A stretch of 64,000 nt of DNA from Budvicia aquatica DSM 5075 = ATCC 35567 (GTDB lineage Bacteria; Pseudomonadota; Gammaproteobacteria; Enterobacterales; Enterobacteriaceae). Shown here one piece after another: positions 1 to 64,000 of the stretch (position 1 is the first letter of the stretch; every line of letters begins with the position of its first letter). The stretch is from NCBI RefSeq assembly GCF_000427805.1, contig NZ_ATYS01000009.1:1-64000 (forward strand). Direction: 5' to 3'. The notes beneath the pieces were generated by a model. That model made no database searches, was not told where the DNA came from, and saw only the letters and a list, made by a program, of their open reading frames with translations. The position numbers and the translations under genes were made by a program.

Positions 1-305
1 GTATCAATTTTTCCGGTGACAAACTGATGGTAAACGTCTTTTCCCGCTTTCAGTTTGGCTATCAGAAAATCGAGAGGGGCTTTAGGAATATGGCAGTCAG
101 AACATTCGGCCCGAATTCCTTTCTGATTGGTAAAGTGAACCGAACCGGTGTATTCATCGTAGGGGGTTTGCATGGTATGGCATGAGAGGCAAAACTGGGT
201 ATCGGAGGTTTTATGCAGGACGTAAGCTCCGCCGCTTAGACCAATAACACCCAGAATAATGCCGATAAACAGTATTAGGGCGATGCGTGATTTCTTTATT
301 CTCAT
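1..305 (-). CDS. torY: TorY-like pentaheme c-type cytochrome, N-terminal part (runs off window)
   Basis: Only the first ~101 codons lie in the window; the rest continues past base 1. The product starts [13 protein letters not shown], has one N-terminal membrane anchor (about residues 7-29) and then two CXXCH haem motifs (CLSCH and CSDCH). The segments [13 protein letters not shown] and [16 protein letters not shown] match the NapC/NirT family and fit E. coli TorY (YecK) better than NapC or TorC. TorY is an inner-membrane cytochrome that passes quinol electrons to the periplasmic S- or N-oxide reductase TorZ in anaerobic respiration. A torZ partner would be expected just outside the window. 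A strong Fur-box-like site lies about 70 bp upstream of the start. TorY assignment is from remembered similarity; NapC/NirT family membership is certain. Confidence 0.85.
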
Positions 306-755
306 GTATGGCAGCCTTGTCCGCTAATAAAAATCAGTTAAAACAAATAGACCTGAGAGCGTTTATTCATTCGATAATGATTATGATTATTTTTACATGA
401 TAAAAAAGTATGCCTTTGGCTATTTATTATCTATCGGTTAAATCACATATTTTTATATTTTTTAAAGTGTCGATATGTATTTATTTATATATCGAGGTTG
501 GGTTAAATATAAAAAATATTTAAAATCAATATGATAGGGTTATTTTTGTTTTTAACAAAATTACAAACTAATAACCCATAGGCTTTAACATATCTATGTT
601 ATACCAAAAGACTAAACTGAATCTGTAGTGATTTTATTTAAATGAAAGTGTTCTAAAAAATTAATTGTGAAAACAAAGCGAGAGGGGGAAGAGGCTATAT
701 CATCAGAAAGGGAAATGCATTGGCGTAAATATATTACCGCATGCATCACAGATAA
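306..755. other. AT-rich intergenic region between torY-like gene and csp
   Basis: About 450 bp without a convincing reading frame. The left end carries the upstream region of the torY-like gene, including the Fur-box candidate. The middle (about 410-660) is extremely AT-rich. Nothing else could be identified. Confidence 0.5.
373..391. promoter_or_regulatory. Candidate Fur box upstream of torY-like gene
   Basis: GATAATGATTATGATTATT matches the classical 19-bp Fur consensus GATAATGATAATCATTATC at 16 of 19 positions. It lies 68 bp upstream of the torY-like start codon, within normal promoter range. Fur with iron would repress here, which suits a haem-rich cytochrome. The surrounding DNA is very AT-rich, so part of the match could be chance. 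Confidence 0.5.
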
Positions 756-783
756 CAAAAAACCGCCCTGAGGCGGTTTTTTA
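756..783 (-). terminator. Intrinsic terminator of csp gene
   Basis: Inverted repeat ACCGCC-CTGA-GGCGGT with an A tract on one side and a T tract on the other, so it can work in both directions. It lies 26 bp beyond the csp stop codon. Confidence 0.85.
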
Positions 784-808
784 AATCTTAATTAAGCGTT
801 AGCTTAAA

Positions 809-1018
809 TTAGATAGCAACTACGTTTGCAGCTGAAGGACCTTTTTGACCAGCTTCAACATTGAATTCAACCTGTTGGCCTTCATCTAATGTTTTGTAGT
901 CGTTACCTTCGATTGCAGAGAAATGTACGAATACATCTTTGCTGCCGTCTGCTGGAGTGATGAAACCGAAACCTTTACCTGCATCAAACCATTTTACCTG
1001 ACCAGTAATTTTAGCCAT
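809..1018 (-). CDS. CspA-family cold-shock protein (CspC/CspE type)
   Basis: This 69-residue protein is a single cold-shock domain. It carries RNP1 (KGFGFI) and RNP2 (DVFVHFSAI), which bind single-stranded RNA or DNA and melt structured mRNA. The start [11 protein letters not shown] and the segment [11 protein letters not shown] resemble E. coli CspC and CspE, usually expressed at normal temperature. [10 protein letters not shown] replaces the usual WFNESKGFGF, so the exact paralogue is unclear. The start is set by AGAGGAAATTAAAAA-ATG. A hairpin sits in the leader just upstream of the ribosome binding site, and a strong terminator follows the gene. It appears to be monocistronic. Confidence 0.95.
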
Positions 1019-1045
1019 TTTTTAATTTCCTCTAGTGATTATGTA

Positions 1046-1062
1046 CACCTAAAAAGTAGGTG
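1046..1062 (-). promoter_or_regulatory. Hairpin in csp mRNA leader
   Basis: CACCTA-5nt-TAGGTG forms a perfect 6-bp stem in the 5' untranslated region, about 15 nt before the Shine-Dalgarno sequence. Long structured leaders that control translation with temperature are common in csp mRNAs; such a role here is inferred. Confidence 0.4.
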
Positions 1063-1432
1063 ACGATAAGCTGTGATTTTAGTTATTACATATGGCGGCA
1101 CTAAGAAGAAATTCATCAGATAAGTGATATCGACAGATAACGCTTGAAATAGGAACTACTTTACTCAAAATGACATACATATAATAGACTGCGTTCCAGC
1201 CTGTGAAGCTATTAACGCATTTTGCTTGGATAATAGCAACACTTAATTTGAGATAGTTATAGAGAGTGGTAATTATCGGGAAGCAGAAACGTCATTTTTA
1301 TGCACTAATTTGACACCGTTGCGATTGTTAAATCACCCGATGAGTCATATCATAAACCGCTTTTTTGTCCGCAATGCTAGTCAGGATGATAGTATAGCCA
1401 AATAGTCGAAATATTTAGCAGGGAGTGCTGAA
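1063..1432. other. Divergent intergenic region between csp and TPR gene
   Basis: This 370-bp stretch should hold the csp promoter and upper leader (minus strand) and the promoter of the TPR gene (plus strand). No open frame or clear operator was recognised. Confidence 0.4.
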
Positions 1433-2173
1433 ATGCCCATTATCTTTGTGGTTTGTCTTCAAGTTTTGTGCGGTGTCCATGTGGTAAAAACCGGTCAGGA
1501 ACGCTATTGGTTATACCTGATCATTGGGTTACCGGGCATTGGCTGCGCAGTGTACGCCCTGGCAATTATGCTGCCTGACTTATTCAGCAGCAGAGACGGG
1601 CGCAAAATTATACGTCATGCCCATGATAAAATGGATCCTGAACGCCATATCCGCATGCTACGTGATGAGCTAAATATCACCCAAACCAGCCAGAACTATG
1701 TCCTGTTAGCCGATGAGTTAATGCGGGTTGGTCGCCCCAAAGAAGCGATACCTGAATATAAAAATGCATTAACCGGTATTTTTACTCGGGACCCGGATAT
1801 CATGGTTAAGCTGGCTGCGGCCCAGTTCGACAGCCACGATCCCGTCAGCTGTCAGCAGACGTTAGATGACATTACGCAGCATAGCCCTGACTATCAGTCA
1901 CAGGACGGGCACCTGTTATATGCCAGAGCGCTGGCTGAAAACGGTCATCTTGCTGAAGCAGAAAGCGAATATCAGGCACTGATTAACTATTACACCGGGC
2001 CTGAAGCGCGCTTTCGTTACTATCAGCTATTGATGGACCAGGGGAAAATGGAGGCGGCAAAACAGCAGTTGGAGACTATTTTAACCACTGCCCGCTGTGC
2101 CAAACCTCATTATCGTAAACTACACAAAGCCTGGTTAAGTAAAACCCAGCAGGCGATTAAGCTATTTTCTTAA
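1433..2173 (+). CDS. Membrane-anchored tetratricopeptide-repeat protein
   Basis: The 246-residue product has two hydrophobic segments at the N terminus (about residues 1-15 and 26-50). A cytoplasmic helical region with TPR-like units follows (for example YVLLADELMRVGRPKEAIPEYKNAL and LLYARALAENGHLAEAESEYQALI). TPR arrays are protein-interaction scaffolds; the partner is unknown. Similar short membrane-bound TPR proteins occur in other gamma-proteobacteria without an assigned role. The start is supported by GGGAG 7 nt upstream of the ATG. It stands alone, converges with the transporter gene on its right, and a hairpin separates the two. Confidence 0.75.
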   Translation: MPIIFVVCLQVLCGVHVVKTGQERYWLYLIIGLPGIGCAVYALAIMLPDLFSSRDGRKIIRHAHDKMDPERHIRMLRDELNITQTSQNYVLLADELMRVGRPKEAIPEYKNALTGIFTRDPDIMVKLAAAQFDSHDPVSCQQTLDDITQHSPDYQSQDGHLLYARALAENGHLAEAESEYQALINYYTGPEARFRYYQLLMDQGKMEAAKQQLETILTTARCAKPHYRKLHKAWLSKTQQAIKLFS

Positions 2174-2204
2174 TCGCCAAACAGGCAAATTACATCATCA
2201 GCAG

Positions 2205-2230
2205 TGGCCCGGCGTGAAAACGTCGGGCCA
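2205..2230. terminator. Hairpin between convergent genes
   Basis: TGGCCCGGCG-TGAAAA-CGTCGGGCCA pairs at 9 of 10 positions. It lies between the ends of the TPR gene and the transporter gene and probably terminates both. There is no long T tract. Confidence 0.55.
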
Positions 2231-2239
2231 TGCCATAAA

Positions 2240-3559
2240 TTACGCCTGATCTTCCGTCACAATAACCGGCTTATCAAAGTTAATCATTAAGGAACAGATG
2301 AGATAACCGACCGCAGCCAGAACAAACACCATCATTGCGGCATAGTAATTTCCGGTGAGTTGAACAATAAAGCCAATAAATATAGGAATAATTGCTGCAA
2401 ACAGGTTGCTGCTGAAGTTCATGGTTCCACAAATAGTGCCCGCCACTTTTTGCGCGCCAAGCAGCGACGGAATCGACCAGTAAACGCTGGCCCAGCGTAA
2501 TGGGAACATGGCAACGGCAAGTAGCCCAACGGCAAGCATAGGATCGCTGCTGTTTGCACAAAGGAATATGCCCACTCCGGCGGTAATGGCAGAAATTGCC
2601 AACATGGTGTGGAGCACTTTATTTGTTTTAGCGCCCGAGTTTCTCCAACGGTCCATAATGTAGCCGCCGGTTAACTGACCGATAAAACACAGTAAGAAGA
2701 TAAAGGCCATCGCGCCACCCATCGATTTAATATCGAATCCGTAGGTTTTTTGGAAATAGAGCGGAAGCCATGTCATTAGCCCATAAAATACCGTGCTATA
2801 GCAAACCCAGCCGCCAATTAATGCCAGAACGTTGCGCTGTTTTAAGTAGGGTTTGATATCGGATAGTTTGAATTTTTTTCCGCTTTCAACGCTGGTCGGA
2901 TTATGTTCAGTAATATGGTCCAGCTCAGCCTTATTGATATACGGGTGCTCATGGGGATAGGTGCGGATATACCACCAGGCAAGAAGGCCGGCCATAATAG
3001 TACCAATACCGGCCACCACGAATGCCATTCTCCAGGATCCAAAAAATGCAATCAGCCAAGTGAGTATCACGGCGCCGAGCGCGGTACCTAACGCAGCTCC
3101 GCCGTCTAGCAGCATTGAGCCTCGTCCGCGTTCTGTCGGTGTCAGCCATGCTCCCATCAGCTTGGCGCCTGATGGCATAATCGGTGCTTCAGATACGCCT
3201 AATCCGACGCGCGCAATGGCCAGGGTAAAGGTGCTATAGCAGAGTGCAGCAACCGCCTGAAATGCTCCCCAAATAATTGTTGCCCAGGCAATAATTGTTC
3301 GGGTTTTAAATCTATCCGCCAGTACCCCGCTGGGTATTTGCATTAACGCGTAAGCCCAGAAAAACGTACTGTGTAATAGACCGACTACCACTGCATCCTG
3401 AATATCAAACTCTTCAACGATATAAGGCATAGCAATAGCCAATGATGTTCGGTCAATATAGTTAATTGCACCTAACAGCAGCATAATAATGAATATTTTC
3501 CATCTGACGGTGGTTGCCGCTGCACCCGGGCTGTATCTTGATATCGAATTATTAGACAT
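2240..3559 (-). CDS. ACS-family MFS transporter for an organic or sugar acid
   Basis: A 439-residue major facilitator with about 12 hydrophobic segments. The motif NYIDRTSLAIAMPYI in TM1 and GVLADRFKTRTI after TM2 are typical of the anion:cation symporter (ACS) family, which includes the hexuronate, glucarate and galactonate carriers ExuT, GudP and DgoT. It most likely brings a carboxylated sugar into the cell with protons. The start at MSNNS is chosen because GAGGGA lies 9 nt upstream; the in-frame ATG six codons earlier lacks such a site. It is the last gene of the leftward larA-homologue cluster, 180 bp after larB, so it may have its own promoter. Substrate unknown. Confidence 0.85.
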   Translation of the reverse strand: MSNNSISRYSPGAAATTVRWKIFIIMLLLGAINYIDRTSLAIAMPYIVEEFDIQDAVVVGLLHSTFFWAYALMQIPSGVLADRFKTRTIIAWATIIWGAFQAVAALCYSTFTLAIARVGLGVSEAPIMPSGAKLMGAWLTPTERGRGSMLLDGGAALGTALGAVILTWLIAFFGSWRMAFVVAGIGTIMAGLLAWWYIRTYPHEHPYINKAELDHITEHNPTSVESGKKFKLSDIKPYLKQRNVLALIGGWVCYSTVFYGLMTWLPLYFQKTYGFDIKSMGGAMAFIFLLCFIGQLTGGYIMDRWRNSGAKTNKVLHTMLAISAITAGVGIFLCANSSDPMLAVGLLAVAMFPLRWASVYWSIPSLLGAQKVAGTICGTMNFSSNLFAAIIPIFIGFIVQLTGNYYAAMMVFVLAAVGYLICSLMINFDKPVIVTEDQA

Positions 3560-3739
3560 AAAGAATCCCTCAGCCATATCGGTGAAGATATAGCTTGTAT
3601 ATTTAAGATTAATTGTCAGGAATATTTCACTAATCCAATTTATTGGTGCTCTGGATTAGGTATTCCGGCTAAAAATAAAGGCTGGTTTTTTTTATTATTA
3701 CTCCCTCTGTGTTTTATTTGATTAACGCTTTTATTCAGG

Positions 3740-4444
3740 CTATTTATCTGGCGTGTTGGTGGAACGATAATCGACAATTTGTTGGTAAATACGGATTGCG
3801 GCGGCGGCTGCGCCATAGCCGTTATCAATATTCATGGTCATTACGCCGCCGGAACAGCTGGCTAAACAGCTATTTAGTGCAACCTGACCGCCGCTGGCGA
3901 TGCCATAGCCAACGGAGGTCGGCACCGCGATAATCGGGGCATGAACTAATCCGGAGATGACGGTTGGCAAGGCGGCTTCCATGCCGGCAACCGCAATAAT
4001 AATGGCGTAGTGACGCAATACGGGCAGCCTCTCCTGCAGTCGCCATAATCCGGCAACGCCAATATCCTGATGCAAGTCGCAATCTATTCCGTGAAAGTTA
4101 AGGGTGGTTTGGATTTCTTGGCATACAGCGACGTCTGATGAGCCGCCGGAAATGATGCCGATTCTTACCGGCGCAGCTAATAGAACATCGCCACCAAATA
4201 CTGCACAGTGAGCGGTTGGGTTATATTCAAGCTGGCGGATCCAGCTTTCGGACAGTTGAATCAATTTTTCCGGCGTTAGACGAGTGAGTAATAATCTACG
4301 ATGTTGATCTTTTGCCAGTGACAGAATGTGTTCAATTTGCTCACCGCGTTTAAATTCACACAACACGGCCTCTTCAACGCCACATCGCTGTAACCGCTCG
4401 AAATCCATCGTAATATCTGGCGCGGATAGATTAGGCTTCGACAT
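3740..4444 (-). CDS. larB: LarB, nicotinic acid adenine dinucleotide carboxylase/hydrolase
   Basis: LarB carries out the first step of nickel-pincer cofactor synthesis: carboxylation of the pyridine ring of NaAD and release of AMP, giving pyridinium-3,5-biscarboxylic acid mononucleotide. The 234-residue protein has a variable N-terminal third and a PurE-like C-terminal domain. The latter shows IGIISGGSSD (about 95-104), VAGMEAALPTVISGL (152-166) and VPTSVGYG (174-181). Cys193 in ALNSC sits where LarB proteins keep their catalytic cysteine. The first 14 bases overlap the end of larE, so the two are translationally coupled. LarB, larE and larC are consecutive here, which means the cell can build the cofactor needed by the LarA homologue at 8.0-9.3 kb. 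Confidence 0.92.
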   Translation of the reverse strand: MSKPNLSAPDITMDFERLQRCGVEEAVLCEFKRGEQIEHILSLAKDQHRRLLLTRLTPEKLIQLSESWIRQLEYNPTAHCAVFGGDVLLAAPVRIGIISGGSSDVAVCQEIQTTLNFHGIDCDLHQDIGVAGLWRLQERLPVLRHYAIIIAVAGMEAALPTVISGLVHAPIIAVPTSVGYGIASGGQVALNSCLASCSGGVMTMNIDNGYGAAAAAIRIYQQIVDYRSTNTPDK

Positions 4445-5273
4445 AATTTACCGGCTCCTTATTACCGACAAAGGCGCTACCCCGTTGATAAGCTGAAATA
4501 AATAATGGCGCGTTTAATCCGCACTCTTTAGCCATGGTTTTAATGTGTATAGCAAGCTGGTCGATATCGCCGGCCTGTAGCTCCACTAAAGTACGATCGT
4601 CAAGTTCCAGTACCATGGCTGACTGTCGGATGCGAAAACGGATGGTTTCGCCGCTTATCACTTTACGCACGTGGCGTTCAACCCTATCGATGAGGTCGAG
4701 CTGTGCTGACGATATGCGAATACCAGTTTCGACTCGGCTCGCCAGACAGGGAGACGCGGGTAAATCCTGTAAATCCCTCAGGCCAAGCAGGGCAGCAATT
4801 TGCCTGATAGTCTTCTTATCGATCAGACATTCAATATACGGATGGCGGATATGCTGTTCTTTTGCCGCTATGAGCCCCGGACGATAATCGCCAAGATCGT
4901 CCAGATTGGTACCGCCGATCGCCTGACCGTGGTCTAATTTACGCAGGTTAATATAAAGGCTGGTTTTGCAGTAATAGCAGCGGTTGACCGGATTTCTTTG
5001 ATAATCTTCGCGATCGATTTCGCCGGTAATAATTTGTTTAAAATTCCATTGATAGCGTCGGGCATATTCCGCGACTCGAATACCGTCAGCATAAGGAACC
5101 GCGGCCGAAGTCGCATGGACTATCAGCGCTTTTTGTCCCAGGGCTTGGTGGGCGATATAAGCCATTAGCATGCTGTCTATACCACCACTCACGGCAACGG
5201 TGCATTGTCCGACGGCTTTCAGCCATTGCTCTAACCGGAGTAAAGCCAGCTGAGTACTATGGTTGTTGTTCAT
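4431..5273 (-). CDS. larE: LarE, ATP-dependent sulfur transferase for nickel-pincer cofactor
   Basis: LarE adenylates the carboxylates of the LarB product and replaces oxygen with sulfur, giving the bis-thiocarboxylate. The 280-residue protein has the PP-loop SGGIDS (29-34) and the family segment ASPCLASRVETG (173-184). Cys176 of that segment matches the sulfur-donor cysteine of Lactobacillus plantarum LarE. There is also a C-Y-Y-C pair at Cys99/Cys102 that the lactobacillar enzyme lacks. Three such cysteines are the pattern reported for LarE proteins that bind a [4Fe-4S] cluster and need not sacrifice a protein cysteine. The start has AAGGAG upstream and overlaps the larC stop as ATGA. Function is firm; the cluster type is inferred. 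Confidence 0.93.
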   Translation of the reverse strand: MNNNHSTQLALLRLEQWLKAVGQCTVAVSGGIDSMLMAYIAHQALGQKALIVHATSAAVPYADGIRVAEYARRYQWNFKQIITGEIDREDYQRNPVNRCYYCKTSLYINLRKLDHGQAIGGTNLDDLGDYRPGLIAAKEQHIRHPYIECLIDKKTIRQIAALLGLRDLQDLPASPCLASRVETGIRISSAQLDLIDRVERHVRKVISGETIRFRIRQSAMVLELDDRTLVELQAGDIDQLAIHIKTMAKECGLNAPLFISAYQRGSAFVGNKEPVNYVEA

Positions 5274-6577
5274 TTAATCTCCTTGGCCGATTCTGGACGA
5301 CGGTCGTATTGCGTTAAGTCAGGGCATTTTTCAACGCTGGATTTTATGCTTTGCCGCTGGTCATGGCTGGTCAATGGGGTAAGTAAGGCATCGGCTTCCA
5401 GCTTACAGCTACGTTCTCCGTTGGGGCGTTGGGCATACTTTACCGGCCAGTCCTGTTGGTTAAATTCGATTAACGCCTGACGGCGGGGCAGCATAAAACG
5501 TTGGGTTTGCCAATGGCGAAGACCCAGGGTTGACGTTTGAATAAATATGGCGTCGCAAATAGCAGATAAGTTTTCCGGTAGGCAGAGCATTTCTAAGCGG
5601 GTTACCCAACGCTCTTTTTTACCCTGTAAAGTTTGGCTGGTAAGGTCAATCAGGCCGTCTAACCGGCGCAGGTTTTTTTGTGCGATAGCTAATAGTTCAG
5701 GCGTCATATCATCAATATCGCACTGAATAACGCAGGCGATTTGACTGATATATTGACCGTCAGATTCCGTAGCGTTCGGGGTTTTGAACGGGCAAACTCG
5801 CAGGACGTTAGCCCGGCCTTTTAATTTTCTATTGCCGAAACCATAACCGGCCCGTTGGGCCTGACCGACGATCGGCCGCCGATATTGCTTTAACCAAGCG
5901 AGTATGGCGGCTCCGGTTGGGGTCACTCTCTCCCCGCTGTCGCCGTCATCATGCCAATTGAAGCCTTCAAGTAGCTTCAGCGTCGCCGGTGCAGGAACCG
6001 GAATTTCACCATGTTCACAGCGTACGGTTCCTCCGCCCCACGGCAGATCGGAGCAAGACCAGCTTTTAGCGCCGCTATGGGTGATAAGAAATGCCGCACT
6101 GATAATATCGACTAATGCGTCGAGTGCGCCCACTTCATGCAGATGAATCTGCGGTAAATCCACTTGATGTATCTGGCTTTCAGCCTGAGCGAGTAGGGTA
6201 TAAATTTCCAGCGCACGCTGACGGACTTCATCGGTAAGAGGCGCCTGTTCCAAGGTGTTAATAATCTTTTGCCAGCTGGTGTGATGATGTGTGCTTGCCC
6301 TTGCCGTAGGGGTTAAAACGTTAGCGTGTTGTTGGGTATTCTGGAAAATAAAGTGGGTTGAATCTTTGACGGCCAGCCCCTTGATACGGACCTGAAAACG
6401 CTTCCCGTTTAGTCCCTTATCCTGAGCAGGTTCCAGCGTGATGTTTAGCCGGGAACTTAGCGTTAACTTATCAAGCAGGTTGAAAAGCGGCGGGGCAAGG
6501 TCGGGAAAGGTATCCAGCATAGCCGCTGAAAACATATCTCCTGCAATACCGCCGATAACGTCAAGATGTATATGCAT
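5270..6577 (-). CDS. larC: LarC, nickel insertase (cyclometallase) for nickel-pincer cofactor
   Basis: LarC puts nickel into the bis-thiocarboxylate nucleotide in a CTP-dependent reaction, finishing the NPN cofactor. The 435-residue protein begins MHIHLDVIGGIAGDMFSAAML, the family signature. It also contains HLHEVGALDALVDI (about 145-158), VTPTGAAIL and CDIDDMTPE. A short His-rich stretch (STHHHTSW) sits in the first third. In L. plantarum LarC is made from two reading frames by programmed frameshifting; here it is one continuous frame. The start is supported by AGAGGA just upstream. The stop overlaps the larE start by 4 bp, so larC-larE-larB form a tight unit. Confidence 0.93.
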   Translation of the reverse strand: MHIHLDVIGGIAGDMFSAAMLDTFPDLAPPLFNLLDKLTLSSRLNITLEPAQDKGLNGKRFQVRIKGLAVKDSTHFIFQNTQQHANVLTPTARASTHHHTSWQKIINTLEQAPLTDEVRQRALEIYTLLAQAESQIHQVDLPQIHLHEVGALDALVDIISAAFLITHSGAKSWSCSDLPWGGGTVRCEHGEIPVPAPATLKLLEGFNWHDDGDSGERVTPTGAAILAWLKQYRRPIVGQAQRAGYGFGNRKLKGRANVLRVCPFKTPNATESDGQYISQIACVIQCDIDDMTPELLAIAQKNLRRLDGLIDLTSQTLQGKKERWVTRLEMLCLPENLSAICDAIFIQTSTLGLRHWQTQRFMLPRRQALIEFNQQDWPVKYAQRPNGERSCKLEADALLTPLTSHDQRQSIKSSVEKCPDLTQYDRRPESAKEIK

Positions 6578-6661
6578 ATGGTCCTCTGGTCGTTTTTAGC
6601 GTTCAGTTCTGGTTGTTCAGTCGATGATTGAGGTGCCAATAATCGACTGAACTCACTATGG

Positions 6662-7918
6662 TTAACTCTGTTTTCTGAGGGCCATAATGGCCAGTGCACC
6701 GACAGATGCTACCGAGCCGATGGCCACTAATCCGGCTACCGGGCTATTAAACATATTCTCGGCATGAACGCGGATAATCGGGGCGGCAAAGCTGAACAAT
6801 GCGCCGAACATATTGATAAATCCGATACTGACAGCCAGAGCGCTACCGGACAGAATACTGGTCGGAATCGCCCAGAATATTGGCTGACAGGCAAAGAAGG
6901 CGGTTGCACTAAGACAAAGTGCAATGATGGCGCCATAAGGACCGGCAACCGAAGAGAGCATAATGGCTATCCCTCCGACCAACAGGGTTGCGGCAGCAAT
7001 TTTACGGCGTTCCTGAGTCCGGTCTGAATAACGAGGAATAAAGTAGGTGCCTAGCAGTGCGCATAGCCAGGGAATAGCCGTAACGACCGAGGTCATAAAG
7101 TTAACCGAGCTACCCATAATCGAAGCCACTTGGGACGGTAAGAAGAAAATCAAACCATAAACGCCACACTGGATGGTTCCGTAAATAATCGCCAGATGCC
7201 ATATTTTCGGATTTTTAAGCGCTTCAATAATGCTGGAAGAGACTTTTTTACTTTCTTCGGTATTCAATTGATTAATTAACAGCTCTTTTTCAGCAGGGCT
7301 TAGGAAGCGGGCGGATATCGGTGCATCGTCCAGATAAAAGAAGGTCCATATACCGGCAGCAAAGGCTAATGCGCCTTCAATAATAAACATCCAGTACCAG
7401 CCGGGATGGCCTAACATGCCGTGAAGTTCTAATAACGCACCGGATAAGGGGGAGCCGAATGCCATTGCTAGCGGAGCACCCATATAGAACAGGCCCATCA
7501 CGCTGGCCCGGTTAGCCTGAGGAAACCATTGTGAGGTCAGATAAATCATGCCGGGAAAGAATCCGGCTTCGGCGATGCCGAGTAATACGCGTACGGTTAA
7601 AAATTTAGCCTCACTGTCGGCATAGCCCATTGCCATCGAGAGTGTACCCCAGGCGAGGGTCGTTACGCCGATCCAACGTTTGGCGCCGAACTTTCTTAAA
7701 CAGAGGTTGGCCGGCGCGCCTAAAAAGGCATACACCACAAAGAATAAGCCGGCACCGAGCGCATAGGCTTCATTGCTTAATCCAATATCAAGCTGGTAGG
7801 TCTCTTTAGCAAAACCAATATTAGAGCGATCTAAAAAGGCCAAAATATACAGCATTAACATAAAGGGTATTAATCGCCATTTCGTTTTATTAACCACCGA
7901 CGGTAAGGTGACAGACAT
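6662..7918 (-). CDS. RhmT-like ACS-family MFS transporter
   Basis: A 418-residue major facilitator with about 12 membrane segments. FLDRSNIGFAK in TM1, GIAEAGFFPGMIYLTSQWFP and FYMGAPLAMAFGSPLSGALLE closely follow E. coli RhmT, the putative L-rhamnonate carrier. It should therefore import an aldonic or related sugar acid with protons. AAGGAT sits before the ATG. It lies between the LarA homologue (94 bp upstream) and larC (84 bp downstream) and reads in the same direction, so it is probably co-transcribed with both. No rhamnonate dehydratase (RhmD) or aldolase (RhmA) is nearby, so rhamnonate need not be the substrate and no gene symbol is given. Confidence 0.87.
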   Translation of the reverse strand: MSVTLPSVVNKTKWRLIPFMLMLYILAFLDRSNIGFAKETYQLDIGLSNEAYALGAGLFFVVYAFLGAPANLCLRKFGAKRWIGVTTLAWGTLSMAMGYADSEAKFLTVRVLLGIAEAGFFPGMIYLTSQWFPQANRASVMGLFYMGAPLAMAFGSPLSGALLELHGMLGHPGWYWMFIIEGALAFAAGIWTFFYLDDAPISARFLSPAEKELLINQLNTEESKKVSSSIIEALKNPKIWHLAIIYGTIQCGVYGLIFFLPSQVASIMGSSVNFMTSVVTAIPWLCALLGTYFIPRYSDRTQERRKIAAATLLVGGIAIMLSSVAGPYGAIIALCLSATAFFACQPIFWAIPTSILSGSALAVSIGFINMFGALFSFAAPIIRVHAENMFNSPVAGLVAIGSVASVGALAIMALRKQS

Positions 7919-8012
7919 GAGGTATCCTTATATATTCATATATAATTTTAGTTTTAAATAAACGATAATATTATTGAGTTTTTTCTACTGATTAATTAAT
8001 GAATATTTTTCT

Positions 8013-9308
8013 TTACCATTCGCCGATATCCGTAAAGTTATTTTCTTCATCAAAAATAAACTGGGACGGTTCAGTTAATATTTCGATATTATTATTGGCG
8101 CGAGCATCGTCCAGCATATTTTCAGAAATATAAATTTCACCTATATGTAATGTGTTAGCCATTCTGACTATTCGCGCTTCAGTTCTGCCATCTAATATAA
8201 TGCAGGTCTTAATCGCAACCTGAATGGCTTGCTTATCTGATGGCATAATGACGGGAATAAAGCCATCGCGCGCGAGTCGGGATGTAATGACATTAGGATA
8301 AGTTTCGGGCAAATCGATTTTATTATACAGGCGCTGGGTACAGTAATCGGCCCAACCCATGCCGGTCGCATTGCCGCCGCTTTGCTCATGTAAATCCAGC
8401 ACCGCTATGCGATCGGGCCTGATAGTCGCAATAGGTTCAACAAAGGGCGTCGGCGCTCTGCCCATCACGTGTCCGTCCATACCGCCGCCGGAATATATTT
8501 TGCCCATTAGATCAATAACCGCGATATCAACGTTATCAAACAAGATCTTAGGGAAATAGGATTTAGATTCAGCCAAGAGTGCGGTTTCACGCTCTTCTAA
8601 TCTGTCTGCGGCAATAGCTTCGATTTTTACCACTTTGTCATAGGCATTCTCAACCGTACCGATACCAAAGAGAAAAGGGGTCTTTTTCACCTTAATTCGC
8701 GCCATGTCGACAATGTTTTTCGCCATATTGCCGAAGCCGTGAGTATGGCAAGAGTCTGCGCCGTCTTGTTTGCCAAAACCGATAGTAATCATTTTGATAA
8801 TGCCGCTTTCTATCGGGGCGGTGAACGCGTTGTGAGCTTTAATCCGGTTAATGGCAATAATGCCATCAGCCTGCATCGCGTTTTTATCCATTAAAATAGG
8901 CAGCCCATTTTCCAATTCACCAAGCTTTACCGTTTCCATTGATGCGCGGATCTCACAGCCCAGTATTTCTTCCGTCATCCCCAAATTCTCCAGCACGTGG
9001 CGTTGACCTTCAGCGGTCGCACCACCGTGGCTTCCCATCGCCGGAACGGCAAAGGGAATAGCCCCCAAGGCTTTTAACTCAGCAATAACGGCCTGTGCAA
9101 TTCTGGGTATTTCAGCAATTCCCCGGCTGCCAATACCAACTGCAATGGTCATGCCGGGTTTTATCGTCGCTTTAATTTCAGGCTTATTTAATTCTTGTTT
9201 AACCACTGACTTTATATCAATAATTTCATTCGGTGATGCAAAGTGTTGCCGAACTTTTATCATATTAGGCAGAGGGATATCTTGTAATAGCTTATCAATA
9301 AAAGACAT
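8013..9308 (-). CDS. LarA-family nickel-pincer 2-hydroxyacid racemase/epimerase
   Basis: This 431-residue protein belongs to the LarA (DUF2088) superfamily, which racemises or epimerises the carbon next to a carboxylate by hydride transfer to the nickel-pincer nucleotide. Residues matching L. plantarum LarA can be placed. Arg62 (GSRGIAEIP) corresponds to Arg75, His94 (GSHGGAT) to the catalytic His108, His159 (KAHNAF) to His174, Lys172 (SGIIKM) to the cofactor-anchoring Lys184, and His188 or His190 (CHTHGFG) to the nickel ligand His200. Overall it is far from lactate racemase, and it sits in a sugar-acid cluster, so an aldonate or other sugar acid is the likely substrate. Family members that epimerise D-gluconate at C2 are known. 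The start is the ATG at 9308, since AGGAG lies 8 nt before it; an in-frame GTG at 9314 is too close. Confidence 0.85.
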   Translation of the reverse strand: MSFIDKLLQDIPLPNMIKVRQHFASPNEIIDIKSVVKQELNKPEIKATIKPGMTIAVGIGSRGIAEIPRIAQAVIAELKALGAIPFAVPAMGSHGGATAEGQRHVLENLGMTEEILGCEIRASMETVKLGELENGLPILMDKNAMQADGIIAINRIKAHNAFTAPIESGIIKMITIGFGKQDGADSCHTHGFGNMAKNIVDMARIKVKKTPFLFGIGTVENAYDKVVKIEAIAADRLEERETALLAESKSYFPKILFDNVDIAVIDLMGKIYSGGGMDGHVMGRAPTPFVEPIATIRPDRIAVLDLHEQSGGNATGMGWADYCTQRLYNKIDLPETYPNVITSRLARDGFIPVIMPSDKQAIQVAIKTCIILDGRTEARIVRMANTLHIGEIYISENMLDDARANNNIEILTEPSQFIFDEENNFTDIGEW

Positions 9309-9359
9309 GTTCACAACTCCTGTGAATGATTACCCGAAGGTTTCTATTATTTTATTTTT

Positions 9360-9431
9360 AGGCACCGCTATTTATAATTGTGAATATAAAGCTTGTTATG
9401 AAACGCAGTATTTAAATAAACAGTGGTGCCT
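9360..9431 (-). other. Structured spacer between the dehydratase and LarA-homologue genes
   Basis: The 130-bp gap holds a 72-bp segment closed by AGGCACC and GGTGCCT. Two more pairs follow after one mismatch, and an inner TTTATA/TATAAA repeat is present. It could be an RNA processing or stability element that sets the ratio of the two enzymes. Evidence is the inverted repeat only. Confidence 0.3.
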
Positions 9432-9444
9432 GATAATCGGTCAA

Positions 9445-10965
9445 TTACATAATTGAACCAATATTCCAGGGAACAAATTCCAAACCACCGTAACCAAAAA
9501 GTTCACTCTTGGTTTTTTTACCCGATGCCATATCCAGAATCATGGTGTATAAACGCTCGCCGGCTTCAGCAATGGTTTCTGTGCCGTCAACGACGTTGCC
9601 ACAGTTAATATCCATATCTTCTTCCTGCCGCTTCCAGAGCGTATTGTTGGTGGCCAGCTTTAGGGACGGCGTTGGTTTGCTGCCAAATGCCGATCCCCTG
9701 CCGGTCGTAAAACATAGCAGATTGGCTCCGCCGGCAATTTGGCCGGTAACGGCAATCGGGTCGTATCCGGGGGTATCCATAAAGACCAGCCCTTTGGCGG
9801 TGACCGGTTCAGCATATTCATAAACATCGACTAAGTTAGAGGTTCCGCCTTTGGCGATGCCACCGAGGGATTTTTCCAGTACTGTCGTCAGGCCACCGAC
9901 TTTGTTGCCCGCCGATGGATTGTTATTCATCTCGCTGTTATTGCGGGCACAGTAATCCTCCCACCATTTAATCCGGCTGATGAGTTTTTTACCGACTTCG
10001 GGCGTCACGGCACGGCGGGTTAACAGATGTTCTGCCCCGTAGATCTCAGATGTTTCGGACAGAATTGCGGTACCGCCTTGCTGAACAATTTTATCGGCGG
10101 CATAGCCAAGTACCGGATTGGCTGAAATACCCGAATAGCTATCGGAACCGCCGCACTCTAAGGCCAGAATAATTTCAGAAACGGGTACCTCTTCACGTTT
10201 AACCTGGTTGGCTTCGGCCAGCATTCCATCAATAACTTCAATGCCCTTATTAATGGTTTTTTGCGTGCCGCCGGTTTCCTGAATTGTCATGGTATGCAGC
10301 ATTTTGCCTTCGGTCAGGTTTTCGACCTGAATCAGATCTTTGATCTGATTAGATTCACATCCCAGACCGATGATAACCACGCCAGCAAAGTTGACGTGTC
10401 GGGCATATCCGCTCAAGGTGCGGCGCATAACAACCATGGCTTCACTGTCAAAACCAATCGCACAGCCGAAGCTTTGCGGCAGAGCGACAACCCCGTCAAC
10501 GTTAGGGTAGTTTTCTAGTCCGTGCTTTTTATAATGATCTTCAATTGCCCGGGCGACTGTGGCACTGCAGTTTACCGAGGTCAGAATACCGATAAAGTTT
10601 CGGGTTGCTACGCGACCGTCGGCCCGTTTGATGCCCATAAAGGTATCGATTTTTTCCGCTTTAGGTAGTTCAATGGTATCTTCACCGAAGGCGTAGTCGC
10701 GGCTGAAGTCACCCATGCTTAGGTTGTGGGTGTGGATATGGTCGCCTGCTTTAATGGGCTCTGAGGCAAAACCGATAATTTGCCCGTAGCGTTTTACCGC
10801 TTGGCCAACGGGAATATCCCGTAGGGATATTTTATGGCCCTCAGGAATATCGGATTGAACTTTAATGTTTTCATTGGCTAATACCGTGCCGGCAGATACC
10901 GGAAAGCGGGCGACAACGACATCATCGTTAGGATTAAGCTTCATTACGGGATAGACATTACTCAT
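9445..10965 (-). CDS. UxaA/GarD-family sugar-acid dehydratase
   Basis: The 506-residue protein has an N-terminal SAF domain (about residues 10-85, with PEGHKISLRDIPVGQAVKRYG). A large UxaA/GarD catalytic region follows, with NFIGILTSVNC, YPNVDGVVALPQSFGC, ALECGGSDSYSGISANP, NPSAGNKVGGLTTVLEKSLG and CFTTGRGSAFG. Enzymes of this family (altronate dehydratase UxaA, galactarate dehydratase GarD) are metal-dependent and remove water from C2-C3 of sugar acids to give 2-keto-3-deoxy acids. The full fused form of about 500 residues fits either activity. AGGAG lies 6 nt before the ATG. It is second in the leftward unit, 45 bp after the aldolase, which supports coupled dehydration and cleavage. Substrate not determined. 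Confidence 0.88.
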   Translation of the reverse strand: MSNVYPVMKLNPNDDVVVARFPVSAGTVLANENIKVQSDIPEGHKISLRDIPVGQAVKRYGQIIGFASEPIKAGDHIHTHNLSMGDFSRDYAFGEDTIELPKAEKIDTFMGIKRADGRVATRNFIGILTSVNCSATVARAIEDHYKKHGLENYPNVDGVVALPQSFGCAIGFDSEAMVVMRRTLSGYARHVNFAGVVIIGLGCESNQIKDLIQVENLTEGKMLHTMTIQETGGTQKTINKGIEVIDGMLAEANQVKREEVPVSEIILALECGGSDSYSGISANPVLGYAADKIVQQGGTAILSETSEIYGAEHLLTRRAVTPEVGKKLISRIKWWEDYCARNNSEMNNNPSAGNKVGGLTTVLEKSLGGIAKGGTSNLVDVYEYAEPVTAKGLVFMDTPGYDPIAVTGQIAGGANLLCFTTGRGSAFGSKPTPSLKLATNNTLWKRQEEDMDINCGNVVDGTETIAEAGERLYTMILDMASGKKTKSELFGYGGLEFVPWNIGSIM

Positions 10966-11010
10966 GGAAATCTCCTGATAATTGTTAGATCCAAATAACG
11001 GTTTTTATTG

Positions 11011-11922
11011 TTATTGTGCGTCGATTCCGGCTGACTGCAGAATGCGCTTAACCTGCGAAATTTTATCGGCAGAGAGCTTTCTGACCGGTGCAATAACGTT
11101 TGTTGATATATCTAAACCCGATGCTTTAATGCCTTCTTTCACCACGCCAAAGAAAGGGGATTCAATGGCATATAACGAAGAGAGTTTTGCCAAGGTGCGC
11201 TGTAACTCGAACGCCTTCTCATACTCTTTATTTACAAAGGCGTTATAGATACCCCCGGTCACTTCAGGTGCAATATTGAAGGTGGCTGGAATACCGCCGT
11301 GTCCGCCTAGAATTAGGGTATCTAACAGATATTCGTCATAGCCGGAGAAGATAATAAATTCAGGTCGGAAAGGATGGATTCGGTTAATGATCTCTCTGGT
11401 GTGGCTGATATTATCAATAGTGTCTTTAATGCCAATAATGTTGGGAACGTCTTTGGCTAAGCGGGTGATAACATCAAGGCCGATATCTTGCCCGGTTAAT
11501 GCCGGAAAATTATATAACAGCACCGGAACAGCCAGACTTTCCCCAATGCTCCGATAGTGATGGTAAATATACTCACTGCTTAACTGGGCATAATAGGGAT
11601 TAACCACCAGTACAGCGGCAGCACCAATCTTTTGCGCATGCAACCCGTATTGGATGGTTTCATCTGTTCCCGGGGCAGCGATACCTAACATGACCGGAAC
11701 ACGACCGGCAACGTGACTCATGGCAAATTCAGCCACTTCAAGACGCATTTCATGGTCCATATGACAAAACTCACCGCCGCTGCCTAGAATCAGCATACCG
11801 TTTGCACCACTGTCGATCACTCTGTCTATCAGTTTGCCCATGCCGTCGCGATCGAGCTTGCCTGCACTGTTAACGATGGTTGGAACCGGTGGAAAGATAC
11901 CTCTAAATTTATTCAGACTCAT
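11011..11922 (-). CDS. YagE-like 2-keto-3-deoxy-sugar-acid aldolase (DHDPS superfamily), copy 1
   Basis: A 303-residue TIM-barrel class I aldolase. The Schiff-base lysine is Lys166 (IIGIKDT) and the partner tyrosine Tyr137 (LLYNFPALTGQD). GSGGEF (47-52) replaces the GTTGE loop of true dihydrodipicolinate synthase and matches E. coli YagE and YjhH. These enzymes split 2-keto-3-deoxy-gluconate or -pentonate into pyruvate and an aldehyde. It is first in the leftward cluster, with a tandem operator starting 35 bp upstream of its start. The copy at 18 kb is a clear paralogue: GQDI, NIIGIKDT, FSGYDEY and the C-terminal region are shared. Related enzymes with other specificity (for example 5-keto-4-deoxyglucarate dehydratase) exist, so the exact reaction is inferred. 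Confidence 0.88.
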   Translation of the reverse strand: MSLNKFRGIFPPVPTIVNSAGKLDRDGMGKLIDRVIDSGANGMLILGSGGEFCHMDHEMRLEVAEFAMSHVAGRVPVMLGIAAPGTDETIQYGLHAQKIGAAAVLVVNPYYAQLSSEYIYHHYRSIGESLAVPVLLYNFPALTGQDIGLDVITRLAKDVPNIIGIKDTIDNISHTREIINRIHPFRPEFIIFSGYDEYLLDTLILGGHGGIPATFNIAPEVTGGIYNAFVNKEYEKAFELQRTLAKLSSLYAIESPFFGVVKEGIKASGLDISTNVIAPVRKLSADKISQVKRILQSAGIDAQ

Positions 11923-11950
11923 AGTATGGCGTACTCCGTTTTTTAGTATG

Positions 11951-11992
11951 TGATTTGTTCTGCATGTGGAACTACTGTTCTTTATTTTAGTT
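11951..11992. promoter_or_regulatory. Tandem operator upstream of aldolase copy 1
   Basis: A near-palindromic site GTTCTGCATGTGGAAC at 11957-11972 is followed 20 bp further upstream by a weaker site starting GTTC at 11977. The whole 42-bp block is identical at 36 of 42 positions to 14384-14425 in front of gldA. Likely binding site of the IclR-type regulator encoded at 19.0-19.8 kb. Confidence 0.65.
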
Positions 11993-12287
11993 AGGCTGCA
12001 CCCACTTCACAGTACAGTCAACTGTTTTTGGTTTAAATTACGATCAAAATGATTGTTGTGTGATCTTGTCTGTATTTTATGGCGTAAAATTGCCGACGAT
12101 AAATGCGCCGTTGGCGGCGAAAAATAGGATTAATGGCAGGGGGGAATAGCGTCAAATAAGGGATGAATGGGGGGTTTTTTACTTAAAAATAGACGGTGAA
12201 AATTTTTTAATTAATTGATAATAATGAATTATTACAGAGAGTTGAGGGGGCGGATATGAATATAAGCCAAAGTAATAAAACGTTGGC
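11993..12287. other. Upstream region of aldolase copy 1 with CRP-like half site
   Basis: An AT-rich stretch without genes. TGTGATCT at 12059-12066 matches one arm of the CRP consensus; extending to 12076, 12 of 18 bases agree. A matching TGTGATC lies at almost the same distance upstream of gldA. Catabolite control would be expected for such a pathway, but the match is weak. Confidence 0.3.
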
Positions 12288-12590
12288 TTAAGAAGCAGGG
12301 GATAATCGGGCACTGTTATAGCCCTTAGTGAAATCATCTGAAAGGTGATTGCCACTAAAGTCGGTAAAAAAATCGCTCAGCAGCTCTTGCTCCAACTGAT
12401 AAAAATAGGCTAATTGACCTGCCTGATATTGAGCCATGGTGGAGTCACTGCATAATTTTTCGAGTGCATAAGAAAAGCCACAGACAAATCCTTTTCTGTA
12501 ATCGATGCTATAGCTCAGCATGGTTTTTGTTATCACCGGCTCGTGGGCAACAAGCCCCGCCATCAGCCCGTCACTAAATGATTTATTCAT
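12288..12590 (-). CDS. YghW-like DUF2623 protein
   Basis: A 100-residue soluble protein starting MNKSFSDGLMAGLVAHEP. The pattern GLMAGL, then a KGFVCGFSYA segment, then YQAGQLAYFYQLEQELLSDFF, parallels E. coli YghW (MNNHFGKGLMAGL..., FVLGYSHR..., AGILTRRYGLDKEMVMDFF). The function of this family is not known. It sits alone between the aldolase promoter region and a divergent small gene and has no obvious link to the sugar-acid cluster. Confidence 0.7.
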   Translation of the reverse strand: MNKSFSDGLMAGLVAHEPVITKTMLSYSIDYRKGFVCGFSYALEKLCSDSTMAQYQAGQLAYFYQLEQELLSDFFTDFSGNHLSDDFTKGYNSARLSPAS

Positions 12591-12891
12591 ACATACTCAG
12601 AACGCAATCTATTCGATGTGTAAATTATAATATAACGTGTGGTTTTATTGGATACCACATAATAAGTATTTGGCTATCATTATTGCCAGAAACACCCTAA
12701 ATTCCGGCGTTGCCGGCAGAGCGCCATTGTGGTCACTACGGCAGGACTGGCTATTTATTCCGCATACTGTGTTTTTTAGCGATCTTTTTATTTTATCTGT
12801 TAACTCAACGACAAAAATGAAACCGCTGAAGTTGGCTGATTATGAGAAAACCGCCGATACTTTGAGTATTCAATCAGTCATGAGGTGGAAT

Positions 12892-13152
12892 ATGAAAAGA
12901 GATTGGGAATTAATTAAAAAAATATTAGTGATGGTTGAAGCATCTGATGTCAGTGCCAACGGGGTAAAAAGTACCAGCATTACCGGATATGATCATGGTC
13001 TGGTCTGTGCCCATATTAGTCTGTTGCAAGAGAATAGTTATATCGAAGGGCACGATTATAGCTCCAGCTCATTAGATTATTATCAGGTGACGGGATTAAC
13101 CTGGAAAGGCTATGACCTGCTGGATACCCTGCGAGATCAATCTTTAACCTAG
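12892..13152 (+). CDS. DUF2513-family small protein
   Basis: An 86-residue protein starting MKRDWELIKKILVMVE, the usual opening of the DUF2513 family. The fold looks like a winged helix (LVCAHISLLQENSYIEG, then a wing and YQVTGLTWKGYDLLDTLRD). Family members occur in prophages and on chromosomes, and their function is unknown. The frame stays open back to 12637, but the ATG at 12892 is preferred. It has TGAGGTGG just upstream and gives the family's normal length, and the extra N terminus resembles nothing known. A good terminator follows. Confidence 0.75.
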   Translation: MKRDWELIKKILVMVEASDVSANGVKSTSITGYDHGLVCAHISLLQENSYIEGHDYSSSSLDYYQVTGLTWKGYDLLDTLRDQSLT

Positions 13153-13183
13153 TGCATCAGTGACGCCGAAAAATAGCTAGCCG

Positions 13184-13226
13184 AAACCGTGACCCTCGTT
13201 TTTATTGCGGGCCACGGTTTTTTTAT
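13184..13226 (+). terminator. Intrinsic terminator after DUF2513 gene
   Basis: AAACCGTG and CACGGTTT form an 8-bp stem (13184-13191 with 13213-13220) followed by a run of T. It lies between the convergent DUF2513 gene and gldA. Confidence 0.8.
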
Positions 13227-13242
13227 TGCCTGTAAATAGGAA

Positions 13243-14343
13243 CTACGCCGCTAACTTACGTCGACGACCTTCAGCATCCGCCGCCCGAAGCGCAGCCATC
13301 ACATTTTCCGGGCTAATTTCACAAGGCTCGTTATGCATGGTCTCACCTTCATTACACGCCGCTTTAGCCACCTTCATAAGCTCTTCATCGCTGACCTGTT
13401 TTAGACCAATATCTTCCAGCGTAATCGGTAACCCGACCTGCTGACAGAAGGTATAAACGGTATCAATAATTTCAGGATCCCGATCGGTCAGCATCAGCAT
13501 GGCTAAGGTACCGAAGGCGACTTTTTCTCCGTGCCAATAGCTATGGGTTTGCGGCAATACGGTGAGCCCGTTATGAATAGCATGGGCCGCGGCCAAGCCG
13601 CCGCTTTCAAAGCCGAGGCCGGAGAGTAGGGTGTTGGCTTCAATCACGTGCTCAAGTGCCGGGGTTACCTGCTGTTGCTCACAAGCAGACTTGGCCAGAA
13701 CGCCATACTTAAGCAAGGTATCGTAACACAGGCGGGCCAGACCAAAGGCTGACATAGGGCCGGGGCGGGTTGTCATATTGCCTGCCAGCTTAATCCGACA
13801 ATCTTCGGCTTCAAACCACGTCGCCAGCGCATCACCAATGCCGGAAACCAAAAAGCGAACCGGAGCCTGAGCGATAACTTTAGAGTCAACCAGCACCACG
13901 TCGGGGTTACGAGGGATCATCAGATAACGCTTAAACTGGCCTTCCTGAGTATAAATCACCACTAGCGAGCTGCAGGGGGCATCCGTTGACGCCAGCGTAG
14001 GCACAATCGCGATTGGCAGTTTTAGTGCCGCACCCGTAGCCTTAGCGGTGTCCAGCGTTTTACCGCCGCCCATTCCGACCACGACTTCAGCACCATAGGC
14101 TTTGGCCAGCGATGAGATGCGGGCAATTTCTTCGTCTGAACATTCGCTATTGAATACTTCAACTTGAAAATCGATTTTACCGTCTAATGCCCCGGCAATC
14201 ATGCCGCCTAAGGTTTGGTTAACAAACGGGTCCTGTAACACCAACGCTTTCTTGCCAAGGCGGGAAAGTTCCTCACCTAAGCACAGCTTTATTGCATCGG
14301 CTCCTTGCACATAACGGCCGGGAAAAATAGCAGTGGTAATCAT
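13243..14343 (-). CDS. gldA: GldA-family metal-dependent alcohol dehydrogenase
   Basis: The 366-residue protein shows the NAD-binding loop MGGGKTLDTAK and the motif PTLASTDAPCSSLVVIYT. Metal-ligand regions GIGDALATWFEA, GLAAAHAIHNGL and HGEKVAFGTL are also present, closely following E. coli glycerol dehydrogenase GldA. Such enzymes oxidise glycerol to dihydroxyacetone with NAD and can reduce small aldehydes such as glycolaldehyde. Its promoter carries the same 42-bp operator block as aldolase copy 1, which ties it to the sugar-acid regulon. A plausible job is to process the aldehyde released by the aldolases (inferred). AAGGAG precedes the ATG. It is monocistronic, pointing away from the right-hand operon. 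Confidence 0.88.
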   Translation of the reverse strand: MITTAIFPGRYVQGADAIKLCLGEELSRLGKKALVLQDPFVNQTLGGMIAGALDGKIDFQVEVFNSECSDEEIARISSLAKAYGAEVVVGMGGGKTLDTAKATGAALKLPIAIVPTLASTDAPCSSLVVIYTQEGQFKRYLMIPRNPDVVLVDSKVIAQAPVRFLVSGIGDALATWFEAEDCRIKLAGNMTTRPGPMSAFGLARLCYDTLLKYGVLAKSACEQQQVTPALEHVIEANTLLSGLGFESGGLAAAHAIHNGLTVLPQTHSYWHGEKVAFGTLAMLMLTDRDPEIIDTVYTFCQQVGLPITLEDIGLKQVSDEELMKVAKAACNEGETMHNEPCEISPENVMAALRAADAEGRRRKLAA

Positions 14344-14383
14344 TTTTTTACTCCTTGGATTATTGAAAAATAATTACGCCTGC

Positions 14384-14425
14384 TGATTTGTTCTTTATGT
14401 GGAACTATTGTTCTGTATTTTGTTT
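14384..14425. promoter_or_regulatory. Tandem operator upstream of gldA
   Basis: GTTCTTTATGTGGAAC at 14390-14405 with a second, weaker copy GTTCTGTATTTTGTTT starting 20 bp upstream at 14410. The 42-bp block nearly repeats 11951-11992. It lies 47 bp upstream of the gldA start. Confidence 0.65.
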
Positions 14426-14710
14426 TATATTCGACTCAGGCAGTGCCGGAGTCAATGATATGCGCCGGTCAAGTTGATTTTTTGTGATCGACAGCAACTA
14501 ATTTCATCCGCTATCGATAGGCTATCTATAACAATGTATTGATAATTATTGATTTTTTAATATATCGGGCACTTAGCCCTGTGGTGAGGAGGGGAGATGG
14601 CGTACTGCAGATTCAACGAATTGGATAGATAAAAAATTTGCGTTTGCTCACAGAACCCTAACTTTAGCGATTCAAACGATTGACTCTTTCCTACCTACAA
14701 TAGAGTATAT
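14426..14710. other. Divergent control region between gldA and right-hand operon
   Basis: Non-coding, between two divergent transcription units. TGTGATC at 14483-14489 is a possible CRP arm, about 140 bp upstream of the gldA start. No reading frame was recognised. Confidence 0.35.
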
Positions 14711-14746
14711 GTTCCATATGCAGTACATTTGTTCTGTATATGGAAC
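14711..14746. promoter_or_regulatory. Tandem operator upstream of right-hand transporter operon
   Basis: Two 16-bp sites lie exactly 20 bp apart: GTTCCATATGCAGTAC (14711-14726) and GTTCTGTATATGGAAC (14731-14746). The second has perfect GTTC/GAAC ends and a TATA centre. They lie 89 bp upstream of the transporter start. This is the best conserved of the three operator pairs. Confidence 0.7.
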
Positions 14747-14834
14747 TAAAATGATTCATCTCAACAGCTATACACCAAAATAATACAACGCATTAATTTC
14801 TAATAATTTAAAGGTTGAGCCAAGGAACATACTG

Positions 14835-16106
14835 ATGAATACAGCCTCAAGTGCCCCAATTCCTAAAGGACGGTGGAAACACATTATCCCCGCCACGATA
14901 TTGGTCTATATCGTGGCTTATATGGATAGAACAAATATCGCCATTGGTATTGCTGGCGGTATGGATAAAGATTTAGGAATGACTGCTTCGTTTTCAGGAT
15001 TAGTCGCAGGCATTTTCTTTATCGGATACATTTTTCTACAAGTACCCGGCGGACACATTGCCGAACGCTATAGTGCTAAAAAGTTTATCGCCTGGACAAT
15101 CGTTGCCTGGGGCGGTTTTGCCTTACTCACCGGATTCGTACAGAACCCAACTCAGCTACTGATTATACGCTTCATACTCGGGGTGGCTGAAGGCGGTGTT
15201 TATCCGGCGATCTTAGCACTGATAGGACACTGGTTTCCTAATGAGGAAAAAGCCCGTGCTATTGCCTTCTTCCAAATGAACTTGGCCGTCGCTTCGATTA
15301 TTACTGGCCCGCTCTCCGGCTGGTTAATTGAAGTTCAGGGCTGGCGTGAAATGTTTATTATCGAAGGTGTATTATCGCTAGGATTACTGTTTATCTGGAT
15401 GCCGATGGTGGCAGATCATCCGCATCAGGCTAAGTGGTTAGACCCGCGTGAACGTGAGTGGATTGAGCGCAAGCTTGAAGAAGACAAAATGGGCTCGTCC
15501 GTTGACGATAAAGCCAGTTTTAAAACCATTATCCGTAGCGTAAATTTATGGAAGTTAATCGGGATTTATTTCTTCGTTCAGGTCGGTTTCTATGGCTTCG
15601 CACTGTGGATGCCTAACCTGATTAGAAATCTGACCGGAAGCGGTATGACCATTGTGGGTGCCTTGACCGCTGCACCTTATTTCCTCTGTATTATCGGCCA
15701 ATACTACATTGCCAAATGGTGTGATAAGACGATGAACCGTCGGCTATATACCGCTATTCCTCTGGTCGGTTTTGCCATCTGTCTGACGCTGTCTCTGCTA
15801 TTAAAAGACAATATCTGGCTGGCTTACGGAATGATGGTGATATGCGGATTCTTCCTGCAAGCCTATGCCGGACCGTTCTGGACGCTTCCACCGTTACTTT
15901 TCCCTGCCAACGTGTTGGGTGGCGTACGGGGTTCAATCAATGCCCTGGGTAATTTAGGCGGCTTTATCGGCCCTTATCTGGTGGGATTATTAACCATGAC
16001 CATTAGCCAAACTGCAGGCATGTTTGTGTTAGTCGGAGCACTGTTAATCGCCACTTTCTTACTCTTTACTTTACCGGCCATTACGGCCCGACCACCCACT
16101 AAATAG
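14835..16106 (+). CDS. ACS-family MFS transporter, first gene of right-hand operon
   Basis: A 423-residue major facilitator with about 12 membrane segments. YMDRTNIAIGIAGG in TM1, GHIAERYSAKKFI and FILGVAEGGVYPAILALIGHWFP are ACS-family hallmarks, so a carboxylated sugar or other organic anion is the expected substrate. It differs clearly from the other two ACS carriers in the island, which suggests different or overlapping substrates. AAGGAA lies before the ATG. The sugar-acid dehydratase gene follows after 52 bp, then the second aldolase, so the operon reads uptake-dehydration-cleavage. The operator pair at 14711-14746 lies just upstream. Confidence 0.87.
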   Translation: MNTASSAPIPKGRWKHIIPATILVYIVAYMDRTNIAIGIAGGMDKDLGMTASFSGLVAGIFFIGYIFLQVPGGHIAERYSAKKFIAWTIVAWGGFALLTGFVQNPTQLLIIRFILGVAEGGVYPAILALIGHWFPNEEKARAIAFFQMNLAVASIITGPLSGWLIEVQGWREMFIIEGVLSLGLLFIWMPMVADHPHQAKWLDPREREWIERKLEEDKMGSSVDDKASFKTIIRSVNLWKLIGIYFFVQVGFYGFALWMPNLIRNLTGSGMTIVGALTAAPYFLCIIGQYYIAKWCDKTMNRRLYTAIPLVGFAICLTLSLLLKDNIWLAYGMMVICGFFLQAYAGPFWTLPPLLFPANVLGGVRGSINALGNLGGFIGPYLVGLLTMTISQTAGMFVLVGALLIATFLLFTLPAITARPPTK

Positions 16107-16158
16107 CCGGTAATGATGATTCAATGTCGTGTTGATAGATTATTTTGAGGAATTGAAA

Positions 16159-17874
16159 ATGCAACAAAAATGTCAAAGTGCCCGTGATTTATGGTCCCAG
16201 CTTGATGCCCTGCGTTTAGGGATGAACTACAGCAAAGAAGATACCAAAAAGCCTCAGGTCCTGATTGATGACTGTTATGGCGAGAGCCATCCGGGAAGCT
16301 TCCACTTAGGCGAACTGGGTTATGAAACGGTATTAGGCGTTCATGAAAGCGGTGGCCGGGCAGTGCGTCACCATGTGACGGATATCTGTGACGGTTGGGG
16401 GCAAGGCCACGACGGCATGAACTATATTCTGGCCTCCCGTGAAGCCATTGCCAATATGGTGGAAATCCATGCGTCGGTAGTGCCTTATGATGCCGGAGTA
16501 TTGATCTCTAGCTGTGATAAATCTATTCCGGCGCACCTGATCGCCGCGGCGCGGCTGGATATGCCATTACTGCATATTCCCGGCGGCTCTATGCGCCCGG
16601 CACCGAATATGAGCACCTCCGACTTAGGTGGCATTACCGCTAAGTTAAAGAAAGGGGAGATCAGCGTTAAGCAGGTCGAAGCCTATCAACAGTGTGGCTG
16701 CCCAACGGCCGGTGCCTGTCAGTTTATGGGCACGGCAAGTACCATGCAGTGTATGTCCGAAGCCTTAGGCATGGCGTTACCGGGCAGTGCACTGATCCCT
16801 GCCACCATGTCTGAAATTCGCCGTATGGCACGCGCTGCCGGGCATCAGGCGATGTATCTGGCTGAGAAGAATATTACTACCGGAAGAATTCTGACCCCTG
16901 CCGCATTTGAGAATGCGATTAAGGTTCATGCTGCAATCGGAGGCAGTACCAACGGGCTTATTCACTTACCGGCCATTGCTCATGAACTGGGGTGGGAACT
17001 AAAACCGGAGGTGTTTGACCGCATTAATCATCAGATTCCTTACCTGACTAATATCCAGCCGAGCGGCGAGTATGTTACTGAATTAATGTGGTTTGCCGGC
17101 GGCATCCCGATGATCCAGTGGCTGCTGCGCGATCAACTCGATTTAGACGTGCTGACCGTCACCGGACGCTCTCTGGGGGATAACCTGGAGATGATTCAGC
17201 AGTCAGGCTTCTTTGAACGTAATCATGGCTATCTGGCGAACTATAAAGTCCAGCCGGAAGATGTGATTAGAAAACCGGAGTCAGCAACCAAGAAAGGCTC
17301 AATTGCCATTCTAAAAGGCAATATTGCACCGGACGGGGCAGTCATTAAGTACGCCGCCTGTCGTGCTGATATGCATCAGCATATCGGGCCGGCCAAAGTA
17401 TTTAATTCAGAAGAAGACGCACAGCAAGCCATTATCCATAACCAAGTGGAGCCGGGCGATGTGCTGTTTATTCGCTATGAAGGGCCAAAAGGCTCTGGCG
17501 CGCCAGAAATGCTAATGACCACCGATGCGATCGTTTATGACAATCGTCTGGACGGTCGGGTTGCTTTGATTACCGACGGTCGTTTCTCCGGCGCAACCAG
17601 CGGGCCGTGCGTGGGCCATGTATCCCCGGAAGCGGCTGACGGTGGACCAATAGCCCTAATTGAAGACGGTGATGTGATTGAAATGAACGTACCGGAGCGC
17701 AAGCTTAACATTATTGGTGTTAACGGTGAGCGTAAAACCGAGCAGGAAATTGATGCCATTATGGCTGAACGTAAGAGCCGTTGGGTTCGTCCGGACTACT
17801 CTGCCCGCAGAGGAATCTATAAGCAGTTTACAGAAAGAGCTGCGTCACTGATGGCCGGTGCTTACACCAGTTAG
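16159..17874 (+). CDS. IlvD/Edd-family sugar-acid dehydratase
   Basis: The 571-residue protein belongs to the iron-sulfur dehydratases (dihydroxyacid, 6-phosphogluconate and aldonate dehydratases). Cys39 (DDCYGES), Cys119 (SSCDKSIP) and Cys187 (TAGACQFMGTA) match the three cluster ligands of the family's [2Fe-2S] sugar-acid members. HAAIGGSTNGLIHLPAIAHE and the C-terminal FSGATSGPCVGHVSPEA are also typical. It removes water from C2-C3 of an aldonate to give a 2-keto-3-deoxy acid. Neighbouring genes suggest a non-phosphorylated substrate: a sugar-acid carrier before it and a YagE-type aldolase after it, as with YagF/YagE in E. coli. The start is the ATG at 16159 with TGAGGA upstream, not the earlier ATG at 16129. 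Confidence 0.9.
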   Translation: MQQKCQSARDLWSQLDALRLGMNYSKEDTKKPQVLIDDCYGESHPGSFHLGELGYETVLGVHESGGRAVRHHVTDICDGWGQGHDGMNYILASREAIANMVEIHASVVPYDAGVLISSCDKSIPAHLIAAARLDMPLLHIPGGSMRPAPNMSTSDLGGITAKLKKGEISVKQVEAYQQCGCPTAGACQFMGTASTMQCMSEALGMALPGSALIPATMSEIRRMARAAGHQAMYLAEKNITTGRILTPAAFENAIKVHAAIGGSTNGLIHLPAIAHELGWELKPEVFDRINHQIPYLTNIQPSGEYVTELMWFAGGIPMIQWLLRDQLDLDVLTVTGRSLGDNLEMIQQSGFFERNHGYLANYKVQPEDVIRKPESATKKGSIAILKGNIAPDGAVIKYAACRADMHQHIGPAKVFNSEEDAQQAIIHNQVEPGDVLFIRYEGPKGSGAPEMLMTTDAIVYDNRLDGRVALITDGRFSGATSGPCVGHVSPEAADGGPIALIEDGDVIEMNVPERKLNIIGVNGERKTEQEIDAIMAERKSRWVRPDYSARRGIYKQFTERAASLMAGAYTS

Positions 17875-17880
17875 TCATCA

Positions 17881-17919
17881 TCAGGCAGGCGTCGGTGGAT
17901 TGAGCTGAGGCCTGCCTGA
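17881..17919 (+). other. Intercistronic hairpin in right-hand operon
   Basis: TCAGGCAGGC and GCCTGCCTGA form a perfect 10-bp stem with a 19-nt loop, 6 bp after the dehydratase stop. There is no T tract, so it is more likely an mRNA stability or partial-termination element than a full terminator. Confidence 0.5.
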
Positions 17920-17992
17920 ATAGCGCCTAAGTGGTGCATAAACAGTACCCGACGATGGGACGGTTTAATTTTATAGGCAATAAGGTAAAACA

Positions 17993-18910
17993 ATGGCTGA
18001 TCTGAACAAATTTAGAGGTGTTTTTCCACCGGTACCGACAATTTTTGATACCAACGGGCAACTGGATACACAGGGAATGGGTCGACTGATCGACAAGCTG
18101 GTCGATGACGGCGTCGACGGGATGCTGATTTTGGGCAGCGGCGGTGAGTTTTGTCATATGCCAAAAGAACAGCGATTTGAGGTGGCTGAGTTTGCCGTTA
18201 AGCATATTGCGGGGCGCGTGCCGGTATTATTAGGTATCAGTAGCCCGAGTACTCAAGAAGTGATTGAGTTTGGCCTTCATGCCGATAAACTCGGGGTTGA
18301 TGCGGTTCTGGTATTGAATCCTTATTACGCACTACTCAATGATGACTTTATCTATCATCATTTCCGTACGGTGGCAGAGAATATCTGTTCTCCGGTTATT
18401 TTATATAATTTCCCTGCGCTTACCGGACAAGATATCAGCGTTGATTTGATCGCCAGATTAGCCACAGACGTAGCTAATATCATTGGTATTAAAGACACTG
18501 TAGATAATATTAGTCATATTCGCGAAACCGTTAATCAGGTTCGCCCGATTCGTCCTGACTTTGTGATTTTTTCAGGCTATGACGAATATATGATGGATAC
18601 CTTGGTCATGGGCGGGAACGGCGGGATCCCGGCAACGGCTAACTTTGCGCCAGAGATAACCTGCGGAATTTATCGGGCATTTAAGCGCAAAGAGTATCAG
18701 ACGATGTTTGAGCTTCAGTGCCAGCTCTCTAAGCTGTCAACGGTATACAGTTTGGAAACCCCGTTCTTTGGTGTTATCAAGCAGGCGATTCGCTTAACCG
18801 GCCTGGATATTTCAACCCAGGTTTTAGCGCCGGTAAAACCGTTATCATCAGAGAAAAAACAGCGCCTGATGAAGGTGTTGAAATATGCGGGAGTCGCTTA
18901 TCAGGAGTAG
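17993..18910 (+). CDS. YagE-like 2-keto-3-deoxy-sugar-acid aldolase, copy 2
   Basis: A 305-residue class I aldolase of the DHDPS superfamily. Lys167 (IIGIKDT) forms the Schiff base and Tyr138 (LYNFPALTGQD) is the partner. The loop GSGGEF (49-54) marks it as YagE-type. It is a close paralogue of the copy at 11.0-11.9 kb: the first 16 residues and the active-site strands are nearly the same, while surface segments and the C terminus differ. It should cleave the product of the dehydratase encoded just upstream into pyruvate and an aldehyde. AAGGT precedes the ATG. It is last in the operon and is followed by a strong terminator. Confidence 0.88.
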   Translation: MADLNKFRGVFPPVPTIFDTNGQLDTQGMGRLIDKLVDDGVDGMLILGSGGEFCHMPKEQRFEVAEFAVKHIAGRVPVLLGISSPSTQEVIEFGLHADKLGVDAVLVLNPYYALLNDDFIYHHFRTVAENICSPVILYNFPALTGQDISVDLIARLATDVANIIGIKDTVDNISHIRETVNQVRPIRPDFVIFSGYDEYMMDTLVMGGNGGIPATANFAPEITCGIYRAFKRKEYQTMFELQCQLSKLSTVYSLETPFFGVIKQAIRLTGLDISTQVLAPVKPLSSEKKQRLMKVLKYAGVAYQE

Positions 18911-18948
18911 GGTTCTGAGCGTGATGCTACTGCAGGTTTGATGCGTGT

Positions 18949-18990
18949 AAAATGAGCTACCCCAAAGCGTTTTAGGGTGGCTCATTTTGC
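18949..18990 (+). terminator. Intrinsic terminator of right-hand sugar-acid operon
   Basis: AAAATGAGCTACCC and GGGTGGCTCATTTT pair over 14 positions with one mismatch and an 11-nt loop. It lies between the aldolase and the convergent regulator gene and can act in both directions. Confidence 0.85.
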
Positions 18991-19010
18991 TTAACCCGAC
19001 TCAGCCGTTG

Positions 19011-19766
19011 TTATTTTAGCTGTAAAGACAATCGCTTTCCGGCTTCAATCACCAGAGAGGCCAGATGTTCCCGTTTATCGTCAGGGATCTGGAAGGCGAC
19101 GCCTGACATACTGATAGCCGCAATCACTTTGCCCTGAGGATTTCTGACCGGAACTGCAATACAGCGCACGCCCTGACTGTCTTCTTCATCATCATAGGCC
19201 CAGCCTTTAACGCGAATCTCAGCCAGCGCCTGTTTTAGCTTAAACTTATCGGTAATCGTGGTATCAGTAAAACGCTGGAGCTGCTGATCGTCCGGAAGCA
19301 GGGCATCGACTTCGTCATCGGTTAACCAAGCCATTAAGACTTTACCCAGACCGGAACTGTGCAATGAAAGCCGTTTTCCTTCCCAGCTCCGAATAATAAT
19401 AGCCTGAGGACTTTCCAGCTTGGTGAGATAAATCGGTGAAGACCCCTGCAACACGCCGAGATGACAGGTGAGATTGGTTTTATCTCGCAGATCGCTTAAT
19501 ACCGGCAGGGCGATCTTTTTAATATCGTATTGTTCAACCGCTTTATTACCAAACTCATACAGCCGTAATCCAAGGTAATATTTATCAGCATCCTGACGAA
19601 GTAAACCATGGGCTACCATCCCGTTCAGCAATGATGATGTACTACTTTTGGCGATACCAACGTCCTGGTATATCTGGCTAAAGGTCGCGCCATTTTTATC
19701 AGATAAGTAGTCACAAATGCGAACCACCTTATCGAGAGCCGGAATCTGAGTTGTGATTGTTTTCAT
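19011..19766 (-). CDS. IclR-family transcriptional regulator
   Basis: A 251-residue protein with an N-terminal winged helix-turn-helix (about 8-65: IPALDKVVRICDYL, FSQIYQDVGIAKSSTSSLLNGM). A C-terminal IclR ligand domain follows, including LHSSGLGKVLMAWL and the conserved DEEDSQGVRCIAVPV. IclR proteins often control sugar-acid genes from nearby; E. coli YagI (XynR) next to yagEF and RhmR next to rhmT are examples. This is the only regulator in the 2.2-19.8 kb island. It is therefore the best candidate to bind the three GTTC/GAAC operator pairs, as a repressor or activator released by a pathway intermediate (inferred). No clear copy of the operator was seen in its own upstream region. Confidence 0.9.
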   Translation of the reverse strand: MKTITTQIPALDKVVRICDYLSDKNGATFSQIYQDVGIAKSSTSSLLNGMVAHGLLRQDADKYYLGLRLYEFGNKAVEQYDIKKIALPVLSDLRDKTNLTCHLGVLQGSSPIYLTKLESPQAIIIRSWEGKRLSLHSSGLGKVLMAWLTDDEVDALLPDDQQLQRFTDTTITDKFKLKQALAEIRVKGWAYDDEEDSQGVRCIAVPVRNPQGKVIAAISMSGVAFQIPDDKREHLASLVIEAGKRLSLQLK

Positions 19767-19965
19767 TGATGTACTTGTATGATTGGAATTGTCGTAGACG
19801 TTAATCGAATTCAGTATTACAGACAGTATAACTAATTTAGGTCATCTGTCATACGCACAATCAGTCAAACCCCCGTGATTCATAGCGATTTTCGGTAATT
19901 TGTGCATATGACTAAAAAAAACGGGCATCCTTAAAATTTAACCGATGCCCGGGTTATGAGATGAA

Positions 19966-22900
19966 TTATCCGATGGTCATCAGGCTGGCATTTCCCCCCG
20001 CGGCCGCAGTATTAATACTCAGGGCCCGCTCCACCACTAAGCGCTCCAGTAAGATATTACTGTTACCGCAGGCAAAGCCTTGAACCGAAACAATCGGCCC
20101 GTCGCGCCGGGCAAGCTGTTGGCAAACGTCTTTGAGTTTATCACTGTCTCCGTGGTAGATAACCGCATCAAACTGAGCGTCAGAACTCTGCCAGTCGGCA
20201 ATAAAGCCAATCTTTTTCTGTACCGAGTCAGGGAAGTTTTTATACCAAGTTCGGGTGGTTTTATCGTCTATCCATAGCGCATTAGACCCCACGGCCAGCA
20301 CGGCGGCTAATTGAATCAGTGCGTCCTCTTCTGAATGATTAAGGCACAGCACGCTATCGCGCGGCAGCAGGGCGTAACTATTGCGCTCACCGGTCGGGCC
20401 ATTAAGTAAGCGAATGGTGCCCGACTGAGAGTTATCCCGATAGCTATCACAGACTGCCGCAAGTGGCAGATTGTATTGGTTAACGGCCCAGGCTTTAAAT
20501 TGCTCCAGCGGCTGCAACAGCAGATCTCTGCCCCGGGTATCAATATGGTGCAAGTCATCTGAGCGCTGGAAGGCTTTAGTCAATGCGTCGGTAGGGCGAT
20601 GAGAGAGCAAACGGTAAAGGTACAGCGGCCCGCCGGCTTTAGGACCCGTTCCTGATAATCCCTCGCCGCCAAAAGGCTGGACGCCGACCACCGCACCGAC
20701 AATATTGCGGTTCACGTACAGGTTACCGACCCGAGCCTGCTCAGTAATCTGGCTGATTGTTTCATCAATGCGGGTATGAATTCCCATTGTCAGTCCATAG
20801 CCGGCGGCGTTGATCTGACTAACCAATTCACTGATGTTTTCTCTTTGGTAGCGCACGACGTGCAGCACCGGGCCGAAGACCTCTTTCGTCAGTTCATCAA
20901 TGCTATCGAGTTCAATTAAGGTGGGTTTAACAAAGGTGCCTTTAGACCATACGGACTCATCGGCCTCCGGATAGAAAACCGCCTGATAAACCGGATGGCC
21001 TTTGGCCCGCATCACCTGAATATGCTGTTCAATATTCGCTTTAGCTTCACTATCAATGACCGGACCGATATCGGTAGACAGGCGATCGGGGTTGCCCATC
21101 GTACATTCAGCCATTGCCCCTTTTAGCATTTCAATCGTCCGGTCGGCGATATCTTCCTGTAGGCAGAGAATACGTAAGGCCGAACAGCGCTGGCCCGCGC
21201 TGTCAAAGGCCGATGCCACTACGTCGGTCACCACCTGTTCAGTCAACGCTGAAGAGTCGACAATCATGGCATTCAGCCCGCCGGTTTCAGCGATCAGCGG
21301 AGTAGGTTGGCCATTGTGATCCAGTCGTCCGGATAAGTTACGCTGTAACATCTGTGCGACTTCGGTGGAGCCGGTAAACATCACGCCTTTAACCCGATTG
21401 TCACCCACCAGTTTTGCGCCGATGATTTCACCTTTGCCCGGCAGCAGTTGAACGGCTCCGGCGGGAATACCTGCCTGATGCATCAGTTTAATCATCTGGC
21501 TGGCAATCAGCGGCGTTTGCTCTGCCGGCTTAGCCAAAACGGTGTTACCGGCGGCCAGCGCAGCCGCAATCTGGCCGGCAAAGATCGCCAGCGGGAAGTT
21601 CCACGGGCTAATACAGACCACCGGCCCGAGCGGACGATAGCTGTCATTACTGAAATCATGCTGTACCAGCTCGGCATAATAGCGCAGGAAGTCGATGGCC
21701 TCTCTGACTTCAGATATGGCGTTATTAAAGGTTTTGCCTGCTTCGCGGACTAATAGCCCAATCATCGGTTGAAGCTGGTTTTCCAGCATTGATGCGCTAC
21801 GATTTAGCAGTTCAGCCCGGCGCTCTGGCGGCGTTGCAAACCAAATTGGCGCGCTGTTCACTGCGGCTTCAATGGCCCGGTCAACATCCTGTTCGGTGGC
21901 ATCGGTGACATAGCCGACACAGTCTCTGGCATCCGCCGGATTAAACACTTTAACCGGCGTGCGTTCACCATCAAGTAGTGCATCAATCAGCGGGGCTGAT
22001 TGCCATTCCTGAGTTGCTCCCGATAACAGGGCGCTGGAGAGCGAAGCTAAACGCTGTTCATTAGACAAATCCAGACCGTAAGAATTCAGGCGAACGCCGG
22101 CATATAAACCTCTTGGCAGTGGAATGCGCTGATGAGGTCTGCCTAATTCACCTTCTACTGCTGACTGAGACTCAATGATTTTGGCCGGATCGGCAACCAG
22201 TTCATCAAGTGAAATTGCGCTATCGGCAATACGATTAACAAACGAGGTATTCGCGCCGTTCTCAAGTAATCGACGAACCAGATAGGCGAGCAGCGTTTCA
22301 TGGGTTCCTACCGGAGCATAGATGCGGCAAGGTCGATTGAGTTTGCCATCGCTGTGCTTTCCGACCACCTGAAAATAGAGCGGTTCCCCCATACCGTGCA
22401 GGCACTGGAACTCATACTGTCCGGGGTAATAATTTTGACCAGCCAGATAATAGATGGCTGACAGAGTATGGGCATTGTGGGTGGCGAACTGAGGATAAAT
22501 AGCTTCAGGCACGGCCAGCAATTTACGCGCACAGGCCAGGTAGGCGATGTCGGTATACACCTTACGGGTATAAACCGGATAGCCTTCAAGACCGTCAACC
22601 TGAGCGCGTTTGATTTCGCTGTCCCAGTAGGCGCCTTTTACTAAACGAATCATCAGCCGGTGCTGGCTACGGTGGGCCAGATCGATCAGATAGTCGATAA
22701 CGTACGGGCAGCGTTTTTGATAAGCCTGAACCACAAAGCCAATGCCGTTCCAGTTAGCCAACTTAGGTTCGAAACACAGTTTTTCCAGCAGGTCTAATGA
22801 GATCTCTAACCGGTCTGCTTCTTCAGCATCAATATTCAGCCCGATATCGTACTGACGCGCCAGTAGGGTCAGTTCCAGCAGGCGCGGATAGAGTTCATCC

Positions 22901-23940
22901 ATTACCCGCTCATACTGTGCCCGACTATAGCGAGGGTGCAGCGCCGATAGCTTGATGGAAATACCCGGGCCTTCATATATCCCGCGGCCGTTTGCGGCTT
23001 TGCCAATGGCATGAATAGCTTGTTGATAAGAGAACAGATAACGTTGAGCATCTTTTTCGGTTAAAGCCGCTTCGCCTAACATATCGTAAGAGTAACGAAA
23101 GCCTTTTTCTTCCTGCTTATGAGCGTTGGCTAACGCTTCTGAAATAGTCTCACCGGTGACAAACTGTTCGCCCATCAGGCGCATCGCCATATCAACCCCT
23201 TTGCGGATCAGGGGTTCACCACTTTTACCAATAATTCGATTAAGCGATGACGAGAGTTGAGACTCATTATGGGTCGAGACCAGTTTGCCGGTCAGTAATA
23301 ACCCCCAGGTGGCGGCATTAACGAACAGAGAAGGGCTTTGCCCGATATGAGAGTGCCAATTGCCGTTACTGATTTTGTCGCGGATAAGGGCGTCTCGGGT
23401 GGCTTTGTCGGGAATGCGCAGTAAGGCTTCGGCCAGACACATCAGGGCAACGCCTTCTGATGATGACAGCGAGAACTCCTGGAGTAACCCCTGGACCATA
23501 CCGGCCCGGCCAATACTATTTTTTTGGTTGCGCAGTTTCTCTGCCAGCTTATAGGCCAATTGGTGGGTCGATTGTGCTTGTTCCGCCGTCAGTTTGGCCT
23601 GCTCGAGTAATCGGGGGATAATTTCAGTTTCCGGCGTGCGATAAGCCGCGGTAATGGCCGCCCGGCTGACCGACTGGGGTAAAATATTCTCAGCAAATTC
23701 CAAAAATGGCTGATAACCCTGTTGTGTAGCAGGTTCAGCGATGAGCTCGCCGTCTGATTTGTTGTCCTGACCGTTGGTTGATAGCTCCGCGGGAATGTTT
23801 CCCCCCTCAAGCTGTTCGAGGTAGTTAAAGATGGCCTGTTTGATTAACCAATGAGGTGTGCGGTCGACGGTATGGGCCGCTTTTTTTATTCTGTCGCGCG
23901 TCGCTTCATCCAGCTTCACGCCCATGGTAGTCATTGCCAT
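19966..23940 (-). CDS. putA: PutA, trifunctional proline dehydrogenase / P5C dehydrogenase / repressor
   Basis: The 1324-residue protein oxidises proline to glutamate in two steps at the membrane and represses put genes when proline is absent. The ribbon-helix-helix DNA-binding domain is at residues 1-48 ([19 protein letters not shown]). The FAD proline dehydrogenase barrel covers about 260-610 ([38 protein letters not shown]). The aldehyde dehydrogenase part covers about 650-1120, with PWNFPLAIF, the Glu of ETGGLNAM and the catalytic Cys near 920 in [10 protein letters not shown]. Length and sequence follow the E. coli enzyme closely throughout. The start has AGAGG upstream. It is divergent from putP, with PutA-type operator motifs in between. 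Confidence 0.97.
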
Positions 23941-24543
23941 TTTATTTCCTCTTATCGCAGGTAGCCAAAACCAAGTAACAATCGCTAAACATCTCTGATG
24001 GTAAATCAGGCAGCGATAATGGTCTGAAAAACTAAAAATAGTAAAAAATGGTTATGCTGAATTGATAGATGATGGTTATTGAGAATAGGTGTAAATGGCA
24101 TGATGTTGCAACCTTGTTTAAATATGGTTGCACCTATTATGTGATCCCGATCCATCTTGGTGATTAATTCTATAGATGGAGTATTTTTAGGAATATATTC
24201 CAAAGGCTTGTAATTCATTGATACTGTATGGATAATTTCCCACTTTTGCCCAGTACAGTGGCAGCAAGCTTTTTATCCGAATCGATAAATAAATTTCTGA
24301 AATGAGACACGGTCACGGATATTTGTAATTTATTTGTTAAGTTATTTGTGTCTTTTAGAATTTATTGTATAGGCTAAATGATACTGAATCAGAGAAGGTG
24401 ATACCTGACAAGCGGCAATATGGAGCGCCTTTCAGTAATCAGAGATATGCGCGGTTAACCTGTTTTAGATGAAGTGCTACCAGCACGATACATAACATAT
24501 AACGTTAACTTAATGATGAGAATACCGGAATGCGGAGAGCTAC
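23941..24543. promoter_or_regulatory. putA-putP divergent control region with PutA operator motifs
   Basis: PutA proteins bind sites containing GTTGCA. Such motifs occur at 24105-24110 and 24127-24132. The first lies within the palindrome GTTGCAAC, so the opposite strand also reads GTTGC. Their position, upstream of both start codons, supports joint repression of putA and putP when proline is low. A 70-codon open frame at 24006-24218 lies across this region but has no supporting features and is not called. Confidence 0.6.
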
Positions 24544-26034
24544 ATGAACGACAGTATGCCGATGTTAGTGACCTTTGTGGTCTATATTGTAGGGATGGTA
24601 GCTATCGGGCTTATCGCCTATCGTGCCACCAATAACTTTGGTGATTTTATTTTAGGCGGCCGTCGGTTAGGCAGCTTTGTCACAGCATTATCTGCCGGTG
24701 CTTCCGATATGAGCGGCTGGCTGTTAATGGGATTACCGGGGGCGGTATTTCTTTCCGGAATATCAGAAAGCTGGATTGCGATTGGTTTGACTATCGGGGC
24801 CTATTTAAACTGGCGTTTTGTTGCCGGTCGCCTTCGGGTTCATACCGAAGTTAACCACAATGCGCTGACGCTGCCTGACTATTTCACCACCCGTTTTGAA
24901 GATAAAAGTCGTATCTTACGCATTTTTTCTGCCCTGATTATTTTGGTTTTCTTCACTATCTATTGTGCATCAGGGGTCGTTGCCGGTGCGCGTCTGTTTG
25001 AAAGTACCTTCGGCTTAAGCTATGGAACGGCGCTTTGGGTTGGCGCTTTAGCCACCATTGCCTATACCTTTATTGGCGGTTTTTTAGCGGTAAGCTGGAC
25101 GGATACCGTTCAGGCAACATTAATGATTTTTGCCCTGATTCTAACGCCGGTGATGGTGATTATTGCCGTAGGGGGTATTGATAGCTCGATGCTGGTGATC
25201 GCGGCGAAAAACCCTGAAAATCTGGATATGTTTAAGGGGCTGAACGTTATTGCCATTATCTCTTTGTTGGGCTGGGGGCTAGGTTATTTCGGTCAGCCAC
25301 ATATTCTGGCTCGCTTTATGGCCGCTGATTCTCACCACGTTATTCATAATGCTCGTCGCATCAGTATGACCTGGATGATCTTCTGTCTTGCCGGAGCGGT
25401 TGCGGTGGGCTTCTTTGGTATTGCTTTCTTCTCTAATAATCCGTCGCTGGCCGGTAACGTGAATGAAAACGGCGAGCGGGTATTTATTGAGTTAGCCATG
25501 CTGCTGTTTAATCCGTGGATTGCCGGCATTTTACTGTCTGCCATTCTTGCGGCGGTAATGAGTACCCTAAGCTGTCAGCTATTAGTGTGTTCCAGTGCGC
25601 TGACCGAAGACTTCTATAAAGCTTTTTTACGCAATAAGGCAAGCCAAAACGAGTTGGTTTGGGTAGGGCGCTTTATGGTGCTATTGATCGCTATCATCGC
25701 TATTTTGCTGGCATCAAATCCGGATAACCGGGTGCTTGGCTTAGTAAGCTATGCATGGGCCGGCTTTGGCGCGGCGTTTGGTCCGGTTGTGCTGCTGTCG
25801 GTGGTGTGGTCTGGCATGACCCGTAACGGTGCTCTTGCCGGTATGCTGATTGGTGCTGCGACCGTCATTATCTGGAAGCAATATGCCTGGTTTGGCCTGT
25901 ATGAAATCATCCCGGGCTTTATCTTCGCCACTATCGGTATTTTTGTTTTCAGCATGGTCGGCAACCGTCCGACAGAAAAAATGCTGTCACGCTTTAATAC
26001 CGCCGAGAAAGAGTTTCAGAGCGTAAAAGAATAA
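24544..26034 (+). CDS. putP: PutP, sodium/proline symporter
   Basis: A 496-residue sodium:solute symporter with about 13 membrane segments that imports proline with Na+. Family signatures include GDFILGGRRLGSFVTALSAGASDMSGW near the N terminus, GWGLGYFGQPHILARFMA in the middle, and ILAAVMSTLSCQLLVCSSALTEDFYK. These match E. coli PutP closely, including the Ser/Thr-rich segment of the Na+ site. GGAGAG precedes the ATG. With the divergent putA it forms the complete proline-utilisation pair. An intrinsic terminator follows. Confidence 0.97.
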   Translation: MNDSMPMLVTFVVYIVGMVAIGLIAYRATNNFGDFILGGRRLGSFVTALSAGASDMSGWLLMGLPGAVFLSGISESWIAIGLTIGAYLNWRFVAGRLRVHTEVNHNALTLPDYFTTRFEDKSRILRIFSALIILVFFTIYCASGVVAGARLFESTFGLSYGTALWVGALATIAYTFIGGFLAVSWTDTVQATLMIFALILTPVMVIIAVGGIDSSMLVIAAKNPENLDMFKGLNVIAIISLLGWGLGYFGQPHILARFMAADSHHVIHNARRISMTWMIFCLAGAVAVGFFGIAFFSNNPSLAGNVNENGERVFIELAMLLFNPWIAGILLSAILAAVMSTLSCQLLVCSSALTEDFYKAFLRNKASQNELVWVGRFMVLLIAIIAILLASNPDNRVLGLVSYAWAGFGAAFGPVVLLSVVWSGMTRNGALAGMLIGAATVIIWKQYAWFGLYEIIPGFIFATIGIFVFSMVGNRPTEKMLSRFNTAEKEFQSVKE

Positions 26035-26060
26035 CGACTTAAGCTATCAGCCTTCCTATC

Positions 26061-26086
26061 TGGCGCCCGTAAGGGCGCCATTTTTG
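26061..26086 (+). terminator. Intrinsic terminator of putP
   Basis: TGGCGCCC-GTAA-GGGCGCCA, a perfect 8-bp stem with a tetraloop, followed by TTTTT. It also lies close to the end of the convergent GyrI-like gene. Confidence 0.9.
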
Positions 26087-26101
26087 TTTATGAAATAACG
26101 C

Positions 26102-26578
26102 TTATTTAGCCATGACCGGAAAATAGATATCGGTGATTAACTCATCCGGCGGCGTATCCAGCGGATTGTTGATATAAATTTCAAACGATGGCTGAGCCGT
26201 TTTCTGGTAATCACTGGCCGGTAGCCATTGGTGATAAAACTGATGATAAACCGGCTCCAGGGCAGAATAGGGGCCGATATGTCGATAAAGAGCAAAGCAA
26301 CCGCCGGCAATCTCGATAGGTTTAACTATTTCAGACAGCTGCAGCTCTGACGGTGGCTGCTTTAACTGGACGCAGGCGTCTGAACGACAACTCTGCGGCG
26401 CGGTTTTTGTCGGGTCATCGTGGAATATAGCCATGCCACAAGTAACCTGAGTCGGAAGGTCTACCGCGACCACCCAGTCCCACAGTGCATTAAAGGCTTT
26501 ATCAATTTCCATATAGGGGCCGTTGTGACGGATACCATATACGGTCGTTGTGTCTCGCGTTTCAATGGTGATATTCAC
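26102..26578 (-). CDS. GyrI-like (SbmC-type) small-molecule-binding protein
   Basis: The 158-residue protein has the GyrI-like/effector-binding fold: an N-terminal strand (ITIETRDTTTVYGIRHNGPY) and a C-terminal half starting GGCFALYRHIGPYSALEPVYHQFYHQWLP and containing FEIYINNP. E. coli SbmC (GyrI), the best-known relative, inhibits DNA gyrase and protects against microcin B17; other members only bind small molecules. The start is GTG with GGAG 9 nt upstream. It is monocistronic and convergent with putP. Fold assignment is firm; a role on gyrase is not shown. Confidence 0.75.
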   Translation of the reverse strand: MNITIETRDTTTVYGIRHNGPYMEIDKAFNALWDWVVAVDLPTQVTCGMAIFHDDPTKTAPQSCRSDACVQLKQPPSELQLSEIVKPIEIAGGCFALYRHIGPYSALEPVYHQFYHQWLPASDYQKTAQPSFEIYINNPLDTPPDELITDIYFPVMAK

Positions 26579-26717
26579 GTTAAGTTCTCCATCGTTATAG
26601 GGTCGTCTGATTCGGGTAATATCGATCGGTTGAGCATGTCTCTATTATGTGACGCCACTCAATCATCATCCTGGCTTCCTTTGGGGTGACGAGAGTGATG
26701 GTTCGGTGATAACCAAG

Positions 26718-28886
26718 CTAAAATAGGTTATCTCGTGCTGACTGTACCGTTTTAAGTAACCTGTCCGTTTGAGGATCGCTAAATAGATCATCCAGACTGG
26801 CGGTTAATTTTCTGCGCCAGTTAGGGTACTGATCTGTAGTACCGGGTACGTTAACCGGCGTATCCATTGCTAGCCAGTCTTCGGGCTGTAGTCCAATCAG
26901 TAAACTGCCGCTTGAGGCAATAAACCGATGGATGGCGTTATTCAGTTCCGGGGTCATGGGTTGGTCGGCGCTGAATTCATCTGAGTGACGATTAACCGAG
27001 TTATCAATAAGGTTAGCTTGGCGCAGGTTATCTAATAGGGCCAGTTTACACCGTTCTCTGTCTGCTCTGAGATCGGCCAAAACCTGTTCATTCGGATATA
27101 GGCCCAGCGCTTGGCCTAAATCTAAATCACCCGACTGCCAGTAGCTGCGCAGGGTGGGTAAATCATGGGTGGTGATAGTCGCCATTGCCTGAGCCGGATA
27201 CTCTTCCGGCTGCTTAAATTGACCGCTGCCGTTCTGTTCAAAATAGAGCACTTTGTATGAAAACACACCGCTCTGTTTAAGCTTATTGACGATCTCGGGC
27301 GGAACGATTCCCAAATCCTCACCGATAACCATGCATTTATGGCGCTGGCTTTCTAACGCCAGAATAGCCAGTAAGTCATCTACCGGATAAGAGACATATC
27401 CCCCCCGGTCGGCAGTGTCCCCGTAAGGGATCCACCACAGGCGTAGTAGCGACATAACGTGATCGATACGCAGTGCGCCGCAGTAACGCATATTGGAACG
27501 TAATAAATCGATAAAGGGCTGATAGGCTCGCTGGACCATAATTTGCGGGTCCATTGGCGGTAATCCCCAGTTTTGCCCCAGCGGCCCCAGCGGGTCAGGC
27601 GGTGCGCCAATCGAGGCTTTAATTCGGTAAAGGGTTTTATCACACCAGGTATCTGAGCCGCCCTCAGTAACGCCGACCGCCAGATCGCGATAAATACCGA
27701 TCGACATTCCCTGGCGCTGGCTGAGGGTAAAGCATTCGGCTAGCTGAGCATGAGCCAGCCATTGTAGCCATGCATAGAATCGGACTTCGTCCTGATGCTC
27801 AGCGACAAATTGCCTGACGGCATCACTATTGCCATCTTGGTATTCCTTTGGCCACGCCGGCCAGCCCCACATATCAGGCTCTCGTCGGGCATAATAAGCA
27901 TGAAGTGCATCAAACTCGGCCTGTTTTTGTAAGGGAGCGCCATGATGATAGATAAAATAGTTAAATGCCTGAACGCGCTCATGCTGGTGGTTTAGGTGTT
28001 TAAAATGGGCATAAGCGAGGCGTAAACCGTCCAGCTTGAGGGCAATAACCTGCGGATAATCGACTAAATCTGTCTGCCTGACTTGTTGCCAGCGCTGCTG
28101 TACTTCAGCACTGTTCCACCAAACTTGCGCGCTTGCGCTGCGTTGGAATTCAGGGACGCCGGCGACATCGATATAGATGACGTTTAGCCAGTTACGGGAC
28201 GAAGGGCTGTAAGGGCTGGCACTGTCCGGATTTGCCGGATAGAGCGCATGTATTGGATTAAGCCCGACAAAGGCACCTCCTCGCCGCGCAACATGGTGCA
28301 GCATATGTTTCAGGTCGCTAAAGTCACCGATGCCCCAGTTGGTCGCTGAACGTAAGGTATATAGTTGAATACAGGTGCCCCAAAGCTTGGCTTGATTGCC
28401 TAGCTGGCGGGGAATAAAACCGCGTTTAGGGGCGATAATAATTCGGCATGACCAATTGGTATTATCGCTATGCGGATCGCTGACAATCAGCCGGTGGTAT
28501 CCCAACGGGAGTGATGATGGTAATACGATAGCAGAGCTATTTTTATCTTTAAGGCTGCCGGAATAACGGTTGGTATCGGTCGTTTCAACCAGAGCTAAAT
28601 CTTCCAGCTGTAAATGCCATTGATAGGCACCGGGTCGGGTCAGTGGTATTCGATATTCGCAATCAGTATAAAAAACGCTGACCGGTGGCAGCGGTGAGTT
28701 ATCTGATAATAGCCCTGAATTTGGCTCTGAGGCGCTCATGGCTGCAAACAGCCGCTCACGGGTATGCTGGGTAATACTTTCTCGTTGCCCTTTAGCATTG
28801 ATGTAGTCGGTGGCAATCCCGGCCAGCGTCATAGCATCTTTTGGTGAGGCGTTTGGTGGTGTTACCTGAGGAGGAAGCTTGTCCAT
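26718..28886 (-). CDS. malQ: MalQ, 4-alpha-glucanotransferase (amylomaltase)
   Basis: The 722-residue GH77 enzyme moves alpha-1,4-glucan chains between maltodextrins and releases glucose. Visible family motifs are ATNWGIGDFSDL, GLNPIHALYPANPDSASPYSPSSR, IGIYRDLAVGV, the nucleophile region LRIDHVMSLLRLWWIP and the acid/base region VIGEDLGIVPPEIV. The N-terminal ~140 residues form the extra domain typical of enterobacterial MalQ. It follows glgP by 66 bp on the same strand, so it probably extends the glg operon. In E. coli malQ instead pairs with malP. No strong Shine-Dalgarno sequence precedes the ATG. Confidence 0.95.
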   Translation of the reverse strand: MDKLPPQVTPPNASPKDAMTLAGIATDYINAKGQRESITQHTRERLFAAMSASEPNSGLLSDNSPLPPVSVFYTDCEYRIPLTRPGAYQWHLQLEDLALVETTDTNRYSGSLKDKNSSAIVLPSSLPLGYHRLIVSDPHSDNTNWSCRIIIAPKRGFIPRQLGNQAKLWGTCIQLYTLRSATNWGIGDFSDLKHMLHHVARRGGAFVGLNPIHALYPANPDSASPYSPSSRNWLNVIYIDVAGVPEFQRSASAQVWWNSAEVQQRWQQVRQTDLVDYPQVIALKLDGLRLAYAHFKHLNHQHERVQAFNYFIYHHGAPLQKQAEFDALHAYYARREPDMWGWPAWPKEYQDGNSDAVRQFVAEHQDEVRFYAWLQWLAHAQLAECFTLSQRQGMSIGIYRDLAVGVTEGGSDTWCDKTLYRIKASIGAPPDPLGPLGQNWGLPPMDPQIMVQRAYQPFIDLLRSNMRYCGALRIDHVMSLLRLWWIPYGDTADRGGYVSYPVDDLLAILALESQRHKCMVIGEDLGIVPPEIVNKLKQSGVFSYKVLYFEQNGSGQFKQPEEYPAQAMATITTHDLPTLRSYWQSGDLDLGQALGLYPNEQVLADLRADRERCKLALLDNLRQANLIDNSVNRHSDEFSADQPMTPELNNAIHRFIASSGSLLIGLQPEDWLAMDTPVNVPGTTDQYPNWRRKLTASLDDLFSDPQTDRLLKTVQSARDNLF

Positions 28887-28952
28887 GAATCAATTCATCA
28901 TTAATCCCCCGCGAAAAGCGGGGGATGGGGGCCAGATTGGCGGTTAGATAAA

Positions 28953-31400
28953 TTACAATTTAACCGGTTTAATATTCCAGATTTCGTCGGCGTATTCCTG
29001 AATGGTACGGTCTGAAGAGAAATACCCCATGTTGGCAATATTCAGCACGGTTTTACGTGCCCATTCATCGGGTTTGCGGTACAGCTTATCGACCTGATCC
29101 TGCATATTGACATAGGAACGGTAGTCAGCCAGTAACTGGTAGAAATCACCGAAGTTGACCAGCGAGTCAAATAATCCACTGTAGCGATGCGGCTCATCCG
29201 GGCTGAAGGTACCGGTAGCAATCTGGGTTAATACTTCATGAAGTTCTTTATCCTCTTCATAGTATTTACGCGGGTTGTAGCCGTTACGACGAATCTCTTC
29301 AACCTGTTCGGCGGTATTGCCGAAAATAAAGATATTATCGTCACCGACGTGCTGTTTGATTTCAATATTCGCGCCGTCAAGGGTGCCGATGGTCAAGGCG
29401 CCGTTTAGAGCAAACTTCATATTGCCGGTACCGGAAGCTTCGGTTCCTGCTAATGAAATTTGTTCTGACAGGTCGGTAGCCGGAATAATCATCTGGGCCA
29501 GGCTGACGCTGTAGTTAGGCACAAAAACAACCTTGAGCTTATTTTTAATCCGCTCATCGTTATTGACGACTTTCGCGACGTCGTTAATCAAGCGGATAAT
29601 CAGCTTCGCGTTGACATAGGATGATGCTGCTTTACCGGCAAAAATAACCACTCTCGGCACCCACTCGTCATCAGGGGATTTCAGAATCCGGTTATAACGG
29701 TTAATCACCTGCAGCAGATTGAGCAACTGGCGCTTATATTCGTGAATCCGTTTTATCTGCACGTCAAACAGGGCGTGAGGATTAACAATCACGTTCAGGT
29801 TTTCAGCAATATACTCCGCCAGCCTGCTCTTGTTCTGCAGTTTGACCTGTTTGATCTTGTCAATAAAGCCCGGGAAGTCAGCCTGTTGGTTTAAATATGA
29901 CAGCTTACTTAAATCTGTACGCCAGGTCTTATCGATCACATCGTCCAACAGTGAGGAAAGCGGTTTATTGGCCAAGCCTAACCAGCGGCGAGGGGTGACA
30001 CCGTTGGTTTTATTACAGAAACGGCCGGGGAAAATCATAGCAAAGTCAGCAAACAGTGACTGAACCATCAGCTCTGAGTGCAGGGCTGATACGCCATTCA
30101 CTTTATGGCTGGCAATAACTGCAAGCCACGCCATGCGAACCTGACGCCCGTTGTTTTCATCAATGATAGAAACCCGGCTAGGTAAGCTGCTATCGTCAGG
30201 ATAATGGCTTTTAACCACATCCAGGAACTGATCGTTAATTTCAAAAATAATCTGTAGGTGGCGCGGCAAGTTTTTACCCAGCATCTCCACCGGCCACGTT
30301 TCCAGCGCTTCACTCATTAGCGTATGGTTGGTGTAAGAGAACACCTGACAGGTGATATACCATGCATCTTCCCAACTGTAATTATGGATATCAATCAGCA
30401 GGCGCATCAGCTCAGGAATGGCCAGTACCGGGTGAGTATCATTCAGATGGATAGCAATCTTGCTGGCCAGGTTTTCATAGGTTTCATAAGCCGTCCAGTG
30501 ACCGCTCAGAATATCCTGTAAGGTTGCTGACACTAAGAAGTATTCCTGACGTAAACGCAGTTCACGCCCGGAGTAGGTTGAATCATTCGGATAGAGCACC
30601 CGAGATACGTTCTCCGAGTGGTTTTTATCCTCTACCGCCGCAAAATAATCCCCCTGATTAAATTTACCGAGGTTAATTTCGTTACTGGCTCGGGCTGACC
30701 ACAGCCGTAGGGTATTGGTGGCATCGGTATCATAACCGGGAATGATCTGGTCATAGGCGCAGGCCAGGATTTCTTCGGTTTCCAACCAATGGCTGACATT
30801 TCCTTCAATCTGAATACGCCCGCCAAAAAACACTTTGTGGCGAACGTTATGCCGCGGGAATTCCCAGGCATTACCGTATTCCAGCCAGTTATCCGGAGAT
30901 TCAGCCTGCTGTCCGTTAACAATGTTTTGTTTGAACATGCCATATTCGTAGCGGATACCATAGCCGCGGGCAGGTAAGCCCAGGGTTGCCAGCGAATCGA
31001 GGAAGCAGGCGGCTAAGCGACCGAGGCCGCCGTTGCCGAGGCCCGGCTCATCTTCTTCGCTGATCAGCTGTTCAAGGCTAAATCCCATTCCGTCCAGCGC
31101 TTCAGCCAGATCGTCATAAATACCAATATTGAGCAGGGCGTTAGATAGCGTTCTGCCCATTAAAAATTCCATCGACAGGTAATAAACCCGACGGCCCGAT
31201 TGGGAAAAGTGTGCCCGGGTAGAACGCAGCCAGCGTTCCACCATCATGTCCCGTGCGACAAAAGAGATGGCATTTAACCAGTCGTGTTCGGTGGCTAAGG
31301 CCGGTTCTTTACCAATGGTAAACTTTAGCTTTTCTTGAATTGACGTCTTAAGGTGTTCAACTCGTTCAGCCGGTGATTCAAAATTAAATTGTGAAGCCAT
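28953..31400 (-). CDS. glgP: GlgP, glycogen/maltodextrin phosphorylase
   Basis: An 815-residue GT35 phosphorylase that releases glucose-1-phosphate from the ends of glycogen, using pyridoxal phosphate. The N-terminal region has [19 protein letters not shown] and [20 protein letters not shown]. The C-terminal region has the PLP-lysine motif [27 protein letters not shown]. Length and sequence match E. coli GlgP. It lies between glgA and malQ. The 191-bp leader after glgA contains two hairpins, so its expression could be set separately from glgA. The Shine-Dalgarno sequence is weak. Confidence 0.96.
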
Positions 31401-31461
31401 ATCGTTAATTCATCTCTGGTTTGTGTCGGCATTATGGGCAAATCCGTTTGTTATCAGCGGC

Positions 31462-31513
31462 CCCGTGAATAAACGTATTGTCACGGGTCGTTCAGTTACC
31501 GGCTTGGTGCCGG
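31462..31513 (-). other. Two hairpins in the glgA-glgP spacer
   Basis: CCCGTGA-12nt-TCACGGG (31462-31487) and CCGGC-TTGGT-GCCGG (31499-31513) stand in tandem in the 191-bp gap upstream of glgP. They could protect or process the operon mRNA. Confidence 0.4.
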
Positions 31514-31591
31514 ATGCTTCGCCGTGACATTAAATCGAAATTGCTATTAACCTTGATTATCGCTTAAAAACTCAACAATACCACTGAGGAC

Positions 31592-33025
31592 TTACCTCAG
31601 CTGTTGATACATTTGTAAATATTTTTGTGCGGCAATGTCCCAGCTAAAGTCCATTGACATCGCCTGACGCTGAACTCGCTTCCACTTGACCGGCTCTGCC
31701 CACAGTGCAAACACCCGGCGCATAGCATCGATTAGTTCACTGACCTGACAGTCACGGAAGACAAATCCGGTCGCGGTTTTATCGGCCAGATTCTCCAGAG
31801 AACAATCTATCACCGTATCGGCTAATCCCCCGGTAAGCCTGACCAACGGCAAAGTACCGTATTTCAGACCGTAGAGCTGGGTTAGCCCGCAGGGTTCAAA
31901 TCGGCTCGGAACCAGTATGACATCAGCGGCTCCGATAATTTGGTGGGCCAGATTTTCGTCATAGCCGATTTTGACGGCGATTTGCTTAGGGTGTTTCTTT
32001 GCCATGGCAAGATAGGCATCTTGTAAGTCAGCATCGCCGCTGCCGAGCAACACTAGCTGGCAGCCTTCGTTTAATAATGTCGGCAGAGCGTCAAGCAGTA
32101 AATCTAAGCCTTTCTGGTTGCTCAGGCGACTGACCACGCAAAATAACGGCACTTTTGGCGTAACAGAGAGTCCCATCACTGACTGCAAATGGGCCTTGTT
32201 TTCTACTTTGCCGGCCATTTTTTTATCGTTGTAGTTTTGCGGGAGTAAGGTATCTTTTTGCGGGCTCCAGATGTTGTAATCAACGCCGTTGAGAATACCG
32301 GCCAGCTTTCCCTGCTCTCGGCGCTGACGCAGCAAGTTTTCCATACCAAAACCAAATTCAGCCTGGGTAATCTCTTGAGCATAGGTCGGGCTGACCGCAG
32401 TAATCTTATCGGCGTAATAAAGGCCGGCTTTTAGATAAGAAATCTGTCCGTAAAACTCTAACCCTTCAGGCTGCATAAAGTGGCGAGGAAGCTGGAGCTC
32501 ATCAATATGGCTAGCCGAAAACAATCCCTGATAAGCCAGGTTGTGGACGGTAAATACAAAGCGGGCCGGGTAATCTTTGGCCGCCAGATAGGCACCGGCT
32601 AATCCGGCATGCCAGTCGTGGCCGTGAACCACATCAGCCTGCCAGTAAAAATCAATGCCACAGGCCAGCTCACAGGCTATCCAACCCAGCAGGCCAAAGC
32701 GTTTATAGTTATCGGCATAGTCATGCTGTGAATTATCGTGATACGGGCTGCCCGGGCGATCGTAGAGGTGCGGGGCATCGATCAGATAAACGCCGACGTT
32801 ATTATAAGTGCCGTAGCGTAGCGTTACGCGGCCGGCAAAAGTATCGACTTCAGTGACGATAGACGTTTGCGGTATCCCTTCCATTAAAGCCGGAAAGGCG
32901 GGTAACAATAGTCGAACATCTGCGCCTGCGGCGATCTGGGCGCCGGGAAGGGCGCCGATAACATCCGCTAACCCTCCGGTTTTCAGCAGCGGAAATAATT
33001 CAGAACATGCGTGTAGAACTCGCAT
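31592..33025 (-). CDS. glgA: GlgA, ADP-glucose glycogen synthase
   Basis: The 477-residue GT5 enzyme adds glucose from ADP-glucose to the growing alpha-1,4 chain. The N-terminal [13 protein letters not shown] carries the ADP-glucose-binding lysine. [23 protein letters not shown] and the C-terminal [19 protein letters not shown] with the catalytic Glu are also present. Length equals E. coli GlgA (477). AGGAGAT lies just before the ATG. It follows glgC by 161 bp; that gap contains a long hairpin. Confidence 0.97.
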
Positions 33026-33140
33026 ATCATCTCCTGATGTGATTTATTTGGAGTGCTATTTCTTAATAATTTCCAAATAACATTGAATGTCTAATCAATT
33101 AAAAATGCCTGATAGTAAAACATGGCGATATCGAACAAAC

Positions 33141-33173
33141 CGGAGGCAGTCATCGAATCGAAAGCTGCCTCCG
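33141..33173 (-). other. Hairpin in glgC-glgA spacer
   Basis: CGGAGGCAG and CTGCCTCCG form a perfect 9-bp stem 14 bp after the glgC stop codon. No T tract follows on the transcribed strand, so read-through into glgA is expected, with possible attenuation or 3'-end protection of glgBXC. Confidence 0.5.
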
Positions 33174-33186
33174 CGGTTATGAACGA

Positions 33187-34464
33187 TTAAAGCTTATCGA
33201 GCATTTCTCGGGTCACCAGCACAATACCGCTGGCAGAGCGGTAGAACCTGCGTTCATCCTCTTCGGCGTTTTCCCCGATAACTAAACCTTCCGGTAAATG
33301 ACAGGCACGGTCAATAACACAGCGGCGTAAGCGGCAAGAGCGCCCGATATAGACGTCCGGCAGCAGCACCGTTGAATCCAGCGTACAGAATGAGTTAATC
33401 CTGACCCGCGGGAACAGCACAGAGTTAAGTACCACTGAGCCTGAAATAATGCAGCCGGCACCAATCAGAGAGTTCATGGTCATTCCGTGGCTACCGGAGC
33501 GGTCTTGTACAAACTTAGCCGGAGGCAGCGGTTCCATATAGGTCCGGATAGGCCAGTTCTTGTTGTACATGTCCAATTCAGGCGTCACCGAAGCTAAATC
33601 GAGGTTGGCACTCCAGTAGGCATCTAAGGTACCGACATCACGCCAATAAGGGGCAGCATTGATATCTGATGTCACGCAAGACAGGCTGAACGGATGAGCC
33701 CACGCAACGCCCTCAGATACGGCCTTCGGAATTAAATCCTTACCGAAGTCATGGCTGGTCTCCATGTTGATGCTGTCTTCTTGCAGTAACTTATACAGGT
33801 ATTGGGTATTAAAAACGTAGATTCCCATACTGGCTAAAGACATATCCGGATCGTCGGGCATCGCCGGCGGATTTTCCGGTTTCTCTAAGAAGTTTAAGAT
33901 CCGGTGGTCGTCAGAAATATCCATTACGCCAAATTCTGACGCCTCTGACCGAGGTACGGCAATACAGGCAACGGTACACTGGCTGCCTTTCTCCACATGG
34001 TCGAGCAACATGCGAGAATAATCCATCTTATAGATATGATCGCCGGCCAGAATAACGATGTACTCCGCGTTATAGCGACGAATAATATCCAAATTCTGGT
34101 AAATCGCATCGGCAGTACCCCGGTACCATTCGCCGACATCTTCACGCTGCTGGGCCGGTAATAAATCGACAAATTCATTCATCTCTTCATTGAGAAATGA
34201 CCAGCCGCGCTGAATGTGCTGCACCAACGAGTGAGAGTGGTATTGGGTTAATACACCAATGCGGCGAATGCCTGAATTCATGCAGTTTGATAATGCAAAA
34301 TCAATGATGCGAAATTTCCCACCAAAATGGACTGCCGGCTTAGCACGTTTTGAGGTTAAACCTTTAAGGCGGGACCCACGTCCTCCCGCCAAAATTAATG
34401 CGACGGACTGCTTAGGTAATTGCCTTGCTAACATCAATTGATGACTTGTATCAGATTTAACCAT
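33187..34464 (-). CDS. glgC: GlgC, glucose-1-phosphate adenylyltransferase
   Basis: The 425-residue enzyme makes ADP-glucose from ATP and glucose-1-phosphate, the committed and allosterically controlled step. It has the nucleotide loop [34 protein letters not shown], with the Lys of [11 protein letters not shown] that binds the fructose-1,6-bisphosphate activator in E. coli. Next come GDHIYKMDY, then a left-handed beta-helix C terminus with [18 protein letters not shown]. The start MVKSD is used because AGGAGG lies 5 nt upstream; the frame's earlier ATG overlaps that ribosome binding site. It is third in the glg operon. Confidence 0.97.
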
Positions 34465-34544
34465 GTTTCCTCCTGACATCTTTAAAATCCTATGCGTAAA
34501 ATTATATCGGGTGCTCTAAAGCGGCATTACTTTGTAGCCCGTGG

Positions 34545-36551
34545 TCATTTTTGTTGTAATACACAAATTGTTCGCGGCATCACCTGATAATCGGTAGTGC
34601 CGACCTGTACTTCACGCAGGCTAAACGGCTGTGAGGTTAGCCAACTTCCCGCTGGTAAAATCAACGTTTGCTTGCAGTTGCTCGTATTAATGGCTATCAG
34701 CCAACTGCCCGACAGTAAAATCTGCAGGACTTGCTGTTCACCCTGTTCCCATTGCTGCGGTGACAACCTTTGGCCTTGAGCATTCAGCCAATCCACATCA
34801 CGATCTCCCTTTTCTGATGCGACCTCGCCCGTCCACCAGTCACAGGTGGTTAATGCGGGGATTTTTTGACGCAAATTTATCAGGCCGCGGGTAAAGTTCA
34901 TTAACTCATCATCGGCCTGAATCCAGTTCAGCCACGTCAGGGGGGAGTCCTGACAATAGGCGTTGTTATTTCCCTGCTGGCTATGACCAGATTCATCACC
35001 GGCAAGCAGCATTGGGGTTCCCTGCGACAGTAGCAGGGTGGTGAGCAGCGCGCGTTGGCTGGCTGCCCGCCGATCTAACGTTTGGTCGTCTGCTTCAAGG
35101 CCTTCCGTTCCGTGGTTGTTGCTGTAGTTCTGTGAGTTACCGTCGCGGTTATCTTCACCATTGGCCTGATTATGTTTGTGATTAAAGCTGACTAAATCAT
35201 TCAGGGTGAATCCGTCATGGGAGGTTATTTTGTTGACTGAGGCCCAAGGCTGGCGGCCATGACGGTTAAAAATATCGCTGGAGGCAGCATAGCGTCTGGC
35301 AAATTGGCCAAGGGGCACGGAGCCCTGTAGCCAAAAACGGCGGATATCATCACGGAAACGATCGTTCCATTCGGCAAACGGAGAGCTGAATTGGCCTAAC
35401 TGGTAACCATCGGGGCCGATATCCCAAGGTTCTGCAATCAGCTTTAGCCGTGAAATAATCGGATCCTGCAACATGGCGCTGATTAACGGCGATGACGATG
35501 AGAACTCAGGCGTGCGGCCAAGCACGCTGCCAAGGTCAAAACGGAAACCGTCGATATGGCACTCAATGGCCCAGAATCGCAGGCAGTCCATGACCCATTT
35601 TACCGTGGCCGGCTGTGTCAGCTGCAGGGTGTTACCACAGCCGCTCCAGTTGTGATAATTGCCTTGGTCATCAAGCCAGTAATAGCTGGCGTTATCAGCA
35701 CCGCGCAGTGATAGCGTCGGGCCTTCGAGATCGAGTTCGGCACTGTGGTTAAATACCAGGTCTAAAATCACTTCAATACCGGCGGTATGCAGAGTTCTAA
35801 CCATATCTCTGAACTCAGACAGCGGGGTTGAATTTGGCTGTCCGGACCAGTAATCCGGTTCAATGGCAAACGGGGCCAGAACGTTATAGCCCCAGTAATT
35901 GGTTAATCCGGCCTGTTGCAAACGGGGTTCGTCGGCATGCAGCTGAACCGGGAGGAGTTCCAGCGCAGTAATCCCTAAATTTTTCAGGTAATTAATCATC
36001 GCCGGATGCGCTACAGCGGCATAGCTTCCACGCAGAATGGCGGGAATAGCCGGATGAGTTTTGGTTAACCCTTTAACATGGGCTTCATAAATGACCGACT
36101 GCGACCACGGCGTACGCGGGCACCTATCCTGCTGCCAGTCATAGGGTTCATGGGTTACGATACTTTTTGGCGACACAGGGGCGCTGTCTGCCGCATCGGG
36201 CTGAGAACCGGCATCGACTAGCAGAGGGCTGTCGGGGACTTTTGCGTCCAGCGCACGACAGTAAGGGTCGATCAACAGTTTTTGCGGGTTAAATCGTAGG
36301 CCATTTTGCGGATCCCAAGGGCCATAAACTCGATAGCCATAGCGAACGCCCGGTTTATAACCGGCGAGATAACCATGCCATACGTCACCGGTTCGGCCGG
36401 GTAATGCCAATCGCTGTTCCTGTCCATGCTCATCAAACAGGCACAGTTCAACCTTTTCAGCATGGGCTGAAAATAAGCTGAAGTTAATGCCGCTGCCGTC
36501 AAAATGGCTGCCGACCGGGTAATCACTCCCCCTGAGTAGCGTTGCCGTCAT
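34545..36551 (-). CDS. glgX: GlgX, glycogen debranching enzyme
   Basis: The 668-residue GH13 enzyme with an N-terminal CBM48 domain hydrolyses alpha-1,6 branches left after phosphorylase action. Visible motifs: LVFNHSAEL, the nucleophile region [12 protein letters not shown], the acid/base [18 protein letters not shown] and the transition-state Asp region [14 protein letters not shown]. Its ATG lies 1 bp beyond the glgB stop codon, so translation is coupled. The product provides short maltodextrins that MalQ, encoded at the operon end, can rework. Confidence 0.96.
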
Positions 36552-36552
36552 A

Positions 36553-38739
36553 TCAGGATTCCCGTCGTAAATATATCGTTGCCAAAGGGGGTAACATCAA
36601 TTGCAGCGAGTGATTTCTGCCGTGGGCAGGAATGTCATCACTGTGTACTCCACCGTGGTTTCCGGTATTACTGCCGCGATAAAACTCGGAGTCAGTATTC
36701 AGGATTTCCCGATACTCACCGGCAATATCAATACCGATGCGATAATTTTCACGAGGAACTGGCGTAAAGTTACTGACCACCACCACTTCGTTACCTTCGT
36801 CATCGCGACGAACAAAGGCAAATACCGAATTTTGCTTGTCATCAACCACCAGCCACTCAAAGCCACGAGGGTCAAAATCTAGCTGATAGAGCGGGGCCTG
36901 TTGCTGATAGCAATGGTTAAGATCGCGAACCAAATCTTGAACGCCGTTATGCCAGCCGCCTTGAATAGGGTCCAGCAGATGCCAGTCCAAGCTGCTGTCG
37001 TGATCCCATTCGCGACCCTGAGCAAATTCACCGCCCATAAACAGCAGTTTTTTGCCGGGGTGAGCCCACATAAAGCCGTAGTAAGCGCGCAGGTTAGCAA
37101 ACTGTTGCCAGGTATCGCCGGGCATGCGGCCCAGCAGGGAACGCTTACCGTGAACCACTTCATCGTGAGACAGCGGCAGAACAAAGTTTTCGGTATAGGC
37201 GTAAAGCATGCCGAAGGTCAGCAAGTCGTGATGGTACTGGCGATGAACCGGATCCAGACTCATGTAGTCCAGCGAATCATGCATCCAGCCCAAATTCCAT
37301 TTGTAATGAAAACCCAGCCCCCCCATATCCGGTGGCAGAGTGACGCCGGGATAATCAGTAGACTCTTCAGCGATAGTCGCAGCACCGGGGCATTCGGTAC
37401 CAATGGTTTTATTGGTGTAACGAACGAAGTCGATAGCCTCCAGATTTTCATTGCCGCCAAATTTATTGGGGATCCATTCTCCGTCGGCCCGACTGTAATT
37501 GCGGTAGATCATCGATGCCACGGCATCAACCCGTAAGCCATCAATGCCAAAGCGCTCCATCCAGTACAGGGCATTACCGGAAAGGTAATTACGGACTTCA
37601 AGCCGGCTATAGTTATAAATCAGCGTGTTCCAATCCTGATGAAAACCCTCTTTCGGATCTGAATATTCATACAGAGAAGTACCGTCAAACTGCGCCAGAC
37701 CGTGGGCATCAGTAGGGAAATGTGCCGGCACCCAGTCAAGCAATACGTTAATTCCGGCCTGATGAGCAGCATCAACCAGATCGCGAAACTCTTCAACGTC
37801 GCCAAAACGACGGGTTGGTGCGTATATGCCTATAGGTTGGTACCCCCATGAACCGTCAAAGGGATGCTCACTCATTGGCATTAATTCTATATGGGTAAAA
37901 CCCATATATTTAACGTAGGGGATTAACTGTTCAGCTAACTCTTTATAACTTAGCCAACTATTATCGTCAGTATGGCGACGCCACGAGCCCAAATGAACTT
38001 CATAAATCGATACCGGTGCTGAAAAAGCGTTTGCTGCGCGACGTTTGTCTGACATGGCTACCCTAGGGGGTAACTGGCTAATTCGGGAGGCGGTATTCGG
38101 CCGCATTTCGGCAGAAAAGGCATAAGGATCCGCTTTGAGCGTTGGCTGCCCGTGGCAGTTTATCACCTCATATTTATAGATTTGCCCAATCTGAACGTGC
38201 GGAATAAACAGCTCCCAGATGCCATTTTCTTTACGAAAGCGCATTGGGTGACGCCTGCCGTCCCAGAAGTTAAACTCACCGACGACGGAAACGCGCAGAG
38301 CGTTAGGTGCCCATACCGCAAAGGTTACGCCATCAACATTATCTAAGCGGGTCGGATGAGCGCCTAACCGCTCATAAGGGCGAAGGTGGGTACCCTCAGC
38401 TAAAAGCCAACTGTCCATTTCTTGCAAAAGCGGGCCAAAGCGGTAGGGATCTTCAATCACCTGCTGGTGATCTTGCCACTGAATAAGCAACTGATACTGA
38501 TAGGGTTGGGCTCTGGCGGGAAGGCGGCCGGAGAAAAAGCCGGTTTCATCAACCTGAGTTAGCGTAGCTAAAGATTGTTGGGTTTGTTTATCTAATACAT
38601 CGACTTGCAATGCATCAGGTAGAAAGGCCCGAATGGTAAAGCCTGCGCTGGTTTTATGCATACCCAATATGGAGAACGGATCGGCATAGTGTCCGGCGGT
38701 CAGTTGTTGAATAGTATCCCTATTTATAGCGTCTGACAT
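36553..38739 (-). CDS. glgB: GlgB, 1,4-alpha-glucan branching enzyme
   Basis: The 728-residue enzyme introduces alpha-1,6 branches in glycogen. It has an N-terminal branching-enzyme domain ([28 protein letters not shown]), a CBM48 segment ([27 protein letters not shown]) and a GH13 barrel. The barrel shows the nucleophile [18 protein letters not shown], the Glu of [12 protein letters not shown] and [14 protein letters not shown]. The start MSDAIN is preferred (GGGAG upstream), giving the same length as E. coli GlgB; the frame stays open 18 codons further. It heads glgBXCAP-malQ, and the long AT-rich region upstream holds its promoter. Confidence 0.97.
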
Positions 38740-39855
38740 CCGTCGTCTCCCTTTATTGAAATTCTTAAAAAACTGAACCAATGTACAGTTCAAAAAAGTA
38801 TAAAAGATGAGATCTGATAAGGCTTAAACCGAAGCCTATATCAATAAGTTACCTAGTATCACCATACTGTAATAGTAGATTAAAACTGTGAGTTAGTTCT
38901 TGAATTCACCTATGGGCTAGCGGGAATCCAAGGAATTGAAGGGTTGATCGGCGATAGAGAATTCAATCATTTTTTGAATGATGAAAAAGGGTGAGGAATG
39001 ACCTCATACAACCGTTATATTTTGTTTTTTATGGTTGACTGGTTTTAGCCGTTACTCGATTTTTAACTGAATTCATCGTGCTTGTACGACGATGAGTTAA
39101 TCTGGAGACGAGTCAGGATCCCTGTCAGGTTGAATTAATATAATTGATTGATAATTATAATATTAATGATTTCAGGTTGTATCGGATGGGTGGTTTGTCT
39201 GTTTTTTGCCATCACAATTATCACAATATTTTTCTTTAAGGGTAATTGTAAGAATTTAATACTTGATTTTTTTAAATGAAATAGCAACCTATTAGTTTAT
39301 TTATTAAAAATAAGTAAGAAATTATTTCAGTAATTTTTATGAACTTTAAATAATGAGTTTTATATTTTTAATAACATTTTTGACACTATGTTTATTAGTG
39401 TATTTATCTATCAAATAACCATTAATCATTACATAGGCCTGATTAGGAGGGGTTTCTTCGATCTGATGATCTGGTATAAAGCCATTAATTAGCTTTAAAT
39501 CTTATGATTGATTGTTAATGTAGCTCATTAGATCGATGGATTTATGTTGATCAGTATATTGAATTGTAGTTTAATTTCTTCTGAGTTTTTAATTCTGGCG
39601 TGATTTCGGTTGTTTAATGACCGAAGACACATATACCTATTGCTTGGTATAGCTAAAGTGTAGTCAGGACATTGGGATTTTTCGACACTATTAAGGATTA
39701 TTAATAACTTAATAGTAGCTCTATAGGGTGGTATTCAAATTCATTGCTTAAACCTATTTTTTAAAAATGGGCCGGCAGCGAATTTAATTATTTATTAAAT
39801 GATGACGTTGCAGTTGCAATGAATGGATATCAAGAGTAATAAAGGGATATTATCT
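38740..39855. other. 1.1-kb AT-rich region between glgB and autotransporter
   Basis: Divergent upstream regions of glgB (minus) and the autotransporter (plus). Base composition is much more AT-rich than the flanking genes, as is common for H-NS-silenced surface-protein genes. A small inverted repeat CATCGT-9nt-ACGATG lies near 39075. No reading frame, tRNA or clear operator was found. The length is unusual for two simple promoters. Confidence 0.45.
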
Positions 39856-42800
39856 ATGAAGACCACGTTTTTAAATCCGCCTAGTTTTAGGAAAACCCTT
39901 CTTGCCAGTTTATTGATCCCACTTTTTAGTGTGCCCTCCGCATGGGCGGAGAATACTCTTAGTGTTATCGATGGCACAACAAAGTCTGTTACCGGCGACT
40001 ATGATTCAGCAATAGAGAACGGCTATGCTATTGAAGTTGGCGGAGCAAACAGCATCGTAAACAGTATTTCTGGCCTGGTGATTGATACAACCGGCCGCAA
40101 TACTACCGGGGTCAAAGTGACTGAGGGTGGGGCGTTGAACCTGACCGGTTCATCCATAACCACGCATGGCATAGTGGCATCCGGTATTTCTAACAGTAAA
40201 GGCACCGTTAACCTTCACGGCGGAACTATCACAACCAGCGGTGACACTGCTCGTGGGATTTATTCTACCGGGGTCGGATCTAAAACGATCCTTGACGGTA
40301 CCACGATTACGGCTACCGGGAATGGTATTGAAGGTTGGTCAGGTACCGAAATATCTCTAACCGATACGCATATTAGTACCGATGGCGGTTCGCTGAAAGG
40401 GGTATACCTGACGGGGACCAACAGCACGCTGACCGGCGATGGTAATAGTTTTAGCAATACCGGGTATTCAGGTACTTCAATTAACCTGTCATCCGGTGCT
40501 AATGGTTATTTAACCAATACCACGGCCTATTTGGATAACGGTTACGCCGTTGCTTCTGTTGCCAGAGGATCAACCCTTACTCTGGATGGCCTGAATGTCA
40601 CCGGTAAGGTTAATCAGGTACTAGAAGGCGGGGGAACCTTTAACCTAAGTAACGCAGAAATTCATCTTGATAGCGGTGCGGTAGTTAGAGTTATCGGGAA
40701 TGCGACTAATCTGGCAAAGGTGACGCTGACTAACGTTAATGCCACTTCTCAAAGTGGTAACGCCACCATGATCAACGTCAACACCTATGCTGATGTTACG
40801 GTGATTGGCGGTTCTTATCTGTCTAAGGGCGACAATGCGATCGGAATTTGGGTGCCGGGTAAGGACTCTAAAGTCCAGGTCACCAACAGTCAGATATACA
40901 CCGAAGGTTATGGCGCATCAGCGATAGAAAACCGCGGAACGGCGGTGGTTGATAGCACCACGGTGGGAACGAAAGGCGGTAACGCCCACGGAATCTATTC
41001 TGAATATCGTTTTGACGCGACTAATATGGCTATCTCTACCGCGGGTGTTGGCAGCGTAGGCGCGACGGCGGCCAGAGGTGGCCTATTAAATCTGGACACC
41101 GCAAGTATCGATACCACTGGTGATTCAGGCATGGTGATTGGCACGTTTGCCAGTTCAACGGTAGATGCGAAAAACGTTATTGGAACCTCAACCGGTGCCA
41201 GCGCTTATGCTTTATGGACTCAGACCAGCAGTAACATTAATCTTGAGAATAGCCGCATCACCACTCAAGGCGTTAATGCCGGTGGTATCTATGCGGCTGG
41301 CTCTGCCGCAGTCTATACCAACGTTGATCTGAATAATTCATCGGTAATCAGTACGTTGGGCTCAGGTTTGCGGGCCTATGGCGCGAATATCAATACTGAT
41401 GTGAGAAATGGTTCAATACTCAGTGGCGGCAACGGTATTCTGATCGATGCGGCAACCAACGTGGGAACGGTAAGTTCACCGTTGAATATTGTCAGTAATG
41501 TGAATATGACGGTAGACAATCAGTCGACCGTTGTCGGTGATATTCGGGCTGCCGAAAACAATGTGGTTAACCTATCACTCACCGGCAATTCTGTTTGGAG
41601 CGGTGCAGCGATTAACGCAAACAGCATCGATATTGATGAGACTAGCCTGTGGAATTTGACCGGTGATGTTGATGTCCAGTCATTGAACATGGCCGGAAAC
41701 GTCGTCTTTTTACCAAGCTCAACCAGCGCTCGTGCTTCTAGCTCAGACTTTAGTACTCTGACGATTAATGGCAACCTGAGCGGCGGCGGTAACTTTACGC
41801 TAAATGGTGCATTAGGCGATAACGACTCGGTGACCGATAAAATTCACGTAATGGGTGACGTTACCGGTGATTATGGCGTTCGCGTAGTGAACCGTGGCGG
41901 ACTTGGTGCGCTGACGACCGGCAATGGTATTAACCTTATTAGCGTAGACGGTGATGCATCAGCCGGTCAGTTTGCGATGAACGGCAGCGTGTCGGCCGGT
42001 GCTTATGACTATTATCTGTATGAAATTGATGATAATCACTGGAATTTACAGTCTAACTTAACTCCGGAGCCGCCAGAACCACCTGAGCCTCCAGTACCGC
42101 CTGAACCGCCGGAGCCACCGTTACCTCCGCTTCCGCCTAAGCCCGAAATTGCTTATCGGACCGAAGTATCCGGCTATATTGCAGCACCTTATCTCAATGA
42201 GTTTTATGGTTTTACTACCTTAGGTAGTTTGCATGAACGCCGAGGTGACTCCGCTTCCTATGGCAGTGGATTTAGTCAAGGCGCATGGGGACGTATTAGC
42301 GGTCAGCACAATAACTTTGATGCCGGGCGGTTTAGCTATGATTCGGATATCTGGTTTGCTCAAATGGGCAGCGATTTATACCAGTCAGAAAATGCGGCCG
42401 GTACTCAGACAACGGCCGGTGTGATGATGACCCTGGGAACTCAGCATACTAATACGCAAGACCGTGCACGTAGTGTCAGAGCGGAACTGTCGGTTAATAC
42501 CGGTAAAATCAAAACTGATGCCTATGGTTTGGGTGGTTATTACACCATCATGACGAATGATGGTGGTTATATCGACTTAGTTGGTCAGGGGACTTTTTAT
42601 CGCAATAGTTATGAAAGTCGCAATAACGCCGACCAGAATGGATACGGTTTAGCGATGTCGGCCGAGGTTGGCAAGGCATTTAATATTGCTGATGGCTGGA
42701 GCATTGAACCTCAGGGGCAGCTTAAGTATCAGTATTTAAATCTTGAGAGCTTCAGTGATGATATCTCTGATATCAGCGGGACTTCTCATAGCGTTGGTCA

Positions 42801-43086
42801 GGCCCGAGGCGGATTCCGGCTGTATCATGACGGTGGTAAAGAGCAGGTGATTAAGCCTTATCTGTCCAGCGATGTGATTTATCAGTTAGGAAAGGATCCG
42901 AAAGTGACCGTTGATACAGCAACGATTCGGCCAGATTTCAGTGAGTCATACTGGCAGGGCGGTGTAGGAGTGACGGCAAAAGTCGGGCAGGGCGTTGATG
43001 TTTATGCTGACGCGCGTTACCAGAAAGCTTTTGATGGCCAAATGGATGGTTATTCAGGAAATCTGGGTATCAAAGTCAGCTTCTAA
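39856..43086 (+). CDS. Classical (type Va) autotransporter with beta-helix passenger
   Basis: The 1076-residue protein has a signal peptide (residues 1-32, likely cut after SAWA). A long passenger of repeated strand-turn units rich in Gly, Thr, Ser and Asn follows (for example NLHGGTITTSGDTARGIYSTG, SQIYTEGYGASAIENRG), predicted to form a pectin-lyase-like beta-helix. A Pro-Glu-rich hinge lies at about 736-763, then a ~270-residue C-terminal beta-barrel ending in Val-Ser-Phe. Glycine-rich passengers with such barrels act as adhesins or biofilm factors; no protease motif was seen, so an adhesin-like role is inferred. The ATG at 39856 gives a proper signal peptide, with AAGGGA upstream. It is monocistronic with a strong terminator. 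Confidence 0.92.
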   Translation: MKTTFLNPPSFRKTLLASLLIPLFSVPSAWAENTLSVIDGTTKSVTGDYDSAIENGYAIEVGGANSIVNSISGLVIDTTGRNTTGVKVTEGGALNLTGSSITTHGIVASGISNSKGTVNLHGGTITTSGDTARGIYSTGVGSKTILDGTTITATGNGIEGWSGTEISLTDTHISTDGGSLKGVYLTGTNSTLTGDGNSFSNTGYSGTSINLSSGANGYLTNTTAYLDNGYAVASVARGSTLTLDGLNVTGKVNQVLEGGGTFNLSNAEIHLDSGAVVRVIGNATNLAKVTLTNVNATSQSGNATMINVNTYADVTVIGGSYLSKGDNAIGIWVPGKDSKVQVTNSQIYTEGYGASAIENRGTAVVDSTTVGTKGGNAHGIYSEYRFDATNMAISTAGVGSVGATAARGGLLNLDTASIDTTGDSGMVIGTFASSTVDAKNVIGTSTGASAYALWTQTSSNINLENSRITTQGVNAGGIYAAGSAAVYTNVDLNNSSVISTLGSGLRAYGANINTDVRNGSILSGGNGILIDAATNVGTVSSPLNIVSNVNMTVDNQSTVVGDIRAAENNVVNLSLTGNSVWSGAAINANSIDIDETSLWNLTGDVDVQSLNMAGNVVFLPSSTSARASSSDFSTLTINGNLSGGGNFTLNGALGDNDSVTDKIHVMGDVTGDYGVRVVNRGGLGALTTGNGINLISVDGDASAGQFAMNGSVSAGAYDYYLYEIDDNHWNLQSNLTPEPPEPPEPPVPPEPPEPPLPPLPPKPEIAYRTEVSGYIAAPYLNEFYGFTTLGSLHERRGDSASYGSGFSQGAWGRISGQHNNFDAGRFSYDSDIWFAQMGSDLYQSENAAGTQTTAGVMMTLGTQHTNTQDRARSVRAELSVNTGKIKTDAYGLGGYYTIMTNDGGYIDLVGQGTFYRNSYESRNNADQNGYGLAMSAEVGKAFNIADGWSIEPQGQLKYQYLNLESFSDDISDISGTSHSVGQARGGFRLYHDGGKEQVIKPYLSSDVIYQLGKDPKVTVDTATIRPDFSESYWQGGVGVTAKVGQGVDVYADARYQKAFDGQMDGYSGNLGIKVSF

Positions 43087-43092
43087 GACTAT

Positions 43093-43124
43093 TTGAAGCA
43101 TGTAAAACTTGAAGTATGTAAAAC
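43093..43124 (+). repeat. 16-bp tandem duplication after autotransporter
   Basis: TTGAAGCATGTAAAAC at 43093-43108 is directly followed by TTGAAGTATGTAAAAC at 43109-43124 (15 of 16 identical). It runs into the terminator stem. Confidence 0.8.
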
Positions 43125-43160
43125 GGGCTATCGCAATATCGGGTAGCCCGTTTTATTTTT
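43120..43160 (+). terminator. Intrinsic terminator of autotransporter
   Basis: AAAACGGGCTA and TAGCCCGTTTT form a perfect 11-bp stem (43120-43130 with 43144-43154) followed by ATTTTT. Confidence 0.9.
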
Positions 43161-43305
43161 CTCTGGATATCATGATAACCGATCAATCAATTTTAACCGT
43201 CCTTTTACGATATACCTTTATTGCGGTATAAACTTTGTTTCTTTATGTTAATTAATGCGTTGGTTGGTTGCGTTAAACTCGTGTTTGTTTTCTGCTGTTG
43301 TTAAT

Positions 43306-43584
43306 TTAAGCCAGAATATCCTGATATTCCGGAGTCATATCAAACTGATGTTTAGCAAACGGACACAGAGGAATAATCTTTCTGTGCTCAGCGCGCATTT
43401 TTTTTACCACTAAGGCAACCAGCTTTTTTCCAATCCCTTGGCCTTTAAAGCTTGGGTCAACGTAAGTATGGTCAATGATTGCCAGATTAACGCCGGTGGG
43501 AATAAAAACAATCTCAGCTATCATATTGTTATCTCTATCATTTAGATAGAAACGATTGTCACCTTCAATAAATTGGTTATCCAT
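43306..43584 (-). CDS. Small GNAT-type N-acetyltransferase
   Basis: A 92-residue protein of the short GCN5-related (YjdJ-like) type. [22 protein letters not shown] contains the acetyl-CoA pyrophosphate loop (Q/RxxGxG/A), and [20 protein letters not shown] is the usual C-terminal end of these small proteins. The Cys in LCPFA is commonly conserved in this subgroup. Its substrate is unknown. The start at MDNQF is chosen to fit the family's length; the frame is open 12 codons further upstream. Divergent from the carbonic anhydrase gene. Confidence 0.8.
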
Positions 43585-43887
43585 ATTACTTTCTCTAAAT
43601 TCAACATCTGACCAAGCCAAAAATCATCATTGCTTTAATTTGCTGGTGATTATTAACAGGCTAATAATATTTTAATATAAATAATACTTATTATAGTAGA
43701 TTTTAAATATTTCATTTTATTTTTAAGATGTTGCTTTTAATTTAAATAAACTTAGTAAAAGTCGGGGTTTTATTGGAAAAAATAGCATTCACTTACGATA
43801 CTGATTAAAGGCTCCACTCAAGTAATGGAAATCAGATGCCTTCATTCCCATTATAAATCGTCCATTATCTCCCTTTAGGTGCACATC
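43585..43887. other. Intergenic region between GNAT and carbonic anhydrase genes
   Basis: 303 bp, AT-rich, between two divergent starts; it should hold both promoters. No specific operator was recognised. Confidence 0.35.
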
Positions 43888-44631
43888 ATGACTGATAAAA
43901 ACGTATCCGATCCTATTGAACTTCCGCGCCGTACATTGTTTAAAAAAGCGGCAGGATTGTCTATTCTGGGCGTTGCCGGTGTTATTGGCGTCAGCGTTCC
44001 GGGTATTAGCTATGCCGCAGCATTGACCAAAGAACAGCGGGACAGTATGACCCCTGATCAGGTAGTTGAAAGTCTCAAACAGGGAAACCAGCGTTTCCGC
44101 TCAGGAAAACCAAAGCACCATGATTACCTGGCGCAAAAAGTTTCCAGTCAGGACGGGCAATTTCCATCAGCGGTTATTCTGAGCTGTATCGACTCGCGTG
44201 CACCGGCAGAAATTTTGCTCGATACCGGAATTGGTGAGGCTTTTAACGGTCGTGTTGCCGGCAATGTTGCCAATGAAGATCTTTTGGGTAGCTTAGAATT
44301 TGCCTGTGCTGCAGCCGGGGCTAAAGTGGTTCTGGTTATTGGGCATACAGGGTGCGGCGCAGTCAAAGGCGCTATTGATAATGTTGAACTCGGCAATCTA
44401 ACCGGCCTGCTTGAAAAAATTAAGCCAGCCGTAGATGCCACTAAATTTGATGGTGAAAGAAAATCAAGTAACGACGCTTTTGTTGATGCAGTGGCGAAAA
44501 CTAACGTACAGATGACGGTGGATAATATTCGCAGTAAGAGCGAGATCCTAAACACGCTGGAAAAAGAAGGTAAAATTAAAATCGTTGGCTCTATGTATAA
44601 TCTGAACGGCGGTGAAGTGGTGTTTTTCTGA
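43888..44631 (+). CDS. Exported beta-class carbonic anhydrase (Tat signal)
   Basis: A 247-residue beta carbonic anhydrase that interconverts CO2 and bicarbonate. Zinc ligands are visible as Cys100, His153 and Cys156, with the Asp102-Arg104 dyad in CIDSR. The N terminus has a twin-arginine signal: ELPRRTLFKKAAG (12-24), a hydrophobic stretch and a likely cleavage site after SYAA, so the folded zinc enzyme should be exported to the periplasm. Salmonella Mig-5 is a known exported relative. The ATG at 43888 has AGGT 7 nt upstream; an in-frame GTG at 43879 is less likely. It appears monocistronic. Confidence 0.9.
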   Translation: MTDKNVSDPIELPRRTLFKKAAGLSILGVAGVIGVSVPGISYAAALTKEQRDSMTPDQVVESLKQGNQRFRSGKPKHHDYLAQKVSSQDGQFPSAVILSCIDSRAPAEILLDTGIGEAFNGRVAGNVANEDLLGSLEFACAAAGAKVVLVIGHTGCGAVKGAIDNVELGNLTGLLEKIKPAVDATKFDGERKSSNDAFVDAVAKTNVQMTVDNIRSKSEILNTLEKEGKIKIVGSMYNLNGGEVVFF

Positions 44632-44647
44632 TTACCGAGTTAAAACA

Positions 44648-44677
44648 AAGGGGGCGTGCCATCAAATGCGCCCCCTT
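44648..44677 (+). terminator. Hairpin after carbonic anhydrase gene
   Basis: AAGGGGGCG and CGCCCCCTT form a perfect 9-bp GC-rich stem 17 bp after the stop codon. Only a weak T-rich tail follows, but termination is still likely. Confidence 0.65.
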
Positions 44678-44700
44678 AGTGATATTTGACTTCCTTACTC

Positions 44701-44763
44701 TTATACCCGTCATACTTCAAGCTGCATCTTTGTTGGCTGCGTTTACTCACCCGAATCATTTAC
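44701..44763 (+). repeat. Partial ERIC element (one end)
   Basis: TTATACCCGTCATACTTCAAG, then TGTTGGCTGCGTTTACTCACCCGAATCA, matches one half of the enterobacterial repetitive intergenic consensus (ERIC/IRU). The second half is missing. It ends at the stop codon of yohC. A related but fuller copy lies at 53.4 kb. Confidence 0.65.
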
Positions 44764-45353
44764 CAAAAGTGAGCGCCATATCCCCACAGTAACACCGTGA
44801 GTCCTAACAGGGCTTCCAGTACCAGAATACCAATGGCCAGCGTTGAGCTGGAAAAGATAAATCCTTCGCTTCGGTCAATGTTAAGAAAGGCCGGAATGCC
44901 GGAATAAAGCAGATAAGCGCAATAGCACAGTCCGATAATACCCGCTAACAGACACATCCACACCAGCGGATATAAGGCAACGATACCGCTTAAGAACATC
45001 GGAGTAGCCGTATAACCGGCAAAAATAATACATTGGGACAAATCAGGGCGTTGGTGATAGCGACGGGCCATAACATGAATGACTTTACCCACGATAGCCA
45101 CCGCGGCTAACAGCATACCGTAGAAAACAATGCCGATATAAATGGCTATAATTGGCATGACTTTAACAACCTGACCATCGCCGAACATCCAGCCGAAATA
45201 GGTGGTACCAATAAACGAACAGATCACCGGTATTGCCGCCATCAATAATATATAGCGGGTATACAGGTGAGATACTGTCTCTTTTTCCTGACTGATTTGT
45301 TGGAACTCCCGGCCGGGATGGGTCAAAAGTCCCCAGACATGATTGAACATCAT
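44760..45353 (-). CDS. yohC: YohC, Yip1-family inner-membrane protein
   Basis: A 197-residue protein with about five membrane segments. NHVWGLLTHPGREFQQI at the N terminus, LLMAAIPVICSFIGTTYFGW and the C-terminal FSSSTLAIGILVLEALLGLTVLLWGYG follow E. coli YohC closely (195 residues). Yip1-domain proteins are polytopic membrane proteins; YohC has no established role. GGAGGT precedes two consecutive ATG codons at 45353 and 45350, and either may be used. In E. coli yohC lies next to pbpG; here yedI stands between them. Confidence 0.9.
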   Translation of the reverse strand: MMFNHVWGLLTHPGREFQQISQEKETVSHLYTRYILLMAAIPVICSFIGTTYFGWMFGDGQVVKVMPIIAIYIGIVFYGMLLAAVAIVGKVIHVMARRYHQRPDLSQCIIFAGYTATPMFLSGIVALYPLVWMCLLAGIIGLCYCAYLLYSGIPAFLNIDRSEGFIFSSSTLAIGILVLEALLGLTVLLWGYGAHFW

Positions 45354-45542
45354 AAGACACCTCCGGACTTGCCGGTGGCCGCACCCGGCAACAGATAACA
45401 CCTTCTATTTAATTAAGGCTAATCTCGCGGTCTTAGGGTAAGTATAGTTTAATTGGCTGTAATAGATGTGTTGGTTTTGGCGGATTTGTCAGCAGATATG
45501 TCGCCTTGCTGAATATGGGTCAGCAAGGCGAACGGGAAAGAA

Positions 45543-46484
45543 TCAGGCTGATGGGGTCGACGGTTTGTTATTTTTTAATTTACCCACGATAGTGACACCG
45601 ATTAGTACTATCGCGCCGGCAATAGCGCCAAAAACCATGCTTAAGATGGTCGGGCTAACCGCGCTAAGAATAAAGCCTATGGTCGGAACGGTCGCGGCCA
45701 TTTGAGCCAAATGTTCAATAGCGCCGCTTACCGGCGGAATACCGTGAGTCAGAATACCGCCACCCACCATAAACATGGCTGCGGTACCAACGATCGAAAG
45801 GGTTTTCATCAGGTAAGGTGTAACGCTGATAAGCCCATTGCCCATAGCTTTAACCACGCTGGTTTTTTTACGGCTCAGGTAAAAACCGAGATCGTCTAGC
45901 TTGACGATGCCGGCCACCAGTCCGTAAACACCGATGGTCATTGCGATAGCAATACCGGACATAACAATGACCTGTTGTAAAAATTCAGCTTCGGCAATAA
46001 CCCCTAAGGTAATTGCAATAATTTCGGCGGACAGGATAAAGTCGGTTCTTATTGCACCTTTGATTTTTGTTTTTTCAAGCGCGGCCAGATCTTCTTCAGA
46101 AACGTCTATTTCTGCTGAATTCTGTTGGTCATCAGCGGAGTTTTTCGCATGCAGATATTTATGTGCCAGCTTCTCAACGCCTTCAAAGCATAAAAACGCC
46201 CCACCCAGCATCAGTAACGGAGTCACCGCCCAGGGAGCAAATGCGCTAATAGCCAAAGCCAGAGGAACCAAAATGAGCTTATTGATAAATGAGCCTTTGG
46301 CTACCGCCCAAACTACCGGAATTTCGCGTTCGGCCCTGACGCCGCTAACCTGTTGGGCATTCAGTGCCAGATCGTCACCTAAGACGCCGGACGTTTTTTT
46401 TGCGGCTAATTTCGTCATTAAAGCAACGTCATCAAGAACTGCTGCGATATCGTCGAGCAACGCAAGTAAGCTACCACCAGCCAA
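45543..46484 (-). CDS. yedI: YedI, DUF808-family inner-membrane protein
   Basis: The 313-residue protein matches E. coli YedI over its length ([63 protein letters not shown]). It has about six membrane segments and a charged linker around residues 115-140. The function of the DUF808 family is not known. The start codon is TTG, supported by AAGGA 9 nt upstream and by alignment with the MAGSSLL start of the E. coli protein. Confidence 0.9.
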
Positions 46485-46619
46485 TGTGTAAATTCCTTAT
46501 AGGGTCAATTAACAATTTGCCTTTATACAGGCAACATTGCGTCAAGCTTACCTGAAGGTTTCAACGCTTCCTACTGAAATATGAAGCACTCAGGCAAGCT
46601 AACAGGTTGGTTTAATCAT

Positions 46620-46658
46620 TAAAAAACCGCCGTTCAACGGTAGGTTGAAGCGACGGTT
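46620..46658 (-). terminator. Intrinsic terminator of pbpG
   Basis: On the minus strand AACCGTCGCTTCAAC pairs with GTTGAACGGCGGTT around a short loop and is followed by TTTTTT. It lies 40 bp after the pbpG stop. Confidence 0.85.
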
Positions 46659-46697
46659 CTGTCTGTCTATCGAACCTTAGCGATGGCTAAGCTGGAA

Positions 46698-47621
46698 TCA
46701 GGCTTGTCCCTGACGAGCTTTTTGCTTTTTATAGCTTTTAGCCGCTTCAGGAACCGGTGGTGTTTTGCCGGTTTCCATCCATTTGCGTAAACGGTTGGCA
46801 TCAGCAAAGTGGGTGTATTTACCATAGGCATCTAATACCACCAAGGCGACGTCACGATTAGCAATCGTGGTGCGCATTGCCAAACAGTGTCCGGCTTCAT
46901 TGGTAAAGCCGGTTTTAGTTAGCTGAATATTCCAGGCTTCATTGCTGATCAAATGATTGGTATTACGAAAGCCTAAACTGTAGTTAGGCTTCTGGAAAGC
47001 AACGGTCTTGTCCGGTGTGGTACTCAGTTTGCTAAGCAGGGGATACTGTTTGGTGGCAATCAGTAAACGGGTCAGGTCTCTGGCGGTTGAAACATTTTTT
47101 TCTGACAGTCCGGTCGGCTCAACGTAGCGGGTGTTTTTCATACCCAGGGATTTAGCTTTGGCATTCATCGCCTTGATAAATGCGTTATAGCCGCCGGGAT
47201 AGTGGTGGGCCAGACTCGCCGCCGCCCGGTTTTCTGACGACATCAGTGCCAGTAATAGCATCTCTTGACGGGTGATTTCGCTGCCAATTTTTACTCTCGA
47301 ATAGACACCTTTCATCTCTTTAGTGTCATTAATATTAATTGAGATGACTTCGGTTAAAGGCTGTTTCTTGTCCAGAACGACCATCGCGGTCATCAGCTTG
47401 GTAATGGAGGCAATTGGAACCACTTTGTCCGGGTTGCTGGAATAAATAACGCTGCGATTCTTCATATCAATCACCAGCGCACTGCCAGAAGCCAGTTCCG
47501 GTTGCGATGATGCGCTTTGAGTTGTAGTTTGGCTAGTTTTAGCCATGGCCTCAGGTACCGCCATTGTGCCGGCGGATAAAATTAACAGGCTTAATAATGA
47601 ACAACGAATTTTTGCGCGCAT
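46698..47621 (-). CDS. pbpG: PbpG (PBP7), D-alanyl-D-alanine endopeptidase
   Basis: A 307-residue periplasmic low-molecular-weight penicillin-binding protein that cuts peptidoglycan cross-links. The signal peptide is at 1-27 (cut after AMA). The three active-site motifs are SITK in [13 protein letters not shown] in [11 protein letters not shown] and KTG in [14 protein letters not shown] basic tail ([10 protein letters not shown]) ends the protein. Sequence agrees well with E. coli PbpG. It is followed by its own terminator. Confidence 0.95.
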
Positions 47622-47843
47622 AGCTCACTGACTTAATTAGATTATGGGAAATGAACGGGACGTTCAGCTAACAGAATTATAATTTATGATGTGGTTTCCC
47701 GTACAACTGAATTAGCCTATATATGCCTGATAAAGGGGAGGTTATTTGTAATAAATTGTATTTTTATGCTGTTGGAGAGAATTAATTGATTTTTACGTAT
47801 ATTAATCCCCTTGAAAAATCATTATCGGTTATGTTTTACAATG

Positions 47844-47862
47844 AATGAAAATCATCATTATC
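47844..47862. promoter_or_regulatory. Weak Fur-box-like site upstream of Dph6-like gene
   Basis: AATGAAAATCATCATTATC agrees with the 19-bp Fur consensus at 14 of 19 positions, including the arm ATCATTATC with one mismatch. It lies 56 bp upstream of the start at 47918. Confidence 0.3.
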
Positions 47863-47917
47863 ACTGAGCGTGATATATATTAATCCGATAATAATCTCAG
47901 ATAAGCGTTAGGTAGAC

Positions 47918-48610
47918 ATGATTATTCAGCCACAAAAACGCCCGATTATGGTTGCAACCTCCGGCGGAAAAGATGCCACGCTGGCACTGCATCGGCTGCG
48001 CTATGACCCCCGATTCAATGATTATCAGCCAGTCGGGCTGATGACGATGTTTGATGCTAACACCGGTCGTTCTACCGCGCATAATATTCGCCGGGAAGTG
48101 ATACAGGCCCAGGCTGACGCATTAGGTCTGCCATTACATATTATTGAACTGGAAGATAAACGCGGGCATGCCTATGCCGACTACGATGAAAAAGTAGGGC
48201 GGTTCTGCCTTGATCTCGTCCAACAGGGAATCTCTCACATAATGTACGGAGATATTCATCTGGAAGATGTAAAAGCCTATCGGGAGAATCTTAACCAGCA
48301 AAGTGGCATACAGGGCGTTTATCCGCTGTGGGGTTCTACACCGGAACAAATTACCGAGGAGTTTCTGGCTTTAGGCTATAAAACGTCGATTGTTGCAGTT
48401 GATAGTACTCGGCTGACTTCTGACTATCTTGGTATGACCATAGATAACCAACTGCTGGATAACTTGCCTGCCGGAGTCGATCGCTGTGCAGAATATGGTG
48501 AGTATCATACTTTCTGCACCGATGGCCCGATGTTTAGCCAAGCGGTAAAAACCGAAAAGGGCGAGGTATGGAGTGACGGAAGAAATGAGTTTATTACTCT
48601 GACTTTGTAG
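47918..48610 (+). CDS. Dph6-like ATP-binding protein (ATP_bind_4 family)
   Basis: A 230-residue alpha-hydrolase of the PP-loop ATPase group. SGGKDATLALHRL (residues 15-27) is the P-loop, and the C-terminal EYGEYHTFCTDGPMF (167-181) is the signature shared with eukaryotic and archaeal diphthine-ammonia ligase. Those enzymes amidate a modified histidine of EF-2; bacteria do not make diphthamide, so a different amide- or amine-forming ATP-dependent reaction is likely. TTAGGT lies upstream of the ATG. It is alone, with a weak Fur-like site in front. Confidence 0.8.
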   Translation: MIIQPQKRPIMVATSGGKDATLALHRLRYDPRFNDYQPVGLMTMFDANTGRSTAHNIRREVIQAQADALGLPLHIIELEDKRGHAYADYDEKVGRFCLDLVQQGISHIMYGDIHLEDVKAYRENLNQQSGIQGVYPLWGSTPEQITEEFLALGYKTSIVAVDSTRLTSDYLGMTIDNQLLDNLPAGVDRCAEYGEYHTFCTDGPMFSQAVKTEKGEVWSDGRNEFITLTL

Positions 48611-48811
48611 TCAATACGGCGAGCCTAATTGAGGTGAGCAGTCATGGTTGGTATATCTATTTGCCAAATCAAGGGGCTAGTTTTGCTCATCGGGCGGAAG
48701 CCGTTTCACTTTTAAAATTATAGAGTAAATATATATCTGTTTTTCCTGGGTGTTTATTTAACTGAAATAGAGGGGCAGAGCGCTTCTCCTCGGTGAATTT
48801 TAGAGCTATTT

Positions 48812-49159
48812 TTAAACACCCCACTTGTTCCTTTTCTTCTCTCTTCTTTCTTCTCTTATCCTTGTTTTTAAACGAGTATTTCCATTTTTGTCTACCTTGC
48901 TTTCCTGTTCGGATTTACAATTCATACCAATAAAAAAAATTATAACCATGACAAAAAGATAAAAAAGCGCGAATGATGTGAAAAGAAGCAAGCTAAACGC
49001 CATTAACGCCATAGAAATAACGGTAAGCAATACAAAAAATAGATAAAATCTATCTGGTTTACTGACAATTAAACTAATAATGAATGAAATAGCCACACTT
49101 ATTGACATTATAATAAGAAAAATCAACATATACGCTTCGTCAGACATAGGCATCATCAT
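48812..49159 (-). CDS. Small membrane protein of unknown function
   Basis: About 115 residues with three or four hydrophobic helices (LIFLIIMSISVAISFIISLIV, FYLFFVLLTVISMALMAFSLLLF, FALFYLFVMVIIFFIG) and a strongly basic tail (TRIREERREKKRNKWG). Not recognised. Several ATG codons lie close together (49171 to 49147); 49159 is chosen because AGGA lies about 11 nt upstream. It is AT-rich and could be a recent acquisition. It reads in the same direction as the lipoprotein gene upstream, 84 bp away, so the two may be co-transcribed. Confidence 0.5.
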   Translation of the reverse strand: MMMPMSDEAYMLIFLIIMSISVAISFIISLIVSKPDRFYLFFVLLTVISMALMAFSLLLFTSFALFYLFVMVIIFFIGMNCKSEQESKVDKNGNTRLKTRIREERREKKRNKWGV

Positions 49160-49243
49160 AATAATTATCATCCTGAGTGTTAATTAAGCCGTTACTAACA
49201 CGGCTATTTTGAAACTTGAAATTTATTTTCCTCTTGTCTGATT

Positions 49244-50536
49244 TCAATTTTTTGTTGCTGGCAGATCCCAAGTGATAATTACTGGAGATGAGGTTAATGA
49301 CATGGAATTAGAGTTTGCTTTGTCTTTTGGAAATTTAACGGTGCCGGCTGCCCATCCATGCTGTTCATCAAATGTCATCCCCCATAGATTGACGCTTGTG
49401 ATTTTTCCTGCGGAAGCGGCAGCAATATCCATCCAAAGTGACCAGTGAAGGCCCCCATCTTGGGTGCGGTAAATATGACCAGTATGGTTAACCATCCAAC
49501 CATCTAGTTCATTCAGCAACTGAATTCGGGTGATCATGCTATCACTTTTACTCGATACATTGCCCTGTTGCCAGTTGGTGCCTCCATCGGTTGTGCACCA
49601 TACGCGTCCTTTTCCACCTGCGATACAGCCATGATTGATATCTGAGAAGCTGACTGACATAAAGTGTGTCTGTTGTGTGTCTAAAGGAACTGTTTCCCAG
49701 TTATCTCCGCCATCCTTAGTGAACATTATCAAGCCACCACTACCGACCACCCAACCTTGTTTATCTGAAACAAAGGTGACGCCCTGAAGTGCAGTTCTAG
49801 AGGAAAGGCGAGTTGTGGCGGGTTGCCAGGATTGCCCTCCATCCACAGAGCGCAGAATATTTGCTTCGCCTACTACGACTGCGACATTGTCGTTAGCAAA
49901 AGCGATACCATATGATTCACCTTCAAAAGAATATGGCGCTAAGCGGGATTGCCTTTCATTTAATTGCTCATTATCTGGAATCGATGGTTCAACCCAGAAT
50001 GCCATGTTAAAGGGTTCCCATGTTTTTCCACTGTTTTGAGTGCGGAAAATATCACCCTTTGAGCCAGTGGTGAATAAACGTTCGGGTTTTGAACCGGCGA
50101 CAGTGATATCTCGGAACGAATCAGCAAACCGGGAGTACTTCTGTACTTGCCATGGATTTGAAACATCACGGCCGGATTGAACGATAGTGAGTGTTGGTCC
50201 ACCAACGGCATATATTTTACCTTCAGAGGAAACAAGGCTACTAAAGTTGGCGCTAACACCAGGAAGAGAAATAGCTTGAGCTTGGTAGTTCTCGTTATTC
50301 AAGAAATATATAACTGGGGATACTTGATATTCGCTATCTTCTTGTTCGGGGCGTTCATGAACGTTATGCAAATTGCGGCAGGAAATCGTATTATCTGGAC
50401 AATACGGCCAAGCACCGGGTTCGTTTGAAATGTATTTTTCTTTATGCTGCTCGGTAACTGTTGGAGAGGAATCATCACAACCCGCTAATGCAAAGATGAA
50501 AATGCAGACGGTAACTTTGGTCATTCCCTTTATCAT
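49244..50536 (-). CDS. Lipoprotein with YCF48/BNR-type beta-propeller
   Basis: The 430-residue protein has a lipoprotein signal (lipobox LAGC, Cys near residue 20). A repeated propeller follows whose blades carry Ser/Thr-x-Asp-Gly-Gly-x-x-Trp units (RSVDGGQSWQPA, FTKDGGDNWETV, CTTDGGTNWQQG, RTQDGGLHWSLW) and GWVVGSGG-type turns. These are typical of the YCF48/HCF136 family, known for photosystem II assembly in cyanobacteria; in other bacteria the role is unknown, possibly protein binding at the cell surface. AAGGTG lies 5 nt before the first ATG. Unknown neighbours on both sides give no clue. Confidence 0.75.
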   Translation of the reverse strand: MIKGMTKVTVCIFIFALAGCDDSSPTVTEQHKEKYISNEPGAWPYCPDNTISCRNLHNVHERPEQEDSEYQVSPVIYFLNNENYQAQAISLPGVSANFSSLVSSEGKIYAVGGPTLTIVQSGRDVSNPWQVQKYSRFADSFRDITVAGSKPERLFTTGSKGDIFRTQNSGKTWEPFNMAFWVEPSIPDNEQLNERQSRLAPYSFEGESYGIAFANDNVAVVVGEANILRSVDGGQSWQPATTRLSSRTALQGVTFVSDKQGWVVGSGGLIMFTKDGGDNWETVPLDTQQTHFMSVSFSDINHGCIAGGKGRVWCTTDGGTNWQQGNVSSKSDSMITRIQLLNELDGWMVNHTGHIYRTQDGGLHWSLWMDIAAASAGKITSVNLWGMTFDEQHGWAAGTVKFPKDKANSNSMSLTSSPVIITWDLPATKN

Positions 50537-50803
50537 TAATACACCTTAAATCCATTTGTTGTGAAAATTATTTCAGCATCAGGAACCGCTATTATTCTGG
50601 TTTTTTTTTAGAAATAGTCTTATCGTCAGTTACGAAGACCGGGGATTATATTGCATCAATCAGGTGAGGATGTATATATTATACCTTGAGGATTTTAGCC
50701 ATTTTTTATAGTGAAAATCACTTTATTTCAATTGGTTATTTTGTTTTTGGATTTGTGCTACGGCTGATTTTCCTGAGCTTCAATAAATAAGGATATTACT
50801 TAT

Positions 50804-51928
50804 ATGAGCGATGAACGCCACTCTCCCTATTTAGACCGCGGGGAGCATTTGCTAAATAAGATGAATGCTAAAGTCCCTTGGCAAGAGCTGGTTGACTTGC
50901 TGGAGCCTTATTATCCTGCGGATAAAAAAGGATTCAGAAACTTTAGGGTCGAAAATATGCTGAGAGTTTATTGCCTCAGTAAATGGCTTAAACTCTGTTA
51001 TGACGTGAGCGAGCAACTGGAGAGTCGTACACTTTTCCGCGATTTTGCAGGCTTAACCGGTTCGCCGGTGCCGAGCGATAATATCATTAATCACTTCAAC
51101 AACATCTTGTATAAGCATCAGGATATTCTCAGGGTGGTTGATCAAAAGACCAGCGTTTGGGATGACTTTAAGCTACCTGATTATCTAACGGCTTATCCGG
51201 AACCTGAGCAAATATTTGCTCAACCGACAGAAAAATATGCCCGTCATTTATTACCACTGGCATCAATAGATCTAAAGGCAGTGAATCCAAATTGGTCAGG
51301 CAACATCCACATTGTTAATCCTATAGATATCGATTTGGTTGAGAATACCTCGACTTTTCATAACTATTACCTACGTCATCGTTGGATAGCTTTCCATCTT
51401 ACCGATGACAGTCGTTATGAATTAATGGGCGATTGGCGCTATTTCTTTTTAGAGAATGAGCCTTCGGCTGAGCTAACTAAAGATTTGGAATTATGGCCAA
51501 CCCATCGGCAGGATCTAGAAGACCAATATACGCAGATGCATGCTGACTATCAGGCGTGTAAACGGCGATACCAGAAGGAAGGTGATATTGTTCTGGATCG
51601 GCGTAATTACTTTTTTGAGGAATACCCTGAAGATTATCCATTAAACGATGGCATATTAGAGCAGTTCGCGGGGGAAGTGGCTTCTTCATGCAGTAACTGG
51701 TTTTCTTTTGAACCATTTCCTTATCAGTCTGATATGCGAAATGTAGGGACAGAAGCTAAGCCTTGTATGCAGGAGACCAATATCAGGCCACTGGCTGAAG
51801 ATGGCTCACCTTTCCATTTTATTGCTCAAACCTATGCGCATCCTTTTATGGATATCGCCGAACGTTCTGTCATTTTATTTTTTGAGCCTAAAAATCGTAT
51901 TGCATTACTCACTTTTGAATGTTCTTAA
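50804..51928 (+). CDS. Fusion of transposase N-terminal domain and an uncharacterised C-terminal domain
   Basis: A 374-residue protein in two parts. Residues about 12-105 (MNAKVPWQELVDLLEPYYP, FRVENMLRVYCLSKWLKLCYDVSEQL, FRDFAGLTGSPVPSDNIINHF) match the DUF772 N-terminal region of IS5-type transposases. After about residue 110 the DDE catalytic domain is missing. Instead there is a ~260-residue region with a Tyr/Trp-rich core and the end DGSPFHFIAQTYAH...VILFFEPKNRIALLTF, reminiscent of DUF1963/YwqG-like proteins. The frame is unbroken, so the hybrid is probably expressed. Whether the first part still binds DNA is unknown. No terminal inverted repeats of an insertion sequence were recognised around it. 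Confidence 0.65.
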   Translation: MSDERHSPYLDRGEHLLNKMNAKVPWQELVDLLEPYYPADKKGFRNFRVENMLRVYCLSKWLKLCYDVSEQLESRTLFRDFAGLTGSPVPSDNIINHFNNILYKHQDILRVVDQKTSVWDDFKLPDYLTAYPEPEQIFAQPTEKYARHLLPLASIDLKAVNPNWSGNIHIVNPIDIDLVENTSTFHNYYLRHRWIAFHLTDDSRYELMGDWRYFFLENEPSAELTKDLELWPTHRQDLEDQYTQMHADYQACKRRYQKEGDIVLDRRNYFFEEYPEDYPLNDGILEQFAGEVASSCSNWFSFEPFPYQSDMRNVGTEAKPCMQETNIRPLAEDGSPFHFIAQTYAHPFMDIAERSVILFFEPKNRIALLTFECS

Positions 51929-51995
51929 TTAATTAATTTGCCAGCGCCGGAGACATGGTTTCATCTCTGGCACTGGCAACAAAAAACCGGTCTAT

Positions 51996-52517
51996 TTATT
52001 CTTGCTGCCAGTTGGTTACCGGAATTCCTTGTAATACTTTGGCATCAAAGGCCGACTGCGCTATGGTTAAGTACTTCTCAGCCCTGCGCTTATAGGGCTC
52101 AGGGCTATATACTTGCCCGTCCTTAATTGACAAACCTTCTGACGAAAACAGGGGAATAATCAGTCCTTTTTTATCCACTTTACTCACTAACAAATAACGT
52201 AGACCTGTTGCATATTGATCCTGATAGGCTGACTCCATTTCTATTTCGCCATATTCACAGAAATTTCCTAATGGGCCACCGATAAAGACCCGATACTTTC
52301 CGGCATCGACCTGCTGCCCAAAAGAGTGCACGACTTGAAAAATCCCTTCATTATTATTCTGTTCTATTTTTTGCTGTTGTACATAATATCCTTTTACAAC
52401 CGAGACAATTTCTTGAGTGCCTAGTGGTACAGACAAAGCTTGAGGAATATTTAGCGCTGACGGGCTGCACGCCCACGCAGTGCCGGAGAACAGTAACAGC
52501 AGGCAGAATAGCTTCAT
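51996..52517 (-). CDS. Periplasmic protein of unknown function
   Basis: A 173-residue protein with a clear signal peptide (MKLFCLLLLFSGTAWA, cut before Cys17). Two cysteines remain in the mature part (Cys17 and one in NFCEYGEIE), so a disulfide is possible. The sequence was not recognised. It converges with the fusion gene on its left and may be related to it only by position. Confidence 0.6.
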   Translation of the reverse strand: MKLFCLLLLFSGTAWACSPSALNIPQALSVPLGTQEIVSVVKGYYVQQQKIEQNNNEGIFQVVHSFGQQVDAGKYRVFIGGPLGNFCEYGEIEMESAYQDQYATGLRYLLVSKVDKKGLIIPLFSSEGLSIKDGQVYSPEPYKRRAEKYLTIAQSAFDAKVLQGIPVTNWQQE

Positions 52518-52572
52518 AGAATATCCTTATATATACCGGTCGTGTTTTTGAATAAATAGCCTGTGATAATGG

Positions 52573-52716
52573 TTATTTTTGAATAATAGTTCTGACTTGA
52601 TTAAATAACTTAGCAGCATCATATTCCTTGCTCAAATATCCAATGGCCCGTTTAGTTCTGGCAATATTATATAAAACAGTATCATACGAGCTTTCGATTT
52701 TAACCTATTTTTTTAA
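52573..52716 (-). pseudogene. Decayed 3' fragment of a dus (tRNA-dihydrouridine synthase) gene
   Basis: Read on the minus strand this stretch gives LKK[22 protein letters not shown], then RAIGYLSKEYDAAKLFNQVR and a stop. The same part of the intact DusC 1 kb away reads [22 protein letters not shown], then [21 protein letters not shown]. The match covers about 45 codons, with an internal TAG where DusC has Tyr and one codon lost. It is a pseudogene remnant of DusC or a close paralogue in the same orientation, with a DUF805 gene between the two copies. Confidence 0.85.
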
Positions 52717-52886
52717 TGGGGAAGCATCTGACCCGCCAATTTTTTATTTTATTTTTATGGTGTTTTTTATACTGAGATTGCAGTATCATTATTTTGCCTT
52801 ATTGGTTATCTTAATATGTGGTTGCTCGATTCAAAATGTATATTGAGAGCGGCTTTAAATGGAATTTTAATAGAAGTGGTATTCAT

Positions 52887-53258
52887 ATGTCATATGCGAT
52901 AAATGCTTGGTTAAATGGGTATAAAAAGATTTTTTGTTACAGCGGACGTGAACGGCGTAGAGATTTTGGCTTCTTTCTATTAATACAACTTATTGTATTT
53001 TTTGTTATTGCATTCATCGCCAGCCGGTTATTTGGTGGAAGTGGAGTCGTTGCTGAGATTGTTGCTTATGGATTTGTATTGGTTTCTATCCTGACAATGT
53101 TGCCTTATAACGTTCGGCGTTTGCATGATGCGGGTCAAAGTGGATGGTGGTGTTTGGGTTGGCTTGTTTTTGCTGCGGCCTTTATTGGTGCGGCTTTAGT
53201 GATGAAGCCTACAGTAGGTGATAATGCCTATGGCCCTGATCCACGGGCAGGTCTGTAA
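52887..53258 (+). CDS. DUF805-family inner-membrane protein
   Basis: A 123-residue protein with three to four membrane segments. The family core is visible: FCYSGRERRRDFGFFLL (opening FxGRxxRxxFW-like motif), LPYNVRRLHDAGQSGWWCL and the acidic end PTVGDNAYGPDPRAGL. E. coli YhaH and YhaI are relatives; the function is unknown. The start at MSYAINAW is preferred from family length; the frame is open further upstream. It lies between a dus fragment and intact dusC, as if brought in by an insertion there. Confidence 0.85.
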   Translation: MSYAINAWLNGYKKIFCYSGRERRRDFGFFLLIQLIVFFVIAFIASRLFGGSGVVAEIVAYGFVLVSILTMLPYNVRRLHDAGQSGWWCLGWLVFAAAFIGAALVMKPTVGDNAYGPDPRAGL

Positions 53259-53371
53259 TCATTACCACTATTTTTATAGAAAAGTAGTCAATCGGCTGCT
53301 TTTCTATATTGATTGGCAATATTAAATCGCCAGCTGTGAAGGTCATGGCGTTCGGTAAATCCTTGTTATCA

Positions 53372-53493
53372 TACCTGTCATATATCAAGCGGCATTTTTG
53401 TTGGCGCTGCTTACTTGCCGGGATCGCTTATTTGAGTAGGCGCATCGTATACAGCCTATCGGCTATTCAGCGCTGACCTTGAAATTATTTTCA
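53372..53493 (+). repeat. Degenerate full-length ERIC-like element
   Basis: Starts with ATCATACCTGTCATATATCAAG, has TTGTTGGCGCTGCTTACTTGCC and TTATTTGAGTAGGCGCATCG in the middle, and ends CCTTGAAATTATTT. The order and the ~122-bp length agree with ERIC/IRU, though with many changes. It ends inside the last codon of dusC. Confidence 0.55.
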
Positions 53494-54429
53494 CCTCACC
53501 AGGCTAGTGATAAATTGCGATAGTTGCTCTTTATCAGTCATCGCTCTGATGGATGAGAACAATGTTGATGCTTCATCATACTCTTTACGCAAATACCCTA
53601 ACCATTGCTTGGTTCTGGCAATATTATATAGCCCGGTATCGTAAGGATTCTCAGTCTGAACGTATTTCTTTAATAGCATGAGCACCCGATCCCAAGGCAT
53701 CTTATCCTGTTGATGTTTAACCACCGAGCCTAGATTAGGTAGATTTAGCGCGCCGCGACCAACCATCAGCGCATCGCAACCGGTGATTTCTTGGCAGCGC
53801 AGGCCATCTTGGTAGTTCCAGATTTCACCGTTAGCAATCACCGGAATTGATAATCGCTGGCGAATTTCACCGATGGCCTGCCAGTTAATTTTATCTGCTT
53901 TATAGCCATCTTCTTTCGTTCTGCCATGTACCGTGAGCTCATTAGCTCCGGCTTGTTGTACCGCATCGGCAATTTCAAAACGACGTTCGCTAGAGTCCCA
54001 GCCTAATCTGACCTTAACCGATAATATTTTATCTGCGGGAATCGCCTGTCTCATCGCTTTGGCTACCTGATAGATGGTTTCAGGTTCCCGTAACAGACTG
54101 GCTCCGCCGTCGCCGCCGACAACGCGTTTAGCCGGGCAGCCGCAGTTTAAATCAATCCCGTGAGATCCCATCTCAACCGCTCTGGCGGCGTTTTCTGCCA
54201 GCCAGTCGGGTGAATTACCCAATAGCTGAACCCGTACCGGCGTACCTGATTTAGTTAGCCCGCCGTTATGTAATTCAGGGCTTAAGCGATAATAGGTTTT
54301 TTGCGGCAGCAGGGTACCGGTAATGCGCACAAATTCGGTGATGCAAAGATCATAGTCATTGATCTCTGTGAGAAGTTCACGAACAAAGGCATCCAATACG
54401 CCTTCCATCGGAGCGAGCATTACACGCAT
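53491..54429 (-). CDS. dusC: DusC, tRNA-dihydrouridine(16) synthase
   Basis: A 312-residue FMN enzyme that reduces uridine 16 in t[23 protein letters not shown], the catalytic Cys98 in [47 protein letters not shown] and [11 protein letters not shown] follow E. coli DusC (315 residues). The start at [10 protein letters not shown] is used from alignment; the frame is open 16 codons further. An ERIC-like repeat touches its 3' end, and a decayed copy of its last ~45 codons lies 0.8 kb downstream. Confidence 0.95.
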
Positions 54430-54673
54430 CGGGTCACCGGGTTGATAGAGTTGATAATAAGCGGCGCATTTTCGCATGGATAGGTTTGGTTCGCCATACC
54501 GGCGGCTAAGTCAGCTTGTTAAGTGATACCCATCGCAAAAACGCACGCCAGTTGCTTAATTGGTCATAAACTTATTTGAAATAATAATTCATTGATCTAT
54601 ATTTTTATTGAAATTTCATTTCAAGATAATTTCCAGCTAACCCCTTGGTGACATTTTGCATAAGGTACTTTTA

Positions 54674-55366
54674 ATGAAAAGATTACTCATCTGCTTTACC
54701 ACTCTGCTTTTAGGTATCACGGTGGCTCATGCTCAACAGTACAATATTCATCATACCGATAAGGCGCCATTGCTAACCGGCAGTGCCGATCCGGCTATCT
54801 GGAGTAAAGCCGAGGTGCTGACTGATTTTGTTTTTCCGTGGAATCCAGAAGCGGTTCCTGCAACTGAGTTTCGTGCTTTGTGGGACAAAGATGCACTCTA
54901 TTTTCGCTTTAACGTGAAGGATGATGATATTCAGCTCGGGGACGACCCTGATAAAGATACCGCGGTTTTAGCCTCTGACCGGGTTGAGCTGTTTTTTTCA
55001 ACCGGCAAAGAGTTGAAGCCTTACTACACCATGGAAATGGATTCAGCAGGGCGGGTGTTTGATGCCGAAGCTAATTTTTATCGTCAGGTGGATGCGACCT
55101 GGAACTGGAACAGTTTAAAAACCCATGCAGAGAAAACCAAAGAGGGTTATAGCGTGGCGGGTAAAGTTGACCTTAGCGAGCTGGAAAAACTCAATCTACT
55201 GCTGGGAAGTGATAAACGCGAGCTGATGTGTGCAATTTTACGCGGCGAGTTTAGTCAAGGTGAAACCGGCCAAGTGCGTAAATGGATTAGTTGGGTTAAC
55301 CCACAAACCGTGAAGCCTGACTTCCATATTCCGGCGGCGTTTGGGGTGTGTAAATTGGTAGACTAA
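54674..55366 (+). CDS. Periplasmic CBM9-like carbohydrate-binding-module protein
   Basis: A 230-residue protein with a signal peptide (MKRLLICFTTLLLGITVAHA). A single domain of the CBM9-like fold follows: PLLTGSADPAIWSKAEVLTDF, ALWDKDALYFRFNVKDDDIQ, SDRVELFFSTG, YYTMEMDSAGRVFDAEANFYR and the C-terminal FGVCKLVD. Such stand-alone domains bind sugars or act in outer-membrane or export systems of uncertain role. The ATG at 54674 is preferred, since it begins the signal peptide and has AAGG upstream. It is monocistronic, with a hairpin after it. Confidence 0.75.
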   Translation: MKRLLICFTTLLLGITVAHAQQYNIHHTDKAPLLTGSADPAIWSKAEVLTDFVFPWNPEAVPATEFRALWDKDALYFRFNVKDDDIQLGDDPDKDTAVLASDRVELFFSTGKELKPYYTMEMDSAGRVFDAEANFYRQVDATWNWNSLKTHAEKTKEGYSVAGKVDLSELEKLNLLLGSDKRELMCAILRGEFSQGETGQVRKWISWVNPQTVKPDFHIPAAFGVCKLVD

Positions 55367-55377
55367 TCGACAATACC

Positions 55378-55407
55378 ATAAAGGGGATTGATTAAAATTC
55401 CCTTTAT
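55378..55407 (+). terminator. Hairpin after CBM9-like gene
   Basis: ATAAAGGG and CCCTTTAT form a perfect 8-bp stem with a 14-nt loop, 12 bp after the stop codon. Confidence 0.55.
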
Positions 55408-55664
55408 GCTTACGTTTTACGCTTTATCCCCGCGGTAATTCCCCTAAGATATAGGTTATAAACATAGCCTGCTCATTAATTTATTTGTAATATCAGCCAT
55501 CTGGATAACAATAGCCCTTATGGGTAAAAGCGGGCTATATTTATTATCTGTGCTGACATTACCGCATGCTGATAATTAACGGAAATCAAGCCATCTGGTG
55601 AGCGGAAGCTATCTTCCCTACATCATGTACGGACCTTTCCCGTCAATCAAGGACAGTTAATCAA

Positions 55665-56231
55665 ATGAGAAAATATTCAATGGTAATGATGACTTGCCTG
55701 GCGTTATGGGGCACTTCATCAGCAATAGCCGCGACGGATAATTCTGCGTTATTTACCTTTGCTGGTGAATATCAGGCCATCGATCCGAGAAGTGGAGAGG
55801 TGACACCGTCAACCTTAAAGGTTATCCCTTATAAAAAGGGGATGGAGGATGAGAGTAACCTGACCGAAGAGCAGCTATCGCTCAGGGCCTGGGTGGCAGA
55901 AAATACCGAGACCAAAGAAAAAGTATATCTCGACCGGCTTGATAATAAAGACAGTGAAATGTCGGAAGCGTTGAAAGCCCGTGGCTGGTCATGTGTAGCA
56001 TCAAGCCATATGATGCTATGCGGCGGGCCTTCAGGGGTTCAGCCGTTTAATGGTGAAGACTTTACCAGTAAAACCGGCTGGTTAGCTATCCTGCTGCACA
56101 GTGGCCCACTAGAGTTGGTTAAGTGTGGTGCTAAGGGCTGTGATAATAAACAGGCCGATCCCGATCGGCAGGCTCAAGATGCAGCACCTCAACCTAATCA
56201 GCCAAACAGTCAAAGTGGTAGCATACTGTAA
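55665..56231 (+). CDS. Exported protein of unknown function
   Basis: A 188-residue protein with a signal peptide (cut after AIAA at about residue 23) and a mature domain containing VTPSTLKVIPYKKG, EEQLSLRAWVAENTETKEKVYLDRL and four cysteines (two in WSCVASSHMMLCGG, two in VKCGAKGCDN), probably two disulfides. The last ~30 residues are a low-complexity Gln/Pro/Asn tail. It was not recognised. No operon partner is visible. A palindrome-rich region starts about 160 bp downstream. Confidence 0.6.
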   Translation: MRKYSMVMMTCLALWGTSSAIAATDNSALFTFAGEYQAIDPRSGEVTPSTLKVIPYKKGMEDESNLTEEQLSLRAWVAENTETKEKVYLDRLDNKDSEMSEALKARGWSCVASSHMMLCGGPSGVQPFNGEDFTSKTGWLAILLHSGPLELVKCGAKGCDNKQADPDRQAQDAAPQPNQPNSQSGSIL

Positions 56232-56696
56232 GCTATCTTGCCGAATATTTATCACGCTAATATTTAAACTAGTAGTCTCTCTTTTCCCCGGAATCAAATC
56301 GGAAATATAAAGTATTCCGACAAATCTCAGCCGATCGTCGTTCACGGGCTGAGGAGGATGACGTTTGGCGACGATGATAAATTTAAAACCCTCATTATTG
56401 AGGGCTCAGACTGCTGACAAACTCCAATAATTAAACTATTGCTCTTAAAGGTGGTCAACCGAAGGGGGCGCCGCAACTTGAGTTGCCGACAAATTTGTCG
56501 GCAATAAATTTAAACAGCGCTAGCGCTGGCCCGTAGGGTTGGACACATGAATGTGTCCAATAATGGCCCTTAGGAAAGGTAGGCCGGTAGCCCACCAGAC
56601 GTTAAAAGTATCGCCCCTCGGCCGCTAGGAAAAATGTATATCCCGATGTCAATTATGCGCACGAAATCTACGCTAAAATCAAATTAAACCACGTTG
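56232..56696. other. 465-bp non-coding region before moeB
   Basis: No convincing gene. Its centre is the palindrome cluster at 56389-56570. The flanks (56232-56388 and 56571-56696) hold no recognised signal apart from further GC-rich short repeats near 56580-56630. Confidence 0.5.
56389..56570. repeat. Cluster of palindromes / structured element
   Basis: Five inverted repeats stand within 180 bp: CCCTCA-TTAT-TGAGGG (56389-56404), GCAACT-TG-AGTTGC (56473-56486), a perfect 22-bp palindrome with half TTGCCGACAAA (56483-56504), CAGCGCTAGCGCTG (56515-56528) and TTGGACACAT-GA-ATGTGTCCAA (56539-56560). An outer TAGGG/CCCT pair encloses the last one. No reading frame runs through it. It fits a non-coding repeat element or a structured RNA better than ordinary spacer DNA. 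Confidence 0.6.
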
Positions 56697-57455
56697 TCAG
56701 CTACAGCTTGAGCACACCGGACAGGCCGGATCGCGCATCAGTTTCATCTCTCTGAACTGCATTGTCATGGCATCAATCATCAGTAGTCGGCCGGTTAACG
56801 GGGTACCAAAGTGAGTTAACACTTTAATCGTTTCCATTGCCTGCATTGAGCCGATCATGCCAACCAACGGTGACATTACGCCGGCCTCGACGCAGGTTAA
56901 AGCATTGGCACCAAACAGGCGGCTCAGGCATTGATAGCAAGGTTCATTCTGCTGGTAAGTAAATACGCTAATCTGACCTTCCATGCGAATAGCCGCACCG
57001 GAAACCAAGGGGATGCGTAATTTGCAGCATTGCTGATTAAGCCGATTGCGGATATCTACGTTATCGGTGCAGTCTACAACAATATCCACCTGCTGAATTA
57101 ACGCAGCCAACTGTTGGTCATCCAGCGCGGCATCGACCGTATGCAAAGCCACGTTGGGATTGATTTCGCTCAGCGAGCGGCGGGCAGATTCAACCTTTGA
57201 CATACCAATGCGGTCGTCGCGGTGCAGTATTTGGCGCTGTAGGTTGGATAACGACACGGTGTCGAAATCCAGCAGCGTCAGCGAGCCAATACCGGCAGCG
57301 GCCAGATACTGGGCTGCCGGGCAACCTAAACCACCTAAGCCGACGATCAGCGCCGAAGAGGCTTTCAGTTTTTCCTGCCCGTCGAAGTCAAATCCGCGCA
57401 GGATAATCTGACGGTTATAACGCAGGGTTTCGCTATCGCTCAGTTCAGGCAGCAT
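56697..57455 (-). CDS. moeB: MoeB, molybdopterin-synthase adenylyltransferase
   Basis: The 252-residue E1-like enzyme activates the C terminus of MoaD as an acyl-adenylate for molybdopterin synthesis. It has RYNRQIILRGFDFDGQEKL, the nucleotide loop GLGGLGCPAAQYLAAAGIG, LLDFDTVSLSNLQRQILH, DCTDNVDIRNRLN and two zinc CXXC pairs (CYQC and CPVC). Length equals the E. coli enzyme, without a rhodanese domain. The start has GGAGAG upstream, located inside the end of moeA, and the genes are 3 bp apart, so they are coupled. Confidence 0.96.
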   Translation of the reverse strand: MLPELSDSETLRYNRQIILRGFDFDGQEKLKASSALIVGLGGLGCPAAQYLAAAGIGSLTLLDFDTVSLSNLQRQILHRDDRIGMSKVESARRSLSEINPNVALHTVDAALDDQQLAALIQQVDIVVDCTDNVDIRNRLNQQCCKLRIPLVSGAAIRMEGQISVFTYQQNEPCYQCLSRLFGANALTCVEAGVMSPLVGMIGSMQAMETIKVLTHFGTPLTGRLLMIDAMTMQFREMKLMRDPACPVCSSCS

Positions 57456-57458
57456 CGC

Positions 57459-58703
57459 TTAGCTCTCCAGCAGTGAATTAAAGGGTTCTACCGTAACCCA
57501 TTCACCGGCGGCAACAGAGCCGCGTTCCTGCTCTAACACAATAAAGCAGTTAGCCTGGCTAAATGAGCTAAACACGTGTGATCCCTGATGACCGGTAGTA
57601 CAAACTTCCATTTCACCCTGTGCATTGGTCGACAAAATACCACGCTGGAAATCTAAACGACCCGGCGTTTTCTTCAGCTTGCTGGTGGTTTTGACTCTGA
57701 ACTGACGTGGCTTTTGCCACTGAGTGTATCCGCTGAGTTTAGCAATTAACGGCTGAACCAATTGATAGAAGGTCAGGGCGGCAGAGACCGGATTCCCCGG
57801 TAGTCCGCAGAACCAAGCCTGACTTAATTTACCGAAGGCAAAAGGTTTGCCCGGCTTAATTGCCAGTTTCCAGAAGCTAATCTGGCCCAGTTCATCAAGA
57901 ATTTGCTTGGTGTAGTCAGCTTCACCAACCGAAACGCCGCCGCTGCTGATAACTAAATCAGCCTGACTGTTTGCACGGTCAAAGGCTTGTCGAATAGCGG
58001 CTTCATTATCGCGGATAATACCAAGGTCAATAACTTCACAGCCGAGTTGCTGGAGCATTAATCGAACCGCGAAACGGTTAGTATCGTAAATTTGCCCGTC
58101 CTGTAGCGGCTGACCAATGAGCTGGAGTTCATCACCGGTAGAGAACAGGGCGACTTTTAAGCGGCGATAAACGGCAACCTGACTGACACCTAGCGAGGCT
58201 AACAGCGGTAACTGCGCTGCGCCCAGCCTTGAACCTGCGGCTAATACCTCGGCCCCTTTAATAATATCTTCACCGGCTAAGCGAATATTCTGGCCGGCTT
58301 TAGGCAGATGAGTGAAGCGGATGCCGTTATCCAGCACTTCAGCCTGCTCTTGCATAATAACCGCTTCAGCTTCGGCTGGTGCCGGGGCTCCGGTCATAAT
58401 GCGTAAACAGGTTCCTGTCGGCCATTCACCGTGGAACGGTTGCCCGGCAAAGGCTTTACCGGCTACCGGTAAAATAGCCGACTCAGTCACGTCTTTAAGG
58501 CGTACGGCGTAACCGTCCATGGCTGAGTTAGCAAATGGCGGAACGTCGAGCGGAGAGGTCACTGACCGGGCGGTAATTCGTCCCGCGGCTTGAGTCAGGT
58601 CTATTTGTTCGCTTTGGGATACCGTGCTGACCTGTGACAGTATTTTTTCTAAGGCCTGGCTAAGAGTAAGAAGATCTGATGATGTAGTTGCACAACAATC
58701 CAT
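57459..58703 (-). CDS. moeA: MoeA, molybdopterin molybdenumtransferase
   Basis: The 414-residue enzyme inserts molybdate into adenylated molybdopterin. Family segments: [80 protein letters not shown] and [16 protein letters not shown]. The C-terminal domain IV ([22 protein letters not shown]) is complete. GGAG lies 8 nt before the ATG. It forms a two-gene operon with moeB, as in E. coli. A molybdenum cofactor would also serve TorZ-type reductases linked to the cytochrome at the window start. Confidence 0.96.
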
Positions 58704-58930
58704 CCGGAGGCTCCGTTACAAACCTGATTGGGTTTGGGCTGAAAGAAAATAATCTTTCTATTATGCCTGATATCATCAGTCGGGTGAACGGCGATAAATT
58801 TCAGCATAAGATATTTTTTATTAACAAAATGACTACAGAGCACTGGATAAACCCGTAAGGCTAAATTACAGTGGTCGGCTGTAAGGTGTGATCCTTATCA
58901 AAGATATTGCAAACGTGTTGGAGAGATACG

Positions 58931-59602
58931 ATGTCATCGCTGAGTAAAGAAGCCATATTAGTTCATGCCGCATTAGAAGCCAAAGGGCTGGAGACGCCGT
59001 TGCGTGGTGCGGTACTTGATTCGGACATACGCAAACAACGCATTCAGGCGCATATGACCGAGATTATGCAACTGCTTAATCTTGACCTGTCCGATGACAG
59101 TTTGGCCGAAACTCCGACCCGAATTGCTAAAATGTACGTTGATGAGATTTTTTCCGGGCTGGACTATGCTAATTTCCCGAAAATTACCCTGATACAAAAT
59201 AAGATGAAAGTGGATGAAATGGTTACGGTCAGAGATATCACACTGACCAGCACCTGTGAACATCACTTTGTCACCATCGATGGTAAGGCGACGGTGGCTT
59301 ATATTCCGAAAGATTCTGTTATCGGGCTATCTAAAATCAACCGTATCGTTCAGTTTTTCTCCCAGCGCCCTCAGGTGCAGGAGCGTCTGACGCAGCAAAT
59401 CCTGCTGGCTTTGCAAACCCTATTGGGCACCACTAACGTGGCGGTTTCGATTGATGCCATTCATTATTGTGTCAAATCCCGCGGGGTTTGTGATGCAACC
59501 AGCTCGACCAGTACGACCTCACTGGGCGGTTTGTTTAAGAGCAACCCAAGTACGCGTCAGGAGTTTTTGGCCTCGGTGCGTCATACTTCTCACCACCCCT
59601 AA
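58931..59602 (+). CDS. folE: FolE, GTP cyclohydrolase I
   Basis: The 223-residue enzyme turns GTP into 7,8-dihydroneopterin triphosphate, the first step of folate synthesis. Zinc ligands Cys109 and His112 lie in [21 protein letters not shown], and Cys180 in [10 protein letters not shown]. The conserved SRG arginine that contacts the GTP phosphates is kept. The ATG at 58931 is used because GGAGAG lies 5 nt upstream; the frame is open 8 codons earlier. Sequence is very close to E. coli FolE. It is followed 15 bp later by yeiB, the same order as in E. coli. Confidence 0.96.
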
Positions 59603-59617
59603 ATCATCGCTTATTGA

Positions 59618-61598
<1,981 letters not shown>

Positions 61599-61708
61599 TT
61601 AACTTGAGTGGGACATTTCAAGGCTACTCGACGGTAAGCGTTAACACAAGATGGTAGAGAGCAAAAAATCTGAAAAGAGTCAGAAAAACAGTAAGATTCA
61701 GTTAAAAC

Positions 61709-61735
61709 AGCCAGTGCCATTGGGCGGCACTGGCT
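61709..61735 (-). terminator. Terminator of maeA
   Basis: AGCCAGTGCC and GGCACTGGCT form a perfect 10-bp stem with a 7-nt loop 21 bp after the maeA stop. On the minus strand it is followed by GTTTTAAC. Confidence 0.8.
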
Positions 61736-61756
61736 AAGTTCAGGCAAATATTCCGA

Positions 61757-63454
61757 TCAGAACGACGTGCGCTTATAGCGACGGTATTCCGGATTCCAGA
61801 AGTTATCATTGAGTGCGTGGAGTAAAGCCTCATCGGAGGTTAATACCGCAACGGATTCAAGCTGAGCCATTTTGGCTACTTTCAACGCGATATAGCGTGA
61901 AACTTCCTGAATATCGTCAACTGCCGGTAATAACGCACCTTCGCCATTTTTCGCTAACGGTGAGCAGTCCGCCAGTGCGCGACTGGCAGCCATTAACATA
62001 CCGTCAGTCACACGGCTGGCTTTAGAGGCCAGTACGCCTAAGCCAATACCCGGGAAGATGTAAGAGTTATTACATTGGGCAATCGGATAGACTTTCTCTT
62101 TATGGATAACCGGAGCAAACGGGCTACCGGTGGCAACCAGCGCCGCTCCGTCGGTCCAGTTAATAATGTCTTCCGGACGGCCTTCAACCCGAGAGGTCGG
62201 GTTAGACAGCGGCATGACAATCGGACGGGCACAGTGGCTGTGCATTTCACGAATAATTTCTTCGGTGAACAGGCCTGCCTGACCAGAAACGCCAATCATG
62301 ACCGTCGGTTTAGCATTACGCACCACGTCGAGCAGGGAAATGGCTTCACTGTCACGCTGCCAATGGCTCAGAGAATCATGCTTTTGTACCAGCTTGGCCT
62401 GGAAGTCCAGCAGGGTTGGCATTTGATCGGTGAGCAGGCCAAAACGGTCAACCATAAAGATACGGTTACGGGCTTCACTTTCACTCAGACCTTCGGTGAT
62501 CATCTGGGCAATGATTTGTTCAGCAATACCACATCCGGCTGAGCCTGCGCCAAGGAATACCACTCGTTGGTCTTTTAGCTGGCTGTTTGCTGCACGGCTG
62601 GCGGCAATCAGGCTGCCTAATGTGACGGCTGCGGTACCTTGAATATCATCGTTAAAGCAGCAGAGCTCATCGCGATAGCGGTTAAGCAACGGGGTTGCGT
62701 TCTTTTGGGCGAAGTCTTCAAACTGCAGTAATACGTTCGGCCAGCGGCGTTTTACCGCAGAAATAAAGGCGTCAACGAATTCATAATATTCGTCACCGGA
62801 AATACGCGGATGACGCCAGCCCATATACAGTGGGTCGTTCAGGCACTGCTGGTTATTGGTACCCACATCCAATACCACAGGCAGCGTATACGCCGGGCTG
62901 ATACCGCCACAGGCACAATAAAGCGAGAGTTTTCCGATAGGAATACCCATACCGCCGATACCCTGATCGCCGAGACCCAGAATACGCTCACCGTCAGTCA
63001 CCACGATGACTTTTACGTTTTGTTTAGTGGCGTTTTGCAGCATGTCATCGATGTTATCTCTGTTCGGATAGGAGATAAACAGACCACGATGGCGGCGGTA
63101 GATATCAGAGAAATGTTCACAGGCCTCACCCACGGTCGGGGTATAAATCACCGGCATCATTTCGCTCATGTGATTCTCTATCAGGCGATAGAACAACGTT
63201 TCGTTGGTATCTTGAATATTGCGCAGGTAAATGTGCTTATCAATATCAGTTTTAAATCCCTGAAATTGCTTATAGGCACGATCGGCCTGTTCTTCAATAG
63301 TTTCGATTGCTTCAGGTAGCAGACCGTCAAGGTTGAAATTACTACGCTCTTCTTGAGTAAATGCACTGCCTTTATTTAATAAAGGCGTTTCAAGCAAAGC
63401 CGGGCCTGCATAAGGAATATAAAGAGGGCGTTTATGTTCTAGTTCCATATCCAT
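61757..63454 (-). CDS. maeA: MaeA (SfcA), NAD-dependent malic enzyme
   Basis: The 565-residue enzyme decarboxylates malate to pyruvate with [96 protein letters not shown] (metal ligands), [16 protein letters not shown] and the NAD loop [16 protein letters not shown] match E. coli MaeA, with the same length. The first ATG is taken as the start (AAGAG about 10 nt upstream); a second ATG two codons on is possible. It is monocistronic with its own terminator. Confidence 0.96.
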
Positions 63455-63645
63455 GAAGATGGGCTCTTAAATCAGATTAAAAAACAACAAGTCAGTCAAT
63501 TTTAAGAAACCCAACTCAAATGTTCAATCAATGTTACTCGGATATAAACATTTTGTTGAGTATTGCGATCTGAACTACATATTTGATTGACCGATTGGCG
63601 TAAAGCATACCTCTATAGGGTAGCTGAAAATTCCCTTCTTGTTTC

Positions 63646-63694
63646 TATCGGGTTGTAAGTAAATGCAAATGGCAGATTTACTGACAACCCGATA
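63646..63694. terminator. Long hairpin after yohK
   Basis: TATCGGGTTGTAAGTAAAT and its inverted partner pair at 18 of 19 positions around an 11-nt loop, ending 8 bp beyond the yohK stop. It has no T tract on the minus strand, so it may be a terminator of unusual form or a small mobile palindrome. Confidence 0.55.
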
Positions 63695-63701
63695 TAGCGT
63701 G

Positions 63702-64000
63702 TTAGCTAAATAAACGTAAAAGGATAGGGAAAATAAAAGGGGCGGTCAGTGATGTAATCACGCCGCAAATAACCAACGCCAGAGAACTATAAGCACCTTC
63801 CTGATAATCTTGCTCTACGCAGCGGGCGGTGCCTAAGGCATGGGCAGTTGAACCGATAGATAATCCTCGAGCTATTGGGGTTTTTATCCGCATTAAATTG
63901 AGGATCGGATAACCGAAAACGGCGCCGAAAATACCAACAAACATCACGCAGATAGCGCTGATAGCCGGTACGCCATGAATCGACTCCGAGACCGCCATGG
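63702..64000 (-). CDS. yohK: YohK, LrgB-family membrane protein, C-terminal part (runs off window)
   Basis: The last ~98 residues lie in the window; the N-terminal part continues beyond base 64000. GVPAISAICVMFVGIFGAVFG, ARGLSIGSTAHALGTARCVEQDYQEGAYSSLALVICGVITSLTAPFIFPILL agree with E. coli YohK, an LrgB/CidB-type inner-membrane protein that works with YohJ (LrgA type). These pairs have been linked to pyruvate or glycolate export and control of lysis; the role in enterobacteria is uncertain. An in-frame ATG at 63998 lies inside the gene and is not taken as its start. A yohJ gene is expected outside the window. Confidence 0.88.
   Translation of the reverse strand, partial: MAVSESIHGVPAISAICVMFVGIFGAVFGYPILNLMRIKTPIARGLSIGSTAHALGTARCVEQDYQEGAYSSLALVICGVITSLTAPFIFPILLRLFS

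What the first reader, a model, noticed from the sequence alone, without database searches (positions are those of the whole stretch)
50804..51928. Transposase N-terminal domain joined in frame to an unrelated domain
The first ~105 residues are of the IS5-type DUF772 kind; the DDE catalytic domain is replaced by ~260 residues of another protein with a DUF1963-like end. The frame is open throughout. This looks like transposase-domain capture, a route to new DNA-binding regulators or antitoxin/immunity-type proteins.
Basis: partly seen in the sequence, partly recalled or inferred. Interest (0 to 1): 0.6.

Follow-up and report, generated by a model that had tools for sequence, protein, structure and literature searches.

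The report
One-off transposase-fragment and orphan-gene fusion
In this one genome the front part of a jumping-gene enzyme is joined, in frame, to an uncharacterised bacterial protein that stands alone in the other genomes where we found it; it looks like a single accidental fusion, not yet shown to do anything new.

Summary
The ORF at 50804-51928 (+, 374 aa) is real and chimeric. Residues ~12-106 match the N-terminal (DUF772) domain of IS5-group transposases. Residues from ~111 to 374 are a complete member of an unnamed family of ~235-295 aa proteins. The DUF1963 label is not supported. No second fusion appeared in the genome samples. The C-half keeps family-conserved residues within its family's range (30 of 43). 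The N-half keeps only 18 of 30 transposase-conserved positions, against 27 of 31 or better for 15 real transposases. Best reading: a lineage-specific chimera of an IS fragment and an accessory gene in a variable chromosomal interval; the C-half carries whatever function there is, the N-half is a non-catalytic passenger or diverging appendage. A functional captured domain is not excluded, since the frame stayed open. Regulator or antitoxin function has no evidence.

The parts
50804..51121 (+). N-half, residues 1-106: IS5-group transposase N-terminal domain (DUF772), diverged, without the DDE catalytic part
51122..51175 (+). junction zone, residues 107-124: transposase similarity fades out and C-half family similarity begins
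51134..51928 (+). C-half, residue 111 to stop: complete member of an unnamed family of stand-alone proteins
50790..50793 (+). AGGA, possible ribosome site 10 bases before ATG 50804
   Evidence: sequence; pairing energy fourth of 18 in-frame start-type codons
51120..51136 (+). AGGA (51120-51123) 10 bases before in-frame GTG 51134 (residue 111): possible old or internal start of the C-half gene
   Evidence: pairing energy only tied sixth of 18
47622..53490 (.). variable interval between a pbpG-like gene and dusC in which the ORF lies
   Evidence: the two gene names are my reading of the proteins

Best explanation
The ORF is a one-off chimera. A 5' fragment of an IS5-group transposase gene (about 106 codons, without the DDE part) came to lie directly upstream of, and in frame with, an accessory gene whose own start was near residue 111, in a variable chromosomal interval. 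Shown: the two homologies, the junction zone, the stand-alone state of the C-half family elsewhere, the single copy, the different conservation of the two halves. Inferred: the fused protein is made from ATG 50804; the C-half carries the benefit, as the same sort of accessory protein that is found on plasmids, in an integron-like array and at scattered chromosomal sites elsewhere; the N-half is a non-catalytic appendage no longer held to the needs of transposition.
For: Transposase similarity ends around residue 106 and no DDE remnant is in the window. 23 of 23 C-half family loci lack the N-half; an in-frame stop lies 3-53 codons upstream of the family's start in 22 of them. No other genome sampled has the fusion, and none of the 5000 best-scoring plasmid records holds a place covering 80% of it (limit reached). 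Single copy of the N-half in the genome. N-half keeps 18 of 30 transposase-conserved positions, 15 transposases left out in turn keep 27 of 31 or more; C-half keeps 30 of 43, nine relatives 0.50-0.97 of theirs. Third-position GC 55 of 106 codons in the N-half, 93 of 264 in the C-half, p 0.003. The other genome of the genus has different ORFs in the interval.
Against: The N-half has stayed open although at most ~41% identical to known transposases over the domain; neutral decay to that level left no stop in 5.4% of 1000 simulated runs (indels not modelled, a known IS assumed as donor). That hints at constraint, or at an unsampled donor IS. No IS end was found to prove an insertion.
Confidence: 0.5

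Rival explanations
1. Two separate things that only look fused: the gene is still translated from GTG 51134 as a ~264-aa stand-alone protein, and the upstream transposase fragment is a remnant whose frame happens to run on.
For: The stand-alone relatives begin at about that place; AGGA lies 10 bases before GTG 51134; relatives also use GTG starts.
Against: The pairing energy at GTG 51134 is unremarkable, tied sixth of 18 in-frame start-type codons, and weaker than at ATG 50804, fourth of 18 (spacing was not scored). The upstream frame is open throughout.
Confidence: 0.25
2. Genuine domain capture: the DUF772 domain has been recruited as a working N-terminal domain (DNA binding or oligomerisation) of a new lineage-specific protein.
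For: Open frame, fair ribosome site at ATG 50804 and loss of transposase-specific residues without a stop; unlike decay, recruitment would explain the open frame.
Against: Found in one genome only; 23 of 23 relatives do without it; several positions conserved in transposases are changed, so binding to IS ends is doubtful; no regulatory target or partner known.
Confidence: 0.2
3. The join is an assembly error.
For: The assembly is in 120 contigs and no relative confirms the join.
Against: The join lies inside a contig of at least 64 kb, the N-half occurs nowhere else in the genome, so it is no collapsed repeat, and the frame is intact across the join.
Confidence: 0.05

Closest known systems
IS5-group transposases (DUF772 plus DDE domain; ISKpn13-type, NCBIfam NF033581)
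   Same: Residues ~12-106 align with their N-terminal domain at 32-41% identity.
   Different: No DDE domain, no recognised IS ends, single copy, 12 of 30 conserved positions changed.
Unnamed stand-alone family of the C-half (e.g. WP_255255452.1 of plasmid pQBR57, product 'hypothetical protein')
   Same: Full-length alignment, 21-38% identity to nine relatives, conserved positions kept as in other members.
   Different: The relatives start near the junction and have no transposase domain.
DUF1963 (PF09234)
   Same: By eye, a similar C-terminal ending; a real DUF1963 gene lies two genes before the Priestia homologue.
   Different: No Pfam match for the ORF or its C-half, none in the genome, no profile alignment with one DUF1963 protein.
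Host-transposase fusion genes of eukaryotes (e.g. F-box genes with a Tc1/mariner HTH, PMC12062965: seen as a search listing with the start of its abstract)
   Same: A transposase's non-catalytic domain joined to another protein.
   Different: Those are gene families; this is one ORF in one genome, with no function shown.

Membership tests
IS5-group transposase | DUF772-type N-terminal domain | tested here: met
IS5-group transposase | DDE catalytic domain | tested here: not met
   Six full-length transposases match only 50822-51175 in the window; no DDE family among the matches of the ORF.
IS5-group transposase | IS ends (inverted repeats) around the gene | tested here: inconclusive
   No significant similarity to the upstream or downstream parts of 12 diverged relatives in a crude alignment test.
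Unnamed C-half family | Full-length similarity with the conserved positions | tested here: met
   30 of 43 positions; profile match, although the window's own sequence is a row of the profiles.
Unnamed C-half family | Stand-alone protein with start at the junction | tested here: not met
   Here the frame runs on for 110 codons upstream; in 23 of 23 other loci there is no transposase part. Whether an internal start is used is untested.
DUF1963 | Match to PF09234 above its cut-off | tested here: not met
DUF1963 | Shared fold | tested here: inconclusive
   Models too poor (pLDDT 46.5 and 52.9); fold comparison uninformative.
Captured-transposase regulator | Fusion conserved in more than one lineage | tested here: not met
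   samples, not every genome
Captured-transposase regulator | DNA binding and a regulatory effect | not testable with these tools
   Needs the bench.
Antitoxin or immunity protein | Toxin gene next to it, here or at relatives | tested here: inconclusive
   No toxin among annotated or Pfam-matched neighbours seen; at other loci only ORFs were listed.

The most novel reading that the evidence does not exclude
A recently born bacterial gene: an IS5 transposase N-domain, freed from the needs of transposition, has been recruited as a new functional N-terminal domain of an orphan accessory protein, giving a lineage-specific chimera with a new DNA-binding or oligomerising property.
Probability: 0.2. 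Interest if true: 0.5.

Novelty: new member of a known kind. Interest (0 to 1): 0.2.

Why it matters
As it stands this is one more chimera of an IS fragment and a gene, useful as a caution against reading domain capture from one open frame. It points to an unnamed, sparsely spread protein family without a convincing match in the libraries tried (Pfam, NCBIfam, PHROGs, PADLOC), present on plasmids, in an integron-like array and on chromosomes. If the fusion proved functional it would be a bacterial counterpart of eukaryotic transposase-domain capture.

Tried and rejected
Without result: look-ups of the C-half in Pfam, NCBIfam, PHROGs, PADLOC and PDB sequences gave only weak, probably chance matches. 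No relative of the C-half in phage records at E <= 0.1 or, confirmed, in viral contigs (9 pattern matches, 0 confirmed). The first genome-contig scan, with the whole protein, gave 23 pattern matches and 0 confirmed. Structure prediction of the C-half and of a Burkholderia homologue was too poor (pLDDT 46.5 and 52.9); comparing the second model with solved structures gave no clear match (best VIA Z 3.0, best Foldseek E 1.5). No IS end recognised. No Rfam match at gathering scores in 45000-56000. No near DNA match of 46000-58000 in E. coli genomes.

Considered and rejected: the near-repeat at 50787-50797 and 51117-51127 (10 of 11 bases) as a target-site duplication. Its core AGGATATT occurs 7 times in the window (2.74 expected; 2 of 100 shuffles reach 7) and at 50790 and 52520 lies just before start codons, so it is more likely a ribosome-site word. 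Also rejected: a live IS (catalytic part missing, single copy).

Literature: listings with starts of abstracts only. No paper held 'DUF772', 'domesticated' and 'transposase' together. Passages only were read of PMC8987985 and PMC3711429 (programmed frameshifting in a DUF772 cluster annotated as IS1182 transposases). I claim nothing about print beyond these searches.

Rows dropped before counts: alignments over 95% identical (the window itself), duplicates and sequences with stops (32 distinct left), then clustering below 80% identity (15 left). One search, one of two Comamonas rows. One search leaves out L012/L164, L013/L159, L160 and the window's own copies as the same genes as L004, L041, L014 and the window; L005 and L030 are two strains of one species, both kept.

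Full report
Observation. The window holds an uninterrupted frame of 374 codons at 50804-51928 on the + strand. Its first part is transposase-derived: Pfam DUF772 at residues 48-104 (23.9 bits, cut-off 23.1), NCBIfam IS5_4 at 18-106 (41.4 bits, below the whole-protein cut-off of 140), a PHROG transposase family at 14-106 (58.9 bits). The rest has only weak, probably chance matches in Pfam, NCBIfam, PHROGs, PADLOC and PDB sequences. The 'DUF1963-like end' was not found: not among the matches listed at E up to 10, none in the genome at E <= 0.001, no alignment of a shallow C-half profile with one real DUF1963 protein.

The transposase half. In the family, 20 of 295 genomes hold a match to residues 1-113, the window's own counted; in the class, 39 of 369. 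Many are frames of about 320-350 codons, as of whole transposases; others are shorter or broken. Over the whole domain the nearest are about 41% identical; some short fragments reach 45-46%. Of 109 tblastn alignments to fetched loci, 103 end at residue 102-106 and 6 at 112-113. With full-length transposases as queries, two of six alignments run on to residues ~115 and ~124, so the edge is blurred by some residues. No second copy lies in the genome. No DDE remnant lies in the window: the six transposases match only 50822-51175, the other listed matches having E 0.75 or more. Against positions conserved in 15 representative transposases the window keeps 18 of 30; each transposase, left out in turn, keeps 27 of 31 or more. 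The domain is no longer held to what transposition requires, or its donor was an outlying, unsampled IS.

The C-half. The family is sparse: 3 of 394 genomes of the order, 4 of 369 of the class, 7 of 398 of the phylum, the window's own counted each time, the draws overlapping. Nine relatives align over their length at 21-38% identity to the window. The window keeps 30 of 43 conserved positions, nine relatives 0.50-0.97 of theirs: an ordinary member.

Is the fusion found elsewhere? At 23 loci of the C-half family no N-half relative is present: three matches at E 0.60 to 7.6 lie away from the gene. The family's start corresponds to the junction zone. An in-frame stop lies 3-53 codons upstream of the start in 22 of 23; in L163 the frame is open for 99 codons, without transposase similarity. 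Among plasmid records the 5000 best-scoring (the limit was reached) hold no place covering 80% of the protein. The one other genome of the genus has no match; its interval between the pbpG-like gene and dusC holds other ORFs (compared by eye; by DNA only the dusC end matches). The names pbpG and dusC are my reading of the proteins.

How the chimera may be expressed. AGGA lies ten bases before ATG 50804; the same 8-mer AGGATATT lies equally far before an in-frame GTG at residue 111, about where stand-alone relatives begin. Pairing with the anti-Shine-Dalgarno string is fourth of 18 in-frame start-type codons for ATG 50804 and tied sixth for the GTG (spacing not scored). A fused and an internally started product are both possible, the fused one slightly favoured. 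Third-position GC differs between the halves (55 of 106 and 93 of 264 codons, p 0.003), in keeping with separate origins.

Chance or selection. Once a fragment lies upstream of a gene, the frames agree one time in three (inference). In simulated neutral decay to 41% identity, 5.4% of 1000 runs had no stop (indels not modelled; a known IS taken as donor). This hints at constraint but proves none. With one genome of the species in hand, dN/dS cannot be measured.

Structure. Models of the C-half (14 sequences, pLDDT 46.5, pTM 0.48) and of a Burkholderia homologue (pLDDT 52.9, pTM 0.53) are weak; the second gave nothing above VIA Z 3.0 or below Foldseek E 1.5 among solved structures. The fold stays unknown; the whole chimera and the N-half alone were not modelled.

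Judgement. The best account is a lineage-specific chimera of an IS5-group transposase fragment and a stand-alone accessory gene. The C-half is the part expected to function; the N-half is a passenger or a diverging appendage. Genuine capture is possible (0.2) but no second case supports it. It is a new example of a known kind of event; interest is low.

Noticed in passing
It looks like a chromosomal integron cassette; the attC reading is from general knowledge and no integrase was looked for.
   Followed up: partly
53371-53447: Intergenic repeat with 7 further copies in the genome, 71-89% identical, some of them partial; no unusual single-strand folding.
   Followed up: partly
47622-53490: Interval between a pbpG-like gene and dusC differs in its ORFs from the other genome of the genus: a variable site without a recognised integrase.
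   Followed up: partly
49244-50536 (-): 430-aa protein with YCF48/BNR repeats (PSII_BNR, 91 bits), transcribed away from the chimera.
   Followed up: no
48812-49171 (-): 119-aa protein with a weak match to TssN of type VI secretion, E 6.9e-4, 19.6 bits, below the cut-off of 30.3.
   Followed up: no
L008:8442-9131 and 9983-10726 (Priestia filamentosa plasmid pBEH6): A true DUF1963 gene lies two genes before the C-half homologue; both proteins end in a similar-looking stretch, but no profile similarity was found.
   Followed up: partly
L035, L038, L040, L042 and L013 (Comamonas): The homologue seems to sit at the same place, beside a dihydrolipoamide acetyltransferase-like gene (gene name is my reading), suggesting vertical inheritance there.
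   Followed up: no
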